Below, one piece after another: positions 1 to 64,000 of a stretch of DNA of 64,000 nucleotides. The stretch lies in NCBI RefSeq assembly GCF_030332225.1, contig NZ_JAOWIF010000044.1:31946-95945 (forward strand), in the 5' to 3' direction. The notes under the pieces are model-generated. The model was not told the origin of the DNA. It saw nothing but the letters and a program-made list of their open reading frames with translations, and searched no databases. Position numbers and translations under genes: made by a program. Position 1 is the stretch's first letter, and each line of letters begins with the position of its first letter. The DNA is from Citrobacter sp. Cu233. GTDB taxonomy: Bacteria > Pseudomonadota > Gammaproteobacteria > Enterobacterales > Enterobacteriaceae.

Positions 1-59
1 TCAGCTTGATACAGATAACATCGACAGGTCGGAATAAGACGTGTTGATAAAACAGAATT
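1..59 (+). other. 23S-5S rRNA internal spacer (3' part)
   Basis: This stretch directly precedes the 5S gene and ends in the AAAACAGAATTT motif that precedes 5S genes in enterobacterial rrn operons. The 23S gene therefore lies just off the left edge. Its distance to mobBA matches the rrnA position of E. coli. Confidence 0.8.
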
Positions 60-179
60 TGCCTGGCGGCTGTAGCGCGGTGGTCCCACCTGACCCCATG
101 CCGAACTCAGAAGTGAAACGCCGTAGCGCCGATGGTAGTGTGGGGTCTCCCCATGCGAGAGTAGGGAACTGCCAGGCAT
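60..179 (+). rRNA. rrf: 5S ribosomal RNA
   Basis: The 120-nt segment starts TGCCTGGCGG and ends CTGCCAGGCAT, the complementary ends that form helix I of 5S rRNA. The interior is almost identical to E. coli 5S as I remember it, including the CCGAACTCAGAAGTGAAACG loop. It is the last gene of an rRNA operon whose 23S lies upstream of the window. No distal tRNA gene is visible between it and the terminator. Confidence 0.97.
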
Positions 180-192
180 CAAACAAGTGAAG

Positions 193-221
193 AAGCCCAT
201 CCTGACGGATGGGCTTTTTTT
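193..221 (+). terminator. Rho-independent terminator of the rRNA operon
   Basis: A perfect 10-bp stem AAGCCCATCC / GGATGGGCTT with a TGAC loop runs into seven T residues. It lies 13 nt after 5S and ends the rRNA transcript before the convergent mobAB genes. Confidence 0.9.
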
Positions 222-284
222 CGTCTGTATTTTTTGGAGAATTTATAGCTGGGTGGCGGTGTAAACGTCTTATCCGGTCTACGA

Positions 285-788
285 TTATCGTCCTACCCAT
301 TGCGTTACAAAATTTGCAATTTTCTGTATGTCATTGATATCTAACAATGGGACATCTATAGTAAGCGGGACATCACTGGCAACTGCGACAACATGCTCGT
401 CTATAACCAACTCTTCTGCACGATGTCCGCAACCTTCACGAAAAAGCAGGATCTTCGCGACAGGTTCATGCTTAAACCCTTCAATAAGCACCATATCTAA
501 TGTCGATACATCCATCCGGCTAACCAGATATGCCAGGTCCAGTTCGGGCTCTTCAGGTGTTTCAACCATTAACGCCCAACGCTGTTGGCTGGCAACCAGC
601 GTTTGTGCTGCTCCGGCTTTACGTAGTTCATAGCTATCCTTGCCAGGCTTATCGACATCCATATCGTGGTGTGTATGCTTAATCAATCCGGGACGAATAC
701 CTCTGGCACACAGTTCCGGGATAAGTTTTTTGAGCAGCGTGGTTTTCCCCGTGCCGCTCCAGGCCGCAATGGCGAGTAATGGGATCAT
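285..788 (-). CDS. mobB: Molybdopterin-guanine dinucleotide biosynthesis adapter MobB
   Basis: MobB is a GTP-binding partner of MobA in making the bis-MGD cofactor, in the cytoplasm. The protein has 167 residues with a P-loop, WSGTGKTT, at residues 10-17, and an [17 protein letters not shown] segment typical of the family. Its ATG overlaps the mobA stop by 4 bp, so the two genes form a coupled operon. In E. coli translation starts five codons earlier (MAGKT-MIP). Here the equivalent upstream codons read ATG GCA GGA TAA, so the longer start is closed by a stop and the second methionine must be used. The bis-MGD enzyme FdoG in this same window is a likely client of the pathway. Confidence 0.95.
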
Positions 789-1369
789 GATTTATCCTGC
801 CATCTGGCGAGTTCTTCGGGTGTATTCACATTCACGAATGCATCTTTATGATCGCTAAAGTCAACGGAATGTCCCCCTGCCTGGCGCATAAAGACCATCA
901 CGCGTCGTTCTCCAGACTGCAGGTAATCCTGTAGCAGGGGCTGCATTGATCTGTTCATCAGTGCAATTGTCGGGTGATCTCTTTCACCATCATGCACCCA
1001 GACAACGGGGGCTGATTTGCGTTGTTCTGTTAAACGAGCGACCAGATCGTGGGGGATATAGGGCATATCACAAGGGCAAAACAGAAACCAGTTCCCTTCT
1101 GCCTGTAGAAAAACCGACAGCATACCGGCCAATGGGCCAGGATAATCAGCCAGGGCATCGGGGATGACTTTCAGACCGCTTTGCTGATAAATATCCAGGT
1201 GGCGATTAGCGTTAACCACAACAGTCTCGACCTGCAAAGCGAGGGTGTCGGCCACATATCGCCAAAGGGGTTTTCCATCCAGTTCAAGCAAACCTTTATC
1301 TGCTCCACCCATTCGTCTGGCTTTACCGCCGGCCAGGATAACCCCTGTTATTGCACTATCCAGAATCAC
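785..1369 (-). CDS. mobA: Molybdenum cofactor guanylyltransferase MobA
   Basis: MobA transfers GMP from GTP to molybdopterin to build MGD. The N-terminal nucleotide-binding motif [12 protein letters not shown] and the [12 protein letters not shown] segment (metal-binding aspartate) are visible. The open frame runs further upstream, but I place the start at a GTG preceded by AGAGG with 8-nt spacing. That gives 194 residues, the E. coli length, and aligns the first ten residues with E. coli MobA. It is the first gene of mobAB and divergent from yihD. Confidence 0.93.
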
Positions 1370-1438
1370 TGATATCGCCTCTTTTAATGTGGGATTGACC
1401 CTGCTAACGTATCTACATTGAGCGTAAGGAGCACAACC

Positions 1439-1708
1439 ATGAAATGTAAACGTCTGAATGAAGTTATCGAACTCCTCCAGCCGGCCTGGCAGAAAGAACC
1501 CGATCTTAACCTGATGCAATTTTTACAGAAACTGGCGCAAGAGTCAGGTTTTGACGGAGAACTGGCGGATTTAACTGATGACATTCTGATCTATCACCTG
1601 AAAATGCGTGACTCAGCGAAAGACGCCGTGATCCCTGGCATTCAAAAAGATTATGAAGAAGATTTTAAAACTGCACTTCTACGCGCACGTGGCGTAATTA
1701 AAGAGTAA
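1439..1708 (+). CDS. yihD: Conserved DUF1040 protein YihD
   Basis: This is a small acidic cytoplasmic protein of 89 residues, nearly identical to E. coli YihD. Its function is not established. The start is the ATG preceded by AAGGAG at 1426-1431; an in-frame GTG seven codons upstream lacks a ribosome site. It stands alone between divergent mobA and the srkA-dsbA pair, and its stop codon overlaps a CpxR-like box. Confidence 0.93.
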
Positions 1709-1718
1709 AACCTTGTAA
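1704..1718 (+). promoter_or_regulatory. CpxR box upstream of srkA-dsbA
   Basis: GTAAA-ACCTT-GTAAG matches the CpxR consensus GTAAA-N5-GTAAA with one mismatch. It overlaps the end of yihD and lies about 70 bp before srkA. In E. coli the srkA(yihE)-dsbA operon is a known Cpx regulon member. The position fits, but the promoter itself is inferred. Confidence 0.7.
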
Positions 1719-1784
1719 GCGCCTCCACCGAAAGCGCTGTGAAATGATATCCTGAATCATTCGTAGTAATTTCTGGATGATGGG

Positions 1785-2771
1785 ATGAACGACAACGCTT
1801 TTACTTTCCAGACGCTACACCCTGATACCATCATGGATGCCTTGTTTGAACAGGGCATCCGCGTGGATTCTGGTCTTACCCCGCTAAACAGCTATGAGAA
1901 CCGTGTTTATCAATTCCAGGATGAAGATCGCCGACGTTTTGTCGTGAAGTTCTATCGCCCTGAGCGTTGGTCTGTCGATCAGATTCAGGAAGAGCATCAA
2001 TTTGCTCTGGAACTGGTTAGTGATGACGTCCCGGTCGCTGTACCTCTGGTTCTGAATGGTCAAACGCTGCTGAGTCATCAGGGTTTTCACTATGCGATCT
2101 TCCCCAGCGTAGGTGGTCGTCAGTTTGAAGCCGATAACATCGATCAGATGGAGGCCGTGGGTCGCTACCTGGGCCGTCTTCACCAGACCGGGTGCAAACA
2201 CCCTTTTACCTTTCGCCCCACTATAGGTCTTGAAGAGTACCTGACTGAGCCACGTAAGCTTTTTGAGCATGCGCCTCTCATTCCGTCAGGACAAAAGGCG
2301 GCCTTCCTGAAGGCAACGGACGCACTGATTACCGTGGTCACCGAACGCTGGCATACGCGTTTTGCGTCGCTACGCCTGCACGGTGATTGCCATGCAGGTA
2401 ATATTTTGTGGCGTGATGGCCCGATGTTTGTCGATTTGGATGATGCCCGTAATGGTCCTGCAATACAGGATTTATGGATGCTTCTTAATGGTGATAAAGC
2501 AGAGCAACGTATGCAGCTTGAAACGATTATTGAGGCTTATGAAGAGTTTAGTGAATTTGACACCGCTGAAATCGGACTGATAGAACCTTTACGCGCTATG
2601 CGTTTAGTTTATTATCTTGCCTGGCTGATTCGACGTTGGGCTGATCCAGCTTTCCCCAAAAATTTTCCATGGTTAACCGGGGAAGATTACTGGCAGCGTC
2701 AGACCGCGACCTTTATTGAGCAGGCAAAAATTCTGCAAGAGCCCCCCTTACAATTAACGCCAATGTATTAA
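1785..2771 (+). CDS. srkA: Stress response Ser/Thr protein kinase SrkA (YihE)
   Basis: SrkA is a eukaryotic-like, APH-fold cytoplasmic kinase that is part of the Cpx response and protects cells from stress-induced death. The 328 residues equal the E. coli length. Visible kinase motifs are LHGDCHAGN near residue 200 (catalytic Asp and Asn) and FVDLDDA about ten residues later (metal-binding DFG equivalent). It lies 16 bp upstream of dsbA and is cotranscribed with it in E. coli; the CpxR box at 1704-1718 supports the same regulation here. Confidence 0.95.
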
Positions 2772-2787
2772 TCGGAGAAACTTGAAC

Positions 2788-3411
2788 ATGAAAAAAATAT
2801 GGCTGGCGCTGGCTGGTATGGTTTTAGCTTTTAGCGCATCGGCAGCGCAATTCCAGGATGGTAAGCAGTACATCACACTGGAAAAGCCGGTTGCGGGCGA
2901 ACCGCAGGTGTTGGAGTTTTTCTCCTTCTACTGCCCACATTGCTACCAGTTTGAAGAAGTCCTTCACGTATCTGATAACGTGAAGAAAAAGCTGCCAGAA
3001 GGTACCAAAATGACTAAGTATCACGTCGAGTTTTTGGGGCCTTTAGGTAAAGATCTGACGCAGGCATGGGCTGTTGCTATGGCACTGGGCGTTGAAGATC
3101 AGGTGACTGTGCCGTTGTTTGAAGGGGTACAGAAAACGCAGACTGTTCAGTCTGTCGCTGATATCCGTAAGGTCTTCGTCGACGCAGGTATTAAAGGTGA
3201 AGACTATGATGCGGCATGGAATAGCTTCGTGGTGAAATCACTTGTTGCCCAGCAGGAAAAAGCGGCAGCTGACTTGCAGCTGCAGGGCGTGCCGGCGATG
3301 TTTGTTAATGGCAAATATCAGGTGAACCCGCAGGGTATGGATACCAGCAGCATGGATATCTTTGTACAGCAGTATGCTGACACCGTGAAATTCCTGGTTG
3401 GTCAGAAGTAA
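2788..3411 (+). CDS. dsbA: Thiol:disulfide oxidoreductase DsbA
   Basis: DsbA is the periplasmic enzyme that donates disulfides to folding secreted proteins and is reoxidised by DsbB. The 207-residue precursor has a signal peptide [19 protein letters not shown] with cleavage after residue 19. The active site CPHC is followed by a thioredoxin fold with a helical insert. The cis-proline sits in GVPAMFVNG. The ATG follows CGGAGA; an in-frame TTG two codons earlier is less likely. It is one residue shorter than E. coli DsbA, in the FLGPLGKDL loop. A terminator follows immediately. Confidence 0.97.
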
Positions 3412-3415
3412 AAGA

Positions 3416-3442
3416 AAAAGCCGGTCACAGACCGGCTTTTTT
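3416..3442 (+). terminator. Terminator of srkA-dsbA, overlapping the yihG stop
   Basis: AAAAGCCGGT / ACCGGCTTTT with a CACAG loop is followed by further Ts. The A-rich left arm means it can also act on the convergent yihG transcript, whose stop codon lies inside the stem. Confidence 0.88.
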
Positions 3443-4360
3443 ATTTGAGGCTTTAATCGCATTTAATTGTGTATCTTTCTCGCTCCAGAGCATGTTCAGC
3501 CACTGCTGGAACCGACGTTTAAAGGCCTTATCGTTAACGTAATCACCATGCAATTCTTCGCTAATCGGCTCGAGATTCACTCGCACGACAATGCGTGTCA
3601 GCTTGCCGCTGAGCATATCGTAGAAAGGATGACGGCTATTTTCTGGATAACACAGCGTAACGTTCAGCAATTTATCGAACTGTGACCCCAGAACGTTTAG
3701 CGCCATTGCAATGCCTGCCGCCTTGGGCGGGAGCAGATTGCTGTACGGGGAACGGGTTTGCTGACGTTTCTCGTCCGTAAAACGTGAGCCTTCGACAAAA
3801 TTCACAATGGTTGTCGGATGTACGCGAAATTTCTCGCAGGAACGGCGCGTTGTTTCTACATCTTTACCGCGTCGTTCCGGATGACGAAGCAGATAGCCAC
3901 GCGAATAGCGTTTCATAAACGGCATATCCAAAGCCCAACACGCCAGACCAATAAAAGGGACCCAGGCCAACTGCTGCTTGAGGAAATATTTATTCATCGG
4001 AATGTGTTTACGGAACAGAACGCAAAGCACAACGATGTCGGCCCAGCTGTAATGATTACAAATGAGCAGGTACCAGTTTTTCTTGCTAAGACCTTCCAGC
4101 CCTTCGATATCCCACTTTAATCGTGGATTAAGGTGCAGCAGTAGAGCCAGACCTTCACACCAGCAATACATCATGAAATTACAGAAGACAGAAACCTTGC
4201 GCCAGACGACAGGAATAGGCAAAAGGAGTTTTACAACCCCTGCAAGGATGATCGGCACAGAACAAAAAATCGTGACCAATATGGTCAATACGATACTCAG
4301 CAACAGCGTTATCGCAGCGAGTATTCTCGTCATAATTAAATTATTCAAAAGGTTAGCCAT
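3425..4360 (-). CDS. yihG: PlsC-family acyltransferase YihG
   Basis: This is an inner-membrane 1-acylglycerol-3-phosphate acyltransferase paralogue that influences phospholipid acyl composition. The 311-residue product starts at MANLLNN, matching E. coli; the longer open frame upstream lacks conservation. An N-terminal hydrophobic segment (about residues 10-45) is followed by the acyltransferase NHxxxxD motif, here NHYSWAD, and the FVEGSRF motif. E. coli has an arginine where this protein has tyrosine in NHxSWAD. It converges on dsbA and shares its terminator. Confidence 0.9.
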
Positions 4361-4580
4361 AGATAGTGCGCTAAATGAGGCGCAAGGGGCTGATTTTATC
4401 AGAAAACGAACCAAATGATGGATCTTCGCTGAATAGAAAAAAAGGTAATATCTATCCACATCCAGATATAAGCTGAAAAAATGACATAAAATCCCACTTA
4501 TCAGAATAACGCCATGAAAAATATAATAAATTATTATGATGCATAAATTGTATTGCAGGAATTAAAGGGCTGAAAATTAT

Positions 4581-4601
4581 TTATTCACAAAGTTATCCAC
4601 A
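4581..4601 (+). promoter_or_regulatory. Two DnaA boxes in the yihG-polA intergenic region
   Basis: TTATTCACA (4581-4589) and the perfect consensus TTATCCACA (4593-4601) lie in tandem, 12 bp start to start, about 125 bp before polA. DnaA stimulation of polA has been reported in E. coli. The rest of the 364-bp gap (4361-4724) is AT-rich with no gene. It must contain the divergent yihG and polA promoters, which I could not place with confidence. Confidence 0.7.
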
Positions 4602-4724
4602 GTTCGCTTTGCGAGCAATGCAGAAGATCTGCAAAAGTTTTTCGACAAATGCGGCGAAAAACTCATGTTTTCATCCCGTCTGTGGCATCCTTTACCCATA
4701 ATCTGATAAACAGGCACGGACATT

Positions 4725-7511
4725 ATGGTTCAGATCCCAGAAAACCCACTTATCCTTGTAGACGGTTCATCTTACCTGTATCGCGCATACCACGCGTTTC
4801 CGCCGCTGACTAACAGCGCAGGAGAGCCTACCGGTGCGATGTACGGTGTCCTCAACATGTTGCGTAGCCTGATTCTGCAATATCAGCCTACACATGCTGC
4901 GGTGGTATTCGACGCTAAGGGTAAAACCTTCCGTGATGAATTATTCGAACACTACAAGTCGCATCGCCCGCCAATGCCGGACGATTTACGCGCGCAGATT
5001 GAGCCTCTACATGCGATGGTAAAAGCGATGGGGCTGCCATTGTTGGCTGTTTCAGGCGTGGAGGCGGATGATGTCATCGGTACGCTGGCACGTGAGGCTG
5101 AGAAGGTGGGGCGTCCGGTGCTGATTAGCACCGGCGATAAAGATATGGCTCAGTTGGTGACGCCGAACATCACCCTCATTAACACCATGACTAATACGAT
5201 CCTTGGTCCGGATGAAGTTGTGAATAAGTACGGTGTCCCGCCTGAACTGATCATTGATTTCCTGGCGCTGATGGGTGATTCCTCCGATAACATTCCTGGC
5301 GTACCTGGCGTGGGTGAAAAAACGGCTCAGGCGCTGCTTCAGGGCTTGGGTGGGCTGGATACCCTCTATGCGGAATCAGATAAAATAGCAGGGCTGACCT
5401 TCCGTGGTGCCAAAACCATGGCAGGCAAACTCGAGCAGAATAAAGAAGTGGCGTATCTCTCGTATAAGCTGGCTACCATCAAAACGGATGTTGAGCTGGA
5501 ATTAACCTGCGAGCAGCTGGAAGTGCGCCAACCAGCAGCAGAAGAACTGCTTGGCCTGTTTAAACAGTATGAATTCAAGCGTTGGGTTACTGACGTTGAA
5601 GCCGGTAAATGGCTACAAGCGAAAGGGATGAAACCGGCAGCTAAACCGCAGGAAACAATCGTCGTCGATGAAACGCCTGAGGAACCTGCCACGGTTCTCT
5701 CGTACGATAATTATGTGACGATTCTGGATGAAGAAACGCTTGAAGCGTGGATTGCGAAGTTGAAAAAAGCCTCCGTATTCGCCTTTGATACAGAAACTGA
5801 CAGTCTGGATAACATCTCCGCTAATCTGGTTGGCCTCTCCTTTGCCATTGAGCCAGGTGTGGCTGCGTATGTTCCTGTCGCCCATGATTACCTGGATGCG
5901 CCCGATCAGATTTCTCGTGACCGTGCGCTGGCGTTACTGAAGCCACTGTTGGAAGATGAAAAGGCGCATAAAGTTGGGCAAAACCTGAAGTACGATCGCG
6001 GTATCCTGGCAAATTACGGGATTGAACTGCGCGGCATCGTCTTTGATACCATGCTCGAATCCTACATTCTTAACAGCGTCGCAGGCCGACACGATATGGA
6101 CAGCCTGTCAGATCGCTGGCTGAAACATAAAACAATCACCTTTGAAGAAATTGCCGGGAAAGGTAAAAACCAGCTGACCTTTAACCAGATAGCACTGGAA
6201 GAGGCCGGGCGCTATGCCGCAGAGGATGCCGATGTTACGCTTCAGTTGCACCTGAAGATGTGGCCAGAACTGCAGAAGCACAAAGGGCCGCTAAACGTTT
6301 TCGAAAATATTGATATGCCGTTGGTCCCGGTTCTGTCCCGCGTTGAGCGCAACGGTGTGAAAATTGATCCTGCTGTATTGCACAAACACTCAGAAGAGCT
6401 GACGTTGCGTTTGAATGCGCTGGAGCAAAAAGCGCACGAAATTGCCGGAGAAGCGTTTAACCTCTCTTCAACCAAGCAACTGCAAACGATTCTGTTTGAA
6501 AAACAGGGTATCAAGCCGCTGAAGAAAACACCGGGTGGTGCGCCGTCAACGTCGGAAGAGGTGCTGGAAGAGTTAGCGCTGGATTATCCGTTGCCGAAAG
6601 TTATCCTGGAATATCGTGGGTTAGCAAAACTGAAGTCGACCTACACGGATAAGCTTCCATTGATGATCAACCCAAAAACCGGGCGCGTGCATACCTCATA
6701 TCACCAGGCTGTCACGGCTACCGGACGTTTGTCTTCAACCGATCCTAACCTGCAAAATATCCCGGTACGTAACGATGAAGGTCGTCGTATTCGCCAGGCA
6801 TTTATCGCGCCAGAAGACTACGTGATTGTCTCTGCGGACTACTCGCAGATCGAGCTGCGTATTATGGCGCATCTTTCGCGCGATAAAGGCCTGCTTACTG
6901 CGTTTGCCGAAGGAAAAGATATTCACCGTGCAACGGCGGCAGAGGTTTTTGGTTTACCGCTCGATTCAGTGACCAGCGAACAGCGTCGTAGCGCAAAAGC
7001 CATTAACTTTGGTCTGATCTATGGCATGAGTGCTTTCGGTCTTGCTCGTCAGTTGAATATTCCGCGTAAAGAGGCACAGAAGTACATGGATCTCTACTTC
7101 GAGCGCTACCCTGGCGTGCTGGAATATATGGAACGGACGCGTGCACAGGCAAAAGAGCAAGGTTACGTTGAAACGCTGGAAGGGCGTCGCCTCTATTTAC
7201 CGGATATTAAATCCAGTAATGGCGCTCGCCGTGCCGGTGCAGAACGTGCTGCAATTAACGCTCCGATGCAGGGTACTGCCGCAGATATAATTAAGCGGGC
7301 CATGATTGCCGTGGACGGGTGGCTGCAAACAGAGCGGCCGCGCGTGCGCATGATCATGCAGGTGCACGATGAACTGGTGTTTGAAGTGCACAAAGATGAC
7401 CTGGAAAGCGTGTCGAAAAAGATCCATCAGCTGATGGAAAACGAGACGCAAATTGATGTGCCATTGCTGGTGGAAGTTGGTAGTGGTGAGAACTGGGATC
7501 AGGCGCATTAA
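4725..7511 (+). CDS. polA: DNA polymerase I
   Basis: Pol I performs RNA primer removal, gap filling and repair synthesis. The 928 residues equal E. coli Pol I. Domain order is a 5'-3' exonuclease (1 to about 323), a 3'-5' proofreading exonuclease (about 324-517; FAFDTETDS holds D355/E357 in E. coli numbering) and the polymerase (about 521-928). The polymerase shows motif A DYSQIELR (D705), the O-helix [14 protein letters not shown] and motif [11 protein letters not shown] (D882). All catalytic residues are present. It is monocistronic, followed by the spf RNA gene. Confidence 0.98.
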
Positions 7512-7567
7512 GGGTTTACTGAATAACGCGCTTTTTTCGTAACTAAGCAACATAAGATAGAGCTTTT

Positions 7568-7583
7568 TGTGATGTCCATTAGA
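7568..7583 (+). promoter_or_regulatory. CRP site upstream of spf
   Basis: TGTGA-TGTCCA-TTAGA has a perfect left CRP half-site and a degenerate right half. It lies about 85 bp before the Spot 42 start, as in E. coli, where cAMP-CRP represses spf. The role is inferred from that position. Confidence 0.6.
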
Positions 7584-7659
7584 AATCCCTATGGCGGGAA
7601 TGAAAAAAAATTACAAAAAGTGCTTTCTGAGCTGCTCAAAAAAGAGTAAAGTTATCCGC

Positions 7660-7768
7660 GTAGGGTACAGAGGTAAGATGTTCTATCTTTCAGACCTTTT
7701 ACTTCACGTAATCGGATTTGGCTGAATATTTTAGCCGCCCCAGTCAGTAATGACTGGGGCGTTTTTTA
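7660..7768 (+). ncRNA. spf: Spot 42 small RNA
   Basis: Spot 42 is an Hfq-dependent trans-acting RNA that base-pairs with mRNAs of secondary metabolism (galK and others) and amplifies catabolite repression. The 109-nt segment begins GTAGGGTACAGAGG and ends in a terminator stem GCCCCAGTCA / TGACTGGGGC with a TTTTTT tail. It appears identical to E. coli Spot 42 over its whole length as I recall it, and it occupies the same polA-engB gap. Confidence 0.97.
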
Positions 7769-7797
7769 TTGTGCGAAAGAAAGGTTTTGCACATGCT

Positions 7798-7833
7798 GTA
7801 GGCCGGATAAGACACACAGCGGCGCCATCCGGC
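7798..7833. repeat. REP element
   Basis: GTAGGCCGGATAAG and GCGCCATCCGGC are the two arms of a repetitive extragenic palindrome. It lies just after engB on its transcript strand. Confidence 0.85.
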
Positions 7834-7844
7834 ATATCCGTGGA

Positions 7845-8477
7845 TTATTCCCCGTCCTGCATCTCTTCAACGGGTGCCAGCTCACTAAACCAGCTATCCA
7901 GTTTCTGACGCAGTTTATCCACGCCCAGCTTTTTCAGCGATGAGAACGCTTCTACCTGCACATCGCCATTAAACGCCAGCACCGCTTCACGCACCATGTT
8001 CAGCTGTGCTTTCCGGGCACCACTGGCCAGCTTATCTGCTTTAGTCAGTAGAACCAGAACCTGAACGTTGCTCTCAACAGCCCACAGGATCATCTGCTGG
8101 TCGAGATCTTTTAGCGGGTGACGGATGTCCATTAATACCACCAGACCCTGCAGGCTCTGGCGTTTTTCCAGGTATTCAGCCAGCGCGCGCTGCCATTTAC
8201 GCTTCATCTCTTCCGGGACTTCGGCATAACCATAACCTGGCAGGTCGACCAGGCGTTTACCATCCACAACTTCAAACAAGTTGATGAGCTGAGTTCGGCC
8301 TGGTGTTTTAGAGGTACGCGCCAGACTCTTTTGATTGGTCAGGGTATTTAGCGCACTGGATTTGCCTGCGTTGGAACGGCCAGCAAAAGCCACTTCGATT
8401 CCCGTATCGGAAGGTAAATGGCGAATATCAGGCGCACTCATCACAAAATGCGTCTGTTGATAATTCAAGTTAGTCAA
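7845..8477 (-). CDS. engB: Ribosome biogenesis GTPase EngB (YsxC/YihA)
   Basis: EngB is an essential GTPase for 50S subunit assembly. GTPase motifs are G1 GRSNAGKS (near residue 33), G3 DLPGYG and G4 TKAD. I choose a TTG start at 8477 because GGAG lies 9 nt upstream and the product then has 210 residues beginning with the [13 protein letters not shown] segment, as in E. coli. An ATG five codons upstream has no visible ribosome site. It is transcribed towards spf, with a REP element after it. Confidence 0.93.
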
Positions 8478-8702
8478 CGTGGTCGTCTCCATCAATCAAG
8501 GCTTTGCAGCGATTATACCTGAACACCAGCAAAAGACTGGTTTTTCGACACGTGGCCAGTGTAAGTAAAAACCTCGAGCTTTGTGAGACATTGCCGACAG
8601 TATCTATGCGAGATGACAGAGCGAAAAACAATATAATGTATATAAATCATATGATTATATTTTATTGGGATTCTGATTAATGCAAACTGTTACCCAGCTT
8701 AC

Positions 8703-8730
8703 TTGTGCCGTTACGTGAAAAAGGTAAAGT
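8703..8730 (+). promoter_or_regulatory. csrC promoter
   Basis: TTGTGC (-35) and TAAAGT (-10) are separated by 16 bp and end 7 bp before the inferred csrC start. The 8478-8702 stretch before it is AT-rich and contains the engB upstream region; I see no gene there. Confidence 0.55.
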
Positions 8731-8737
8731 AGCGCCC

Positions 8738-8980
8738 ATAGCGAGGAAGCTGACAGGATAAACGACTCAGGATGAGGGTCAGGAGCGCCAGGAGGCGAAG
8801 ACACAGGATTGTCAGGAAGACAAACGTCCGGAGACGTGAGTAAAAGGAAATGGAAACAACACGGAATGTTGCAGGCTAAGGGAAAACAGGGTGTGTTGAT
8901 AGCCGACAGGGATTGTAGAGCCCGCTGAGGGTTGAGAGTCAGGAAAAAAGGCGACAGATTACTCTGTCGCCTTTTTTCTT
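8738..8980 (+). ncRNA. csrC: CsrC regulatory RNA (CsrA sponge)
   Basis: CsrC sequesters the translational regulator CsrA. The segment lies in the conserved engB-yihI gap and starts ATAGCGAGGA. It carries many CsrA-type GGA motifs in stem-loop context, for example CAGGATGAGGGTCAGGAG, CAGGAGGCG and CCGGAGACG. It ends in a strong terminator, AGGCGACAGA / TCTGTCGCCT followed by T residues. Sequence is close to E. coli CsrC in the 5' and 3' thirds and more diverged in the middle. Ends are estimated to within a few bases. Confidence 0.93.
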
Positions 8981-9041
8981 TATTTCTGCTAGATTCCGGC
9001 GCAAATATATACTGAATAAAAACAGCCAAAGACGAATCATG

Positions 9042-9551
9042 ATGAAACCAACTTCTACACCACGCGGTAAAGGTCCTGCAAAAGCGCGTCGCAAAACACG
9101 CGAAGAAATTAATCAGGAAGCTCGCGACCGTAAGCGTCAGAAAAAACACCGTGGTCATGCGGCGGGTAGCCGTGCGTCCGGTAGTGATGGCGCATCAGGT
9201 GGCGGAAACCAAAACAAACAGAAAGATCCTCGTATTGGCAGTAAAACCCCCATTCCATTGGGTGTGACCGAAAAAGTCACCAAACAGCACAAACCGAAAA
9301 GTGAGAAACCTATGCTTTCACCACAGGCTGAGTTGGATTTACTGGAAACGGATGAGCGCCTGGATGCGCTGCTGGAACGTCTTGAAACCGGAGAAACCCT
9401 GAGCGCAGAAGATCAGGCCTGGGTAGATGCCAAACTGGATCGCATCGACGAGCTGATGCAAAAGCTGGGTCTCTCTTACGAGGATGACGAAGAAGAGGAT
9501 GAGGAAGAAAAGCAGGAAGATATGATGCGCCTGCTGAAAGGTGGCAACTAA
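9042..9551 (+). CDS. yihI: Der GTPase-activating protein YihI
   Basis: YihI stimulates the GTPase Der (EngA) and so modulates late 50S assembly. The 169-residue protein has a very basic N-terminal region ([19 protein letters not shown]), a glycine/serine-rich linker, a conserved [10 protein letters not shown] core and an acidic C-terminus (DDEEEDEEE). The second of two adjacent ATGs gives the E. coli start (MKP). It directly precedes the small ORF at 9564 and hemN. Confidence 0.93.
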
Positions 9552-9563
9552 CGGTTTTACACC

Positions 9564-9737
9564 GTGGGTCTTCCTGTCCTGCTTATAACCCTTCCGGTTA
9601 TATGTTATCTGGTGTGGTTATTCGTTAAACTACAGCGGTTGTCGCGGCGACAGAAGTGGCTGCGCAACCGGCTTATCACCCGCACTGGGGTTAAGCCGGT
9701 ACGCCGTACCCGCCAGAGACGCCATCGGAAGGAGTGA
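9564..9737 (+). CDS. Putative small basic single-pass membrane protein upstream of hemN
   Basis: An uninterrupted 57-codon frame begins with GTG and ends in a TGA two bases before the hemN ATG, so the hemN ribosome site GGAAGGAG lies inside it. This is a coupled-operon layout. The translation has a hydrophobic segment at residues 2-22 (ends YLVWLF) followed by an arginine/lysine-rich tail ending RRTRQRRHRKE, consistent with a membrane anchor and cytoplasmic basic tail. It is in the same frame as yihI, beginning 12 bp after the yihI TAA. No good ribosome site precedes the GTG, so the start is uncertain. I do not recognise it; Vibrio and Shewanella relatives have a DUF2489 membrane protein at this position, which I mention from memory only. 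Confidence 0.5.
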   Translation: MGLPVLLITLPVICYLVWLFVKLQRLSRRQKWLRNRLITRTGVKPVRRTRQRRHRKE

Positions 9738-9739
9738 GC

Positions 9740-11113
9740 ATGTCTGAACAGCTAATAGACTGGGACCTGGCCCTGATCCAGAAATATAACTATTCCGGGC
9801 CACGATATACCTCGTACCCGACCGCGCTGGAGTTCTCTGAAGACTACGGTGCAGACGCGTTTTTACACGCTGTGGCGCGTTACCCTGAGCGCCCACTTTC
9901 GTTATACGTTCACATCCCGTTCTGTCATAAACTGTGTTACTTCTGTGGCTGTAATAAGATTGTGACCCGTCAGCAGCATAAAGCCGATCAATACCTCGAT
10001 GCCCTGGAACAAGAAATTATTCACCGCGCACCGTTGTTTTCTGGACGGCATGTCAGCCAGCTGCACTGGGGCGGCGGTACGCCAACTTACTTAAATAAAG
10101 CGCAAATCAGCCGCTTAATGACGCTGCTGCGGGCTAACTTTCAGTTTAACGCGGATGCCGAAATTTCGATCGAAGTGGATCCGCGTGAAATCGAGCTGGA
10201 TGTTCTCGATCATTTACGAGCTGAAGGGTTTAATCGCCTGAGCATGGGGGTGCAGGACTTCAACAAAGACGTTCAGCGCCTGGTGAACCGTGAGCAGGAC
10301 GAGGAATTTATCTTTGCGCTACTTAACCATGCGCGTGAGATCGGTTTCACCTCGACGAATATCGACCTTATTTACGGCCTGCCAAAACAGACGCCGGAAA
10401 GCTTTGCTTTCACCCTGAAGCGGGTGGCGGAGTTGAATCCCGATCGTCTGAGCGTCTTTAACTATGCGCACCTGCCAACGCTTTTCGCCGCCCAGCGCAA
10501 GATTAAAGATGCTGACCTGCCCAGCGCACAGCAAAAGCTGGATATCCTGCAGGAAACCATCTCTTCACTAACCGAAACGGGCTATCAGTTCATTGGAATG
10601 GATCACTTTGCCCGTCCGGACGACGAGCTGGCAATTGCCCAGCGCGAAGGTGTTCTGCATCGGAATTTCCAGGGCTATACCACCCAGGGCGATACCGACT
10701 TGCTGGGTATGGGCGTATCCGCCATCAGTATGATTGGCGACAACTACGCACAGAACCAAAAAGAACTGAAGCACTATTATCAGCAGGTGGATGAACAAGG
10801 GAATGCACTGTGGCGCGGTATTGCGCTGACCCGCGATGACTGCATTCGTCGGGATGTTATTAAGCTGCTGATCTGCAACTTCCGCCTCGACTATGCCGCT
10901 GTGGAACAGCAATGGGATGTGAACTTTGCGGATTATTTTGCTGAAGATCTGAAGCTGTTGGCGCCACTGGCGAAAGATGGGCTGGTGGATGTGGATGAGA
11001 AGGGAATTCAGGTTACGCCGAAGGGTCGCCTGTTGATCCGTAATATTTGCATGTGCTTTGATGCTTATCTACGCCAGAAAGCGCGGATGCAGCAGTTCTC
11101 TCGGGTGATTTAA
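9740..11113 (+). CDS. hemN: Oxygen-independent coproporphyrinogen III dehydrogenase
   Basis: HemN is a radical SAM enzyme that oxidatively decarboxylates coproporphyrinogen III to protoporphyrinogen IX in anaerobic haem synthesis. The 457-residue product begins at an ATG with GGAAGGAG 5 nt upstream; the GTG two codons earlier overlaps that site. The radical-SAM cluster motif CHKLCYFCGC (CxxxCxxC) appears near residue 65, followed by the glycine-rich HWGGGTPTYL SAM motif. Length equals E. coli HemN. Confidence 0.97.
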   Translation: MSEQLIDWDLALIQKYNYSGPRYTSYPTALEFSEDYGADAFLHAVARYPERPLSLYVHIPFCHKLCYFCGCNKIVTRQQHKADQYLDALEQEIIHRAPLFSGRHVSQLHWGGGTPTYLNKAQISRLMTLLRANFQFNADAEISIEVDPREIELDVLDHLRAEGFNRLSMGVQDFNKDVQRLVNREQDEEFIFALLNHAREIGFTSTNIDLIYGLPKQTPESFAFTLKRVAELNPDRLSVFNYAHLPTLFAAQRKIKDADLPSAQQKLDILQETISSLTETGYQFIGMDHFARPDDELAIAQREGVLHRNFQGYTTQGDTDLLGMGVSAISMIGDNYAQNQKELKHYYQQVDEQGNALWRGIALTRDDCIRRDVIKLLICNFRLDYAAVEQQWDVNFADYFAEDLKLLAPLAKDGLVDVDEKGIQVTPKGRLLIRNICMCFDAYLRQKARMQQFSRVI

Positions 11114-11120
11114 TGACGTC

Positions 11121-11196
11121 GTCCGGTGGCGCTTTGCTTACCGGGCCTACACGTCGCGATAACCTGTAGGCCGGATAAGCGTTAGCGCCATCCGGC
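11121..11196. repeat. BIME (paired REP elements) after hemN
   Basis: GTCCGGTGGCGC...ACCGGGCCTAC and GTAGGCCGGATAAG...GCCATCCGGC are two REP units in opposite orientation, between the convergent ends of hemN and yshB. Confidence 0.85.
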
Positions 11197-11202
11197 GCGC
11201 CT

Positions 11203-11313
11203 TCAGCTAAACAGCCCAACCAGCGCAGCACACAGCACTGCGGCAACCGCAGTTTGTGGTGTGTGGCTGTCGACTGAGCCGCTCGATAGCAGATTAATGA
11301 TTGATTCCAGCAT
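11203..11313 (-). CDS. yshB: Small membrane protein YshB
   Basis: This 36-residue protein starts MLESIINLLSSG and ends AALVGLFS, with a hydrophobic C-terminal helix. It corresponds to the small protein YshB of E. coli and Salmonella at the same hemN-glnG position. The ATG is preceded by a strong GGGGGAAG ribosome site. In Salmonella yshB has been linked to intracellular replication; its molecular role is not known. Confidence 0.88.
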   Translation of the reverse strand: MLESIINLLSSGSVDSHTPQTAVAAVLCAALVGLFS

Positions 11314-11425
11314 GATGACTTCCCCCCGTTTGCCGGGCACGATCATACTTAACTCATCGGAACAGTAAAGCGCAAAATAGCAGCAATTTGCGCTCAATTA
11401 TCAATCTTTACACAGTGACTTTTCG

Positions 11426-12835
11426 TCACTCCATTCCGAGTTCTTTTAACTTGCGCGTCAAGGTATTACGCCCCCAGCCGAGCAAGCGTGCCGCTTCCTG
11501 TTTGTGTCCCTGGGTATGACGCAGTGCGGTGGTCAACAGCGTCCGCTCCATCTCCGGTTGAGCCTCTGACAGCAAGTTTTGATGACCGGATCGCAATGCC
11601 CGGTCTGCCCATTGTGCCAACAGGGTTGCCCAACTGTCCGGCTGCATATGCGAAGGCGCATCGGGCACGCTGGCTTCAAACAGTTCGGCCGGTAAGTCCT
11701 GAATCAGCACTTCCTGCCCGGCAGCCATTACGGTCAGCCAGCGACAGGTGTTTTCAAGCTGACGAACGTTACCTGGCCAGGCCAGACGCGTAAGTGCCGC
11801 TTCGGTTTCTGGGTGGAGTTGCTTGGCTTCCACACCCAACTCGCGGGCGGCTTCCTGCAGGAAATGACGTGCCAGACGGGGGATATCTTCCCGACGCTCA
11901 CGCAGCGGGGGCAAATGAACGCGAATTACGTTCAGACGGTGGAATAAATCCTCACGGAATTTGCCTTCCTGCACGCGCAGTTCCAGGTTCTGGTGGGTGG
12001 CCGCGATAATCCGAACATCTACCTTTACGGGGGCGTAACCGCCAACGCGGTAAAACTGTCCATCGGCTAATACGCGCAACAAACGTGTCTGCACGTCCAG
12101 CGGCATATCGCCAATTTCATCAAGGAAGAGGGTGCCGCCATCAGCCTGTTCGAAACGCCCCTGACGAATGGTATTCGCCCCGGTAAACGCCCCTTTTTCG
12201 TGGCCAAATAGTTCAGACTCAATCAAATCCTTCGGAATGGCTGCCATGTTAAGCGCGATAAACGGTGCTTTGACGCGCGGGCTGTGGCGGTGCAGGGCGT
12301 GGGCGACCAGCTCTTTACCCGTCCCGGATTCTCCGTTGATCAGCACACTGATTGACGAGCGGGAGAGGCGGCCAATGATGCGGAACACATCCTGCATCGC
12401 GGGCGCTTCGCCGATGATATCGGTGGTCGGGCCGTTGATCTGAATATTACGCGGCTGCTGCTGTTCCTGATAATGGCTTATGGCGCGCTCGACCAGCGCT
12501 ACCGCTTCGTCAATATCAAAAGGTTTGGGTAGATAGTCGAACGCCCCTTGCTGGTAAGCGCTCACGGCGGCATCCAGATCGGAATGGGCAGTCATTATGA
12601 TGACCGGAAGCATCGGGTGACGCTGCTTAATCTGTTTTAACAGCGTCAGACCGTCCATCCCCGGCATGCGAATATCTGACAGCAGTACGTCCGGCGTTTT
12701 GCTGGCAAGCGCATCCAGCACCTCTTTACCACTTTCAAATGTGGTGCAGCTTAGTCCTGCCCCTGCGAGCGCACGTTCAAGCACCCAACGGATGGAACTA
12801 TCGTCATCAACTACCCAGACTATTCCTCGTTGCAT
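11426..12835 (-). CDS. glnG: Nitrogen regulatory response regulator NtrC
   Basis: NtrC is the sigma-54-dependent activator of nitrogen-limitation genes. It has 469 residues: a receiver domain with the phosphorylated Asp in LLSDIRMPG (D54), an AAA+ domain (Walker A GESGTGKE, the sigma-54-contacting GAFTGA loop), and a C-terminal Fis-type helix-turn-helix ([19 protein letters not shown]). The start is the MQRGIVW methionine with AAAGGTGA upstream; the open frame extends 20 codons further without conservation. It lies 11 bp after glnL in the glnALG operon. Confidence 0.97.
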
Positions 12836-12846
12836 AAACGTCACCT

Positions 12847-13896
12847 TTATTTCCTGATAGGCAGGTAAACCGAGAATTCGGTATGACCCGGCCAACTGGT
12901 AAATTCAATTTTGCCGGAATGTTGATCGATCAAATTACGGGCGATGGATAATCCAAGTCCGGTACCGCCTTCGCGGCCGCTGACCATTGGGTAGAACAGC
13001 GTATCCTGCAAATGCGAGGGAATGCCCGGACCGTTGTCCTCGACATCAATACGTGCTGCCAGACGGTAGCGCATACCGTGCAGCGTAAGCTGAAACGCGG
13101 TGCGGGTGCGCAGAATAATTTCTCCGCCTTCCGGTCCCAGCGCCTGTAGAGCATTACGCACGATATTTAGCAGAACTTGTTCTATCTGATCCGGATCGTG
13201 CAGCAGTTCTGGCAGGCTAGGGTCGTAATCACGAATCAGCGTGACGTTTTCGGGGAGCTCCATCGACACCAGCGCCACCACGCGCTCTGCCACTTTATGA
13301 ATGCTTTCCGTGATATGCATACCTGGCTGTTGCGGCCCCAACAGGCGATCAACCAGATTACGCAGGCGGTCAGCCTGCTCAATAATGACTTTGGTATATT
13401 CCGTCAGCGCCGGGTCCGGAAGCGCTTTGCTAAGAAGCTGAGCTGCTCCGCGCAGGCCACCCAACGGATTTTTTATTTCGTGTGCCAGACCACGCACCAG
13501 ATCGCGGGCAGCAATCTGCTGGGCATGCTGCAGTTGCTCCTGACTCAGACGGCGCTGGTTATCCATAGGTGCCATCTCCAGCAGGATAAGGCCATCAGGC
13601 AGCCTCTGCGCGGTCACAGAGAGGATATGTGAGTGACTGTCTATCACCAGCATCACTTCGTTATCCGTGAAGCCCTGGCCCGCTTCCAGGCTTTCTCGCA
13701 TTAGTCCAATGTTCAGGGAGAAATAACTCAGTAAATCGGGCAGCGGTGTGCCAAACAGTTTGCGGGAACTTTGCGCGAGCAGTTGTTGCGCCGCCGGGTT
13801 GGCGTAATGCACCGCCAGCTCATCGTCGACGAGTAAAATACTGTTGATTAACGAATTGAGGATCTGCCCAGCATCGGGCAGCGTGCCGGTTGCCAT
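12847..13896 (-). CDS. glnL: Nitrogen sensor histidine kinase NtrB
   Basis: NtrB phosphorylates NtrC under nitrogen limitation and acts as its phosphatase when bound by PII. The 349-residue cytoplasmic protein has an N-terminal PAS domain (about 1-110), the phospho-accepting histidine in [12 protein letters not shown] (H139), and ATPase boxes DNGPGIP and GGTGLGL. The ATG follows GGAG. It is transcribed both from glnA and from its own promoter, which overlaps an NtrC site. Confidence 0.96.
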
Positions 13897-13918
13897 TCAG
13901 CAGTCTCCAGAAAAGTGT

Positions 13919-13935
13919 TGCACCAATTTAGTGCA
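13919..13935. promoter_or_regulatory. NtrC binding site at the glnL promoter
   Basis: TGCACC-AATTT-AGTGCA is an inverted repeat matching the NtrC consensus TGCACY-N5-GGTGCA. It lies 23 bp before glnL. In E. coli, NtrC represses glnLp from such a site. Confidence 0.8.
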
Positions 13936-13984
13936 TTATAGCTTTTTATGCATAAAAAGCGCGAGAGAACAGGTTGTTAGTGGA

Positions 13985-14010
13985 GAAAAAAGCCCATCCA
14001 GAGATGGGCT
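13985..14010 (-). terminator. Terminator between glnA and glnL
   Basis: On the minus strand AGCCCATC / GATGGGCT with a 4-base loop runs into six T residues. It would stop most glnA transcripts and lets glnLG be expressed at lower levels. Confidence 0.82.
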
Positions 14011-14031
14011 ACAGATGACTGGCAAACGTAG

Positions 14032-14111
14032 ATGCCGGATGGCGGCTCTGCCTTATCCGGCCTGCAAGGTAATGTTACCCGCCAGGCCTGATAAGTTCGC
14101 GCCATCAGGCG
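14032..14111. repeat. BIME between glnL and glnA
   Basis: Two REP units in opposite orientation: ATGCCGGATGGCGGC...CCTTATCCGGC and CCAGGCCTGATAAG...GCGCCATCAGGCG. They lie in the glnA 3' untranslated region. Confidence 0.8.
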
Positions 14112-14178
14112 TCCTATCATTCGCCATCGATCTCAAGCCTGCCTGAGCAGGCTAAAAGTTCCACGGCAACTCAAACGA

Positions 14179-15588
14179 TTAAACGCTGTAGTACAGCTCA
14201 AACTCTACCGGGTGCGGAGTCATGCGCACGCGGTCATCTTCTTCGCGACGCAGTGCAATGTACGCATCGATTGCTTCATTGGTGAACACGCCGCCTGCGG
14301 TCAGGAACTCGCGGTCCAGATCCAGTTCTTTCAGTGCTTCTTCCAGAGAACCTGCAACCTGTGGGATCTCTTTCGCTTCTTCTGGCGGCAGGTCATACAG
14401 GTTTTTGTCCATTGCTTCGCCTGGGTGGATCTTGTTCTTAATACCGTCCAGGCCAGCCATCAGCAGTGCAGCAAAGCACAGGTACGGGTTAGCTGCCGGG
14501 TCCGGGAAGCGCACTTCGATACGACGCGCTTTCGGAGAAGCAACAACTGGAATACGAATGGACGCAGAACGGTTACGGGCAGAGTAAGCCAACATGACCG
14601 GTGCTTCATAACCCGGGACCAGACGCTTGTAAGAGTTGGTGGTCGGGTTCGCAAGGGCGTTGATCGCTTTAGCGTGCTTAATAACGCCGCCGATGTAGTA
14701 CAGCGCCTGCTCAGACAGACCTGCATATTTGTCACCAGAGAACAGGTTTACGCCGTTCTTGGACAGGGACATGTGGCAGTGCATGCCGGAGCCGTTATCG
14801 CCAAACATCGGTTTTGGCATAAAGGTCGCCGTTTTACCGAAACGGTGCGCAACGTTGTGAACGACATATTTGTAGATCTGAATTTCGTCCGCTTTTTTAG
14901 TCATGGTGTTAAAGCGGGTTGCGATTTCGTTCTGACCCGCGGTCGCGACTTCGTGGTGGTGCGCTTCAACAACCAGACCCATCTCTTCCATGATCAGACA
15001 CATGGTAGAACGGATGTCCTGAGAAGAATCTACCGGAGGAACCGGGAAGTAACCGCCTTTGACGCCAGGACGGTGACCTTTGTTGCCACCTTCGTATTTG
15101 GTGGAGGAGTTCCATGCGCCTTCGATGTCATCGATAGCAACGTGGGAACCGGAAATAGACGCGCCGAAACGAATGTCGTCAAACAGGAAGAACTCTGGCT
15201 CTGGCCCGAACAGAACGGTATCTGCGATGCCGGTAGCGCGCAGGTATTCTTCAGCACGTTTAGCGATGGAGCGCGGGTCGCGGTCGTAGCCCTGCAGCGT
15301 ACCAGGTTCCAGGATATCGCAACGGATGATCAGGGTAGACTCTTCAAAGAACGGGTCAATGAGCGCGGTGGAAGCATCTGGCATCAGCACCATGTCTGAT
15401 TCGTTAATGCCTTTCCAGCCACCGATTGAGGAGCCGTCAAACATTTTGCCTTCTTCAAAGAATTCGGCATTTACCTGATGAGCAGGAATAGTGACGTGCT
15501 GTTCTTTACCTTTAGTATCGGTGAAGCGCAAATCAACAAACTTCACTTCGTGTTCGTTCAGCATCGTCAAAACGTGTTCAGCGGACAT
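14179..15588 (-). CDS. glnA: Type I glutamine synthetase
   Basis: GlnA condenses ammonia and glutamate using ATP; it is a cytoplasmic dodecamer. The 469 residues equal E. coli GlnA. Visible landmarks are the beta-grasp segment with [12 protein letters not shown], the metal-site [11 protein letters not shown], the glutamate/ammonia site region [10 protein letters not shown], the ATP-site [10 protein letters not shown] and the adenylylation tyrosine in [13 protein letters not shown]. It is the first gene of glnALG, with a sigma-54 promoter and NtrC enhancers upstream. Confidence 0.98.
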
Positions 15589-15673
15589 ACTTACTCTCCC
15601 GGATTGGTCATTGTCGTCGTGGTAACGAAGTCTTCAATTCTGCAAAAATTGGCCGTGTCGCCGTAAAAAATAT

Positions 15674-15692
15674 AAAGCGAAATCTGTGCCAA
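15674..15692 (-). promoter_or_regulatory. Sigma-54 promoter glnAp2
   Basis: The minus strand reads TTGGCACAGATTTCGCTTT. The -24 GG and -12 GC are separated by 10 bp, matching the RpoN consensus, about 90 bp upstream of the glnA start. It corresponds to E. coli glnAp2. Confidence 0.9.
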
Positions 15693-15764
15693 CTTTTAAA
15701 TTGCCCCTAAAAGGCGTTATCATGCGCACCATCGTGCAAAGGGGCTGCACCATGAAGGTTGTGT

Positions 15765-15813
15765 TGCACCATTATAGTGCTTCAATGTGAACATTAAGCA
15801 CCATATTGGTGCA
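15765..15813. promoter_or_regulatory. Tandem NtrC enhancer sites for glnA
   Basis: Site A TGCACC-ATTAT-AGTGCT (15765-15781) and site B AGCACC-ATATT-GGTGCA (15797-15813) are centred 32 bp apart, three helical turns. They lie about 80-130 bp upstream of the sigma-54 promoter, as for E. coli sites 1 and 2. Weaker GCACC/GGTGC-like sequences at 15723-15755 probably correspond to the low-affinity sites nearer the promoter. Confidence 0.88.
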
Positions 15814-15843
15814 AAGCACCTCAGATTACCCCTTTTAACGCTC

Positions 15844-15859
15844 CGTGAATGTGATCACA
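15844..15859. promoter_or_regulatory. CRP site between glnA and typA
   Basis: CGTGA-ATGTGA-TCACA matches the CRP consensus TGTGA-N6-TCACA with one mismatch. In E. coli a CRP site activates glnAp1 from this region; an effect on divergent typA is also possible. Confidence 0.65.
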
Positions 15860-15904
15860 AAGAAACTCTGCAATACTTGTTTGCGGAGGATGTTTGTGAT
15901 CCTG

Positions 15905-15933
15905 TTTTGTACTGCGATTAATCCGTGTACAAT
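15905..15933 (+). promoter_or_regulatory. Probable typA promoter
   Basis: TACAAT at 15928-15933 is a good -10. TTTTGT (17-bp spacing) or TTGTAC (15-bp spacing) could serve as the -35. It ends 34 bp before the typA GTG. Confidence 0.5.
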
Positions 15934-15967
15934 AACGCGCTATTTCTAAAATGCCTGAGGCAAAGTT

Positions 15968-17791
15968 GTGATCGAAAATTTGCGTAACATCGCCATCATC
16001 GCGCACGTAGACCATGGTAAAACGACCCTGGTAGACAAGCTGCTCCAACAATCCGGTACGTTCGATGCACGTGCTGAAACCCAAGAGCGCGTGATGGACT
16101 CCAACGATTTGGAGAAAGAGCGTGGGATTACCATCCTCGCTAAAAACACCGCTATCAAATGGAATGACTACCGTATCAACATCGTTGATACCCCAGGGCA
16201 CGCCGACTTCGGTGGTGAAGTTGAACGTGTAATGTCCATGGTCGACTCCGTGCTGCTGGTGGTGGATGCAATGGACGGTCCGATGCCGCAGACGCGCTTC
16301 GTGACCAAAAAAGCCTTTGCCCATGGCCTGAAGCCAATTGTTGTTATCAACAAAGTTGACCGTCCTGGCGCGCGCCCTGACTGGGTTGTTGACCAGGTAT
16401 TTGACCTGTTCGTTAACCTCGACGCTACCGATGAGCAGCTGGACTTCCCGATCGTTTACGCTTCCGCGCTGAACGGTATCGCTGGTCTGGATCACGAAGA
16501 CATGGCTGAAGACATGACTCCGCTGTATCAGACCATCGTTGATCGCGTACCGGCTCCGAACGTAGACCTTGATGGCCCGCTGCAGATGCAAATCTCCCAG
16601 CTGGACTACAACAACTACGTTGGCGTAATCGGTATCGGCCGCATCAAACGCGGTAAAGTTAAACCGAACCAGCAGATCACTATCATTGATAGCGAAGGCA
16701 AAACCCGTAACGGTAAAGTCGGTAAAGTTCTGACCCATCTGGGTCTGGAGCGTATCGAGAGTGATATTGCCGAAGCAGGCGATATCATCGCGATCACCGG
16801 TCTGGGTGAACTGAACATCTCCGACACCATCTGCGACCCGCAGAATGTCGAAGCGCTGCCAGCTCTGTCCGTTGATGAACCGACCGTAACCATGTTCTTC
16901 TGCGTAAACACCTCTCCGTTCTGTGGTAAAGAAGGTAAATATGTTACCTCTCGTCAGATCCTTGACCGCCTGAACAAAGAACTGGTGCACAACGTTGCGC
17001 TGCGCGTTGAAGAAACCGAAGATGCGGATGCATTCCGTGTATCCGGTCGTGGTGAGTTGCACCTGTCAGTTCTGATCGAAAACATGCGTCGTGAAGGTTT
17101 CGAAATGGCGGTTTCCCGTCCGAAAGTAATCTTCCGCGAAATCGATGGCCGTAAACAAGAGCCGTTCGAGAACGTAACGCTGGACGTCGAAGAGCAGCAC
17201 CAGGGTTCTGTGATGCAGGCTCTGGGTGAGCGTAAAGGCGACCTGAAAAACATGAATCCAGATGGCAAAGGCCGCGTACGTCTTGACTACGTGATCCCAA
17301 GCCGAGGGCTTATCGGTTTCCGTTCAGAATTCATGACCATGACTTCCGGTACCGGTCTGCTGTACTCCACCTTCAGCCACTACGACGACGTTCGCGCGGG
17401 TGATGTGGGTCAGCGTCAGAACGGCGTACTGATCTCCAACGGCCAGGGTAAAGCAGTTGCGTTCGCACTGTTCAGCCTGCAGGACCGCGGTAAGCTGTTC
17501 CTGGGTCACGGTGCTGAAGTTTACGAAGGCCAGATCATCGGTATTCACAGCCGTTCTAACGACCTGACTGTAAACTGCCTGACCGGTAAGAAACTGACCA
17601 ACATGCGTGCGTCCGGTACTGACGAAGCAACGGTTCTGGTTCCGCCGGTTAAGATGACTCTGGAGCAGGCTCTGGAATTCATCGATGACGACGAACTGGT
17701 AGAAGTAACACCAACTTCTATCCGTATTCGTAAACGTCACCTGACTGAAAACGATCGTCGCCGTGCAATGCGTGGTGCGAAAGAAGAGTAA
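15968..17791 (+). CDS. typA: Ribosome-associated translational GTPase TypA/BipA
   Basis: BipA is an EF-G-like GTPase that assists 50S assembly and growth at low temperature. The 607-residue protein uses a GTG start; its first residues [20 protein letters not shown] match E. coli. GTPase motifs are AHVDHGKTT (G1), DTPGHAD (G3) and NKVD (G4). Translation-factor domains II, III and V and the BipA-specific C-terminal domain follow. The C-terminal few residues (MRGAKEE) differ from E. coli. A terminator follows. Confidence 0.97.
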
Positions 17792-17813
17792 TTAACGCTC
17801 TTCTCGTGACAAG

Positions 17814-17842
17814 ACCCCGCCTTACGAGGTGGGGTTTTTTTT
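17814..17842 (+). terminator. typA terminator
   Basis: ACCCCGCCT / AGGTGGGGT with a TACG loop (one G-T pair) runs into nine T residues, 22 bp after the typA stop. Confidence 0.9.
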
Positions 17843-17994
17843 TGCCTGTCGTTCCTGATTTCTGGGCAAACTCCACCGCATGTGCTCTCTTTTTCTGTAT
17901 GAACCCCGTCATAAGAGAGCTTTGTCACAATTATTTCTAAAGCTCGCGGAGGGGGTTTGCTTTCGTTTTCGACGTCAGCGTATGATTAATCATC

Positions 17995-18006
17995 TGGTTT
18001 AAACCA
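17995..18006. promoter_or_regulatory. Candidate YihL operator
   Basis: TGGTTTAAACCA is a perfect 12-bp palindrome 13 bp before yihL, just after a plausible promoter (TTGCTT at 17957, 18-bp spacer, TATGAT at 17981). GntR-family regulators often bind such sites at their own promoter. The link to YihL is inferred from position. Confidence 0.45.
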
Positions 18007-18019
18007 AATGGATTAAACA

Positions 18020-18730
18020 ATGACGAATAATCAGTCGACCGTTGAGAATGCGAAAGAGAAGTTAGACCGTTGGTTAAAAGAAGGGCTCACCACGCCTGGT
18101 GGCAAATTGCCTTCAGAAAGAGAGTTGGGAGAGCTGTTGGGCATCAAACGGATGACCTTACGTCAGGCGTTATTAAACCTGGAATCTGAATCCAGAATCT
18201 TTCGTAAAGATCGCAAGGGATGGTTCGTCACCCAGGCGCGCTTTAACTACAGCCCGGAATTATCAGCCAGCTTTCAGCGTGCCGCAATTGAGCAGGGCAG
18301 AGAACCGTCCTGGGGGTTTATCGAAAAAAGTCGGGTGTCTCAATATCCGGAAGTTGCCGCGCCACTGGTGTCCGTAACGCCGTCTGATGAACTGTATCGG
18401 ATAACGGGCTGGGGAGCGCTTGAAGGCCATAAAGTTTTCTACCACGAAACGTTTATCAACCCGAAGGTTGCTCCGGGGTTTATTGAACAGCTTGAAAGTC
18501 AGTCATTTTCTTCCGTATGGGAAAATGAATATAAAAAAGAAACCGTAATCAAAAAACTGGCTTTTAAACCCGTCAGAATGGCCGGCGATATTAGTAAGTT
18601 TATTGGTGGTTCTACCGGGATGCCTGCCATTCTTATTGAAAAACATCGGGCTGACAGCGATGGCAACATCGTACAAATAGATATTGAGTATTGGCGCTTT
18701 GAAGCAGTTGATCTCTTCATTAACTTGTAG
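18020..18730 (+). CDS. yihL: GntR/HutC-family transcriptional regulator YihL
   Basis: This 236-residue DNA-binding protein has an N-terminal winged helix (LPSERELGELLGIKRMTLRQAL, about residues 36-57) and a C-terminal UTRA ligand-binding domain (about 85-230). HutC-type regulators usually sense sugar phosphates or related metabolites. Its stop lies 8 bp before yihM, so yihL and yihM are likely cotranscribed, with yihN downstream. Ligand and targets are unknown. Confidence 0.9.
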   Translation: MTNNQSTVENAKEKLDRWLKEGLTTPGGKLPSERELGELLGIKRMTLRQALLNLESESRIFRKDRKGWFVTQARFNYSPELSASFQRAAIEQGREPSWGFIEKSRVSQYPEVAAPLVSVTPSDELYRITGWGALEGHKVFYHETFINPKVAPGFIEQLESQSFSSVWENEYKKETVIKKLAFKPVRMAGDISKFIGGSTGMPAILIEKHRADSDGNIVQIDIEYWRFEAVDLFINL

Positions 18731-18738
18731 GTATGTTT

Positions 18739-19719
18739 ATGGTCACTAAAGATAATGCACATAAAATTCTGGCGCGTGTAGATAGCCTCCCCCTTTATCT
18801 TCATGCCTATGCTTATCATTTGAATATGCGTGTTGAGCGCATATTACCGAGTGATTTATTAGATATTGCCAGTGAAAATAATCTGCGTGGCGTGAAAATC
18901 CACGTTCTTGATGGCGAACGCTATTCTCTTGAAAATATGAACGATAATGCGCTGTCTGCATTTGGTGATAAAGCGCGTAAGCTACAGCTTGATCTTCATA
19001 TTGAGACCAGTTCTTCTGATAAAAAGGCCATTGACCAGGCCGTTGCTATCGCATTAAAAACAGGTGCCTCTTCCGTTAGATTTTATCCACGCTACGAAGG
19101 TAATCTTCAGGAAGTACTCGCGATGATTACGCAGGATATCCACTACCTGCGCGAGCACTATCAGGATAGCGGTCTGACTTTCACCCTGGAACAACATGAA
19201 GATTTGAAGAGCCATGAACTGGTATCGTTAATTCAGAACAGTGATATGGAATCGCTCTCTTTACTGTTTGATTTTGCCAATATGATCAATGCCAATGAGC
19301 ATCCATTAACGGCGCTAGATACGATGTCACCGCATATTACCCAGGTACATATTAAAGATGCGTTAATTGTTAATGAGAATGCGGGACTGGGCCATAAAGC
19401 CTGTACCTCGGGTCAGGGGGACATGCCGTTTAAGGAACTGCTGACGAAACTGATCTGCCTGGGTGATGAGAAGCCGCAGGTAACGGCTTACGGGCTGGAA
19501 GAAGAAGTTGATTATTATGCGCCAGCATTTCGTTTCGATAATGAAGGTGACAATCCGTGGATCCCATGGCGCCAGATGAGTGAAACGCCGCTGCCGGAAC
19601 CAGACCTTCTCGAAGCTCGTTTGATTAAAGAAAAAAAAGATGCCATCCAACAAATACAATTTGTGCGTAGCGTGCTACAGCAAATTAAAAATGAGGCGCA
19701 TCACATTCTAAATAATTAA
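18739..19719 (+). CDS. yihM: Putative sugar (phosphate) isomerase/epimerase YihM
   Basis: This 326-residue protein belongs to the xylose-isomerase-like TIM-barrel superfamily; metal-ligand-type segments such as FTLEQHEDL, SLLFDFANM and ITQVHIKDAL are visible. I use the second ATG because AGG lies 7 nt upstream and the length then equals E. coli YihM. Its reaction is not known. Its place between a HutC regulator and the YihN carrier, and next to a sulfoglycolysis cassette lacking its isomerase, makes it a candidate to supply an aldose-ketose step. That is inference only. Confidence 0.85.
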   Translation: MVTKDNAHKILARVDSLPLYLHAYAYHLNMRVERILPSDLLDIASENNLRGVKIHVLDGERYSLENMNDNALSAFGDKARKLQLDLHIETSSSDKKAIDQAVAIALKTGASSVRFYPRYEGNLQEVLAMITQDIHYLREHYQDSGLTFTLEQHEDLKSHELVSLIQNSDMESLSLLFDFANMINANEHPLTALDTMSPHITQVHIKDALIVNENAGLGHKACTSGQGDMPFKELLTKLICLGDEKPQVTAYGLEEEVDYYAPAFRFDNEGDNPWIPWRQMSETPLPEPDLLEARLIKEKKDAIQQIQFVRSVLQQIKNEAHHILNN

Positions 19720-19822
19720 TAATCTCTAACGTATTTTTTTAGGATTCATAATCCATTCCTGGTGAATGGACGGATTTTTATTATTCAAAACAAATGATTT
19801 ATATAATCATTTAGGGGATGCT

Positions 19823-21088
19823 ATGCTCACAAAAAAGAAATGGGCGCTTTTTAGCCTGTTAACACTGTGTGGCGGTACAATTTACAAATTACCCTCACTG
19901 AAAGATGCGTTCTATATTCCTATGCAGGAATACTTCCATTTGACTAATGGGCAGATTGGCAATGCAATGTCGGTGAACTCATTTGTGACAACCGTGGGAT
20001 TTTTCTTATCTATTTATTTTGCAGATAAACTGCCACGTAAATACACGATGTCTTTATCTCTGATTGCGACGGGGTTGTTGGGTGTCTATCTGACTACGAT
20101 GCCTGGTTATTGGGGGATACTCTTCGTCTGGGCGCTGTTTGGTGTTACCTGTGACATGATGAACTGGCCCGTGCTACTAAAATCAGTCAGCCGGTTGGGC
20201 AATAGCGAACAGCAAGGGCGGTTGTTTGGTTTCTTTGAGACGGGACGCGGTATTGTTGATACGGTTGTTGCGTTTTCCGCGCTGGCTGTCTTCACCTGGT
20301 TTGGTAGTGGACTACTGGGATTTAAAGCGGGTATCTGGTTTTACTCTGCCATCGTGATTATGGTGGGGGTTATCATCTTCTTTGTGTTGAACGATAAAGA
20401 AGAAGCGCCGGCGGCAAAAGTGCAGGATGCCGAAGATGCGCCGAAAAACCCGAGTATGTCATCGGTACTGAAGGATAAGACCATCTGGTTAATCGCCTTC
20501 AACGTCTTTTTTGTTTACGCCGTGTATTGCGGATTAACGTTCTTCATCCCGTTCCTGAAAAACATCTACATGCTGCCGGTCGCGCTGGTGGGTGCTTACG
20601 GGATCATTAACCAGTATTGCCTGAAAATGGTTGGTGGCCCGATTGGTGGGATGATCTCGGATAAAATCCTGAAGTCCCCCAGTAAATACTTATGCTATAC
20701 GTTCATGATCAGTACGGTGGCTCTGGTTCTGCTGATGGTTTTGCCGCATGAAAGCATGCCGGTTTATTTAGGTATGATGTGTACGCTGGGCTTCGGTGCC
20801 ATCGTATTTACCCAGCGTGCCGTTTTCTTTGCCCCGATTGGTGAAGCCAAAATTGCTGAGAACCAAACGGGTGCGGCAATGGCTTTGGGCAGCTTTATCG
20901 GATACGCCCCCGCGATGTTCTGTTTCAGCCTGTACGGATATATTCTGGATTTAAACCCAGGTCTTATCGGCTATAAAATCGTGTTTGGCATTATGGCGTG
21001 TTTCGCCTTCTGTGGCGCGATTGTCTCCGTGATGCTGGTTAAGCGTATTAGCGAAAGAAAGAAAATGCTGCAAGCTGCAGAGGCGTGA
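19823..21088 (+). CDS. yihN: MFS transporter YihN
   Basis: This is a 421-residue major facilitator carrier with about twelve hydrophobic segments. It starts MLTKKKWALFSLL with TTAGGGGA upstream and matches E. coli YihN in length and start. The N-terminal half shows ADKLPRKYTMS in the loop between helices 2 and 3, in the place of the MFS motif A. Substrate is unknown. It is transcribed in the same direction as yihLM, 103 bp downstream of yihM. Confidence 0.9.
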   Translation: MLTKKKWALFSLLTLCGGTIYKLPSLKDAFYIPMQEYFHLTNGQIGNAMSVNSFVTTVGFFLSIYFADKLPRKYTMSLSLIATGLLGVYLTTMPGYWGILFVWALFGVTCDMMNWPVLLKSVSRLGNSEQQGRLFGFFETGRGIVDTVVAFSALAVFTWFGSGLLGFKAGIWFYSAIVIMVGVIIFFVLNDKEEAPAAKVQDAEDAPKNPSMSSVLKDKTIWLIAFNVFFVYAVYCGLTFFIPFLKNIYMLPVALVGAYGIINQYCLKMVGGPIGGMISDKILKSPSKYLCYTFMISTVALVLLMVLPHESMPVYLGMMCTLGFGAIVFTQRAVFFAPIGEAKIAENQTGAAMALGSFIGYAPAMFCFSLYGYILDLNPGLIGYKIVFGIMACFAFCGAIVSVMLVKRISERKKMLQAAEA

Positions 21089-21112
21089 TGCGCTTCTCTA
21101 TCGGATAGAATG

Positions 21113-21142
21113 AAAAAGCCGCTGATTTTCAGCGGCTTTTTT
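21113..21142. terminator. Bidirectional terminator between yihN and yihW
   Basis: AAAAAGCCGCTGA / TCAGCGGCTTTTTT with a TTT loop. Both arms end in A or T tracts, so it can stop the convergent yihN and yihW transcripts. Confidence 0.9.
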
Positions 21143-21152
21143 ATCAACAAAA

Positions 21153-21941
21153 TCAGGAGGCTTCCTGATCTGCAATGACCAGTTCAATATTCTCTACATC
21201 AAGTAATTGCTTGAAAGAGTTTGGTGGTGGGGCATCGGTAAAAAATGCCCGTATTTTACGTATATTACCAATAGACACAGCGGCCGATGCGGAGAATTTA
21301 GTGTGATCGGCAACCAATAGCGTATTTCGCGTATGTTTGATCATGGTCTTGGCGACAAGCGCCTCGTTAACATCAAATTCCAGCAGCGTACCGTCTTCTT
21401 CAATCGCGCCAATGCTGGTAATCAAATAGTCAGCACGGAACCCTTCAATAAAGTTCACTGCTCCAGGCCCAACGATACCGCCATTATGTGCACGTAATGT
21501 TCCACCGGGTACCATGACTTCAATATCTTGATTCTTATACAGGATTTGCGCGACGCGAAGGCTATTTGTGATGATGCGTAAGTCCCGACGGTTTAGCAAC
21601 GCTCGCGCGACGGCTTCCACCGTTGTACCAATGGTAATAAAAACCGTACAACGCTCCGGGAGATAATCGGCAACCGCTTCCGCAATCGCTTCTTTTTCCT
21701 GGGTAAGTGACAACTCTCGTTGTTCGAAGGCGGTATTCATGATGCTGGATACGCGTCCGGCTCCCCCATGATGGCGAGTGATCAGACCCTGCTCACTAAG
21801 CTTACGAATATCCCTGCGCACCGTTTGCGTGGAAACGTCCAGCAATTGCGCCAGCTCTTCGATATTCATATAGCCGCGTTCTGTAATGTAATGAACGAGT
21901 TGATCGTGTCGCGGATTACCGGTGACTTCAATGATGCTCAT
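21153..21941 (-). CDS. yihW: DeoR-family regulator of sulfoglycolysis YihW (CsqR)
   Basis: YihW represses the E. coli sulfoquinovose operon and is relieved by pathway intermediates. The 262-residue product starts after CAGGAG. It has a DeoR winged helix (NIEELAQLLDVSTQTVRRDIRKL, about residues 22-44), the family RHHGGAGR segment and a sugar-phosphate-binding C-terminal domain (ITIGTTVEAVARAL, ITSIGAIEEDG). It is strongly similar to E. coli YihW from memory. It is cotranscribed with yihV, 39 bp downstream of it, and convergent to yihN. Confidence 0.92.
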   Translation of the reverse strand: MSIIEVTGNPRHDQLVHYITERGYMNIEELAQLLDVSTQTVRRDIRKLSEQGLITRHHGGAGRVSSIMNTAFEQRELSLTQEKEAIAEAVADYLPERCTVFITIGTTVEAVARALLNRRDLRIITNSLRVAQILYKNQDIEVMVPGGTLRAHNGGIVGPGAVNFIEGFRADYLITSIGAIEEDGTLLEFDVNEALVAKTMIKHTRNTLLVADHTKFSASAAVSIGNIRKIRAFFTDAPPPNSFKQLLDVENIELVIADQEAS

Positions 21942-21980
21942 GAATACTCCTGGACTTCTTCCCCGTAAATACCGGCTATT

Positions 21981-22877
21981 TTACGCATAAAGTGACAAAA
22001 ATGATTCGGTTTGCGCACGATTAGGAATTCCGGCTCGTCCACCTGGCTGCGTGCATTTCATCGCTGCCACTGCGCTTGCGAAGCGAATCGCTTTCTCGGT
22101 CGACATTTTCTCCGCCAGGGCAACCGCCATGGCGCCATGGAAAACATCCCCTGCCCCGGTTGTATCTACCACATTGACAGAAAATGCAGCCTGTTGACAT
22201 AAATCTCCCTCTTCAATCCATTGTGATCCCTCTCCGCCCAACGTAACGTAAACTTTACCATCTGTGTGACTGGCGGCCAGTGTTAAAGCCTGCCCTGCAT
22301 CATCCAATCCGGTCATTCGCTTAAGTCCTGGAGTAGAGAAAACCGCATGATCGGCAAGCGCCACTAATGGCGTAATGTCTTGCGGGGTCATATCGGCATC
22401 CAGCAGCGTCAGTACCCCAGCGGCACGTGCCAGCTTGAAGGATTTTAATGTTCCCTCATGCCAGCGTACATCGGCCAGAACCACGTCATAGCGAGTAAAA
22501 TCAATCGATTCCAGCCACTGTGCATCCGTGTCCAGGTCAGGGCTCGGGTAATTTACTATGATGCGCTCCCCGTACTGATCGACCAAAATTGCAGACTGCG
22601 ATGAACGTGCATTGGGGTATTGACGGCAGAATTGTGTATTCACCCCCCAGTTGCGAAGCTCGTTCAACAACGTGTTCCCACAGCTATCGTCACCTACGCG
22701 GCCGATAAAATCGACATCGATACCGAGTCGGGCAATTGCTACTGCCGCTGTTGCCGCCGGGCCACCCCCTGTCTCCATATATTGATTTGACTGATATTTC
22801 CCCCCGCCATCAGGCAGGTTGTTCAGAGAATAGATTCGGTCCTGAACGGTGATTCCAACGCATGCAATTCTGGTCAT
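21981..22877 (-). CDS. yihV: 6-deoxy-6-sulfofructose kinase YihV
   Basis: YihV is a PfkB/ribokinase-family enzyme that phosphorylates sulfofructose (SF) with ATP to SF-1-phosphate. The 298 residues equal E. coli YihV. The GGGPAATAAVA motif (residues 37-47) follows Lys27 in the same position as E. coli, and the ATP/anion-hole motif DTTGAGD (238-244) holds catalytic D244. Overall identity to E. coli YihV appears high along the whole chain. It heads the yihVW operon, divergent from yihU, as in E. coli, but the cassette is inverted relative to its flanks. Confidence 0.92.
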   Translation of the reverse strand: MTRIACVGITVQDRIYSLNNLPDGGGKYQSNQYMETGGGPAATAAVAIARLGIDVDFIGRVGDDSCGNTLLNELRNWGVNTQFCRQYPNARSSQSAILVDQYGERIIVNYPSPDLDTDAQWLESIDFTRYDVVLADVRWHEGTLKSFKLARAAGVLTLLDADMTPQDITPLVALADHAVFSTPGLKRMTGLDDAGQALTLAASHTDGKVYVTLGGEGSQWIEEGDLCQQAAFSVNVVDTTGAGDVFHGAMAVALAEKMSTEKAIRFASAVAAMKCTQPGGRAGIPNRAQTESFLSLYA

Positions 22878-23049
22878 ATTTGTTTGGTCCTATGTGAACT
22901 TGTCTTCTTTTGTTCATTTTAATGACATAAATGATCAAATTAGTGACGCGTGCCTTGTTTTTAGTCATAAATTACAAATATGCTCAAAAACAGACGAAAA
23001 TGAGTTTTTAATTGTAATTATTTTGTCAACCTGAGGCAGGAGACCGTTC
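22878..23049. promoter_or_regulatory. Divergent yihV-yihU control region
   Basis: This AT-rich 172-bp region must hold both promoters and the YihW operator. GACGAAAATGA (22993-23003) and, in opposite orientation, TTCATTTTAATGA (22913-22925) form a loose inverted pair resembling DeoR-family half-sites. YihU has a strong AGGAG site at the right end, yihV an AGGA site at the left. The exact operator is not certain. Confidence 0.45.
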
Positions 23050-23940
23050 ATGACAACCGTTGCATTTTTGGGATTGGGACAGATGGGCAGCCCAATGGCT
23101 AACAACCTGTTGCAGCACGGACATACATTACGCGTGTTTGACGTAAACCAGCAGGCCGTTACGGAGTTAGTACAAAAAGGTGCGATTGCCGCCCAAACTC
23201 CAGCAGAGGCCGCTAAAGGCGCCGAATTTATTATCACCATGCTGCCAAATGGCGACATCGTTCGGTACGTGTTGCTGGGCAAAGATGGTGTGAGTGAAAG
23301 CATATCCCACGATGCGCTGGTGATTGATATGTCCACCATTCATCCATTACAGACCGATGCGTTGATTCATGAGATGCAAGAAAAAGGCATCAGCATGATG
23401 GATGCGCCAGTGGGTCGAACCTCTGTCAACGCCATCGATGGGACACTATTGATTCTCGCAGGGGGGACGTCTGAACAGGTTGAACGTGCGCGTCCAGTTT
23501 TGATGTGTATGGGCAACGAGTTGGTGGAAGCCGGTGGTCCTGGAATGGGGATCCGCGTGAAGCTTATCAACAACTACATGAGCATTGCGTTGAATGCCTT
23601 GTCAGCGGAAGCCGCAGTGCTTTGCGAATCCCTGGGATTAAGCCTGGATGTCGCTATTAAGGTCATGAGCGGTACTGCCGCAGGCAAGGGACACTTTACG
23701 ACAACCTGGCCTGGAAAAGTGCTGAAGGGCGATTTATCTCCGGCATTTATGGTGGACCTGGCATTGAAAGACCTGCGCATCGCTGTTGATGTCGCGAGTC
23801 AGACCGGTGCCCCGCTCAATATGGGGATGGCGGCAGAAACTTATTACGCCAGCGCCAGTGAAAGCGGCAGAGGCCGTCAGGACTGGAGCGCGCTGTTATC
23901 TCAGGTTCGTCAGCAGGCTGGCCGACCAGATTCTCTTTAA
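23050..23940 (+). CDS. yihU: Sulfolactaldehyde reductase YihU
   Basis: YihU reduces 3-sulfolactaldehyde with NADH to 2,3-dihydroxypropane-1-sulfonate (DHPS). This 296-residue beta-hydroxyacid dehydrogenase has the NAD motif GLGQMGSP (residues 8-15), substrate motif [11 protein letters not shown] (119-128) and catalytic Lys171. Arg123, Asn174 and Ser178, reported to hold the sulfonate in E. coli YihU, are all conserved at the same numbers, which supports a sulfonate rather than a generic hydroxyacid substrate. It is first in a rightward operon with yihT 25 bp downstream. Confidence 0.93.
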
Positions 23941-23965
23941 ATTTTAAACGTTCACAGGAGTTACT

Positions 23966-24853
23966 ATGTCTTCCCACAATACCCCATACACGCTGAAAGA
24001 TATTTCTCGCCCAGGCGGCGGATTTGCTATGTTGGCCGTCGATCAGCGTGAGGCTATGCGCCTGATGTTCGCTGCTTCCGGGCATCCAAAACCGGTTGCT
24101 GATAGCGTATTAACTGACTTTAAAGTCGCGGCAACCCAGATTCTGTCACCTTATGCTTCAGCGGTACTTGCTGATAAACAATTTTGCCTCGAACAGATCG
24201 TGTCACAAGGTGCGGTAGCCGATTCCTGTGGTCTGATTGTGGCGGCTGACCATTTTGTCCCTGGCAATGGTATTCCGGTTGATAGCGTTGAAATCGACAT
24301 GGCAATTGACCCGCATAAAGCCCGTGAAATGGGCGCAAAAGCAATGAAGCTGCTGGTGTTGTGGCGTAAAGATGAGCCGGCAGAAGCGCGTCTGGCTATG
24401 GTCGAAGAGTTTGTTCAACGTTGTCGTAGCGCCGGGTTGGTGAGCATCATCGAACCGGTCGTCCGCCCTCCACGCCGTGGTTGGGAATTCGATCGTGAAA
24501 GCGCCATTCTCGCTGCTGCGGCTGAACTTGGCGGTACTGACGCCGATCTCTATAAAGTCGAAATGCCATTAGGTGGTAAGGGTGATGAACAGATCCTGCT
24601 TACCGCATGTCAAAAGCTTCATGAACACATGAAAATGCCATGGGTCATTCTTTCCTCTGGGGTTGATGCCGATATCTTTGGGCGTGCAGTTCGCATCGCC
24701 ATGAAGGGTGGCGCTTCCGGGTTCCTTGCTGGGCGTGCTGTGTGGGCGTCGGTCGTGGGGGCTCAGGATCCGCAAACAATGCTGCGTGATGTGTCTGTCC
24801 CTCGTTTACAACGGCTGGCTGAAATTGTGGATGAAGGTATTTCTCAGCGTTAA
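23966..24853 (+). CDS. yihT: Sulfofructosephosphate aldolase YihT
   Basis: YihT is a class I (Schiff-base) aldolase that splits 6-deoxy-6-sulfofructose-1-phosphate into DHAP and sulfolactaldehyde. The 295-residue protein has [15 protein letters not shown] near the N-terminus, the lysine in [10 protein letters not shown] (Lys197, equivalent to Lys193 of characterised YihT) and Arg257 in FLAGRAVW (equivalent to the sulfonate-contacting Arg253). It is strongly similar to E. coli YihT. An AGGAG site precedes the ATG. It lies between yihU and the dehydrogenase gene in one operon. Confidence 0.93.
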
Positions 24854-24885
24854 TCACCCATTCTTAGTGAATCTGGAGCAGAACC

Positions 24886-25896
24886 ATGGAAAAAATTACC
24901 CAAGTTCTCTTTTCTAATATTGGGAAAGTGACGACCCAGTATATTGAGCTGCCGCACCAGGAACTTAAACCGCAGGAAGTTCGCATCGCTCCGGTATTCT
25001 ACGGAATTTGCGGCTCTGACCTGCATGTACTGAAGGGGGGGCATCCATTTGCAAAACCTCCGGTTGTGCCAGGGCATGAAATTGCAGCACGCGTAACGGA
25101 AGTGGGCAGTAAGGTGACAAATGTCAAAGTAGGCGATCATGTTGTTGTCGATCCGATTATGGCCTGTATGGAGTGCCGTGCCTGTAAGGCGGGTCGCTTC
25201 AATCTGTGCGAGCCGCCGCAGGTTGCTGGTTTCCGCGCGCCAGGATTTGCCCGCTCACAACATATTGTCCCGGCGCGAAACTGCCATGTTGCACCTGCCT
25301 CTCTGCCGCTGAAAGCACTGGCCTTTGCCGAGCCGGCTGCCTGTGCGCGTCACTGTGTGAGCCGGATGCCGAAAGCCTCGTTGGAGAGTGTGTTGGTGAT
25401 CGGCGCGGGAACCATTGGCTTATCCATTGTTCAGGCTTTGCGCATTATGGGCGCGGGAAAAATCACCGTGATCGAACCTGATGCTGCCAAGCGTGCATTA
25501 GCGTTAAAGCTTGGCGCGGCAGAAGTTTGGGCTCCGGGTGAACTGGATCCTCAGATTCGCTTTACGGGTGCGGTAGACGTTGTTGCTGCTCAAGCCACGC
25601 TGAATGATGCTTTTACCCACGTCTATGCCGGGGGAACGGTGGTATGCATGGGCGTACCGAGTGGCCCTCGTGAAATTCCGCTTCCTATGATGCAGCGTTT
25701 CGAACGCGATTTGCTCAATTCCGGCATGTACATCCCGGAAGATTTTGATGCGGTAATTGAGTGGCTGGCGGATGGACGCTTTGACACCAGTGAACTGGTG
25801 ACCGATCTCTTCCCGGTTGAAGATGCGGCGAAAGCATTTGAACGTGCGCAGCAAAATGACTCGATAAAAGTCATGCTGCAGTTTGCCGAGGCGTGA
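24886..25896 (+). CDS. Zinc-dependent MDR alcohol/polyol dehydrogenase
   Basis: This 336-residue medium-chain dehydrogenase resembles the sorbitol/threonine dehydrogenase group. Catalytic zinc ligands are Cys42 (ICGSDLH), His64-Glu65 (PGHE) and Glu149 (AFAEPAA). The structural zinc lobe has Cys94, 97, 100 and 108. The nucleotide site GAGTIG (173-178) with Glu197 at the end of the second strand predicts NAD(H). It lies 32 bp after yihT with a GGAG site, so it is part of the sulfoglycolysis operon. E. coli has no counterpart at this locus; yihS (isomerase) is missing instead. Oxidation of a sulfo-polyol, or of a hydroxyl on a sulfosugar, to yield sulfofructose is possible but unproven. Confidence 0.9.
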   Translation: MEKITQVLFSNIGKVTTQYIELPHQELKPQEVRIAPVFYGICGSDLHVLKGGHPFAKPPVVPGHEIAARVTEVGSKVTNVKVGDHVVVDPIMACMECRACKAGRFNLCEPPQVAGFRAPGFARSQHIVPARNCHVAPASLPLKALAFAEPAACARHCVSRMPKASLESVLVIGAGTIGLSIVQALRIMGAGKITVIEPDAAKRALALKLGAAEVWAPGELDPQIRFTGAVDVVAAQATLNDAFTHVYAGGTVVCMGVPSGPREIPLPMMQRFERDLLNSGMYIPEDFDAVIEWLADGRFDTSELVTDLFPVEDAAKAFERAQQNDSIKVMLQFAEA

Positions 25897-25913
25897 TGGT
25901 GTAACCCTCTGTC

Positions 25914-25937
25914 TGGCGCTGCTTCACGGCAGCGCCA
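25914..25937 (+). other. Intercistronic hairpin after the dehydrogenase gene
   Basis: TGGCGCTGC / GCAGCGCCA form a perfect 9-bp stem with loop TTCACG and no T-tract. It may stabilise or process the mRNA between the enzyme genes and the transporter genes. Confidence 0.5.
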
Positions 25938-25965
25938 TCCTACAACAATGAAAAAGGATACTGCG

Positions 25966-27399
25966 ATGAGTCACGTCACCAGTCCTGCACCTTATTCAAT
26001 CGGTCGTCCACAGGACGTGATTGATATTGTTAATAAACATTCAGCAGTAAATACCAGCGTTGGCATTATTTTCATCGCCCTCGGTGGCATCCTTATTGAT
26101 GCTTATCAGGCGGCGATGGTTGGGTTTGGTAACAAATATATCGCCTTGCAATTCGGTATATCACCAGGACTTGCGGCAACGGTTAACGCCTCTGTTTTAG
26201 TCGCGGCTCTGATTGGCGGACTACTGGCAAACCGCGTGATTAACCGCTTTGGCCAAAAGCGCGCATTTATCATCGGGATGGGGTTATGCACGATTGGTGC
26301 TGCGGCCGTTGCAATAGCCCCAAACATCTGGTGGGTGCTGGTTTGTCGCGTGATTATGGGGTTTGGTCTGGGTATTGATTTCCCGCTGGCAACGAATGCC
26401 GTCGCAGAGTTGCGTGGTTCAATATCCAAGAAAACTGGTTCGTCAGTCAACCTCTGGCAAATGGCCTGGTATGTCTCAACCACCGTTGTTTATCTCGTAC
26501 TGCTCCTGCTGCTGTTGTCGGGCATTGCCGAAGAACAATTATGGCGTTACGGGATTTTCGTTGGCGCGATTTTCGCGGTCATCATTATGATCCTGCGATA
26601 CTTTTTTATTGGTGAATCCGCAATGTGGGCGGCGCGAGTTGGGCGTTATGATGAAGCCTGCGGCATTCTGGCAAAGCGCTATGGTGTTCATGCTCGCGTT
26701 GCGATTTCGTCACAACGTGGTGATACCTCATCGGAAAAAACAGAAAGTAAGTTTCATGGTGGGTACGGCATCTTATTTAATTCACGCTATCGCAAACGGA
26801 CCATCCTTGGCTGTGTCGTGGCCACCATGCAGGCTTGGCAATACAACGCCGTGGGCGTTTATTTGCCGCTGACTCTGGCGGGGATACTGAGCGGAGGATT
26901 AACCGGTGCGCTCAGTGGTTCCGCAGTAGTGAATGCGCTGTGCGGGATTACTGGCGGGTTAATTGGTTCTCTTATCCTCCAGCGTTTGGGCACTCGTCTC
27001 CAGTCGATGTGTGGTTTTGCCATCGTAACGGTTGCGCTGCTGGCATTAGGCGCTCTGGCAACGACAAACCCATGGCTTTCTTTAGGTCTGCTGGGTGCGA
27101 TTATCTTCTTCCATTCTGCAGGTCCAGGTGGCTTAGGAATGACCATCGCCACGCTTTCTTATCCGCCAACGATCCGTCCGACAGGTGTTGGATTCGCGCG
27201 CGCCATTATGCGCACTGGAGCGATAGCTGGGCTTATCTTTTGGCCTATGTTGTGGGGAGCGTTAAAGACGGAAGCGTTCTATTGGCTGGCGATCGTTCCT
27301 TTCATCGGATTCCTGACGTGCGTTTTGATTAAGTGGGAACCACTGGGTGCGAATGTTGACGCTGAAGATGCAGAGGTATTAGCGGAGTTGGAGAAATAA
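25966..27399 (+). CDS. MFS sugar-porter-like transporter in the sulfoglycolysis cassette
   Basis: This 477-residue integral membrane protein has about twelve hydrophobic segments. The N-terminal half contains LANRVINRFGQKRAFIIGMG (motif A position, loop 2-3) and CRVIMGFGLGIDFPL (helix 4-5 region), both like sugar-porter and organic-anion MFS carriers. I choose the second in-frame ATG because AAAGGA lies 8 nt upstream; the first lies six codons earlier. Substrate is not known. Operon position makes sulfosugar uptake or DHPS export likely. It replaces the GPH-family YihO/YihP of E. coli. Confidence 0.85.
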   Translation: MSHVTSPAPYSIGRPQDVIDIVNKHSAVNTSVGIIFIALGGILIDAYQAAMVGFGNKYIALQFGISPGLAATVNASVLVAALIGGLLANRVINRFGQKRAFIIGMGLCTIGAAAVAIAPNIWWVLVCRVIMGFGLGIDFPLATNAVAELRGSISKKTGSSVNLWQMAWYVSTTVVYLVLLLLLLSGIAEEQLWRYGIFVGAIFAVIIMILRYFFIGESAMWAARVGRYDEACGILAKRYGVHARVAISSQRGDTSSEKTESKFHGGYGILFNSRYRKRTILGCVVATMQAWQYNAVGVYLPLTLAGILSGGLTGALSGSAVVNALCGITGGLIGSLILQRLGTRLQSMCGFAIVTVALLALGALATTNPWLSLGLLGAIIFFHSAGPGGLGMTIATLSYPPTIRPTGVGFARAIMRTGAIAGLIFWPMLWGALKTEAFYWLAIVPFIGFLTCVLIKWEPLGANVDAEDAEVLAELEK

Positions 27400-27406
27400 C
27401 AAGCAA

Positions 27407-27432
27407 GCGCGCCGGAATATATCGGCGCGTTT
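27407..27432 (+). terminator. Weak terminator-like hairpin between the two transporter genes
   Basis: CGCGCCG / CGGCGCG with an 8-base loop is followed by only three T residues. It may attenuate expression of the downstream MHS carrier and epimerase rather than stop it. Confidence 0.4.
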
Positions 27433-27502
27433 CCTAAAAAAGCTCCTCCACTTGTAAGTGGTTTTATTCCGTGGATTTCTCGCCGACCCGGAGAGGGAAA
27501 TT

Positions 27503-28828
27503 ATGGCTGAAAGAGAACTGGTACCAAAAGAAGGGCTATCCGGCAAAGCCATGAGACGTGTTGTCATGGGCAGTTTTGCCGGTGCGTTGATGGAGTGGTA
27601 CGATTTTTTTATTTTTGGAACAGCAGCTGGACTGGTCTTCGCTCCGTTGTTTTTCCCTGACAGTGATCCTTTTATTGGGTTGATCGCTGCATTCGCAACT
27701 TTTGGTGTAGGCTTTTTATCGCGTCCATTGGGTGGCATTGTTTTTGGCCATTTTGGCGATAAAGTTGGCCGCAAAATAACGTTAATTTGGACATTAGGTA
27801 TCGTCGGTACCTCAACGTTCTTAATCGGTTTTATACCTACCTACCAGGATATTGGAATCTGGGCCCCAATTATATTGATGGTTCTACGCCTGATTCAGGG
27901 ATTTGGCCTCGGGGGGGAATATGGCGGTGCGGCGTTGATGACTATTGAATCTGCGCCTGAAGGGAAGCGCGGATTTTTAGGTTCGCTCCCGCAAACGGCG
28001 GCCTCGGTTGGGATTATGCTGGCAACAGGTGTGTTCGCACTGTGTAATCACTTCCTGACTCAGGAGGAGTTTCTTTCCTGGGGATGGCGAATCCCATTTT
28101 GGCTTTCTGCCGTCATGTTGATTGTCGGATTGTTCATTCGACTTCATACCGAAGAGACGCTGGACTTTCAAAAACAAAAAACGGCCAGGTCGCATGAAAA
28201 ATTGGCACCGCCGCTGATTGAACTCTTCCGTAAACACCCTCGTAATATTTTGTTGGCACTTGGTGCCAGGTTGGCTGAGAGCGTTTCGTCCAACATCATT
28301 AACGCTTTTGGGATTGTTTATATTTCCAGTCAGCTCGCATTATCAAGGGATATTCCGCTAACCGGTATGCTTATCGCTTCGGCGATTGGCATTGTAAGTT
28401 GTCCCCTGATTGGTCGGATTTCTGACCGTGTTGGGCAACGGAAAATGTACCTGTTTGGGGCAGGTTTTTGCATCCTGTTTGCCTTTCCCTTTTTCCTGCT
28501 GCTGGACACGAAAAGCACGCTCATTATCTGGTGCAGTATGATCCTGGGTTATAACCTCGGGCCAACGATGATGTTTGCTGTACAACCCACGTTATTTACT
28601 CGCATGTTCGGTACCCGGGTCCGTTACACCGGACTTTCATTTGCCTACCAATTCTCCGCGATTTTGGGTGGGTTAAGCCCGCTAATAGCGTCCAGCCTGT
28701 TGGCTTTGGGTGGTGGTAAGCCGTGGTATGTCGCACTGTTTTTGTTTGTTATCTCAATACTTTCATTTATTTGCGTCTGGCTTATCGAACCACATTCAGA
28801 CAATAAAAATGACGCTAACGCGAATTAA
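27503..28828 (+). CDS. MHS-family (ProP/ShiA-like) MFS transporter
   Basis: This 441-residue carrier belongs to the metabolite:H+ symporter family. The signature VMGSFAGALMEWYDFFIFG near residue 20 and the FGHFGDKVGRK loop (motif A) are clear, as is RLIQGFGLGGEYGGA. I start at the ATG with GGAGAGG 6 nt upstream; the GTG-initiated extension of 15 codons has no support. Family members carry small zwitterions or organic acids such as betaine, proline, shikimate and dicarboxylates. In this operon it could import or export a sulfonate, but this is inference. Confidence 0.88.
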   Translation: MAERELVPKEGLSGKAMRRVVMGSFAGALMEWYDFFIFGTAAGLVFAPLFFPDSDPFIGLIAAFATFGVGFLSRPLGGIVFGHFGDKVGRKITLIWTLGIVGTSTFLIGFIPTYQDIGIWAPIILMVLRLIQGFGLGGEYGGAALMTIESAPEGKRGFLGSLPQTAASVGIMLATGVFALCNHFLTQEEFLSWGWRIPFWLSAVMLIVGLFIRLHTEETLDFQKQKTARSHEKLAPPLIELFRKHPRNILLALGARLAESVSSNIINAFGIVYISSQLALSRDIPLTGMLIASAIGIVSCPLIGRISDRVGQRKMYLFGAGFCILFAFPFFLLLDTKSTLIIWCSMILGYNLGPTMMFAVQPTLFTRMFGTRVRYTGLSFAYQFSAILGGLSPLIASSLLALGGGKPWYVALFLFVISILSFICVWLIEPHSDNKNDANAN

Positions 28829-28858
28829 CTTCTTACCGAAATATCAGAGAACAATCCT

Positions 28859-29752
28859 ATGAACACTGAACTGAATACCGAACATCGACAAGCATTACAG
28901 CATGCGTTTGATACCCCCTGGCCGGGGCCTGTGGCGAAATCTGTTCTGCTTGAAAAAGGCAATATCCGCCTGCAGGTTTTCCCGCAAGATGGTGCCAGAA
29001 TTACGTCATTACAGGCGTTTGGTTTTGAAGTATTGCGGCAATGGGAACCGCAGCGTAGAGCGTTTCAATACGGTTGCTTCCCCATGGTGCCCTGGGCTGG
29101 TCGCCTTGGCTACGCGACGTTGAACGTAGGGGAGAATCAGTATGCTTTGCCCGCCAATAAGCCGCCCCATGCTTTGCACGGTATGGCCTGTTATTCAGCG
29201 TGGGAAGTCGTAGAACAAAAGACGGATGCGTTGACGCTGCGTATGCCGTTGGATACGCCATGGCCCTGGCAGGGCGAGGTGCTGCAAATGTTGACTCTTG
29301 AAGATGACACGCTAATTCTGCGCCTTGAAATTCATTCGGTCGCAGACTCATTCCCAGCCTCAGCGGGTTGGCATCCCTGGTTTGCTAAACACCTCGACCC
29401 ACAGCAGGAAGACGCAGAGTTGCAGGTGCTATTTGATGCTGACTGGCAGGAAGAGGCCGGGAGCAACGAATTGCCGACAGGTAAGAAGGTCACCCCACAA
29501 TCGGGTCCGTGGGATGATTGTTTCGGCTTTTCATCCGGTCTGAAGGTCAGATTACAATGGCCAGGTAAGTTGAGCATGGCGATGACATCAGCTGCACAAA
29601 GCCTGGTTGTATTTGATAAACAACCCGACGCGACATGTGTTAACCCACTCACTCAGGCACCTAATGCAATTAACCTGACGCCGCAGTTTGTCAGCGTTGG
29701 CCTTCCGCTGGTGATTGAGTCTCGCTGGCAATTTAACGATGAAGGCGAATAA
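28859..29752 (+). CDS. Aldose 1-epimerase-like protein (mutarotase family)
   Basis: This 297-residue GalM-superfamily protein shows the FPMVPWAGR motif (residues 74-82), the catalytic-type histidine in HALHG (His107), AGWHPWF in mid-chain and VNPLTQAPNAIN near the end. E. coli carries the SQ mutarotase YihR in its operon. This may be a diverged counterpart, but I do not see enough identity to call it yihR. A mutarotase implies that a reducing sugar enters the pathway. It is the last gene of the rightward operon; no strong ribosome site is visible. Confidence 0.82.
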   Translation: MNTELNTEHRQALQHAFDTPWPGPVAKSVLLEKGNIRLQVFPQDGARITSLQAFGFEVLRQWEPQRRAFQYGCFPMVPWAGRLGYATLNVGENQYALPANKPPHALHGMACYSAWEVVEQKTDALTLRMPLDTPWPWQGEVLQMLTLEDDTLILRLEIHSVADSFPASAGWHPWFAKHLDPQQEDAELQVLFDADWQEEAGSNELPTGKKVTPQSGPWDDCFGFSSGLKVRLQWPGKLSMAMTSAAQSLVVFDKQPDATCVNPLTQAPNAINLTPQFVSVGLPLVIESRWQFNDEGE

Positions 29753-29827
29753 TCGCTACCGGCACTCATAGTCAAACATCTCCTTTCCCGCTACAGTTAT
29801 TCATCCACGGCGAGAAAGGAGAAGGAC

Positions 29828-30427
29828 ATGCTCTATATCTTTGATTTGGGTAATGTGATTGTCGATATCGACTTCAATCGCGTGTTAGGCACATGGAGCG
29901 ATTTGAGCCGTGTACCGTTGGCTTCACTAAAGCAAAGTTTTACGATGGGGGAGGCTTTTCGCCAGCATGAGCGAGGCGAAATAACTGATGAAGCCTTCGC
30001 CGAGGCGCTGTGTCATGACATGGCGTTGCCTTTGAGTTATGAACAGTTCTCTCACGGTTGGCAGGCCGTTTTTGTCGCATTACGCCCCGAAGTTATCGAC
30101 ATCATGCATAAGCTGCGCGAGCAAGGGCATCGTGTCGTTGTGTTATCGAATACTAACCGCCTGCACACAACGTTTTGGCCAGATGAGTATCCCGAAATCC
30201 GTCAGGCAGCCGATCACATTTATCTTTCTCAGGAACTGGGCATGCGTAAACCGGAAGCACGGATTTACCAGCACGTTCTGCAGTCAGAAGGTTTTTCTGC
30301 GCACGATGCGGTCTTTTTTGATGACAACGCCGATAATATTGAAGGGGCTAACCAGTTAGGGATCACCAGTATTCAGGTCGTCGATAAAACGACCATCCCT
30401 GACTATTTCGCGAAGTTGTTATGCTAA
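29828..30427 (+). CDS. yihX: Alpha-D-glucose-1-phosphate phosphatase YihX
   Basis: YihX is a HAD-superfamily phosphatase that releases glucose from glucose-1-phosphate. The 199 residues equal E. coli. HAD motifs are I DLGNVIVD (nucleophile Asp6), II VVLSNTN, III Lys in MRKPEARIY, and [16 protein letters not shown] precedes the ATG. Its stop overlaps the yihY start (ATGCTAA), beginning a tight yihX-yihY-dtd-fabY operon. Confidence 0.95.
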
Positions 30428-31293
30428 AAATTTTGCATCAAAAAGCCAGGCATCACACGCGTCCAGTATGGGCCTGGCTGAAGCTATTATGGCAGCGCAT
30501 TGATGAGGATCATATGACAACGCTGGCAGGAAATCTTGCCTACGTTTCATTGCTCTCGTTAGTGCCGCTTATCGCCGTTGTTTTTGCTCTTTTCGCTGCA
30601 TTTCCGATGTTTTCCGATGTCAGCATTCAACTCCGTCATTTCATTTTCGCTAACTTTATTCCGGCGACCGGCGATGTCATCCAGCGGTATATCGAACAGT
30701 TTGTCGCAAACTCGAACAAAATGACGGCTGTTGGGGCGTGCGGGCTGATTGTAACCGCCCTATTGCTGATGTATGCCATCGATAGCGCGTTGAATACCAT
30801 CTGGCGGAGTAAGCGCACGCGGCCCAAAGTGTACTCTTTTGCCGTTTACTGGATGATATTAACGCTGGGACCGCTGCTGGCGGGAGCCAGCCTGGCAATC
30901 AGTTCTTATTTGCTGTCGTTGCGCTGGGCAAGCGATCTCAACACGGTTATTGATAACGTACTGCGTATTTTCCCGTTGGTACTTTCCTGGCTATCGTTCT
31001 GGCTGCTTTACAGCATTGTACCCACCACGCGAGTACCCAATCGTGATGCGGTAATCGGTGCCTTTGTTGCTGCTGTGCTGTTCGAAGCCGGAAAGAAAGG
31101 ATTTGCGCTCTATATCACGATGTTCCCGTCTTATCAGCTCATTTACGGTGTCCTGGCGGTGATCCCTATTTTATTTGTCTGGGTTTACTGGACGTGGTGT
31201 ATCGTCTTGCTAGGCGCGGAAATAACTGTCACTCTCGGGGAATACCGCAAACTTAAACAAGCCGCAGAACAAGAAGAAGCAGAGCAACCATGA
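30421..31293 (+). CDS. yihY: YihY/BrkB-family inner membrane protein
   Basis: This 290-residue protein has about six membrane segments and the family motifs [14 protein letters not shown] near the N-terminus and [19 protein letters not shown] near the C-terminus. It was once labelled rbn (RNase BN) by error; that activity belongs to another gene. Its function is not established. The start overlaps yihX and the stop overlaps dtd (ATGA), so translation is coupled. Confidence 0.92.
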
Positions 31294-31727
31294 TTGCATT
31301 AATTCAGCGCGTAACCCGTGCCAGCGTCACCGTGGAGGGCGAGGTGACGGGTGAAATTGGCCCAGGACTTTTGGTCCTGTTAGGTGTCGAAAGGGATGAT
31401 GACGAACAGAAAGCAAACCGCTTGTGCGAACGCGTACTCGGCTATCGAATCTTTAGCGATGCCGAAGGCAAAATGAACCTGAATGTGCAGCAGTCAGGTG
31501 GCAGCGTGCTGGTGGTTTCACAGTTTACACTGGCGGCAGATACCGAACGCGGCATGCGCCCTGGTTTTTCAAAAGGCGCAGCACCCGATAGGGCAGAGGC
31601 TCTTTATACATATTTTGTAGAGCGCTGCCGCCAACAGGAGATGAACACGCAAACCGGGCGATTCGCTGCTGATATGCAGGTTTCGCTGGTTAATGATGGC
31701 CCCGTGACGTTCTGGTTACAAGTATGA
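31290..31727 (+). CDS. dtd: D-aminoacyl-tRNA deacylase
   Basis: Dtd hydrolyses D-aminoacyl-tRNAs (and Gly-tRNA-Ala), protecting translation. The 145-residue protein carries the active-site motifs [10 protein letters not shown] and NDGPVTFWL (the cross-subunit Gly-cisPro motif) and GMRPGFSKG. It overlaps yihY by 4 bp at its start and fabY by 4 bp at its end. Confidence 0.96.
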
Positions 31728-32713
31728 ACCAGCTTCCGGCGTGGTCGCGGGTAACAAGAGAGAATACAACTATGTATCACCTTCGAGTACCGCAAACAGA
31801 AGAAGAACTGGAGCGTTACTACCAGTTTCGCTGGGAAATGCTGCGTAAACCCCTGCACCAGCCAAAAGGCTCCGAACGGGATGCCTGGGACGCAATGGCA
31901 CACCATCAAATGGTGGTGGACGAAGAAGGCAATTTGGTCGCGGTAGGTCGTCTGTATATCAATGCGGACAACGAAGCCTCCATACGCTTTATGGCTGTAG
32001 ACCCCTCGGTGCAAGAAAAGGGACTCGGAACGCTGATGGCGATGACCCTTGAATCTGTGGCACGCCAGGAAGGGGTGAAGCGCGTCACCTGTAGCGCTCG
32101 TGAGGATGCGGTTGAATTTTTCGCCAAGCTGGGGTTTGTAAGCCAGGGGGAAATCACCACGCCGCAAACCACGCCGGTCCGCCACTTCCTGATGATTAAG
32201 CCCATTGCGACGCTGGACGATATTCTTCATCGTGGTGACTGGTGTGGGCAGCTACAGCAAGCCTGGTACGAACATATTCCGTTAAGCGAAAAAATGGGCG
32301 TGCGTATTCAGCAATATACCGGGCAGAAATTTATTACCACGATGCCCGAGACAGGGAACCAGAATCCGCACCACACCCTGTTTGCCGGAAGCCTGTTCTC
32401 GCTGGCGACGCTTACCGGTTGGGGGCTTATCTGGCTGATGTTGCGTGAGCGTCATCTGGGAGGAACGATTATCCTCGCCGATGCACATATCCGCTACAGC
32501 AAGCCGATCACCGGGAAGCCTACTGCTATCGCCGATCTGGGCTCATTGAGCGGCGATCTTGACCGTCTGGCGAGAGGCCGCAAGGCACGAGTGCAGATGC
32601 AGGTGGAGCTTTTTGGTGACGATACGGCGGGCGTGGTGTTTGAAGGCACGTATATCGTACTGCCTGCGAAGCCGTTTGGTCCTTACGTCGAAGGTGGGAA
32701 TGAAGAAGAGTAG
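31724..32713 (+). CDS. fabY: FabY/YiiD acetoacetyl-ACP synthase-type protein
   Basis: In E. coli this protein can initiate fatty acid synthesis by forming acetoacetyl-ACP from malonyl-ACP. The 329 residues comprise an N-terminal GNAT acetyltransferase domain (about 15-150; [12 protein letters not shown] is the acetyl-CoA loop) and a C-terminal hotdog thioesterase-like YiiD domain (about 170-320; [19 protein letters not shown]). The start overlaps dtd by ATGA; an internal ATG at codon 17 is an alternative. It is the last gene of the operon. Confidence 0.93.
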
Positions 32714-32732
32714 GGGGAAATCCCTACTCTTC
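32705..32732 (+). terminator. Hairpin ending the yihX-fabY operon
   Basis: GAAGAGTAGGG / CCCTACTCTTC form an 11-bp perfect stem overlapping the fabY stop. There is no T-tract, so it may act with Rho or as a mRNA-protecting stem, also for the convergent esterase gene. Confidence 0.45.
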
Positions 32733-32751
32733 ACGCTACCCGATTCGCGTT

Positions 32752-33666
32752 TTACTCGTCTGTTGCAACTCGCCAGGCTACGTCGCGCATTGCGTTTCGC
32801 GCCGTCTGGCTTACGCCTCCTAACTGAAAAAATCCGTGGATGACGCCGAGATAGCGCTGGCAGGTGCAGTCCACGGCGTGCTTCTGAAGCTGGTGATACA
32901 GGGCTTCTCCTTCATCGCACAGTGGGTCAAATTCAGCCGTAATAATGTGGGTCGGCGGTAACCCGTTGAAATCGTCGCGCCACAGCGGGCTGACTTCCGG
33001 ATGGTACAGGTCAGTCTGGGGCATATACATCTCGTAACCGGACAACAGTGTGTCACGTGTGATGATGTAATCCTGCCCATTGCGGGTGTAGCTCTCAAAT
33101 CCGGCGGTTGCGTCGAGCATGGGATAAATCAGCACGAGCTGTGCAGGTTGCCATTGCTGTGCGGTTTTCAGGCGCAAGGCGCAAACGAACGCCAGATGTC
33201 CGCCAGCGCTGTCGCCAGCAAGCGTGATATTCTCTCGGTCTACGCCCAGTTCTTCTGCGTATTTCCAGATGATATTGGCCCCGCTTTCCGCATCATCGTG
33301 TGCTGCCGGGAAAGTATGCTCTGGTGCAAGGCGGTACTGCACGGCAATCACCCGACAGCCGCTGTAAAAAGCGAGCTGTCTTAGCTGATTATCATGTGTC
33401 GCAAATCCGCCGCTGACAAAGCAGCCACCGTGATAATAAATCACGCAGGGTAGGTTGCCCGTGGCACCCCGTGGCGAAACAACGCGAAACGTCATGGTAT
33501 CGAGTTCAATATCTTCAACCTGTACGCGGGTTTCAGTTTCTCCTGCCAGTGCTGTGCTGGCGATGTAGCCCGCTCTCCGGTCATCAATATTCTGTTCGCG
33601 GGAAGAAGGGCGTCCCGCCGCGATAAATGCCTCAACCAGCTGCGCAATCCCGCTCTCCAGTGCCAT
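32752..33666 (-). CDS. Alpha/beta hydrolase of the HSL (Aes-like) esterase family
   Basis: This 304-residue cytoplasmic esterase has the HSL oxyanion-hole motif YYHGGCF, the nucleophile GDSAGG, the acid in ITAEFDPLCDEG and the histidine in VIHGFF. All three catalytic residues are present. The ATG with AAAGGA upstream is preferred over a GTG or ATG nine codons earlier. It is not part of the E. coli backbone at this site and lies between fabY and the yiiF-toxin pair. Substrate is unknown, probably short-chain acyl esters. Confidence 0.88.
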   Translation of the reverse strand: MALESGIAQLVEAFIAAGRPSSREQNIDDRRAGYIASTALAGETETRVQVEDIELDTMTFRVVSPRGATGNLPCVIYYHGGCFVSGGFATHDNQLRQLAFYSGCRVIAVQYRLAPEHTFPAAHDDAESGANIIWKYAEELGVDRENITLAGDSAGGHLAFVCALRLKTAQQWQPAQLVLIYPMLDATAGFESYTRNGQDYIITRDTLLSGYEMYMPQTDLYHPEVSPLWRDDFNGLPPTHIITAEFDPLCDEGEALYHQLQKHAVDCTCQRYLGVIHGFFQLGGVSQTARNAMRDVAWRVATDE

Positions 33667-33865
33667 TTCTCTATCCTTTATCTGTATAAACATACAGTGT
33701 TATAGCCTGGATATTAGCAAAAGAAAATGGAGAATATTGTCTGGACTGTGATTCTGGAAAGCGGCTCGCAAAAGTACATTAACCACCTGCAGCGCTCTTC
33801 TCTTTAGAATTTACCGGGTGTAAATTGCTCGTGTTTTAATCTTGAGTGATATACTGGAGATATAT

Positions 33866-34114
33866 ATGGGCGTGATGACTGGGCTGGATATGGGCAGAAT
33901 TTTACTCGATTTATCAGATGAAATGATTAAACGACTGGACGATCTCAAAGTGCAACGCAACCTTCCCCGTGCGGAGCTGTTGCGAGAGGCTGTTGAGCAA
34001 TACCTGGAAAGACAAGACCAGGCTGAAACAACGATTTCCGGCGCACTTGGTTTGTGGCAGGGCTGTGAAGAAGACGGTGTGGAATACCAGCGCAAACTGC
34101 GTGAGGAGTGGTAA
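33866..34114 (+). CDS. yiiF: YiiF-type ribbon-helix-helix antitoxin
   Basis: This is a small DNA-binding protein with the RHH core [18 protein letters not shown] and a C-terminal toxin-binding tail ending QRKLREEW. The ATG at 33866 has GGAG 6 nt upstream and gives 82 residues. E. coli YiiF begins at the later MGRILL methionine (33890), which lacks as good a site here. The stop overlaps the downstream toxin start (TAATG). E. coli keeps yiiF, but I recall no intact toxin beside it. Confidence 0.85.
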
Positions 34115-34488
34115 TGGCTAATGGGTCGGCACTATTTGACACTAATATTTTAATTGACTTATTCAGTGGGCGGCGCGAAGCAAAACAAGCGTTAGATGCA
34201 TGGCCGCCGCAGAATGCGATTAGCCTTATTACCTGGATGGAAGTGATGGTGGGTGCCAAAAAGTATAATCAGGAGCACCGCACGCGCGTTGCGATGAGCG
34301 CGTTTAATATTATTGGTGTATCGCAGGACATTGCCGAGCGAAGTGTTGCTCTGCGCCAGGAGTATGGGATGAAACTTCCGGATGCCATTATTCTGGCGAC
34401 AGCGCAGGTTCATCGCCTTGAACTGGTCACGCGTAACACAAAGGACTTTGCCGGAATACCGGGCGTGGTGACGCCATACGAATTGTAA
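34114..34488 (+). CDS. PIN-domain ribonuclease toxin (VapC-like)
   Basis: The 124-residue protein has the PIN acidic residues: FDTNILIDLF (first Asp near residue 9), TWMEVMVG (Glu) and KLPDAIILATA (Asp), followed by TRNTKDF. VapC toxins cleave tRNA or rRNA and are held inactive by their antitoxin. The start overlaps the antitoxin stop and uses GGAG 5 nt upstream, so the pair is translationally coupled. All catalytic residues look intact. Confidence 0.88.
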   Translation: MANGSALFDTNILIDLFSGRREAKQALDAWPPQNAISLITWMEVMVGAKKYNQEHRTRVAMSAFNIIGVSQDIAERSVALRQEYGMKLPDAIILATAQVHRLELVTRNTKDFAGIPGVVTPYEL

Positions 34489-34524
34489 CCCGGGCGACTT
34501 ACGCCGCCCGATACAACAAAAGAC

Positions 34525-35454
34525 TTACTCCCCTTCACCCGGGAACAGGAACGGGTTGATGGAGCTGCGGGCAAAGCCCTCTTGCTCCATGTGCGCGTCC
34601 AGCATCAGTGAAGCGAGATCGTCAGCAACAGCTTCTACTTTCGGGTCTTTTTCCTGATATAGAATCTTCAGGTAAGTCCCGCAGTCGCCGCAGCTTTCGG
34701 CTTTAATTGCCGCTTGCTCGTTATCCAGTGACCAGTAGTTCAAATCACGGCTCTGTTCGCAGTTGCTGCATTTCACGCGCACGACGTGCCACTCGGTTTC
34801 GCACAGGTTGCAGTGCAGATAACGCAGCCCCTGAGTGGTACCGATTTGCACCATGCTGGAAACCGGCATTGAACCACACACCGGGCAGTATTGACGCTGT
34901 TCACCGTATTCCGCACGGGCTTTGCCGGGGATCAGGCTCGCCATCTGCGCCCAGTAGAGCGACAAGGCAGCCCAAATGAACGGTGCTTTGTCGCTGCTGA
35001 CGGAGGCAAAATCGGAGGCAAACAGCGCGCTGGCCATCAGCTCAAGTTCCTGCTCTGAGGCTTTTTCCAGATTTTCGATTACCGCCAGTGCCGGGCCGCT
35101 CATTTCTGGCTTCAGCTCAGCAATTAACGACTGCAGCAGTTTTTGCCAGTGTTTATCGCGCGGCAGGACGTGGATATCCAGCGGTGGTTTACCCTGATCG
35201 TTCGCTTCTTTGATGCGAGCGGTCAGATCCATCTGTAACGGATGGTCGTACAGCACCACTTCCTGCGCGTGGGCAATCAGCGCCGCGAAGCGCAGATAAT
35301 CGCCCAGCGGGTTGTTCTCGGCCAGCTCGCGCAGGCGTTCAGCGCGGCGGTTATACAAATTTTTGAGTCTGGGGAATAATAACGGCGGAATCATATCCGC
35401 CGTGCGTTTCTCGCTCTTCTCCAGCTCATCTTGCGGGATTATGCGAATACTCAT
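34525..35454 (-). CDS. fdhE: Formate dehydrogenase accessory protein FdhE
   Basis: FdhE is a cytoplasmic rubredoxin-like iron protein needed for maturation of respiratory formate dehydrogenases. The 309 residues equal E. coli. Four CxxC pairs are visible: CPVC, CNLC, CSNC and CGDC (about residues 185-270). Its start overlaps the fdoI stop by 4 bp, making it last in the fdoGHI-fdhE operon. Confidence 0.95.
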
Positions 35455-36086
35455 TCAGTTTTCTTTTCCGTTGTCTTGCGGACTTCACGGTACCAGCGCG
35501 GGTGATGTTTCTTCGCCCATGCACTGGTGACCCATCCTTCCACCATCGCGGTAATGGTGCCTTTCACCCAAAGGGCGGCGTAAATGTGCACCATGATAAC
35601 CACAATTAACGCTACTGCGGCAAATGAATGCAGCATTAACGCGAATCGGATCACCGGGATTGAGAAAGCAGGCGCAAAATACGGACGCCAGATGACCACT
35701 CCACTCACCAGCAACAGGACCAGGAAGGTAATCGCCGCCCAGAATACGCATTTCTGGCCGAAGTTATAACGTCCCGTGTCACCTACTTCCTCGTTGACGA
35801 CAATCTTACGAATATTCTTCGCCCAAAAGATATCATCCCGATTGATTAGATTGTGGTGCCAGTATCGGAAAAACATGATGATAAACGAGGCAAACATGAT
35901 CACGCCGACAAACGGGTGCAGAATTCGCGCCAGCTGTGGAGTGCCCATAATTTGCATTAGCCAGTTAAACGACGGGAAGAGAAAGCCCATCCCGCTCACC
36001 GCTGCCAGAATGAAGCAGAAGGCGGTGATCCAGTGGTTGATGCGTTCCGGCGCCGTGTAGCGCACGATGGTGTCACGTCGTTTCAT
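35451..36086 (-). CDS. fdoI: Formate dehydrogenase-O cytochrome b556 subunit
   Basis: FdoI is the membrane subunit that passes electrons from FdoH to menaquinone or ubiquinone. The 211-residue protein has four hydrophobic segments with haem-ligand histidines, for example in [21 protein letters not shown] and [19 protein letters not shown]. It overlaps fdoH and fdhE by 4 bp on each side. Confidence 0.95.
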
Positions 36087-36985
36087 TTGCGCACCTCGTC
36101 GTCTTTTTCATGCAGATTGTCTTCTTCCTCTTCCGCACGGTTTGGGCCTACACCGACGTAGTGGAAGATACTGGCCGCAAATGTCGCTGCAAAGCCGACC
36201 GCTGCGAGGGGTTTCCAGATACCTTTCCAGAATTTGACGGTGGCGCTGATTTCCGGGTTCTCTGGCAAGCCGTGATACAGGTTCGGCTTGTCAGCATGGT
36301 GCAGCACATACATCACGTGCGTACCGCCAACGCCTGCCGGATCGTACAGACCTGCATTTTCGTAACCACGTGTTTTCAGCTCCGCTACACGCTCGCCCGC
36401 CAGCGTTTTCATCGACTCTTTGGTGCCGAAATGAATTGCACCGGTTGGGCACGTTTTTACACAGGCCGGTTCCTGGCCCACCACCACGCGGTCAACACAC
36501 AGCGTACATTTATAGACGCGGTTGTCTTCCGGGTTGAGGCGCGGTACGTCGAACGGGCAGCCTGCAATACAATAACCGCAGCCGATACACTGTTCGGACT
36601 GGAAGTCGACGATACCGTTGGCATACTGAATGATTGCCCCTTCAGCCGGGCATGCTTTCAGACAGCCCGGATCGGCACAGTGCATACAGCCATCCTTACG
36701 GATCAGCCATTCGAGTTTGTCGTCTTGTTCCACTTCCGAGAAACGCATCACCGTCCAGGATTTGGCGGTCAAATCAGCCGGGTTGTCGTACACCCCAACG
36801 TTGTTACCCACCTCATCACGGATGTCGTTCCACTCCGAACACGCCACCTGACACGCTTTACAGCCGATACAGGTGGTGACGTCGATAAGCTTCGCCACCT
36901 CTTCCTGATGGTCCCGCGCCTGAGGCGCGGGGGTGAAACCGTTAGTGGCGGAACGACGAATGATGTCTTGCGATTGATAAGCCAT
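36083..36985 (-). CDS. fdoH: Formate dehydrogenase-O iron-sulfur subunit
   Basis: FdoH carries four [4Fe-4S] clusters that link the FdoG active site to FdoI. The 300-residue protein has four cysteine clusters: [37 protein letters not shown] and CTLC...CVKTCP. A C-terminal membrane anchor follows (about residues 258-278). It lies 12 bp after fdoG. Confidence 0.96.
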
Positions 36986-36997
36986 AGGTCGTCTCCG

Positions 36998-39900
36998 TTA
37001 CACCTTTTCCACGTTCACGAGGAAGGACTTAAATTCCGGTGTTTGCGTGTTCGCATCACCGACGAATGGCGTTAACGTGTTGGCGATAAAGCCTTTTTTA
37101 GCTACGCCTTCGTAGCCCCAGTGAATAGGAATACCGATAGTGTCGATATCCTTACCGTTTGCCTTCAACGTGCGAATACGTTTGGTCACCACTGCTTTGG
37201 CTTTAATGTAGCCGCGGTTAGAGGAGACTTTGACCGTATCGCCGTGGGAGATGCCGAGCTTGTTCGCCAGTTTCTCACCAATTTCCACAAACTGTTCCGG
37301 CTGGGCGATGGCGTTAAGCAGCGCATGTTTGGTCCAGTAGTGGAAGTGTTCGGTCAGACGGTAGGTCGTCCCGACGTACGGGAACTTATCCGCTTTACCC
37401 AGTGCTTCTTCGTCGCCTTTAAAGATACGGGCGGCAGGGTTAGAGATAACGTTCGGGTGCAGCGGGTTAGTGCCCAGCGGCGTTTCAAACGGCTCGTAGT
37501 GTTCCGGGAACGGCCCTTCCGCCATCTTATCGATAGCAAACAGACGTCCCATCCCTTCAGGCTGCATGATGAATGGCCCAACGTTGCTGCCAGGTGCGGC
37601 GGCACTGTAGTCCGGAATATCCATCCCGCTCCATTTCGCGCCATCCCATTTCAGGATCTGACGTTTTGGATCCCACGGATTCCCCTGTGGGTCAGCGGAG
37701 GCGCGGTTATACAGAATGCGTCGGTTGAGCGGCCATGCCCAGGCCCAGCCCAGCGTATTGCCAAGACCTGATGGGTCGGCGTTATCGCGACGGGCCATCT
37801 GGTTGCCTTCTGGCGTCCAGCTACCGGCGAAAATCCAGCAACCGCTGGAGGTGGTACCATCGTCACGCAGTTGGGCGAACGAGCTCAGCTGTTGGCCTTT
37901 CTTCACGATAACCGCACCGGTTGCCGGGTCGGTAATATCGGCCAGCGCCTTACCGTTGCTCTCCATTGCCACTTCTTCTGAAGCCGGCTCATGCGGTGTG
38001 GAGTAGTTCCAGGTCATGCTCAGCACCTGTTCCGGGTTCGCTCCACCTTGTTCGGCATACATCTTACGCAGACGCAGGAAGATACCGGCGAGGATCTCAC
38101 CATCGGTAGCGGCAATCCCTGGGGCATCCGCGCCTTTCCAGTGCCACTGCAACCAGCGACCGGAGTTCACGATAGAACCGTTCTCTTCGGCAAAGCAGGT
38201 GGATGGCAGACGGAACACTTCAGTCTGGATTTTCGACGGATCCACATCGTTCGACTCACCGTGGTTTTGCCAGAAGGTGGATGTCTCAGTGTTGAGTGGG
38301 TCGATGGTCACCAGGAACTTCAGTTTAGACAGTGAAGCCACAACCTTGTTTTTGTTCGGGAATGAGGCGACCGGGTTAAAGCCCTGGCAGATATAGCCAT
38401 TCACTTTGCCCTGGTTCATCATCTCGAAGTATTGCAGTACGTCGTACCCTTTATCCCACTTCGGCAGCCAGTCAAAGCCCCAGCTGTTTTCCGCTGTCGC
38501 CTTATCGCCAAAGAAGGCTTTCATCATCGAAACGAAGAATTTCGGGTAGTTGCCCCAGTAGTTCACTTGACCTTCCAGCAACGGTTTTGGCGTGTTGGCA
38601 GCAAGGTAGGTTTGCAGGTCGGTTTGTTTCTCGCTTGGCAGCGTCATGTAGCCAGGCAGGCTTTGTGACAACAGGCCTAAGTCAGTCAGACCCTGGATAT
38701 TAGAGTGACCGCGCAGGGCGTTAACACCGCCGCCAGCCATCCCCATATTGCCAAGCAGTAACTGGATCATCGCCATGGTGCGGATGTTCTGCGCGCCAAT
38801 GGAGTGCTGTGTCCAGCCCAACGCGTAGAGGAACGACGCGGTTTTATCTTTTACGCTGGTTTCTGCAATGTACTCACAGACTTTCAGGAAATCAGCCTTC
38901 GGCGTACCGCAGATGTTTTCTACGACGTCCGGCGTGTAGCGGGAAACGTGCTGTTTCAGCAGGTTCCACACGCAGCGTGGGTGTTGCAGCGTAATATCGC
39001 GTTTGGCGAAGCCTTTTTCATCCAGCTCGTAGTTCCAGCTGGTTTTGTCATACTTGCGTTTGTCCGCGTCGTAGCCGGTGAACAGGCCATCTTCGAAACC
39101 GTAATCCTCACGCACGATCAGGCTGGCGTTGGTATAGGCCTCGGTGTATTCGCGGTTGAATTTTTCGTTATTCAGCAGGTACAGCAAGACGCCTGACAGG
39201 AAGGCAATGTCAGTACCGGAACGAATTGGGGCATAGAAATCAGCCACCGCTGCGGTTCGCGTAAAGCGTGGATCGATAACAATCAGCTTCGCGCCGTTGT
39301 GAATTTTGGCTTCCATCGCCCAGCGGAACCCGACCGGGTGAGCTTCAGCGGCGTTACCGCCCATCACCACAATGAGGTTGGCGTTTTTAATGTCGACCCA
39401 GTGGTTGGTCATCGCACCGCGACCAAATGTTGGAGCAAGACTTGCTACCGTTGGTCCGTGTCAGACACGCGCCTGGTTGTCGACCGCGAGCATACCCAGC
39501 GCGCGGGAGAATTTTTGTGTTAAATAGCCGGTTTCATTACTGGAAGCGGAAGCACACAGCATCCCGGTGGAAAGCCAGCGGTTAACGGTAACGCCTTCGG
39601 CATTCTGCGCAACGTAGTTAGCGTCGCGGTCTTCTTTCATTAGCTTCGCGATGCGGTCAAATGCCTCATCCCAGCTAATTTGTTGCCACTTATCAGAACC
39701 TGGTGCGCGGTATTCCGGGAATTTCAGGCGGCTTTCGGAATGGATGAAGTCCACAAGTCCTGCCCCTTTCGGGCACAGCGCGCCACGGTTCACCGGGTGA
39801 TCCGGGTCCCCTTCGATATGGAAGATGGATGCTTTGGCGTTTTTTGCTCCGTCACCGAGACTGTACATCAACAGTCCACAGCCAACGGAACAGTAAGTGC

Positions 39901-40048
39901 AGGTGTTACGGGTTTCGCGGGTGCGCAGCAGTTTATATTGCCGTGTTTCCGCGAGCGCTACGCCGGGCGCAAAGCCCAGTGCCGCTGCCGTGGTGCCTGC
40001 CATACCGCCAGCGCAGATCTTAAAGAACTGCCTTCTGCTGACCTGCAT
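36998..40048 (-). CDS. fdoG: Formate dehydrogenase-O major subunit (selenoprotein)
   Basis: FdoG oxidises formate at a Mo-bis-MGD centre with selenocysteine; it is exported folded to the periplasm by Tat. The full product is 1016 residues, the E. coli length, with an in-frame TGA at codon 196 (39461-39463) read as selenocysteine; a SECIS hairpin follows it. The Tat signal has SRRQFFK at residues 4-10, and CTYCSVGCG plus a downstream Cys (GALCPKG) bind the 4Fe-4S cluster. AAGGAG precedes the ATG. The two open stretches on either side of the TGA are one gene, not a frameshift. Confidence 0.96.
39421..39463 (-). promoter_or_regulatory. SECIS element and selenocysteine UGA of fdoG
   Basis: On the minus strand TGA is followed by an outer stem GACCAA / TTGGTC and an inner stem GG(T)AGCA / TGCTCC with loop AGTCT. 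The single bulged U and GU-containing apical loop match the bacterial SelB-binding SECIS described for E. coli fdhF and fdnG. Confidence 0.9.
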
Positions 40049-40242
40049 GGTTCGCTCCTTGTTTCGACATTGTCACGTTCCCTTCACTTTTCCGTTACTC
40101 GAGCGCGAGGGACGTGGTTGTTATTTTTCTTTGCGGACGGGACCGCAAAGGTCCAGAATTGGGTGAATTTCCCTCCGTCCAGGAGGGGTTTGTAAAGAAT
40201 ACCACAATGTTGGTATGTGTGTTCCAATATGGTTAAAAGAAA

Positions 40243-41079
40243 GTGAATAAGATTATTCGAGAAAACATCAAAAATGTGACGACTTTGACAGGATCGCGCC
40301 AGCTGACCCTCTGGAAACGCGAGGATTTGCAACATCCTCAGCCGGATGTCGTCGCTGAAGAAGTGCCGGTTGCGTTGGTTTACAACGGGATTTCGCACGT
40401 GGTGATGATGGCGTCACCGAAAGATCTTGAGCACTTTGCGATGGGCTTTTCACTTTCTGAAGGCATTATTGAGCGCCCTCAGGATATTTTTGGCATGGAA
40501 GTGGTTCCTTCCTGCAACGGATTAGAAGTGCAGGTTGAGCTTTCCAGTCGTCGATTTATGGGGCTGAAGGAGCGACGTCGTGCACTGGCAGGTCGTACCG
40601 GTTGTGGCGTTTGCGGCGTGGAGCAGCTCAATGACATTGGCAAACCGGTCCAGCCTCTGCCGTTTACCCAGACATTTAACCTTGCGAACCTCGATACCGC
40701 ATTACGACATCTGCACGATTATCAGCCCGTGGGACAGCTCACAGGCTGTACGCACGCTGCGGCCTGGGTACAGCCGTCAGGCCATTTGATGGGTGGTCAT
40801 GAAGACGTGGGTCGCCACGTTGCGCTGGATAAACTGCTGGGACGACGCGCAGTGGAAGGGGAAAGCTGGCAACAGGGCGCGGTGTTAGTTTCCAGCCGCG
40901 CCAGCTACGAGATGGTGCAAAAGTCGGCGATGTGTGGCGTGGAGATCCTGTTTGCTGTCTCAGCCGCCACGACGCTTGCCGTAGACGTTGCCGAACGTTG
41001 TAACCTGACGCTGGTGGGTTTTTGCAAACCGGGCAGGGCGACGATCTACACCCATCCGCAGCGGCTGATTGCTGAGTAA
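40243..41079 (+). CDS. fdhD: Formate dehydrogenase sulfurtransferase FdhD
   Basis: FdhD transfers sulfur from IscS to the Mo-bis-MGD cofactor of formate dehydrogenases. The 278-residue protein has the sulfur-relay motif GCGVCGVEQ (CxxC near residues 121-124) and the [14 protein letters not shown] nucleotide/cofactor motif. It starts with GTG at the E. coli-equivalent position; the ribosome site AAAAGAAA is weak. It is divergent from fdoG. The 194-bp gap holds both promoters but no motif I can name. Confidence 0.94.
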
Positions 41080-41207
41080 TAAGCGTTCAGTTAATTTGAA
41101 TAAGATGGGCAAATCCTTCCGCTTTTAGTTGTGTGATATGAAGACTACTATTTATCACATCAAGGCACGGTGCCTTACTCAAACAACTAAGTGAAAGGGT
41201 TTATATC

Positions 41208-41420
41208 ATGAAAAGCATCAAAACTTTTGTCGCAGTTATCGCTCTCGCTACTTCTTTCGGTTCTTTCGCTGCTCAGACAGTTACCGCAACCGGTTCTACG
41301 CTGGAAAGTGCTGAAGCAAAAATTGCCGCTCAGGCTGAACGTGCAGGCGCCAGCGATTATAAAATCACTCAGGCTTACACGGGTAACCGTGTGCATATGA
41401 CTGCTGAACTGCTGAAATAA
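41208..41420 (+). CDS. Small periplasmic DUF1471 (YdgH/BhsA/McbA-family) protein
   Basis: The 70-residue precursor has a signal peptide ending SFGSFA-AQ (cleavage near residue 21/22) and a mature domain of about 48 residues. The DUF1471 pattern is visible: TATGSTLESAEAKIAAQAERAGASDYKI and NRVHMTAELLK at the end. Family members are stress- and biofilm-related periplasmic proteins. AGTGAAAGGG precedes the ATG and a terminator follows, so it is monocistronic. It sits where E. coli has yiiG. Confidence 0.87.
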   Translation: MKSIKTFVAVIALATSFGSFAAQTVTATGSTLESAEAKIAAQAERAGASDYKITQAYTGNRVHMTAELLK

Positions 41421-41442
41421 GTTATTTCAGTACGGTAGAAAG

Positions 41443-41465
41443 AGCGCCCCAGGGGCGCTTTTTTA
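41443..41465. terminator. Terminator between the DUF1471 gene and azlD
   Basis: AGCGCCCC-A-GGGGCGCT followed by six T residues, overlapping the convergent azlD stop. Confidence 0.88.
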
Positions 41466-41786
41466 GCTTATACCCGCCATTCTCAGCAGCGCAGTTACCA
41501 CTGCTGCAGCGATAATCACCACAATCAATGGCATCTTACGCCAGGCGAGAAAGACCGCAAAACCCACACCGAGTACGCGCGCCATACCGGCAAAGTGTTC
41601 GCCTTCATAAAAGGTGGTTGCCAGCGCGACGGAGAACAGTAATACCGTTGCAGCATCAGAAAGCAACGCCTGTGAACGTTCAGAAAAGGCTAAACGGCCT
41701 CCCAGTTTTGCTCCCCCTAAGCGCATTAAATATGTACCCAAAGACAACACGGCAATCCCGACGATAAACAGCGTCATATTACCCAT
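41463..41786 (-). CDS. AzlD-family branched-chain amino acid exporter small subunit
   Basis: The 107-residue protein has three to four hydrophobic helices with the AzlD pattern GTYLMRLGG near the N-terminus. AzlD works with AzlC as a two-part amino acid exporter (the E. coli pair is YgaZH, elsewhere on the chromosome and different in sequence). Its ATG overlaps the azlC stop (TAATG), so the two are coupled. Substrate is unknown. Confidence 0.85.
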   Translation of the reverse strand: MGNMTLFIVGIAVLSLGTYLMRLGGAKLGGRLAFSERSQALLSDAATVLLFSVALATTFYEGEHFAGMARVLGVGFAVFLAWRKMPLIVVIIAAAVVTALLRMAGIS

Positions 41787-42445
41787 TATTTTTTCCTCGT
41801 CAGTAAGCCAAACAGTGAGAGCAGTACCGGCAAGCCTACCGGCGCGAAAGGTACGGACGCGAGTGACAATGTGGCCCCGCTACAGGCACGGATGAGCGTG
41901 GTGCGGTTTTTAAAGGCCGGAACCACTAAGGCCAACAAAATGGCAGGGAAAACGGCATCCAGCCCAATGGTTTCAGGTGCCGGGAGCAGCTTACCGACAC
42001 CAGCACCGATCAGTGTGCCAATCGGCCAGAAAATGGCGACGCCCAGACCGCATAACCAGTAGGCGGCTTTACGTTGTTCCGGTGTTTTTTGCGATAAGCC
42101 GAACACCACACTTTCATCGTTCATAATATGGCAGCCGAGAAAGCTGGCGGCGCGAGTGCCGACCAGATCGCGTACCGTAACACCAAACGGCACATGTCGG
42201 GCATTCACCAGTAAACCGGCTGCCGCTGCTGCCAACGGATTTCCGCCGCTGGCGATAATACCGATGAACATAAATTCAGAAGCCCCGGCCAGCACTGTAA
42301 TCGAGAGTACAAAGGGCACCCAAATCGGGAAGCCGTAAGCCATTGCCAGCGAACCGTAGGACATGCCCACCACACCGACGGCCAGGCACACTAAAAATAT
42401 TGCTTTTATCGTGTCGCCTTTGAGGCTGGAAAAATAATGTTTCAT
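41786..42445 (-). CDS. AzlC-family branched-chain amino acid exporter large subunit
   Basis: The 219-residue membrane protein has about six hydrophobic segments and the AzlC hallmarks LAGASEFMFIGIIASG and LLVNARHVPFGVTVRDLVG. It is divergent from the XRE-cupin regulator, with a palindromic operator in the shared region, so it is probably controlled by it. It is absent from this position in E. coli. Confidence 0.88.
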   Translation of the reverse strand: MKHYFSSLKGDTIKAIFLVCLAVGVVGMSYGSLAMAYGFPIWVPFVLSITVLAGASEFMFIGIIASGGNPLAAAAAGLLVNARHVPFGVTVRDLVGTRAASFLGCHIMNDESVVFGLSQKTPEQRKAAYWLCGLGVAIFWPIGTLIGAGVGKLLPAPETIGLDAVFPAILLALVVPAFKNRTTLIRACSGATLSLASVPFAPVGLPVLLSLFGLLTRKK

Positions 42446-42507
42446 GCTGTTTTAGCCATATCGAACGAATTTCCATTATAATGAACGGAACAGATTTTAT
42501 TTACAAG

Positions 42508-42524
42508 TCGAACGATTCGTTCGA
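42508..42524. promoter_or_regulatory. Palindromic operator between azlC and its divergent regulator
   Basis: TCGAACGA-T-TCGTTCGA is a perfect 17-bp inverted repeat. A second half-site TCGAACGAA lies at 42461-42469, 47 bp away on the azlC side. It lies 22 bp upstream of the chosen regulator start and would overlap the divergent promoters, as expected for an autoregulated XRE repressor. Confidence 0.7.
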
Positions 42525-42546
42525 TATAAAAAACACAGAGTCGAAT

Positions 42547-43095
42547 ATGACCCAACCCATCAGTATGATTGCCAAAAGTCTGGTGCGCGAACGTCAGCGT
42601 ACCGGTTTGTCGCTCGCAGAGATTGCGCGGCGTGCGGGGATTGCAAAATCTACGCTTTCGCAGCTGGAAGCGGGTAATGGAAATCCTAGCCTGGAAACGC
42701 TCTGGTCACTGTGTGTGGCGCTGGATATCCCTTTTGCCCGATTACTGGAACCGCTGGAGCAAAAAACGCAGGTGATTCGTCGCGGTGAAGGGACAAAAGT
42801 GGTGGCGGAACAGGCCCATTATCAGGCGATTTTATTGGCAGCTTGCCCACCGGGCGCCAGGCGGGATATCTACCTGCTGCTGACGCAACCTGGTGCGGAC
42901 CGTATTTCACAGCCACACCCACCGGGATCGGTGGAGCATATTATTGTAACGCAGGGGAAGGCGCTGGTCGGGCTGACTGAGGCACCGGAAGAGTTGGGTG
43001 AGGGAGACTATATTTGTTATCCCGCCGATCAGGAACATATCTTTAAAGCGCTGGAGCCTGATACGCAGGCGATTCTGGTGGCAGAGCAGAATTAG
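42547..43095 (+). CDS. XRE-family regulator with C-terminal cupin domain
   Basis: This 182-residue protein has an N-terminal helix-turn-helix (LSLAEIARRAGIAKSTLSQLEAG, about residues 20-42) and a cupin domain (about 100-180; PPGSVEHIIVTQGKAL and GEGDYICYPADQEHIF). This PuuR/SutR-like type usually controls a neighbouring transporter or amino acid pathway. An ATG 22 codons upstream would put the palindromic operator inside the gene, so I start at 42547. It is divergent from azlCD, its likely target. Confidence 0.85.
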   Translation: MTQPISMIAKSLVRERQRTGLSLAEIARRAGIAKSTLSQLEAGNGNPSLETLWSLCVALDIPFARLLEPLEQKTQVIRRGEGTKVVAEQAHYQAILLAACPPGARRDIYLLLTQPGADRISQPHPPGSVEHIIVTQGKALVGLTEAPEELGEGDYICYPADQEHIFKALEPDTQAILVAEQN

Positions 43096-43360
43096 TGTGT
43101 TGTCGCTTCTCCTAAGCGCGTGCGCACGCCCCTGTCGAAAATACCTTTTTCAGTTCAGTGTGTAGTGGTCGGCTAACGCTATAATTTCGTGCTGAGACAG
43201 TGCGTTATTGGCGAAGCATATATAAGTGTTTCAGTATGTCATGCCGAGATTACACATCGTGAGTGTGATTTTTAATGCCTGCAGCTTATCTATTTATCGG
43301 CTAACCATTTACGCTGTGATTTCGTCTGCTAATTGATGTTGGGGCGGATAATCAATAAAC

Positions 43361-43386
43361 AAAAAGGCAGATTCACTCTGCCTTTT
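43361..43386 (-). terminator. scrR terminator
   Basis: AGGCAGA / TCTGCCT with a TTCAC loop and A/T tracts on both sides, overlapping the scrR stop. It could also stop rightward transcription from the XRE gene. The rest of the 43096-43372 gap shows nothing I can name. Confidence 0.75.
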
Positions 43387-44389
43387 TATATCGCCGCTGT
43401 AAGGTCGCATTCAATGTACGCTGCAATGGCTCCGGGGTTTCCCCTTCGATCAATTTGCCAATCAAGTCAAAGCAGTGCCATGCCAATTGACGGTTATCCT
43501 GGCGAACCGTATCGATAGGTATGGTAAGGGAATCATACAAATAGTGATCGTCAAAACTGGCCAGCCGCATATCGCTTTGCAGCAGATTGTGCTGACCCAT
43601 ATAGCGCAATACCCCCTCTAGTAATCCGCACGCTGCCGTGAATAGTGCCTTAGGAGGACGACCTAACCGCGCGCACAGCTCAGCAAACATTTCGTAGCCG
43701 GAACTGGGGTGATAATTCCCATGAATGATCCATTCCGGCCTTAATTCAATATTTGCATCGCGCAAACCTTGCTTAAACCCTTCAAGACGATCGCGTGTAG
43801 GGGAAAGGCGCGGCTGACCACCGAGGAAATAGACTTCATCAGGATGTTCACGGGCAATCTCTGCCACCAGTTCAGCCGTTGGCCTGATGGAATCCGTGAT
43901 AACCAGAGGAAGAGAGCTGTCGTTCATGTGACGGTCAAACAGAACAACCGGCAGTTGTTCGCTCAGCTTTTGATAGTCTGTATCATTGAGCATACTGGAT
44001 GCGACAATCAGACCATCAACCTGCCGCGCCACCATATTGTTGACCACCACCGTTTCCTGGCCCGGATTTTCATCACTACAGGAGATCAACAACTGAACAC
44101 CCGCCTCACGGCACAAGGTCTCCAGTTCATGAGAAAAGACTGCAAAACCGTAGTTGGTGATTTCGGGAACGACCAGTCCGATGGTGTGGCTACGGTTATC
44201 ACGCAAAGAACGTGCATGAATGCTCGGTTGATAGTGGTGCTCTTTCGCAATGGCCAGCACGCGTTCACGGGTTTCTTCCGCTACACGAAGCTCTTTACTG
44301 CGTCCGTTCAGGACCAGGCTGGCAGTGGCTTTTGATACCCCCGCCAGTTCTGCGATGTCTTTTATTGTGACGCGTTTTGTTTTTCTCAC
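43373..44389 (-). CDS. scrR: Sucrose regulon repressor ScrR
   Basis: ScrR is a LacI-family repressor of sucrose genes; its inducer is fructose or fructose-1-phosphate. The 338-residue protein starts with GTG and has the [26 protein letters not shown] at about residues 7-29, then a periplasmic-binding-protein-like core ([34 protein letters not shown]). It is closely similar to ScrR of pUR400 and Klebsiella from memory. It lies 28 bp after scrB. Confidence 0.94.
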
Positions 44390-44417
44390 AACGACCTAGA
44401 TCCGGCTGCCAAAACCT

Positions 44418-45827
44418 CTATTCTATCATGCAGCCGCGCAGCGACCAGTATCGTAATGTGATGTCGGACGCACCTTCGAAGCTCACCCGTGCTGGATGGT
44501 CAGGAAAATAGCGGCTGCTCATCACGCCTTCGCCATGATTGATGAAAATTTCAACACTGGAGCGGTCACACAGAATCTGTAAATGCTGGACATCACCCCG
44601 CCAGTAGCGTGTCAGCGTTTCTCCGTTTTGCAGACTGGCTCGTTCCAGACGCAGTCCGTCACTGTCGACCGTTAACCGCAGCGTGTGTGCAAAATCCACA
44701 CTGACCGATGACGACGGCGTTAGCTCAAACTCCAGGCTTGTCGCATCCAGGCCCGGAGCATCACACGCGTTGCCCTGCCAGCGTTGTTCCTCCTGACGCA
44801 GTTGCTCCAGTTCACGAATCGGGGTTTGCCATAATTTTCCGTCGCGATACCGCAGTTCACGTGGACAGGTCATCTGGTGGATCCAGCCCTGCGTGCGAGT
44901 CGGCTGTAACATCTCTTCCCCGTCAGGAACGCCCATCCAGCCAATCAGAATACGTCGTCCGTCGGCGGCCAGCGTGGTTTGCGGCGCATAGAACTCAAAG
45001 CCCGCGTCCAGCTCGTGCAGTGCGCCGTGATCAAACGTCGCACGATCATAGTCAAACGCTCCACTCATCCAGGTTGCCGGATAGGTATTGAGATAGCGAT
45101 GTGCTTCGCGCGTCAGCCCTTGCGGACAGCAGATCAGAATGTGTGTGCCGTCGAGTGCAAACAGATCCGGACACTCCCACATATAACCTGCATCGGAAAG
45201 GCCATTCACACCATGACCGGCTATCTCACCGCAGGCATGCCACGTGTTCAAATCCGGTGATTTAAAAAGCAGGACTTTGCCGCGTTTTTGCAGATCCTGT
45301 GCGCCCAGCACCATGAACCACTCGCCATTGTGCTGCCACACCTTTGGATCACGCACGTGCCCGGTATACCCTTCCGGCAGGGCCATTACGGGGCCACGTT
45401 TCTCAACGCTACCATCCACTTTTTGTACAGCCAGGCACTGCCAGGCCGTACGGCTACCGTCGTCAAACTTCACGTTGCCGGTGTAGCACAGAGTCAGGAC
45501 GCCGTTGTTATCGACGGCGCTGCCGGAATAACATCCGCTGCGGTCGTACTCTTCATCCGGCATCAGCGCCATAGGCTCATGTTGCCAGTGTACCAGGTCG
45601 ACAGAGCTCCAGTGACCCCAGCACTTATAACGGTGGTCACATCCCAGTGGGTTCCACTGGTAAAACAGATGGTAACGCCCGGCGAACCAGATAAAGCCGT
45701 TCGGATCGTTCATCAGCCCTGTGACAGGCGCGGGATGCCATTGCGGGTAATGGCTGTCGGCAAGCGCGCGTGGCTGGCCTTTCATTACGGCCTGCAATAC
45801 AGCAGGCCAGCGTGAAGGTAATGTCAT
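44418..45827 (-). CDS. scrB: Sucrose-6-phosphate hydrolase (invertase)
   Basis: ScrB hydrolyses sucrose-6-phosphate to glucose-6-phosphate and fructose in the cytoplasm. This 469-residue GH32 enzyme has the nucleophile motif LMNDPNGF near residue 40, the transition-state VRDPKVW and the acid/base WECPDLF. Its ATG overlaps the scrA stop (TAATG), giving coupled translation. Confidence 0.96.
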   Translation of the reverse strand: MTLPSRWPAVLQAVMKGQPRALADSHYPQWHPAPVTGLMNDPNGFIWFAGRYHLFYQWNPLGCDHRYKCWGHWSSVDLVHWQHEPMALMPDEEYDRSGCYSGSAVDNNGVLTLCYTGNVKFDDGSRTAWQCLAVQKVDGSVEKRGPVMALPEGYTGHVRDPKVWQHNGEWFMVLGAQDLQKRGKVLLFKSPDLNTWHACGEIAGHGVNGLSDAGYMWECPDLFALDGTHILICCPQGLTREAHRYLNTYPATWMSGAFDYDRATFDHGALHELDAGFEFYAPQTTLAADGRRILIGWMGVPDGEEMLQPTRTQGWIHQMTCPRELRYRDGKLWQTPIRELEQLRQEEQRWQGNACDAPGLDATSLEFELTPSSSVSVDFAHTLRLTVDSDGLRLERASLQNGETLTRYWRGDVQHLQILCDRSSVEIFINHGEGVMSSRYFPDHPARVSFEGASDITLRYWSLRGCMIE

Positions 45828-47197
45828 TATTCAGTGTCCGTTTTGTACTTCAGCAGAAGCGAGAGGATAAACGCCACCCCGAAGGCAATCACCATGCCGA
45901 TAATATAATTAAGAAGTGAGCTTGCCTGTACAATTGCTATTCCAGGGATTGCCGTCAACCCGACCGCCGTCATGTAAACATGTACAGAAACAACCCATGC
46001 CCCGCCTGCTGCACCGCCAATCAGGGCTGCAATGAAAGGTTTCATAAAACGCAGGTTAATACCGAAAATCGCCGCCTCGGTGATCCCAAGCATTGCAGAA
46101 AAGGCTGACGGTAAGGTAATGGCCTTTATTTTTGCGTCTTTGGTTTTGAACCACACGGCCAGACATGCCCCGCCCTGTGCAACGTTCGCCATCGCCCAGA
46201 TCGGTAGCAGGAAGTTAACGCCAATGGCCGGGTTACCTAACAAACCAGCTTCAATCGCGTGGAAGCTGTGGTGAATGCCGGTAATCACGATCACCGAATA
46301 TAAACCGCCAAACAGCAGCCCGGCCAGCCAGCCCGCGTGTTCAATCAGCGTACTCAGAATGAATGAGATCCCGTCCCCTAATGCACGACCCGCAGGGCCA
46401 ATAATCAGCAAGGCAATAAAACCGGAAATAATGACCGTCAGGAACGGAGTCAAAATCAGGTCCAGCGCATCAGGAATAACGCGGCGCAACTGTTTCTCGA
46501 CAATGCTCATAAACCAGACGGCGAGCAGCACAGGGAACACCGTTCCTTGATAGCCAATCATGGCGATGTCTAACCCAAAGAAGTTCATGGTGTGGAAACC
46601 GGAGGCCACACCCCAGGCATTGGTCAGTGCCGGGTGAGTCAAAATCCCGCCCAGTGTTGCCCCCAGATAAGGATTACCGCCAAATTCACGGGCGGCGGTA
46701 AAACCAATCAGGATCGGCAGAATAATAAACGCGGCCGAGCTGCACATATCCAGCATGATGTAGAGCGCATTATCGGCATTGACCCAGCCGTAGGTTTTCA
46801 CCATGCCCAGCAGGCCCATCAGCAACCCGGAGGCCACAATCGCCGGAATGATCGGAACAAAGATGTTCGACAGCAGACGCGCGATTCGCTGGAACGGATT
46901 CAGTTTACGCGCCGCCATATCGGCCGCTTCCGACTTACTGGATTCACTGATCCCTGCCGCCTGAATAAACGCGGCGTAGACTTTATTGACCACACCCGTA
47001 CCGAAAATCACCTGCATCTGACCGGCGTTACGAAAACATCCTTTTACCCCTTCCACCTTGCCGATGGCCTGCTGATCGGCAAGCGCATCGTCGACCAGTA
47101 CCAGGCGAAGACGCGTAGCACAGTGTGCAGCACTGGCGATGTTCTCTTTGCCACCGAGCAGCGGAATAAGCTCACGGGCGATATTATCAAAATCCAT
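45827..47197 (-). CDS. scrA: Sucrose-specific PTS enzyme IIBC
   Basis: ScrA imports sucrose with phosphorylation to sucrose-6-phosphate. The 456-residue protein has an N-terminal IIB domain with the phosphocysteine in AAHCATRLRL and a C-terminal IIC domain with about ten membrane segments. There is no IIA domain; it would use IIA-Glc (Crr). AGAGG lies 5 nt before the ATG; the GTG two codons upstream overlaps that site. Confidence 0.95.
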   Translation of the reverse strand: MDFDNIARELIPLLGGKENIASAAHCATRLRLVLVDDALADQQAIGKVEGVKGCFRNAGQMQVIFGTGVVNKVYAAFIQAAGISESSKSEAADMAARKLNPFQRIARLLSNIFVPIIPAIVASGLLMGLLGMVKTYGWVNADNALYIMLDMCSSAAFIILPILIGFTAAREFGGNPYLGATLGGILTHPALTNAWGVASGFHTMNFFGLDIAMIGYQGTVFPVLLAVWFMSIVEKQLRRVIPDALDLILTPFLTVIISGFIALLIIGPAGRALGDGISFILSTLIEHAGWLAGLLFGGLYSVIVITGIHHSFHAIEAGLLGNPAIGVNFLLPIWAMANVAQGGACLAVWFKTKDAKIKAITLPSAFSAMLGITEAAIFGINLRFMKPFIAALIGGAAGGAWVVSVHVYMTAVGLTAIPGIAIVQASSLLNYIIGMVIAFGVAFILSLLLKYKTDTE

Positions 47198-47264
47198 AGA
47201 CACCTCTGCCTGACCTCATTTTTATGATGTAAGTAACGCCCCCGCAGTGCGGGAGCGTGAAGGG

Positions 47265-48794
<1,530 letters not shown>

Positions 48795-48827
48795 CTAAAA
48801 AGAAGTCATTGATAATTGCTAAATTGC

Positions 48828-48909
48828 TAAACCGGTTTAGGTTGATGATACTAAACCCGCGAATTTTAGATGAGCAATGTTTTTTGCTAAACCGATTTAG
48901 TAATTGTGA
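48828..48909. promoter_or_regulatory. Two ScrR operators between scrK and scrY
   Basis: TAAACCGGTTTA (48828-48839) is a perfect palindrome and TAAACCGATTTA (48898-48909) has one asymmetric base. They are centred 70 bp apart, suited to repression by a looping LacI-type tetramer. The ScrR assignment follows from position and from the known scr consensus. Confidence 0.82.
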
Positions 48910-48957
48910 CCAGGACGACAATTCAGGCCGCCAGAGCGCGGCCTGTGAAGGGAAAAT

Positions 48958-49863
48958 TTACAGTTCGTGATGGTAAGGTAACGCGGTCATCGCACCTTTT
49001 GCCGTGGTTGCAAGCGCTCCGCAGCGCTGTGCTAAACCGATGATGGAAGCGAGTTCCTGGGCCGCAGACAATCCGTTGTTGGCGAGTCCGTAGAGCAGTC
49101 CTGCAACAAATGCATCCCCCGCACCGGTTGTATCAACACTCTCCACAGGTGTTGCTGGATAAAGCACGGCATTTCCGTCATGCCAGGCAATCACCCCGTC
49201 TTTACCCTGTGTAACCAGGACCAGTCTGGCGGGACAATGCCGCATCATCTCCACCAGCCCTTCTTCTACGGCCTGATAACCGCTGACAAAGTGAAGTTCC
49301 TCGACGGAGAGTTTCATCACATCCGCTTTGCTCATCGCCTGTTCCAGGCACTGGCGCAGCGTATCGTTATCATTCCAGAGATCGGGGCGAATATTAGGGT
49401 CAAAACTGACATAGCCGCCTGCACGTTTTACCGCATCCATCGCCTGAAACGTCGCGCTACGGCTGGGTTCTGCACTCAGGGCGATGGAGCAGACATGGAG
49501 CCATTCTCCCACCTGAAAAGCGGGAATATCGGCAGGTTCCAGGAACAAATCGGCACTTGGGCGTACCATGAAGGTAAACGAACGCTCGCCTTGCTCGTTG
49601 AGGTCGACCACCACCGTTGACGTGCGATGAAGAGGATCGCGCCGCATCCATTGCACATCCACCTTTTCAGCCGCTAATGTCTTTTGCATAAATCGGCCAA
49701 AGGGATCGTCTCCAACTCTGCCGATGAACGCACTTTCCCCGCCAAGCCTTGCGATACCTACCGCGACGTTTGCCGGCGCCCCTCCTGGGCATTGCAGTAA
49801 TTTACCCTCTCCATCCGGTAACAAATCCACGACGGCATCGCCAAGTACCCAGACCTTTTTCAT
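48958..49863 (-). CDS. scrK: ATP-dependent fructokinase ScrK
   Basis: ScrK phosphorylates the fructose released by ScrB to fructose-6-phosphate. This 301-residue PfkB-family kinase has PGGAPANVAVGIARLGG near residue 30 and the catalytic motif DTTGAGDAF near residue 240. I use the ATG six nt after AAGAGG, not the GTG that overlaps it. It is transcribed first, with its own ScrR operator upstream, in the order scrK-scrY-scrA-scrB-scrR. Confidence 0.95.
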   Translation of the reverse strand: MKKVWVLGDAVVDLLPDGEGKLLQCPGGAPANVAVGIARLGGESAFIGRVGDDPFGRFMQKTLAAEKVDVQWMRRDPLHRTSTVVVDLNEQGERSFTFMVRPSADLFLEPADIPAFQVGEWLHVCSIALSAEPSRSATFQAMDAVKRAGGYVSFDPNIRPDLWNDNDTLRQCLEQAMSKADVMKLSVEELHFVSGYQAVEEGLVEMMRHCPARLVLVTQGKDGVIAWHDGNAVLYPATPVESVDTTGAGDAFVAGLLYGLANNGLSAAQELASIIGLAQRCGALATTAKGAMTALPYHHEL

Positions 49864-49888
49864 GTACACCTCTTAGCTAAACTATAGT

Positions 49889-49900
49889 TAAACCGTTTTA
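49889..49900. promoter_or_regulatory. ScrR operator at scrK
   Basis: TAAACCGTTTTA resembles the two operators before scrY and lies 26 bp upstream of the scrK ATG. It is imperfect in symmetry. A partial copy, GCTAAACTATAG, adjoins it at 49876. Confidence 0.65.
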
Positions 49901-50204
49901 GCTATTTAAGCACAGGCCTGGCGAACGGGAAATATATAGGGCATAAATAGTGTGTTGAAACGAAGGTCATCCAGTGAATATTGTCAACTCTGCCGCAGGA
50001 GTTGAATGAGCCGTATGTTTCTTACTGGCGGAACCTGCGTGATGCTGCCGGAATGTAAAGAATATATTCGTTATTCCTACCCTCTCAGCAGTGATGACAC
50101 GATAAATCGGCTGGGCATACATGCCAGCGAGGCGCCTCTCTCATAGGTATTCTGCCATGTGGCGGCTGTTTGATAACTAAAAGCCATAACCACGTAAAAA
50201 GTAC
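49901..50204. other. Non-coding gap between scrK and the sodA promoter
   Basis: This roughly 300-bp stretch has no recognisable gene of the E. coli locus; rhaT would be expected here and is absent. One 46-codon frame (50006-50146) has an AGGAG 4 nt upstream but no recognisable product. The scrK promoter must lie at the left end. Confidence 0.5.
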
Positions 50205-50246
50205 GGCATTGATAATCATTTTCAATATCATTTAATTAACTATAAT
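50205..50246 (+). promoter_or_regulatory. sodA promoter with Fur box
   Basis: A 19-bp sequence at 50205-50223 matches the Fur consensus at 15 of 19 positions (core TTGATAATCATTTTC). It lies just upstream of a perfect -10 TATAAT at 50241-50246. Fur repression of sodA is known in E. coli; SoxS and ArcA sites were not identified. Confidence 0.75.
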
Positions 50247-50302
50247 GACCCAACTGCTTACGCGGCGTTAACACTGGCCGCCCGACAATACTGGAGATGA
50301 TT

Positions 50303-50923
50303 ATGAGTTATACACTGCCATCCCTGCCGTACGCTTATGATGCCCTTGAACCGCACTTCGATAAGCAGACGATGGAAATCCACCATACCAAACACCACCA
50401 GGCTTACGTAAACAACGCTAATGCTGCGCTGGAAAGCCTGCCTGAATTTGCGAGCCTGTCTGCTGAAGAGCTGATCACCAAACTGGATCAGCTACCTGCG
50501 GATAAGAAAACCGTTCTGCGTAACAACGCTGGCGGCCATGCTAACCACAGCCTGTTCTGGAAAGGTCTGAAAACCGGTACCACGCTGCAGGGCGACCTGA
50601 AAGCGGCTATCGAACGTGACTTCGGTTCCGTTGACAATTTCAAAGCTGAATTTGAAAAAGCAGCAGCAACTCGTTTCGGTTCCGGCTGGGCGTGGCTGGT
50701 TCTGAAAGGTGACAAACTGGCTGTTGTTTCCACCGCTAACCAGGATTCCCCGCTGATGGGTGAAGCTATCTCTGGCGCTTCCGGCTTCCCAATTGTGGGC
50801 CTGGACGTCTGGGAACACGCTTACTACCTGAAATTCCAGAACCGTCGCCCGGACTACATCAAAGCGTTCTGGGACGTAGTGAACTGGGACGAAGCCGCAG
50901 CGCGTTTCGCCGCGAAAAAATAA
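50303..50923 (+). CDS. sodA: Manganese superoxide dismutase
   Basis: SodA dismutates superoxide in the cytoplasm. The 206 residues equal E. coli. Metal ligands are His27 ([10 protein letters not shown]), His82 (GHANHSLFW), Asp168 and His172 (DVWEHAYY). The Gly and Gln of the GGHANH...QDSPLM region favour the Mn form. GGAG lies 6 nt before the chosen ATG; another ATG two codons upstream is too close to it. Confidence 0.97.
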
Positions 50924-50941
50924 GTTCTACGTTTTAATGAT

Positions 50942-50974
50942 GCCCCTGCAAGCGATGCTTGTGGGGGCTTTTTT
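50942..50974 (+). terminator. sodA terminator
   Basis: GCCCCTGCAAGC / GCTTGTGGGGGC with a GAT loop (one G-T pair) is followed by six T residues, 18 bp after sodA. Confidence 0.9.
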
Positions 50975-51011
50975 GTGATCAAAATCAATATAAAAACAAT
51001 GATCCATTTAA

Positions 51012-51030
51012 ATTGAAACAAGGTTTTATT
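51012..51030. promoter_or_regulatory. KdgR box upstream of kdgT
   Basis: ATTGAAACAAGGTTTTATT matches the KdgR consensus AATRAAACAYYRTTTYATT, as I recall it, at 16 of 19 positions. It lies 130 bp before kdgT. KdgR represses pectin/KDG genes and is relieved by 2-keto-3-deoxygluconate. Confidence 0.7.
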
Positions 51031-51159
51031 ATGCGAGTGGGATCACTTTTATAGTTTCTCTGAATGTCTATCTTCTTTTCATCAAGACGGGCGCATCTCA
51101 TAAGCAAGATGCAGTCGCCCATAAAAATTGCCCCATTTTTATGTCTACAGGTGATGGAA

Positions 51160-52143
51160 ATGCAGATCAAACGTACGATAGAGAAAATCCCAGGCGGTAT
51201 GATGTTGGTACCACTTTTTCTGGGCGCGTTATGTCACACCTTTTCACCCGGCGCCGGGAAATACTTCGGCTCATTTACCAACGGTATGATCACCGGTACG
51301 GTGCCAATTCTGGCAGTCTGGTTCTTTTGCATGGGGGCGTCGATTAAGCTGAGCGCTACCGGAACCGTACTGCGTAAATCCGGCACGTTAGTGATAACCA
51401 AGATCCTGGTCGCATGGGTGGTAGCGGCGATTGCATCGCGCATTCTTCCTGAACATGGCGTGGAAGTGGGGTTCTTCGCCGGGTTGTCCACGCTGGCGCT
51501 GGTGGCCGCAATGGATATGACTAACGGCGGGCTGTATGCCTCGATCATGCAGCAATATGGCACCAAAGAAGAGGCTGGGGCGTTTGTCCTGATGTCGCTG
51601 GAGTCAGGTCCGCTGATGACCATGGTGATTCTGGGAACCGCCGGGATTGCTTCGTTTGAACCGCATGTATTTGTGGGGGCGGTATTGCCGTTCCTGATTG
51701 GTTTTGCGCTGGGTAATCTGGACCCTGAGCTGCGGGAATTCTTCAGTAAAGCCGTGCAGACGCTGATCCCTTTCTTTGCCTTCGCATTGGGTAACACTAT
51801 TGATTTAAGTGTGATTGCGCAGACGGGCGTTCTGGGTATTCTGTTGGGCGTAGCGGTGATTATAATCACCGGTATTCCGTTGATTATCGCTGATAAACTG
51901 ATTGGTGGTGGGGATGGTACCGCGGGGATTGCGGCGTCCAGTTCTGCAGGAGCGGCCGTTGCCACACCGGTGCTGATTGCTGAGATGGTTCCGGCGTTCA
52001 AACCGATGGCACCAGCGGCCACCTCCCTGGTGGCGACCTCGGTGATTGTCACCTCGATCCTCGTACCGATTATCACATCCATCTGGTCGAAAAGAGCCAA
52101 AGCCAGAGCGGCGGAAATTGATCTTCGCGGCACGGTAAAATAA
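51160..52143 (+). CDS. kdgT: 2-keto-3-deoxygluconate:H+ symporter KdgT
   Basis: KdgT imports KDG across the inner membrane. The 327-residue protein has about ten hydrophobic helices and the family segments [17 protein letters not shown] and [16 protein letters not shown]. The start is the MQIKR methionine (AGGTGA upstream), giving the E. coli length; the open frame extends 32 codons further without conservation. A KdgR box precedes it, and a DHDPS-family aldolase lies convergent downstream. Confidence 0.95.
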
Positions 52144-52150
52144 CGTCCTA

Positions 52151-52216
52151 TAGCCGGATGGCGCTGCGCTTATCCGGCCAGGTTATGCCCGGTGAGCGTT
52201 CGCGTCACCGGGCATT
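52151..52216. repeat. REP element and hairpin between kdgT and the aldolase gene
   Basis: TAGCCGGATGGCGC...GCTTATCCGGCCA is a REP unit. TGCCCGGTGA / TCACCGGGCA adjoining it is a perfect 10-bp stem. They separate two convergent genes and may serve as a terminator for both. Confidence 0.75.
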
Positions 52217-52226
52217 GGGCTTAAAA

Positions 52227-53117
52227 CTAAAGAACAAATATCTGATCAATTATTCTGCATTCGTCCTCGTTCAACTCTCCACCCGCGTTTCGTGATACTC
52301 CGGTGCAATAGTCAAACTTCCGTGACACAACGGTCTTGATGGTAGTGACAAAATCCTCGCCGATCGCGTAGATGGACATGTAGGTACCAATCTTATCCTG
52401 AATCTCACGCAGCGCCGCCAGATCGCCCTGTTTAAACGCCTCGCGTGCGCTGACAAACAGCTCAGGCATAACGTTGTTGAGGCCCGAGATGATCCCCGCA
52501 CCGCCAGCCAGCAGGTTAGGAATGTAGTATTCGTCATAACCAGACAGCACCGCAAAGTCTTCCCGCACGGCACGGGTTTTCTGGATCATGCTGCGGGTGT
52601 GGGACTGGCAGTCCACGGTATCTTTAATGCCAGCAAAGTTCGGGAATTCAGCTGCCAGCTTGGCAACCAGCTCTGGCGTTAAATCGCAGCCAGTTCGCGC
52701 CGGGAAGTTATAGACAAACCATTTGCCGCTGAGCTTCTGTCCCAACTGGCGAAAGTAGCTTAGTAGCTGCTTCGACGTTTGACCGTAGTAGTATGGCGGC
52801 AGGATCATGACGGCATCGTATCCGGTGCGATGCGCCTCCTGGGCCATCAGCAAAACATCATTCTGGCAGGTGGATGAGACGTTCGCGACCATCTTCAGCG
52901 AGCTCATGGCACGGGCTTCACGGATCAGCAACAGCCTTTCTTCGAGCGTAAAGGAAGCAAATTCCCCAATGCTGCCCATCAACAAAATAACGTCGATTTT
53001 TGCCTCAGTAAGGCGTTTGAGATGCTGGCTCAGACCATTGAGATCGATCTTGCCATCATTGTCCATTGGCGTAATGGAAGGACACCAGACGCCAGCAAAT
53101 TGCGATTGACCAGTCAC
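52227..53117 (-). CDS. DHDPS/NAL-family class I aldolase, probable KDG-type aldolase
   Basis: The 296-residue TIM-barrel protein carries the Schiff-base lysine in AGIKDTVD (Lys165) and the catalytic tyrosine in VYNFPARTG (Tyr136). GSIGEF (49-53) replaces the GTTGE motif of true dihydrodipicolinate synthases. The YNFPA and GIKDT motifs resemble the E. coli keto-deoxy-sugar-acid aldolases YagE and YjhH. A KdgR box lies upstream and kdgT downstream, so it likely cleaves KDG or a related keto-deoxy acid. It is not in E. coli K-12 at this site. N-acetylneuraminate lyase activity cannot be excluded. Confidence 0.82.
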   Translation of the reverse strand: MTGQSQFAGVWCPSITPMDNDGKIDLNGLSQHLKRLTEAKIDVILLMGSIGEFASFTLEERLLLIREARAMSSLKMVANVSSTCQNDVLLMAQEAHRTGYDAVMILPPYYYGQTSKQLLSYFRQLGQKLSGKWFVYNFPARTGCDLTPELVAKLAAEFPNFAGIKDTVDCQSHTRSMIQKTRAVREDFAVLSGYDEYYIPNLLAGGAGIISGLNNVMPELFVSAREAFKQGDLAALREIQDKIGTYMSIYAIGEDFVTTIKTVVSRKFDYCTGVSRNAGGELNEDECRIIDQIFVL

Positions 53118-53132
53118 GTAGTCGACTCCTTA

Positions 53133-53151
53133 ATTGAAATGATGTTTCAAA
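53133..53151. promoter_or_regulatory. KdgR box upstream of the aldolase gene
   Basis: On the minus strand TTTGAAACATCATTTCAAT fits AATRAAACAYYRTTTYATT at 16 of 19 positions and is almost a perfect palindrome (TTGAAA-TGATG-TTTCAA). It lies 16-34 bp before the start codon. Confidence 0.7.
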
Positions 53152-53269
53152 ACAAGATTACATTGATAGCATGTGTCCCTACGTTTCATGTGAACCGTGC
53201 TCTCATTTTGAGCGACTGGGGTAAAATAAATATGGTGTAATGGGAGAAACTTATCGGGAGAGGGAACAG

Positions 53270-53944
53270 ATGCGATATCCGGTCGATGTTTTTACAGGCA
53301 AGATTCGGGACTACACGGGAAGTCGTCCCAGCGCGATTGCTAAAGTTCAGGTTGATGGCGAGTTGATGCTGACCGATCTGGGGCTAACGGGCGATGAACA
53401 GGCGGAGACTAAAATTCATGGCGGGCCGGATCGCGCGCTATGCCACTATCCGCAGGAACACTATCAGCACTGGATACAAGAATTCCCCGAACAAGCGGAG
53501 TTATTTGTTGCCCCTGCCTTTGGAGAGAACCTTTCAACGCTTGGGCTGACAGAAGAGAATGTCTGTATCGGCGATATTTTCCAGTGGGGCGAGGCGCTGA
53601 TTCAGGTCACGCAGCCGCGTTCACCGTGTTTTAAGCTGAATTTCCATTTTGGCATTAGCGATATGGCAAGTCAGATGCAGGCTTCGGGGAAGATAGGCTG
53701 GCTGTACAGTGTTATCGCGCCGGGGCAAGTGTCGGCGGATGCGCCGCTGGAGCTGGCGTCGCGTGTGAGCGATGTCAGTCTGCGGGAGGCAATTGCCATT
53801 GCGTGGCATATGCCGTTTGACGATGACCAGTATCACCGCCTTCTGTCGGCGGCGGGGTTATCGAAAAGTTGGACCAGAACGATGCAGAAACGTCGTTTAA
53901 GCGGCAAGATTGAAGATAATTCGCGGAGATTGTGGGGGAACTAG
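53270..53944 (+). CDS. yiiM: MOSC-domain 6-hydroxyaminopurine reductase YiiM
   Basis: YiiM is a molybdenum-cofactor-dependent enzyme that detoxifies N-hydroxylated bases such as 6-N-hydroxylaminopurine. The 224 residues equal E. coli. The MOSC domain spans about residues 30-165 with KIHGGPDRALCHYP and the Moco-binding cysteine in PRSPCFKLN. The ATG follows GGGAGAGG; the frame extends ten codons upstream without support. Confidence 0.94.
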   Translation: MRYPVDVFTGKIRDYTGSRPSAIAKVQVDGELMLTDLGLTGDEQAETKIHGGPDRALCHYPQEHYQHWIQEFPEQAELFVAPAFGENLSTLGLTEENVCIGDIFQWGEALIQVTQPRSPCFKLNFHFGISDMASQMQASGKIGWLYSVIAPGQVSADAPLELASRVSDVSLREAIAIAWHMPFDDDQYHRLLSAAGLSKSWTRTMQKRRLSGKIEDNSRRLWGN

Positions 53945-53960
53945 TTCCCCCACGGGAAAA

Positions 53961-53994
53961 GTAGGCCGGGCAAGGCGAAGCCGCCACCCGGCAC
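53961..53994. repeat. REP-like element between yiiM and cpxA
   Basis: GTAGGCCGGGCAAGGCG...GCCGCCACCCGGC is one REP-type unit between the convergent yiiM and cpxA genes. Confidence 0.75.
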
Positions 53995-54002
53995 AAAAAC
54001 AG

Positions 54003-55376
54003 CTACGAACGCTTATACAGTGGCAACCAGAGCACCAGACGCAGACCTCCTAGCGGACTGTCCTCGGCCTTCACCCAGCCCCGATGCTGCTGAATAGCGG
54101 TTTCAACAATCGCCAGACCCAGACCTGTCCCACCGGATTCACGATCGCGCGCTTCATCGGTGCGATAAAACGGACGGAAAATCTGCTCTCTGTCTTCGGG
54201 ACTCACGCCCGGACCATCATCGTCCACGGTGATGGTGATCCCGTCTTTATCCACCGCGAAGCCCACTTCAATCCTGGTGTGCGAGTAACGCAGGGCGTTG
54301 CGAACAATGTTCTCCAGCGCACTTTCCAGTGCGTTCGGGTTGCCATACAGCGGCCACGGTCCCGGCGGGAAATTCACTGTAAGCGACTTGCCCATCTGCT
54401 CGGCTTCAAAGGCGGCGTTATCCAACACGTCGCCCCATAGCTGATTAGCCTTCATGGTTTCACTGACCAGCGCGTTCTTCTGCTGATTACGCGACATCAC
54501 CAGCAGGTCGTTGATCATACTGTCCAGCCGATGCGCTTCTGTTTCAATGCGCTCCAGCTCTTTGCTCTCACCGCTACGACGGCGCAGCAGCGCAGTCCCC
54601 AGTTGCAAACGTGTTAGTGGCGTTCTCAACTCGTGAGAGATGTCCGACAGCAGGCGTTGCTGCGTGGTCATCATGCGTTCCAGCGCGGTCACCATCTGGT
54701 TAAAACTGGCACCTGCCGCCAGAAATTCCTGTGGGCCGGCTTCCAGTTCCGGATGCTGACGCAAGTTACCCTGTGCCACCTCATCCGCCGCATTTTTCAG
54801 CTTACGCGCTGGTTTCGCCAGGCTCCATGCCAGCCAAAGCAGCAGTGGCGAGCTGACGAGCATGGTGACGATCAGCAGCAACAGCGGCCGGTCAAACAAC
54901 AGGTTGATGAAATCAGACTGTGAACTGCTGGCTGGTCGAATGAGATACAGCTGGTAGTTATCTTCACCATCTCTGACGGAGAAGGGCCCGACCATCTCAA
55001 CGCGACCATATTTTTTCTTCTGCGGATGGTCAGCGTTATCAGCCTGACCAATAAAGTTACGAATGATCTGCATTTCGTTGCGTTCTGCGCCGATCACACG
55101 TCCTTCTGTAGTGACAAGCAATAACCGCTGTCCTGGCGGCGCCCACTTGTCGATAGCACGGAACAAGCGACGCCACCACATCAGATCGTTGGGTGGGTCG
55201 TTCGCCAGCTCCGCTTCAACGTGTTGCTCGATCATCAGCCCCTGGCGCTGCTCGCTGTCCAGTAGCTCGGTCATCTGGCGTGAGTCGAGCTTGGGCAGCA
55301 TCAGTACCAACATCAACACCAGTGCCAGCGTTAACCAGAAGATGGCAAAGATGCGTGCGGTTAAGCTTCCTATCAT
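54003..55376 (-). CDS. cpxA: Envelope stress sensor histidine kinase CpxA
   Basis: CpxA senses misfolded envelope proteins and controls CpxR. The 457 residues match E. coli. It has an N-terminal membrane helix (about 8-28), a periplasmic domain, a second helix (about 164-184), HAMP, the phospho-histidine in SDISHELRTPLTRL (H248) and ATPase boxes DDDGPGVS and GGTGLGLAI. Its ATG overlaps the cpxR stop by 4 bp. Confidence 0.97.
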   Translation of the reverse strand: MIGSLTARIFAIFWLTLALVLMLVLMLPKLDSRQMTELLDSEQRQGLMIEQHVEAELANDPPNDLMWWRRLFRAIDKWAPPGQRLLLVTTEGRVIGAERNEMQIIRNFIGQADNADHPQKKKYGRVEMVGPFSVRDGEDNYQLYLIRPASSSQSDFINLLFDRPLLLLIVTMLVSSPLLLWLAWSLAKPARKLKNAADEVAQGNLRQHPELEAGPQEFLAAGASFNQMVTALERMMTTQQRLLSDISHELRTPLTRLQLGTALLRRRSGESKELERIETEAHRLDSMINDLLVMSRNQQKNALVSETMKANQLWGDVLDNAAFEAEQMGKSLTVNFPPGPWPLYGNPNALESALENIVRNALRYSHTRIEVGFAVDKDGITITVDDDGPGVSPEDREQIFRPFYRTDEARDRESGGTGLGLAIVETAIQQHRGWVKAEDSPLGGLRLVLWLPLYKRS

Positions 55377-56071
55377 GAAGCGGAGACCATCAGGTAGCCG
55401 CGACCACGCAGGGTTTTAAACCACGGGTGCCCGTCTTTCCGCTCTGGCAGCTTACGACGTAGGTTCGAGATGTGCATGTCGATAGCGCGGTCAAACGGCG
55501 TCAGGCGTTTGCCCAGAACTTCCTGACTCAGGTGTTCACGAGAAACCACCTGGCCGAGATGCTGTGCCAGTAAATAAAGCAGAGTGAATTCGGTGCCGGT
55601 TAACTCCAGGGTTTGCCCATCAAAACTGGCTTCCTGGCGACCCGGATTCAGGCTTAACGCATCCACTTCCAGCGTCGGCGAGCCATTATCGCTGGTCTGC
55701 TGTTGTTCGCTCCAGTGAGAGCGGCGCAGAATAGCGCGGATACGCGCGACCAGTTCGCGGTCGTTAAAGGGTTTGGGTAAATAGTCGTCCGCGCCCAGCT
55801 CAAGGCCGAGTACGCGATCCAATTCGCTGCCGCGAGCGGTCAGCATGATTACGGGCGTCTGGTGTGTCTGGCGAAGCGCTTTCAGTGTATCGATGCCGTT
55901 TTTCTTCGGCATCATGACGTCGAGCAAAAGTAAATCGATGCTGTCATCCAGAAGCTCAAGTGCCTGCTCCCCATCATGGGCAACCAGCACATCGAAACCT
56001 TCCATTTCGAGCAACTCCTTTAACAGGGAAGTCAGCTCTCGGTCATCATCAACTAACAGGATTTTATTCAT
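55373..56071 (-). CDS. cpxR: Envelope stress response regulator CpxR
   Basis: CpxR is an OmpR-family activator. The 232-residue protein has a receiver domain with Asp51 in LLLLDVMMPKKNG and a C-terminal winged helix (about 130-228; FDRAIDMHISNLRRKL). It is divergent from cpxP, with a CpxR box in the shared 150-bp region allowing autoactivation. Confidence 0.97.
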   Translation of the reverse strand: MNKILLVDDDRELTSLLKELLEMEGFDVLVAHDGEQALELLDDSIDLLLLDVMMPKKNGIDTLKALRQTHQTPVIMLTARGSELDRVLGLELGADDYLPKPFNDRELVARIRAILRRSHWSEQQQTSDNGSPTLEVDALSLNPGRQEASFDGQTLELTGTEFTLLYLLAQHLGQVVSREHLSQEVLGKRLTPFDRAIDMHISNLRRKLPERKDGHPWFKTLRGRGYLMVSAS

Positions 56072-56126
56072 TGTTTACGTACCTCCGAGGCAGAAATTAC
56101 GTCATCAGGCGTCGCTAATCTATGAC

Positions 56127-56141
56127 TTTACGTTGTTTTAC
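56127..56141 (-). promoter_or_regulatory. CpxR box between cpxR and cpxP
   Basis: The minus strand reads GTAAA-ACAAC-GTAAA, a perfect match to the CpxR consensus. It lies 80 bp upstream of cpxP and 55 bp upstream of cpxR. Confidence 0.9.
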
Positions 56142-56221
56142 ACCCCCTGACGCATGTTTGCAGCCCGAATCGTAAACTGTCTCTCGTTGAATCGCGACAG
56201 AAAAGATTTTGGGAGCAAGTG

Positions 56222-56722
56222 ATGGGCAAAGTTACCGCTGCCGTCATGGCCTCAACGCTGGCACTCAGTACTTTAAGCCATGCAGCTGAAGTCGTCACAG
56301 GCGATCACTGGCACCTGGGTGAAGGCTCATCGCAGCGCAGCGTACAGAGCCACATGTTTGACGGTATCAGTTTAACCGAACATCAACGTCAACAGATGCG
56401 AGATTTAATGCAGCAGGCAAGACACGAACAGCCTCCTGTTAATGTTAGCGAAATGGAGACAATGCATCGTCTTGTCACCGCAGAGAAATTTGATGAAAGC
56501 GCTGTGCGCGCTCAGGCAGAAAAAATGGCACAAGAACAGGTTGCCCGCCAGGTTGAAATAGCCAGGGTCCGCAACCAGATGTATCGCCTGTTAACGCCCG
56601 AGCAGCAAGCGGTTTTAAATGAGAAACATGAACAACGAATGGAGCAACTGCGTGATGTAACGCAATGGCAAAAAAGCTCATCGTTGAATTTATTGAGTAG
56701 TAGCAACTCACGTTCCCAGTAG
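56222..56722 (+). CDS. cpxP: Periplasmic Cpx inhibitor and adaptor CpxP
   Basis: CpxP damps CpxA signalling and delivers misfolded pilins to DegP. The 166-residue precursor has a signal peptide ending STLSHA-AE (about residue 22) and two LTxxQ motifs, LTEHQ and LTPEQ. It aligns end to end with E. coli CpxP; only the start (MGKVTAAVM for MRIVTAAVM) and the segment after the signal differ much. GGGAG lies 7 nt before the ATG. Confidence 0.96.
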
Positions 56723-56761
56723 TAACCCTGTTTTCCTTGCCATAGACACCATCCCTGTCTT

Positions 56762-56789
56762 CCCCCACATGATGTGGGGGTTTTTTTTG
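56762..56789 (+). terminator. cpxP terminator
   Basis: CCCCCACAT / ATGTGGGGG around a central G, followed by eight T residues, 40 bp after cpxP. Confidence 0.9.
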
Positions 56790-56869
56790 CCCAAAATTTG
56801 TCACTCGGTTATTGCCTGACTGTTTTACTTCATCCGTTATACTAGCGGCATATCCTGGCAGGAGTGTTT

Positions 56870-57772
56870 ATGAATCAAACCTATGGGCGACTGGTCAGTC
56901 GGGCGGCAATCGCTGCGACCGTGATGGCTTCTCTGTTACTTTTGATCAAAATTTTTGCGTGGTGGTACACCGGATCGGTCAGTATTCTGGCGGCATTGGT
57001 GGATTCCCTGGTCGATATCGCTGCGTCGCTAACCAATTTGTTGGTCGTGCGTTATTCGTTGCAGCCAGCAGATGATGAGCACACGTTTGGGCACGGGAAA
57101 GCGGAATCGCTGGCGGCGCTGGCGCAAAGTATGTTTATTTCCGGTTCGGCGTTGTTTTTATTCCTGACCGGGATTCAGCATCTCATCCAACCGACGCCGA
57201 TGAAAGATCCGGGTGTCGGGGTCGTTGTCACCGTTATTGCGTTAATTTGTACTATCATTCTGGTCACGTTTCAGCGCTGGGTGGTGAAACGTACGCAAAG
57301 TCAGGCTGTACGGGCAGATATGCTTCATTATCAGTCTGATGTTATGATGAACGGTGCAATTCTCGTTGCGCTTGGACTGGCCTGGTATGGTTGGCATCGT
57401 GCGGATGCCTTGTTTGCACTCGGGATTGGCATCTATATTTTATACAGTGCATTACGCATGGGGTATGAGGCAGTGCAATCCTTGCTGGATCGCGCTTTAC
57501 CCGATGAGGAACGTCAGGAAATTATTGATATAGTGACGTCATGGCCAGGTGTCAGCGGCGCTCACGATCTTCGCACGCGGCAGTCAGGGCCGACCCGCTT
57601 TATTCAGATTCATTTGGAAATGGAAGATAATCTGCCGCTCGTTCAGGCGCATTTAGTGGCTGAGCAGGTGGAGCAGGCAATTTTACGGCGTTTCCCGGGA
57701 TCGGATGTGATTATTCACCAGGATCCCTGTTCAGTCGTACCCAAGGAAGGCAGGATGTTTGAGCTTTCATAA
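56870..57772 (+). CDS. fieF: Ferrous iron and zinc efflux pump FieF
   Basis: FieF (YiiP) is a cation diffusion facilitator exchanging Zn2+/Fe2+ for protons. The 300-residue protein has six membrane helices. The transport site is Asp45 and Asp49 (AALVDSLVD) with His153 and Asp157 (DMLHYQSD), and the cytoplasmic domain carries the metal-binding HDLRTRQSG and IHLEME segments. AGGAG precedes the ATG. The C-terminus ([11 protein letters not shown]) differs from E. coli. Confidence 0.96.
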
Positions 57773-57883
57773 TTCGTTGTAAAAAGTGAGCCGGGCCAGC
57801 ATTTTGTGTATAAATTACCACCATTTGGCCTGACCTGAATCAATTCAGCAGGAAGTGATTGTTATACTATCTGCATATTCGTT

Positions 57884-57897
57884 GGATCGTTTCGATA
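57884..57897. promoter_or_regulatory. Candidate Cra (FruR) site at pfkA
   Basis: GGATCGTTTCGATA resembles, on the opposite strand, the Cra consensus TGAAACGTTTCA. It lies 15 bp after a -10 TATACT (57863-57868). Cra repression of pfkA from a site just downstream of the promoter is known in E. coli. Confidence 0.55.
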
Positions 57898-57955
57898 TGC
57901 GGAATCGACTTCCGGCAGCAGATTTCATTTTGCATTCCAAAGTTCAGAGGTAGTC

Positions 57956-58918
57956 ATGATTAAGAAAATCGGTGTGTTGACAAGCGGCGGTGATGCGCCG
58001 GGCATGAACGCAGCAATCCGTGGTGTTGTACGTGCAGCGTTAACGGAAGGACTGGAAGTCATGGGGATCCATGATGGCTACCTGGGTTTGTACGAAGACC
58101 GTATGGTCCAGCTTGACCGCTACAGCGTGTCCGACATGATCAACCGTGGTGGTACTTTCCTCGGTTCTGCTCGCTTCCCGGAATTCCGCGACGAAAATGT
58201 GCGTGCAGTGGCTATCGAAAACCTGAAGAAACGTGGCATCGACGCCCTGGTTGTTATCGGTGGTGACGGTTCTTACATGGGTGCAAAACGCCTGACTGAA
58301 ATGGGCTTCCCGTGCATCGGCTTGCCGGGCACTATCGACAACGATATTAAAGGCACCGACTACACCATCGGTTACTTCACCGCATTGGGTACCGTCGTCG
58401 AAGCGATTGACCGTCTGCGTGATACTTCTTCTTCTCACCAGCGTATCTCCATCGTTGAAGTGATGGGCCGCTACTGTGGCGACCTGACCCTGGCTGCAGC
58501 AATTGCCGGTGGCTGTGAATTTGTCGTGGTTCCGGAAGTTGAATTTAGCCGCGACGATCTGGTTGCTGAAATCAAAGCCGGTATCGCAAAAGGTAAAAAA
58601 CACGCCATCGTAGCGATCACTGAGCACATGTGTGATGTTGATGAGCTGGCACATTACATTGAGAAAGAAACGGGCCGTGAAACGCGTTCTACCGTACTGG
58701 GTCACATCCAGCGTGGTGGTTCTCCGGTTCCTTACGATCGTATTCTGGCGTCCCGTATGGGGGCATATGCTATTGAACTGCTGCTGGCAGGTCATGGCGG
58801 TCGCTGCGTCGGTATTCAGAACGAGCAACTGGTTCACCATGATATTATCGATGCTATCGAGAACATGAAGCGTCCGTTCAAAGGTGACTGGCTGGACTGC
58901 GCGAAAAAACTGTACTGA
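57956..58918 (+). CDS. pfkA: ATP-dependent 6-phosphofructokinase I
   Basis: PfkA phosphorylates fructose-6-phosphate, the committed step of glycolysis. The 320 residues equal E. coli. Landmarks are the ATP loop [10 protein letters not shown] (Gly11), GGDGSY (Asp103), the catalytic base in GTIDNDI (Asp127) and the substrate-site [16 protein letters not shown] precedes the ATG. Confidence 0.98.
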
Positions 58919-58931
58919 TTGTCTTTTTGCG

Positions 58932-59010
58932 CGCCTGGTGGCGCTACACTTACCCGGCCTAAAGGTTGCAGAGACTTGTAGGCCGGATAAGGCGCTAGCT
59001 GCCATCTGGC
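58932..59010. repeat. BIME between pfkA and sbp
   Basis: GCGCCTGGTGGCGC...TTACCCGGCCT and GTAGGCCGGATAAG...GCTGCCATCTGGC are two REP units in opposite orientation in the pfkA 3' region. Confidence 0.8.
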
Positions 59011-59123
59011 AATCCCTCATATTTATTCCCCAAAGTTATAGCAAATCTTTTTTTATTCTTTAATGTTTGGATCTCTTTCTGGCACGCTTTGCTCATCACA
59101 ACACCACATAAGAGAGCTGGGCG

Positions 59124-60113
59124 ATGAACAAATGGGGCGTAGGGTTAACATTATTGCTGGCATCGACCAGCGTTCTGGCAAAGGATATTCAGTTACTTAA
59201 CGTATCGTACGATCCAACACGTGAACTGTACGAACAGTACAACAAAGCATTCAGCGCACACTGGAAGCAGGAAACAGGCGATAACGTCGTTATCCGGCAG
59301 TCACACGGCGGCTCTGGTAAACAGGCGACCTCTGTCATCAACGGTATCGAAGCCGATGTCGTGACGCTGGCGCTGGCTTACGATGTGGATGCCATTGCTG
59401 AACGTGGCCGTATCGATAAAAACTGGATTACACGCTTGCCGGACAATTCTGCGCCTTACACCTCCACCATTGTCTTCCTGGTACGCAAAGGCAACCCAAA
59501 GCAAATTCATGACTGGAACGATCTGGTTAAACCGGGTGTGTCAGTGATTACTCCAAACCCGAAAAGCTCAGGCGGCGCACGCTGGAACTATCTGGCAGCA
59601 TGGGGCTACGCTTTGCATCACAACAACAACGATCAGGCCAAAGCGCAGGACTTCGTCAAGGCACTGTTTAAAAACGTTGAAGTACTGGATTCCGGCGCGC
59701 GGGGCTCAACCAATACGTTTGTTGAACGAGGGATTGGCGATGTGCTGATCGCCTGGGAAAACGAAGCGTTGCTGGCAACGAATGAGTTGGGCAAAGATAA
59801 ATTCGAGATAGTCACCCCAAGTGAGTCTATCCTTGCTGAGCCGACCGTTTCCGTTGTCGACAAAGTCGTGGAAAAGAAAGATACCAAAGCGGTGGCAGAA
59901 GCTTACCTGAAATATCTCTATTCCCCGGAAGGTCAGGAGATTGCGGCGAAAAACTACTATCGCCCGCGTGATGCTGACGTCGCGAAGAAATACGAAAGCG
60001 TATTTCCGAAACTGAAACTGTTCACCATTGATGAAGAGTTTGGCGGCTGGACGAAAGCGCAGAAAACGCATTTTTCTAACGGCGGTACCTTTGACCAGAT
60101 CAGCAAACGCTAA
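59124..60113 (+). CDS. sbp: Periplasmic sulfate-binding protein Sbp
   Basis: Sbp delivers sulfate or thiosulfate to the CysTWA ABC transporter. The 329-residue precursor has a 19-residue signal peptide ([11 protein letters not shown]) and the sulfate-binding segments [22 protein letters not shown] and [11 protein letters not shown]. It is normally controlled by CysB with the cysteine regulon. AGAGAGCTGGG precedes the ATG. A terminator follows. Confidence 0.97.
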
Positions 60114-60132
60114 AGGTTGAGGTCATGACAGC

Positions 60133-60164
60133 ACCCGGTGGCATAGCGCGACCGGGTTTTTTAT
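60133..60164 (+). terminator. sbp terminator
   Basis: ACCCGGT / ACCGGGT with an 11-base loop runs into six T residues, 20 bp after sbp. Confidence 0.85.
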
Positions 60165-60217
60165 TTGTCATCATTTTACGTTACGCTTATCCCTCAATGG
60201 GATACAGGAAACGCGTA

Positions 60218-60967
60218 ATGAAAAAAGCAGGTTATCTTTTACTGACGGTGATGATTATCGCCGCCGCTGCGGGCATAGGGTACTGGAAATTTAGCGGTAA
60301 CCCGGACGCGTTACGCCAGATAGTCCTTGAGCAATGCCTGCCACATCAGTTACAGCAGCGCGATCCCGCGCCGTGTACTGAAGTTAAACCCGATGCCGGA
60401 TATGTGGTGTTCAAAGACCGAAACGGTCCGCTGCAATATTTGTTGATGCCCACTTACCGCATCAACGGCACGGAAAGCCCGCTGCAGCTGCAATCAGGCA
60501 CGCCGAACTTTTTCTGGTTAGCCTGGCAGGCGCGTAGTTTTATGAGTCAAAAATACGGCCAGGAGATCCCTGATAAGGCGGTATCGCTGACCATTAACTC
60601 ACGTACCGGGCGTACACAAAATCACTTTCACATTCATATCTCCTGCCTGCGACCCGACGTGAGAACGAAACTGGATGACAATATGGCGAAAATCAGCTCT
60701 CGCTGGTTGCCATTGCCTGGCGGATTGCGCGGACATGAATATCTGGCGCGTCGTGTGACGGAAAACGAACTGGCGCAGCGTAGCCCGTTTATGATGCTGG
60801 CAGAAGAGGTGCCGGATGCGCGTGAGCGGATGGGGAGCTATGCGCTGGCGATGGTACGCCAAAGCGACGAATCCTTTGTCCTGCTGGCGACCCAGCGTGA
60901 CCTGCTGTCGCTGAATCTCGCCTCCGCTGAGGAAATCCAGGATCATCAATGTGATATTCTGCGTTAA
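60218..60967 (+). CDS. cdh: CDP-diacylglycerol diphosphatase
   Basis: Cdh hydrolyses CDP-diacylglycerol to phosphatidate and CMP. The 249-residue protein has an N-terminal membrane anchor (residues 4-24) and a periplasmic catalytic domain with the HIT-like histidine motif NHFHIHISC. The start is the MKKAG methionine with AGGA upstream, matching E. coli; an upstream extension covers the sbp terminator and is rejected. Confidence 0.95.
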
Positions 60968-61040
60968 CCCCCCTTAATCTGGCGTTTACTCTCTTTGCCT
61001 GTCCCCGTATTCTTGTTGAAAAAAACAACAGGAGACAGGC

Positions 61041-62345
61041 ATGTCGCTCTGGCTTTCACACCCTCTGTTTATTCCCTCTCTGGTGGTCGGCGTCACCATT
61101 TTGCTTTGGGCAACATCGCTGTTGCCGGAATTTATCACGGCGCTGCTTTTCTTTGCCGTGGCGATGGTGGCCAAAATCGCGCCACCGGATGTGATCTTTG
61201 GCGGCTTTGCCTCATCGGCGTTCTGGCTGGTCTTCAGTGGTTTTGTGCTGGGCATCGCGATTCGTAAAACGGGGCTGGCAGACCGGGCGGCGAGGGCATT
61301 GTCGTCAAGGCTGACAGACTCCTGGCCATTAATGGTCGCGAGCGTGGTGCTGCTGAGTTACGCACTGGCGTTCGTCATGCCGTCCAACATGGGACGTATT
61401 GCGTTGCTGATGCCGATTGTGGCGGCGATGGCGAAACGGGCTGGCATTAACGACGGCACGCGCGCCTGGTATGGTCTGGCGTTGGCCGTGGGTTTTGGTA
61501 CCTTCCAGCTTTCCGCCACGATCTTGCCTGCTAACGTACCAAACCTGGTGATGAGTGGTGCAGCGGAAGGTTCCTGGGGCATCCACTTGAATTATCTTCC
61601 CTATTTGCTGCTACATACACCCGTGTTGGGTTGGCTAAAAGGTGCGGTGCTCATTGTGCTTATCTGCTGGCTGTTTCCTGGCCGACCCCATGCGCCGCGC
61701 GATCTGACGCCACCTGAGCCAATGAGTCGTGATGAAAAACGTCTGGCCTGGATGTTAGCGGTGGTGCTGTTTCTGTGGGTCAGCGAAAGCTGGCATGGTG
61801 TGGGGCCGGCATGGACCGGGCTGGTGGCGGCGGTGATTACGCTGTTGCCGCGCGTAGGATTTATTAATGGCGAAGAATTTTCCAGCGGGGTGAATATCCG
61901 TACCTGTATTTACGTCGCGGGGATTTTGGGGCTGGCGATTACCGTGACGCAAACCGGCATCGGTAGCGCGGTGGGCGAAGCGCTGCTGCAGGTGATGCCG
62001 CTGGATGCTGAAAAACCGTTTACCAGCTTCCTCGCGTTAACCGGTATTACTACCGCACTCAATTTTATTATGACCGCTAACGGCGTTCCGGCGCTGTACA
62101 CCACGCTGGCGCAGAGCTTTGCCGATGCGACCGGGTTTCCGCTACTGTCGGTGATTATGATTCAGGTGCTGGGCTATTCCACGCCGCTACTGCCGTATCA
62201 GGCTTCGCCGATCGTGGTGGCAATGGCGCTCGGGAAAGTGCCTGCAAGGGCCGGGATGCTGCTGTGTATCGCACTGGCGGCGGCAACGTATCTGATGCTA
62301 CTGCCGCTGGATTATCTGTGGTTTAGCGTGTTGGGGAAATTATAG
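61041..62345 (+). CDS. SLC13/DASS-family permease
   Basis: This 434-residue protein has about twelve hydrophobic segments and two-fold internal similarity typical of the divalent anion:sodium symporter superfamily: VMPSNMGRIALLMP in the first half (SNT-like hairpin motif) and FIMTANGVPALYTTLA in the second. GGAG lies 6 nt before the ATG. Substrate is not evident, most likely a dicarboxylate, tricarboxylate or similar anion. It is not present between cdh and tpiA in E. coli. Confidence 0.85.
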   Translation: MSLWLSHPLFIPSLVVGVTILLWATSLLPEFITALLFFAVAMVAKIAPPDVIFGGFASSAFWLVFSGFVLGIAIRKTGLADRAARALSSRLTDSWPLMVASVVLLSYALAFVMPSNMGRIALLMPIVAAMAKRAGINDGTRAWYGLALAVGFGTFQLSATILPANVPNLVMSGAAEGSWGIHLNYLPYLLLHTPVLGWLKGAVLIVLICWLFPGRPHAPRDLTPPEPMSRDEKRLAWMLAVVLFLWVSESWHGVGPAWTGLVAAVITLLPRVGFINGEEFSSGVNIRTCIYVAGILGLAITVTQTGIGSAVGEALLQVMPLDAEKPFTSFLALTGITTALNFIMTANGVPALYTTLAQSFADATGFPLLSVIMIQVLGYSTPLLPYQASPIVVAMALGKVPARAGMLLCIALAAATYLMLLPLDYLWFSVLGKL

Positions 62346-62458
62346 TTTCATTGCGGTGTTAATTATTTGTTTTGTGAGATAATGAATTGTTTTATGTAGG
62401 CTGATAGCGGTTAATATCCGGGCGCAGATTTGCGTGCTGGAAACTCAAGGATTGATTC

Positions 62459-63930
62459 ATGGACAGATTGACCCCCATCCGCTGTTGGCCCGCCATTTTT
62501 TCGATCGTTATTACGCTAACCATCTGGTTTGTTATCCCGTGTCCTCCTGACGTAACCCCCGAAGCGTGGCACCTGCTGGCGCTGTTCATCGGTACTATCG
62601 CGGCGATCATCGGGAAAGCCATGCCCATTGGTGCTATCGCGATTGTGGCGATCATGTTGGTAGCCATGACCGGCGTGACGCACCCTGGTAAACCTACCGC
62701 AGCGCTGAGTGATGCGCTGAGTGGCTTTTCTAACCAACTGATCTGGCTGATCGGCATCTCCATCATGCTGTCGCAAAGCCTGTTGAAAACGGGGTTAGGT
62801 GCGCGAATTGGCTACGGGTTTATTGCTCTGTTTGGCAAAAGAACGCTGGGTATTGCCTGGGCGTTAACCCTGGCGGAAACGCTGATCGCACCCGTTACAC
62901 CGAGTAATACCGCGCGCGGCGGCGGTATTATCCACCCGGTGATGCGGGCGATTGCGGAAAGTCTGGGCTCTCAACCCGGAGACAAGGAGAACGGCGCTAC
63001 AGGTCGTTATCTGGCTCTGGTGAACTACAACATTAACCCGATCAGTTCGGCGATGTTTATTACCGCTACCGCGCCAAACCCGCTTATTGTGAGTTTTTTG
63101 ACCAAAGGGACGGATGGGGTACTGAATATGACCTGGGGAATGTGGGCGATTGCGGCGCTTCTTCCTGCCGTTGTCTCACTGGCCGTGATGCCTATTGTCA
63201 TCTGGTGGCTCTATCCGCCCGCTATTACACGCACGCCGAATGCGCCAGAGTTTGCCCGGGAAAAGCTGGGGGCACTCGGTCCGTTGTCGCTGGCTGAAAA
63301 AATCACCCTCGCGGTTTTCGCTTTGCTGCTCTGCCTGTGGGCAGGTGTTCCTGCCATGCTGATGGGCAGTACCTGGGCTGTTAGCCCACCAGCGCGGCGC
63401 TCATTGGCTTATCTGTACTGTTAGTGACAGGGGTATTGAGTTGGGACGATATCCTTAAATGCCGTGGCGCATGGGATACGATAGTCTGGTTTGCCGCACT
63501 GGTTATGATGGCGGATTTCCTGAGCAAGCTGGGTCTGGTGGGGTGGCTGGCGACGAGTGTTGGTAGTGCAATTGACCATCTTGGCGTGCACTGGAGTATT
63601 GCCACGCTGCTTTTGATCCTGCTTTACGTCTATTCGCACTACTTTTTTGCCAGCACGACTGCGCATATTACGGCGATGTTCGCTGCGTTCTTTGCCGCGG
63701 GATTAGGTCTCGGTGCTCCACCGGCGCTGCTCGGTCTGATGCTGGGCTTCTCCTCCTCGTTGATGATGTCGCTCACGCACTATGGTACAGGGACTGCGCC
63801 GATCATCTTTGGTTCGGGTTACGTTACACTGGCGGAGTGGTGGAAAACGGGACTGGTGATGAGTGTGGTCAACCTGACCATCTGGGGTGTCACGGGGGCC
63901 TTCTGGTGGCACTGGCTGGGATACTGGTAA
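62459..63930 (+). pseudogene. CitT/TtdT-like DASS transporter broken by a frameshift
   Basis: The first 309 or so codons encode a CitT-like carrier (VTPSNTARGGGIIHPVMRAIA, NINPISSAMFITATAPNP). Near 63386-63388 the frame shifts: the sense continues in the next frame as TSAALIG...LVTGVLSWDDILK and on to a normal C-terminus ending HWLGYW at 63930. Adding one base at this point (CCx-ACC-AGC) restores a single frame of about 490 residues, the usual family length. Both halves look otherwise intact, so the break is recent, a sequencing error, or a slippage event. Other members exchange citrate, tartrate or succinate. Confidence 0.85.
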
Positions 63931-63942
63931 AGCGGGTATAAG

Positions 63943-63966
63943 AAGGGGAGCGATGCTCCCCTTTTA
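63943..63966. terminator. Bidirectional terminator between the DASS gene and tpiA
   Basis: AAGGGGAGC / GCTCCCCTT with a GAT loop is followed by Ts. It serves the convergent tpiA and the DASS locus. Confidence 0.85.
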
Positions 63967-63971
63967 ACAAC

Positions 63972-64000
63972 TTAGGCCTGTTTAGCGGCTTCAGCTGCTT
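63972..64000 (-). CDS. tpiA: Triosephosphate isomerase, C-terminal codons only
   Basis: The minus strand reads the codons AAEAAKQA followed by TAA, the C-terminus of E. coli TpiA. The rest of the gene is beyond the right edge. Position after cdh agrees with the E. coli map. Confidence 0.9.

Follow-up and report, generated by a model that had tools for sequence, protein, structure and literature searches.

How is the sulfofructose core of the yih system (YihV, YihT and YihU) supplied in a cassette without genes for the isomerase and the sulfoquinovosidase? The question is raised by positions 21153..29752 of the 64,000-nucleotide stretch of Citrobacter sp. Cu233 DNA analysed here (the window). 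We assign a probability of about 0.5 to the reading that this cassette is a complete alternative sulfosugar operon with a sulfo-alditol route, its classical entry block having been exchanged. The parts of this reading differ in strength: the cassette is very probably a functional alternative sulfosugar operon, an entry without an aldose-ketose isomerase is likely, and the proposed substrate, a sulfo-alditol, has slightly less than an even chance of being the right one.

The cassette comprises eight open reading frames, all uninterrupted:

21153..21941, minus strand: yihW/csqR-type DeoR regulator (70.9% identity with K-12 CsqR and 92% with its counterpart in the E. coli short cassette L001)
21981..22877, minus strand: yihV-type sulfofructose kinase (PfkB; 64% to K-12 YihV, top PDB match 7ag6)
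22878..23049, no strand: yihV-yihU intergenic region, with divergent promoters and operator
22967..22995, plus strand: candidate operator, a 29-bp block that also occurs in the K-12 yihU/yihV intergenic region
23050..23940, plus strand: yihU-type sulfolactaldehyde reductase (profile score, conserved residues)
23966..24853, plus strand: yihT-type class I sulfofructose-1-phosphate aldolase (68% to K-12; Lys193 and Arg253 kept)
24886..25896, plus strand: zinc-dependent NAD-type medium-chain dehydrogenase (MDR; zinc ligands, NAD motif), the proposed substitute for the isomerase
25948..27399, plus strand: MFS carrier (2A0115 type, profile match), a suggested DHPS exporter
27458..28828, plus strand: MHS-family carrier (shikimate transporter-like, profile match), the proposed importer
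28859..29752, plus strand: aldose-1-epimerase-like protein, YphB-type (PF01263 profile; Asn at the usual Glu position)

A sequence-only reading had described yihW-yihV and yihU-yihT as relatives of the sulfo-EMP genes on the minus and plus strands, respectively, with a dehydrogenase, two carriers and an epimerase-like gene downstream of yihT. The intact frames, the identities to K-12 (64.1-72.6%) and the family profile matches bear this out, and the location between yihN and yihX and the inversion relative to K-12 were both confirmed. The reverse orientation holds against the K-12 type but not as a statement on the species, since the window arrangement, with 80% or more of the stretch in one place, is shared by 1,305 of the 5,426 complete E. 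coli genomes that RefSeq contains (about 24% of a biased sample). With yihTUVW reversed between yihN and yihX and no yihOPQRS at the locus, the window carries the short yih cassette that was published for E. coli in 2025 (Kaznadzey et al., PMC12608037). Chance or misreading was ruled out by the eight long frames with family matches and by these 1,305 genomes. A recent mobile insertion was also rejected: the MDR had no match among 72,556 PLSDB plasmids (E ≤ 1e-80), and the GC content of the cassette genes (48-54%) is near that of six flanking genes (44-53%). Two E. coli cassette/MDR matches sit on records labelled as plasmids.

YihW, YihV, YihU and YihT of the window share 70.9, 64.1, 72.6 and 67.7% identity, respectively, with their K-12 counterparts. 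YihU reaches 562 bits with the model for sulfolactaldehyde reductase, whose cut-off is 348, and the best PDB matches of YihT are 7ag1 and 7ag7. Arg123, Asn174 and Ser178 of YihU and the Schiff-base lysine and Arg253 of YihT had been read as retained; the alignment agrees (Lys193 and Arg253 in YihT, K-12 numbering) and adds Lys171 of YihU as well as Asn109 and Arg138 of YihV, two residues that we take to be functional. By sequence, profile and residues, the window thus encodes the sulfo-EMP kinase YihV, the sulfofructose-1-phosphate aldolase and the reductase YihU. In the alignments, all 22 rows of YihU have Lys171, Asn174 and Ser178, and 21 have Arg123 (L039 has Lys). YihT keeps Lys193 and Arg253 in 15 of 15 rows. 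Of the 23 rows of YihV, 21 have Arg138 and 20 have Asn109, which is Val in L039 and L040 and falls in a gap in the broken L029. The kinases of L039 and L040 (2 of 21 cassettes), 47% like YihV, have neither Asn109 nor Arg138, and these two cassettes may therefore act on a different substrate.

The yihV/yihU intergenic region, aligned for the window, K-12 and six other cassettes, has a mean column identity of 53%. The candidate operator within it equals K-12 at 27 of 29 bases and is also kept in L001, L025 and L028; a short core alone is left in L033, L036 and L039. The 29-bp pattern, which was picked after viewing the alignment, matched once in the window and in none of 100 shuffles.

None of yihO, yihP, ompL, yihR, yihS and yihQ occurs at the window's locus. 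The absence of yihS and yihQ, noticed at the locus beforehand, extends to the whole genome: searches with K-12 YihS (E ≤ 1e-80) and K-12 YihQ (E ≤ 1e-40) gave no match, nor did the yihS profile PF07221, which is weak taken alone because it was also silent on an E. coli control. Copies of either gene elsewhere in the genome were accordingly rejected. YihQ-like proteins of 26-29% identity occur in 13 of the 22 short-cassette genomes; the window's genome is not one of these. As tested, the cassette has no isomerase (YihS or SqvD) for the step from the plant sulfosugar sulfoquinovose (SQ) to sulfofructose and is thus no member of sulfo-EMP. A profile search found one family match to a possible SqvD, a PF02952 gene on a different contig of the genome; PF02952 is the family of the SQ isomerase SqvD (PMC9594981).

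The module recurs in 16 genera. From the 22 short-cassette genomes, 20 loci were fetched at length, making 21 cassettes with the window; one further genome (G081) is covered just by a 4-kb locus (L013), and L055-L057 are not counted among the 21. All 21 contain the regulator, kinase, aldolase, MDR and MHS carrier, and 20 additionally YihU, the MFS carrier and the epimerase-like gene. The exception is L040, in which the MDR is present without YihU. In the 20 cassettes other than the window, the locus contains none of yihS, yihQ, yihO and yihP. Frames are intact in 19 of the 21, with L040 counted on its smaller gene set; in L029 yihV is split and the epimerase frame shortened, and in L037 the epimerase frame is split.

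The dehydrogenase and the isomerase exclude each other. In 392 genomes of the family the MDR occurs in 22, yihS in 59 (including L155 and L156, with YihS-like proteins of 45 and 41% and no classical yih cassette) and both in none (P = 0.025, ignoring phylogeny). Among the 5,426 E. coli genomes, 1,316 have the MDR and 3,984 yihS. When 300 bases of both genes were joined into one query, 5,288 genomes matched, none at two places and none with more than 80% of the query covered. This is 12 fewer than the 5,300 summed single matches, a shortfall that we read as partial genes; remnants of one cassette beside the other may exist. The exclusion arises partly because the two cassettes are alternative alleles of one site. 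In a class-wide sample the MDR was found in 1 of 369 genomes (E ≤ 1e-90), the window's own, so the family of this MDR may be confined to Enterobacteriaceae. A contig scan with two motifs common to many MDRs gave at least 80 loci; among the matches listed, only L055, L056 and L057 are cassettes, the others being MDRs of 28-39% identity without kinase, aldolase and reductase together.

The exchange of the entry block is directly visible in one genus, where the classical L147 and the alternative L037 share W, V and U at 100, 98 and 91% identity. Starting in the flank, their DNA is 95% identical almost to the end of yihU, continues with unrelated blocks and returns to a 94% identical flank. To judge from such similar kinases, both should act on the same ketose. 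The swap is found among class II aldolase cassettes, and W, V and U of the window fall in a separate clade of the W+V+U tree (which leaves out L040, as it has no YihU), so that for the window the same ketose is an extrapolation. A class II aldolase replaces YihT in 8 of the 21 cassettes (L033, L034 and L036-L041); the four compared are 36-39% identical to YdjI.

By its sequence the MDR is a putative zinc-dependent polyol dehydrogenase with catalytic zinc, structural zinc and an NAD motif. Invariant in ten sequences are the zinc ligands Cys42, His64, Glu65 and Glu149, the structural Cys94, 97, 100 and 108, and the motif GxGxxG (Gly173, 175 and 178) followed by Glu197. Its relatives include RspB, LgoD and ketose reductase. 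Arg117 is invariant in the clade and, among nine K-12 MDRs, shared by GatD only; the alignment around this site contains gaps. In the AlphaFold2 model (mean pLDDT 77; residues 45-62, 106-119 and 257-280 below 50) Arg117 cannot be placed because it lies in the low-confidence loop 106-119. A fold search with this model retrieved general MDRs, including sorbitol, idonate, galactitol-1-phosphate and DHPS dehydrogenases.

Both carriers score below the cut-offs of their models, the MFS carrier with 96 bits (2A0115, 418.6) and the MHS carrier with 411.6 bits (shikimate transporter, 538). The latter is found in the window and in 20 of 20 other cassettes read; the former is missing along with YihU in L040, a single case that suggests a DHPS exporter. 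The last gene fits the earlier view that yihR in its usual form is missing and an epimerase-like gene present, at this locus, and is nearer to K-12 YphB (26%) than to YihR (22%). The glutamate of the E-P motif is catalytic in aldose 1-epimerases. The window protein scores above the PF01263 threshold (79.9 versus 27 bits) and has Asn in place of Glu in the "VEP" motif of E. coli YihR. L001 and L041 likewise have Asn, as does every YihT-type cassette whose motif can be read, apart from L035; Glu is found in L033-L039 and L057, and the motif was not found in L029.

The parsimonious reading is that classical and alternative blocks feed one sulfofructose core, here by the zinc/NAD dehydrogenase in place of an isomerase, with a sulfonated sugar alcohol as a possible starting compound. 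The sequence-only reading had offered another substrate or another reaction; the latter is well supported by the exclusion of yihS, the 16 genera and the block swap, and the former we infer. In Citrobacter sp. Cu233 the classical block (porin, YihO, YihP, YihQ, YihR and YihS) would be exchanged for one making the ketose differently. The MHS carrier would import a sulfonated polyol, e.g. 6-deoxy-6-sulfo-glucitol or -mannitol, and the MDR would oxidise the carbon beside the terminal CH2OH to yield 6-deoxy-6-sulfofructose, a step modelled on the known chemistry of GatD and LgoD, while the epimerase-like protein might equilibrate furanose anomers. Phosphorylation at C1 by YihV, cleavage to DHAP and sulfolactaldehyde by YihT (a class II aldolase in other genera) and reduction to DHPS by YihU would follow, with export of DHPS by the MFS carrier.

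The published view is that the short cassette is truncated and out of use for SQ (PMC12608037). Such a remnant, kept for a regulatory or for no reason, is distinctly unlikely to us. It would account for the cassette of Nissle 1917 not being induced by SQ and for the weaker binding of its YihW (PMC12608037), and for the broken frames in two cassettes; the missing induction fits a different inducer equally well. Against it stand the presence of open cassettes across 16 genera, the four additional genes not derived from the classical cassette, the retention of 80% or more of the stretch by 1,305 of the 1,317 E. coli genomes with any match, and purifying selection. The window and its E. coli counterpart give pN/pS values of 0.06-0.21 (synonymous sites being near saturation), with 0.06 for the MDR and a comparable 0.05-0.18 for flanking genes. 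It is also unlikely that SQ is still the substrate and reaches sulfofructose either through the MDR, which would reduce C1 and oxidise C2 as a redox shuttle, or through an isomerase encoded at another locus. Growth of Nissle 1917 on SQ was reported as equal to K-12 and its YihW is released, weakly, by SQ itself (PMC12608037); the epimerase-like gene hints at a ring sugar, and the PF02952 gene might supply an isomerase. However, the growth medium contained 5% LB, a term search of PMC12608037 found no mention of a "no carbon" control, the cassette was not SQ-induced, orthologues of YihS and YihQ were not found, and an exchange of YihR and YihS while W, V and U remain would be hard to explain.

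A pathway for a non-sulfonated sugar, like that of the K-12 ydj cluster or tagatose metabolism, would suit the ydjEFGHIJKL-like architecture, the YdjI-like aldolases and the kinase pockets of L039 and L040, but the near-invariant residues of YihU, YihT and YihV given above and the 98% identity of the L037 kinase to its classical counterpart in L147 make it quite improbable. Highly improbable is an MDR acting like HpsP, the zinc MDR for S-DHPS (PMC11131964), on C3 sulfonates at the end of the pathway, with the entry step out of view. HpsP (8wwd) is among the sequence and fold matches, but its 104 bits are fewer than the 119-133 bits of RspB and of the threonine and ketose dehydrogenases; moreover, the YihU step would be reversed, the entry left without an isomerase, and L040 has the MDR without a YihU orthologue.

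If the sulfo-alditol reading is extended to all genomes with the cassette, for which we put the odds somewhat below even, other enterobacterial genera and about a quarter of E. coli (Nissle 1917 included, to judge from the short cassette published for it) would catabolise an unrecognised sulfonated sugar alcohol via sulfofructose, and the yih site would be a two-allele slot for SQ or another sulfosugar. A sulfoglycolytic operon carried by about 24% of the complete E. coli genomes (RefSeq, a biased sample) would then have an unnamed substrate, a sulfonated sugar pool besides SQ would exist in the gut or the environment, and DHPS, a feedstock of sulfide-producing bacteria, would have an additional bacterial source. 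We know of no natural sulfo-alditol, and a literature search by compound name retrieved no paper. Catabolism of another sulfosugar, sulfofucose, has been published (PMC12421959).

The closest known system is the short yih cassette, with the same genes, orientation and site and no yihOPQRS, a description with which E. coli L001 agrees (PMC12608037). The variant had been thought undescribed; its yih content and inversion in E. coli are in print, and apparently new are the four added genes, the other genera, the aldolase exchange and the proposed function. The text of PMC12608037 covered here does not name the dehydrogenase, carriers and epimerase gene (its figures or supplement may show them), which are a recurring part of the cassette here; the proposed route would shift the view of it from decayed to specialised. 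Hybrid sulfo-EMP/EMP2 clusters (SqvD, SqiA; PMC9594981) have a class II aldolase for YihT, as do L033, L034 and L036-L041, but also the SQ isomerase SqvD, which is not among the genes identified in these loci. Classical K-12 sulfo-EMP shares with the window the homologous regulator, kinase, aldolase and reductase (64-73%), the divergent layout and the candidate operator, whereas the inverted window locus has the MDR, MFS, MHS and YphB-like genes in place of the isomerase, sulfoquinovosidase, YihR, YihO, YihP and OmpL. The K-12 cluster ydjEFGHIJKL is similar in its DeoR-type regulator, PfkB kinase, aldolase, zinc MDR and carriers, but its kinase is 26% identical and it is annotated for octuluronates. 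In the galactitol and L-galactonate routes, GatD and LgoD act on alditols with a phosphate or an acid at one end and oxidise the carbon beside the CH2OH terminus. Both are zinc MDRs like that of the window (24.5 and 28.9% identical over the alignment, respectively), and where their substrates end in a phosphate or carboxylate, that of the window cassette would, as proposed, end in a sulfonate.

The eight open reading frames of the cassette at 21153..29752 are all open and full-length, as judged from the window sequence and from family matches, and the eight-gene arrangement described in the sequence-only reading is thereby confirmed:

minus strand: yihW and yihV
plus strand: yihU, yihT, a zinc-dependent medium-chain dehydrogenase (MDR), one carrier each of the MFS and MHS families and an aldose-epimerase-like gene

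YihW, YihV, YihU and YihT of the window share 64–73% identity with the K-12 proteins. Compared with L143, a locus of the same genus with a classical cassette, the flanks are 87–88% identical in DNA up to 21147 and again from 29762, while the genes common to both cassettes match at only 67% and are inverted. The exchanged segment therefore coincides with the eight-gene cassette, give or take about 10 bases at either end.

Contrary to the earlier idea that nothing of this cassette is in print, the accessible part of PMC12608037 (2025) describes in E. coli a short yihTUVW cassette of reversed orientation, commoner in pathogens, which in strain Nissle 1917 was not induced by sulfoquinovose and was termed truncated. 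In the same part, all three uses of 'dehydrogenase' and the single use of 'epimerase' concern other enzymes. This paper was the sole match to names of the short cassette in the open-licence literature. The accessible parts of three other articles mention strains with only yihSTUVW (PMC5816610), put the catabolism of sulfofucose, another sulfosugar, on record (PMC12421959) and, in a 2026 review, contain neither 'Nissle' nor 'Enterobacter' (PMC12890257).

Megablast with the region as query matched 1,317 of the 5,426 complete genomes of E. coli, and in 1,305 a single place covered at least 80% of the query; the single match opened (L001) has the same gene order as the window from yihL to yihX. 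Two matches lie on records labelled plasmid, and the cassette is otherwise chromosomal. Among the same 5,426 genomes, the MDR gene occurred in 1,316 (coverage of at least 80% in 1,315) and K-12-type yihS in 3,984 (3,964). A joint query composed of 300 bases of each gene matched 5,288 genomes, none in two places and none with at least 80% coverage, so none of them carries both fragments; the single searches sum to 5,300, and the roughly 12 matches that escape the joint test are presumably partial genes. In a family sample of 392 genomes, MDR was found in 22 (16 genera), YihS in 59 (29 genera) and both together in none, for which the chance is 0.025 if phylogeny is ignored. Eight genera contain both types, in different species, and YihS is present in each of the five further genomes sampled from the window's genus. 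The profile PF07221 had no match in the window's genome, nor in a control E. coli genome, which behaves as if it were a strain with the short cassette.

The MDR, MFS, MHS and epimerase-like genes belong to the short cassette. In the window and 20 of the 21 other short-cassette loci, together the 21 cassettes examined at length, the regulator, kinase, an aldolase, MDR and MHS carrier were present throughout, and YihU, the MFS carrier and the epimerase-like gene in 20, with L040 as the exception; yihS, yihQ, yihO and yihP were found in none of the 20 short-cassette loci scanned for them. Between the window and E. coli, pN/pS was 0.06 for MDR and reached 0.21 in the epimerase-like gene, compared with 0.05–0.18 in six flanking genes; synonymous sites were nearly saturated. 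The genome of L040 (G027) has no YihU orthologue elsewhere (best match 38%), and the joint loss of YihU and the MFS carrier in this single case fits a role of the carrier as DHPS exporter. Near its MDR-MHS pair, this sole cassette without YihU has an aldehyde dehydrogenase (L040:12702-14180), which reached no NCBIfam cut-off among the 25 best models listed and might oxidize sulfolactaldehyde or go with the adjoining enolase-like gene. In three genomes, an ORF of 912–914 aa separates the epimerase-like gene from yihX (L026:13697-16441, L042:1216-3954 and L043:1837-4575). In L029 (G387) yihV is split and the epimerase-like frame shortened, and in L037 (G243) the latter is split; either decay or sequencing error may account for these broken frames.

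The strongest clue is a block swap between classical and alternative cassettes. Within one genus (g4), the proteins of L147 (classical) and L037 (alternative) are 100% (YihW), 98% (YihV) and 91% (YihU) identical, and the two loci have 95% identical DNA running from the flank across yihW and yihV to near the end of yihU, after which they differ wholly. The differing block comprises 9.0 kb in L147 (yihT, yihS, yihR, yihQ, yihP, yihO and ompL) and 6.9 kb in L037 (a class II aldolase, MDR, MFS, MHS and the split epimerase-like frame), and beyond it the far flank is again 94% identical in DNA. L036, with a whole epimerase-like frame, shows the same pattern against L147 (DNA identities of 91% and 88%). 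L148 and L038, from another genus, have YihW, YihV and YihU at 85–90% protein identity and one flank in common; their far flanks gave no match within the stretches compared. Such near-identical cores and flanks around unrelated blocks indicate that entry blocks were exchanged behind a constant regulator-kinase-reductase core. Since the L147 and L037 kinases have six differing positions, neither 109 nor 138 among them, both should receive the same ketose, sulfofructose. The mutarotase was swapped as well (YihR in the classical, a YphB-like protein in the alternative cassette), which argues against sulfoquinovose as the entry compound of the latter. In a tree of YihW, YihV and YihU, cassettes of the window's type group as a separate clade next to the classical one, and sulfofructose as the ketose of its kinase is therefore an extrapolation. 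A 35-base stretch, L144:18755-18789, matches five places in locus L044, four of them spaced 177 bases, and is probably part of a repeat.

A dehydrogenase does not perform a simple aldose isomerization; it can form a ketose from an alditol. GatD and LgoD oxidize the carbon adjoining the CH2OH end of phosphate- or carboxylate-ended alditols, so that the resulting ketose carries its acid group at C6. By analogy, the MDR would convert a 6-deoxy-6-sulfo-alditol into sulfofructose. All its catalytic and structural zinc ligands and the NAD-type motif are kept, it aligns with RspB and LgoD at about 29% identity, and the PDB matches of its profile at E≤1e-40 comprised RspB together with a ketose reductase and an uncharacterized MDR. 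Arg117, invariant in the clade and among nine K-12 MDRs present only in GatD, lies where the alignment is gapped and is no more than suggestive. Searches of the open-licence literature found no paper with any of six names for 6-deoxy-6-sulfo-alditols and none combining 'sulfofructose' with 'sorbitol dehydrogenase'.

The residues checked were largely kept: Lys171, Asn174 and Ser178 of YihU in 22/22 rows and Arg123 in 21/22 (Lys in L039), Lys193 and Arg253 of YihT in 15/15, and Arg138 and Asn109 of YihV in 21/23 and 20/23, respectively, with L039 and L040 deviating at both positions and the split frame of L029 gapped at 109. Thirteen of the 21 short cassettes encode YihT, six a first kind of class II aldolase (L033, L034, L036, L037, L038 and, at 60% identity, L041) and two a second kind (L039, L040). 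For L033 and L041, the two of the six scanned, the best model was class II fructose-1,6-bisphosphate aldolase, at 343.7 and 330 bits, both under the cut-off of 423. The kinases of L039 (4590-5486) and L040 (5918-6805) are 47% identical to YihV and lack Asn109 and Arg138; the second aldolase kind accompanies them, and MDR, MHS and a CsqR-like regulator are retained. Divergent kinase and aldolase together possibly mark a further substrate variant. Least certain is the function of the epimerase-like protein. At 29621-29650 of the window, Asn replaces the usual mutarotase Glu inside the well-kept motif QPDATCVNPL, as in L001, L041 and, L035 excepted, those YihT-type cassettes whose motif is readable; Glu is found in L033–L039 and L057.

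Mutual exclusion with yihS, recurrence of the module and entry-block exchange lend good support to the proposal, made from the sequence alone, of another entry reaction. As tested, the cassette is not sulfo-EMP, because the defining isomerase step was looked for and not found, but its core resembles the sulfo-EMP core.
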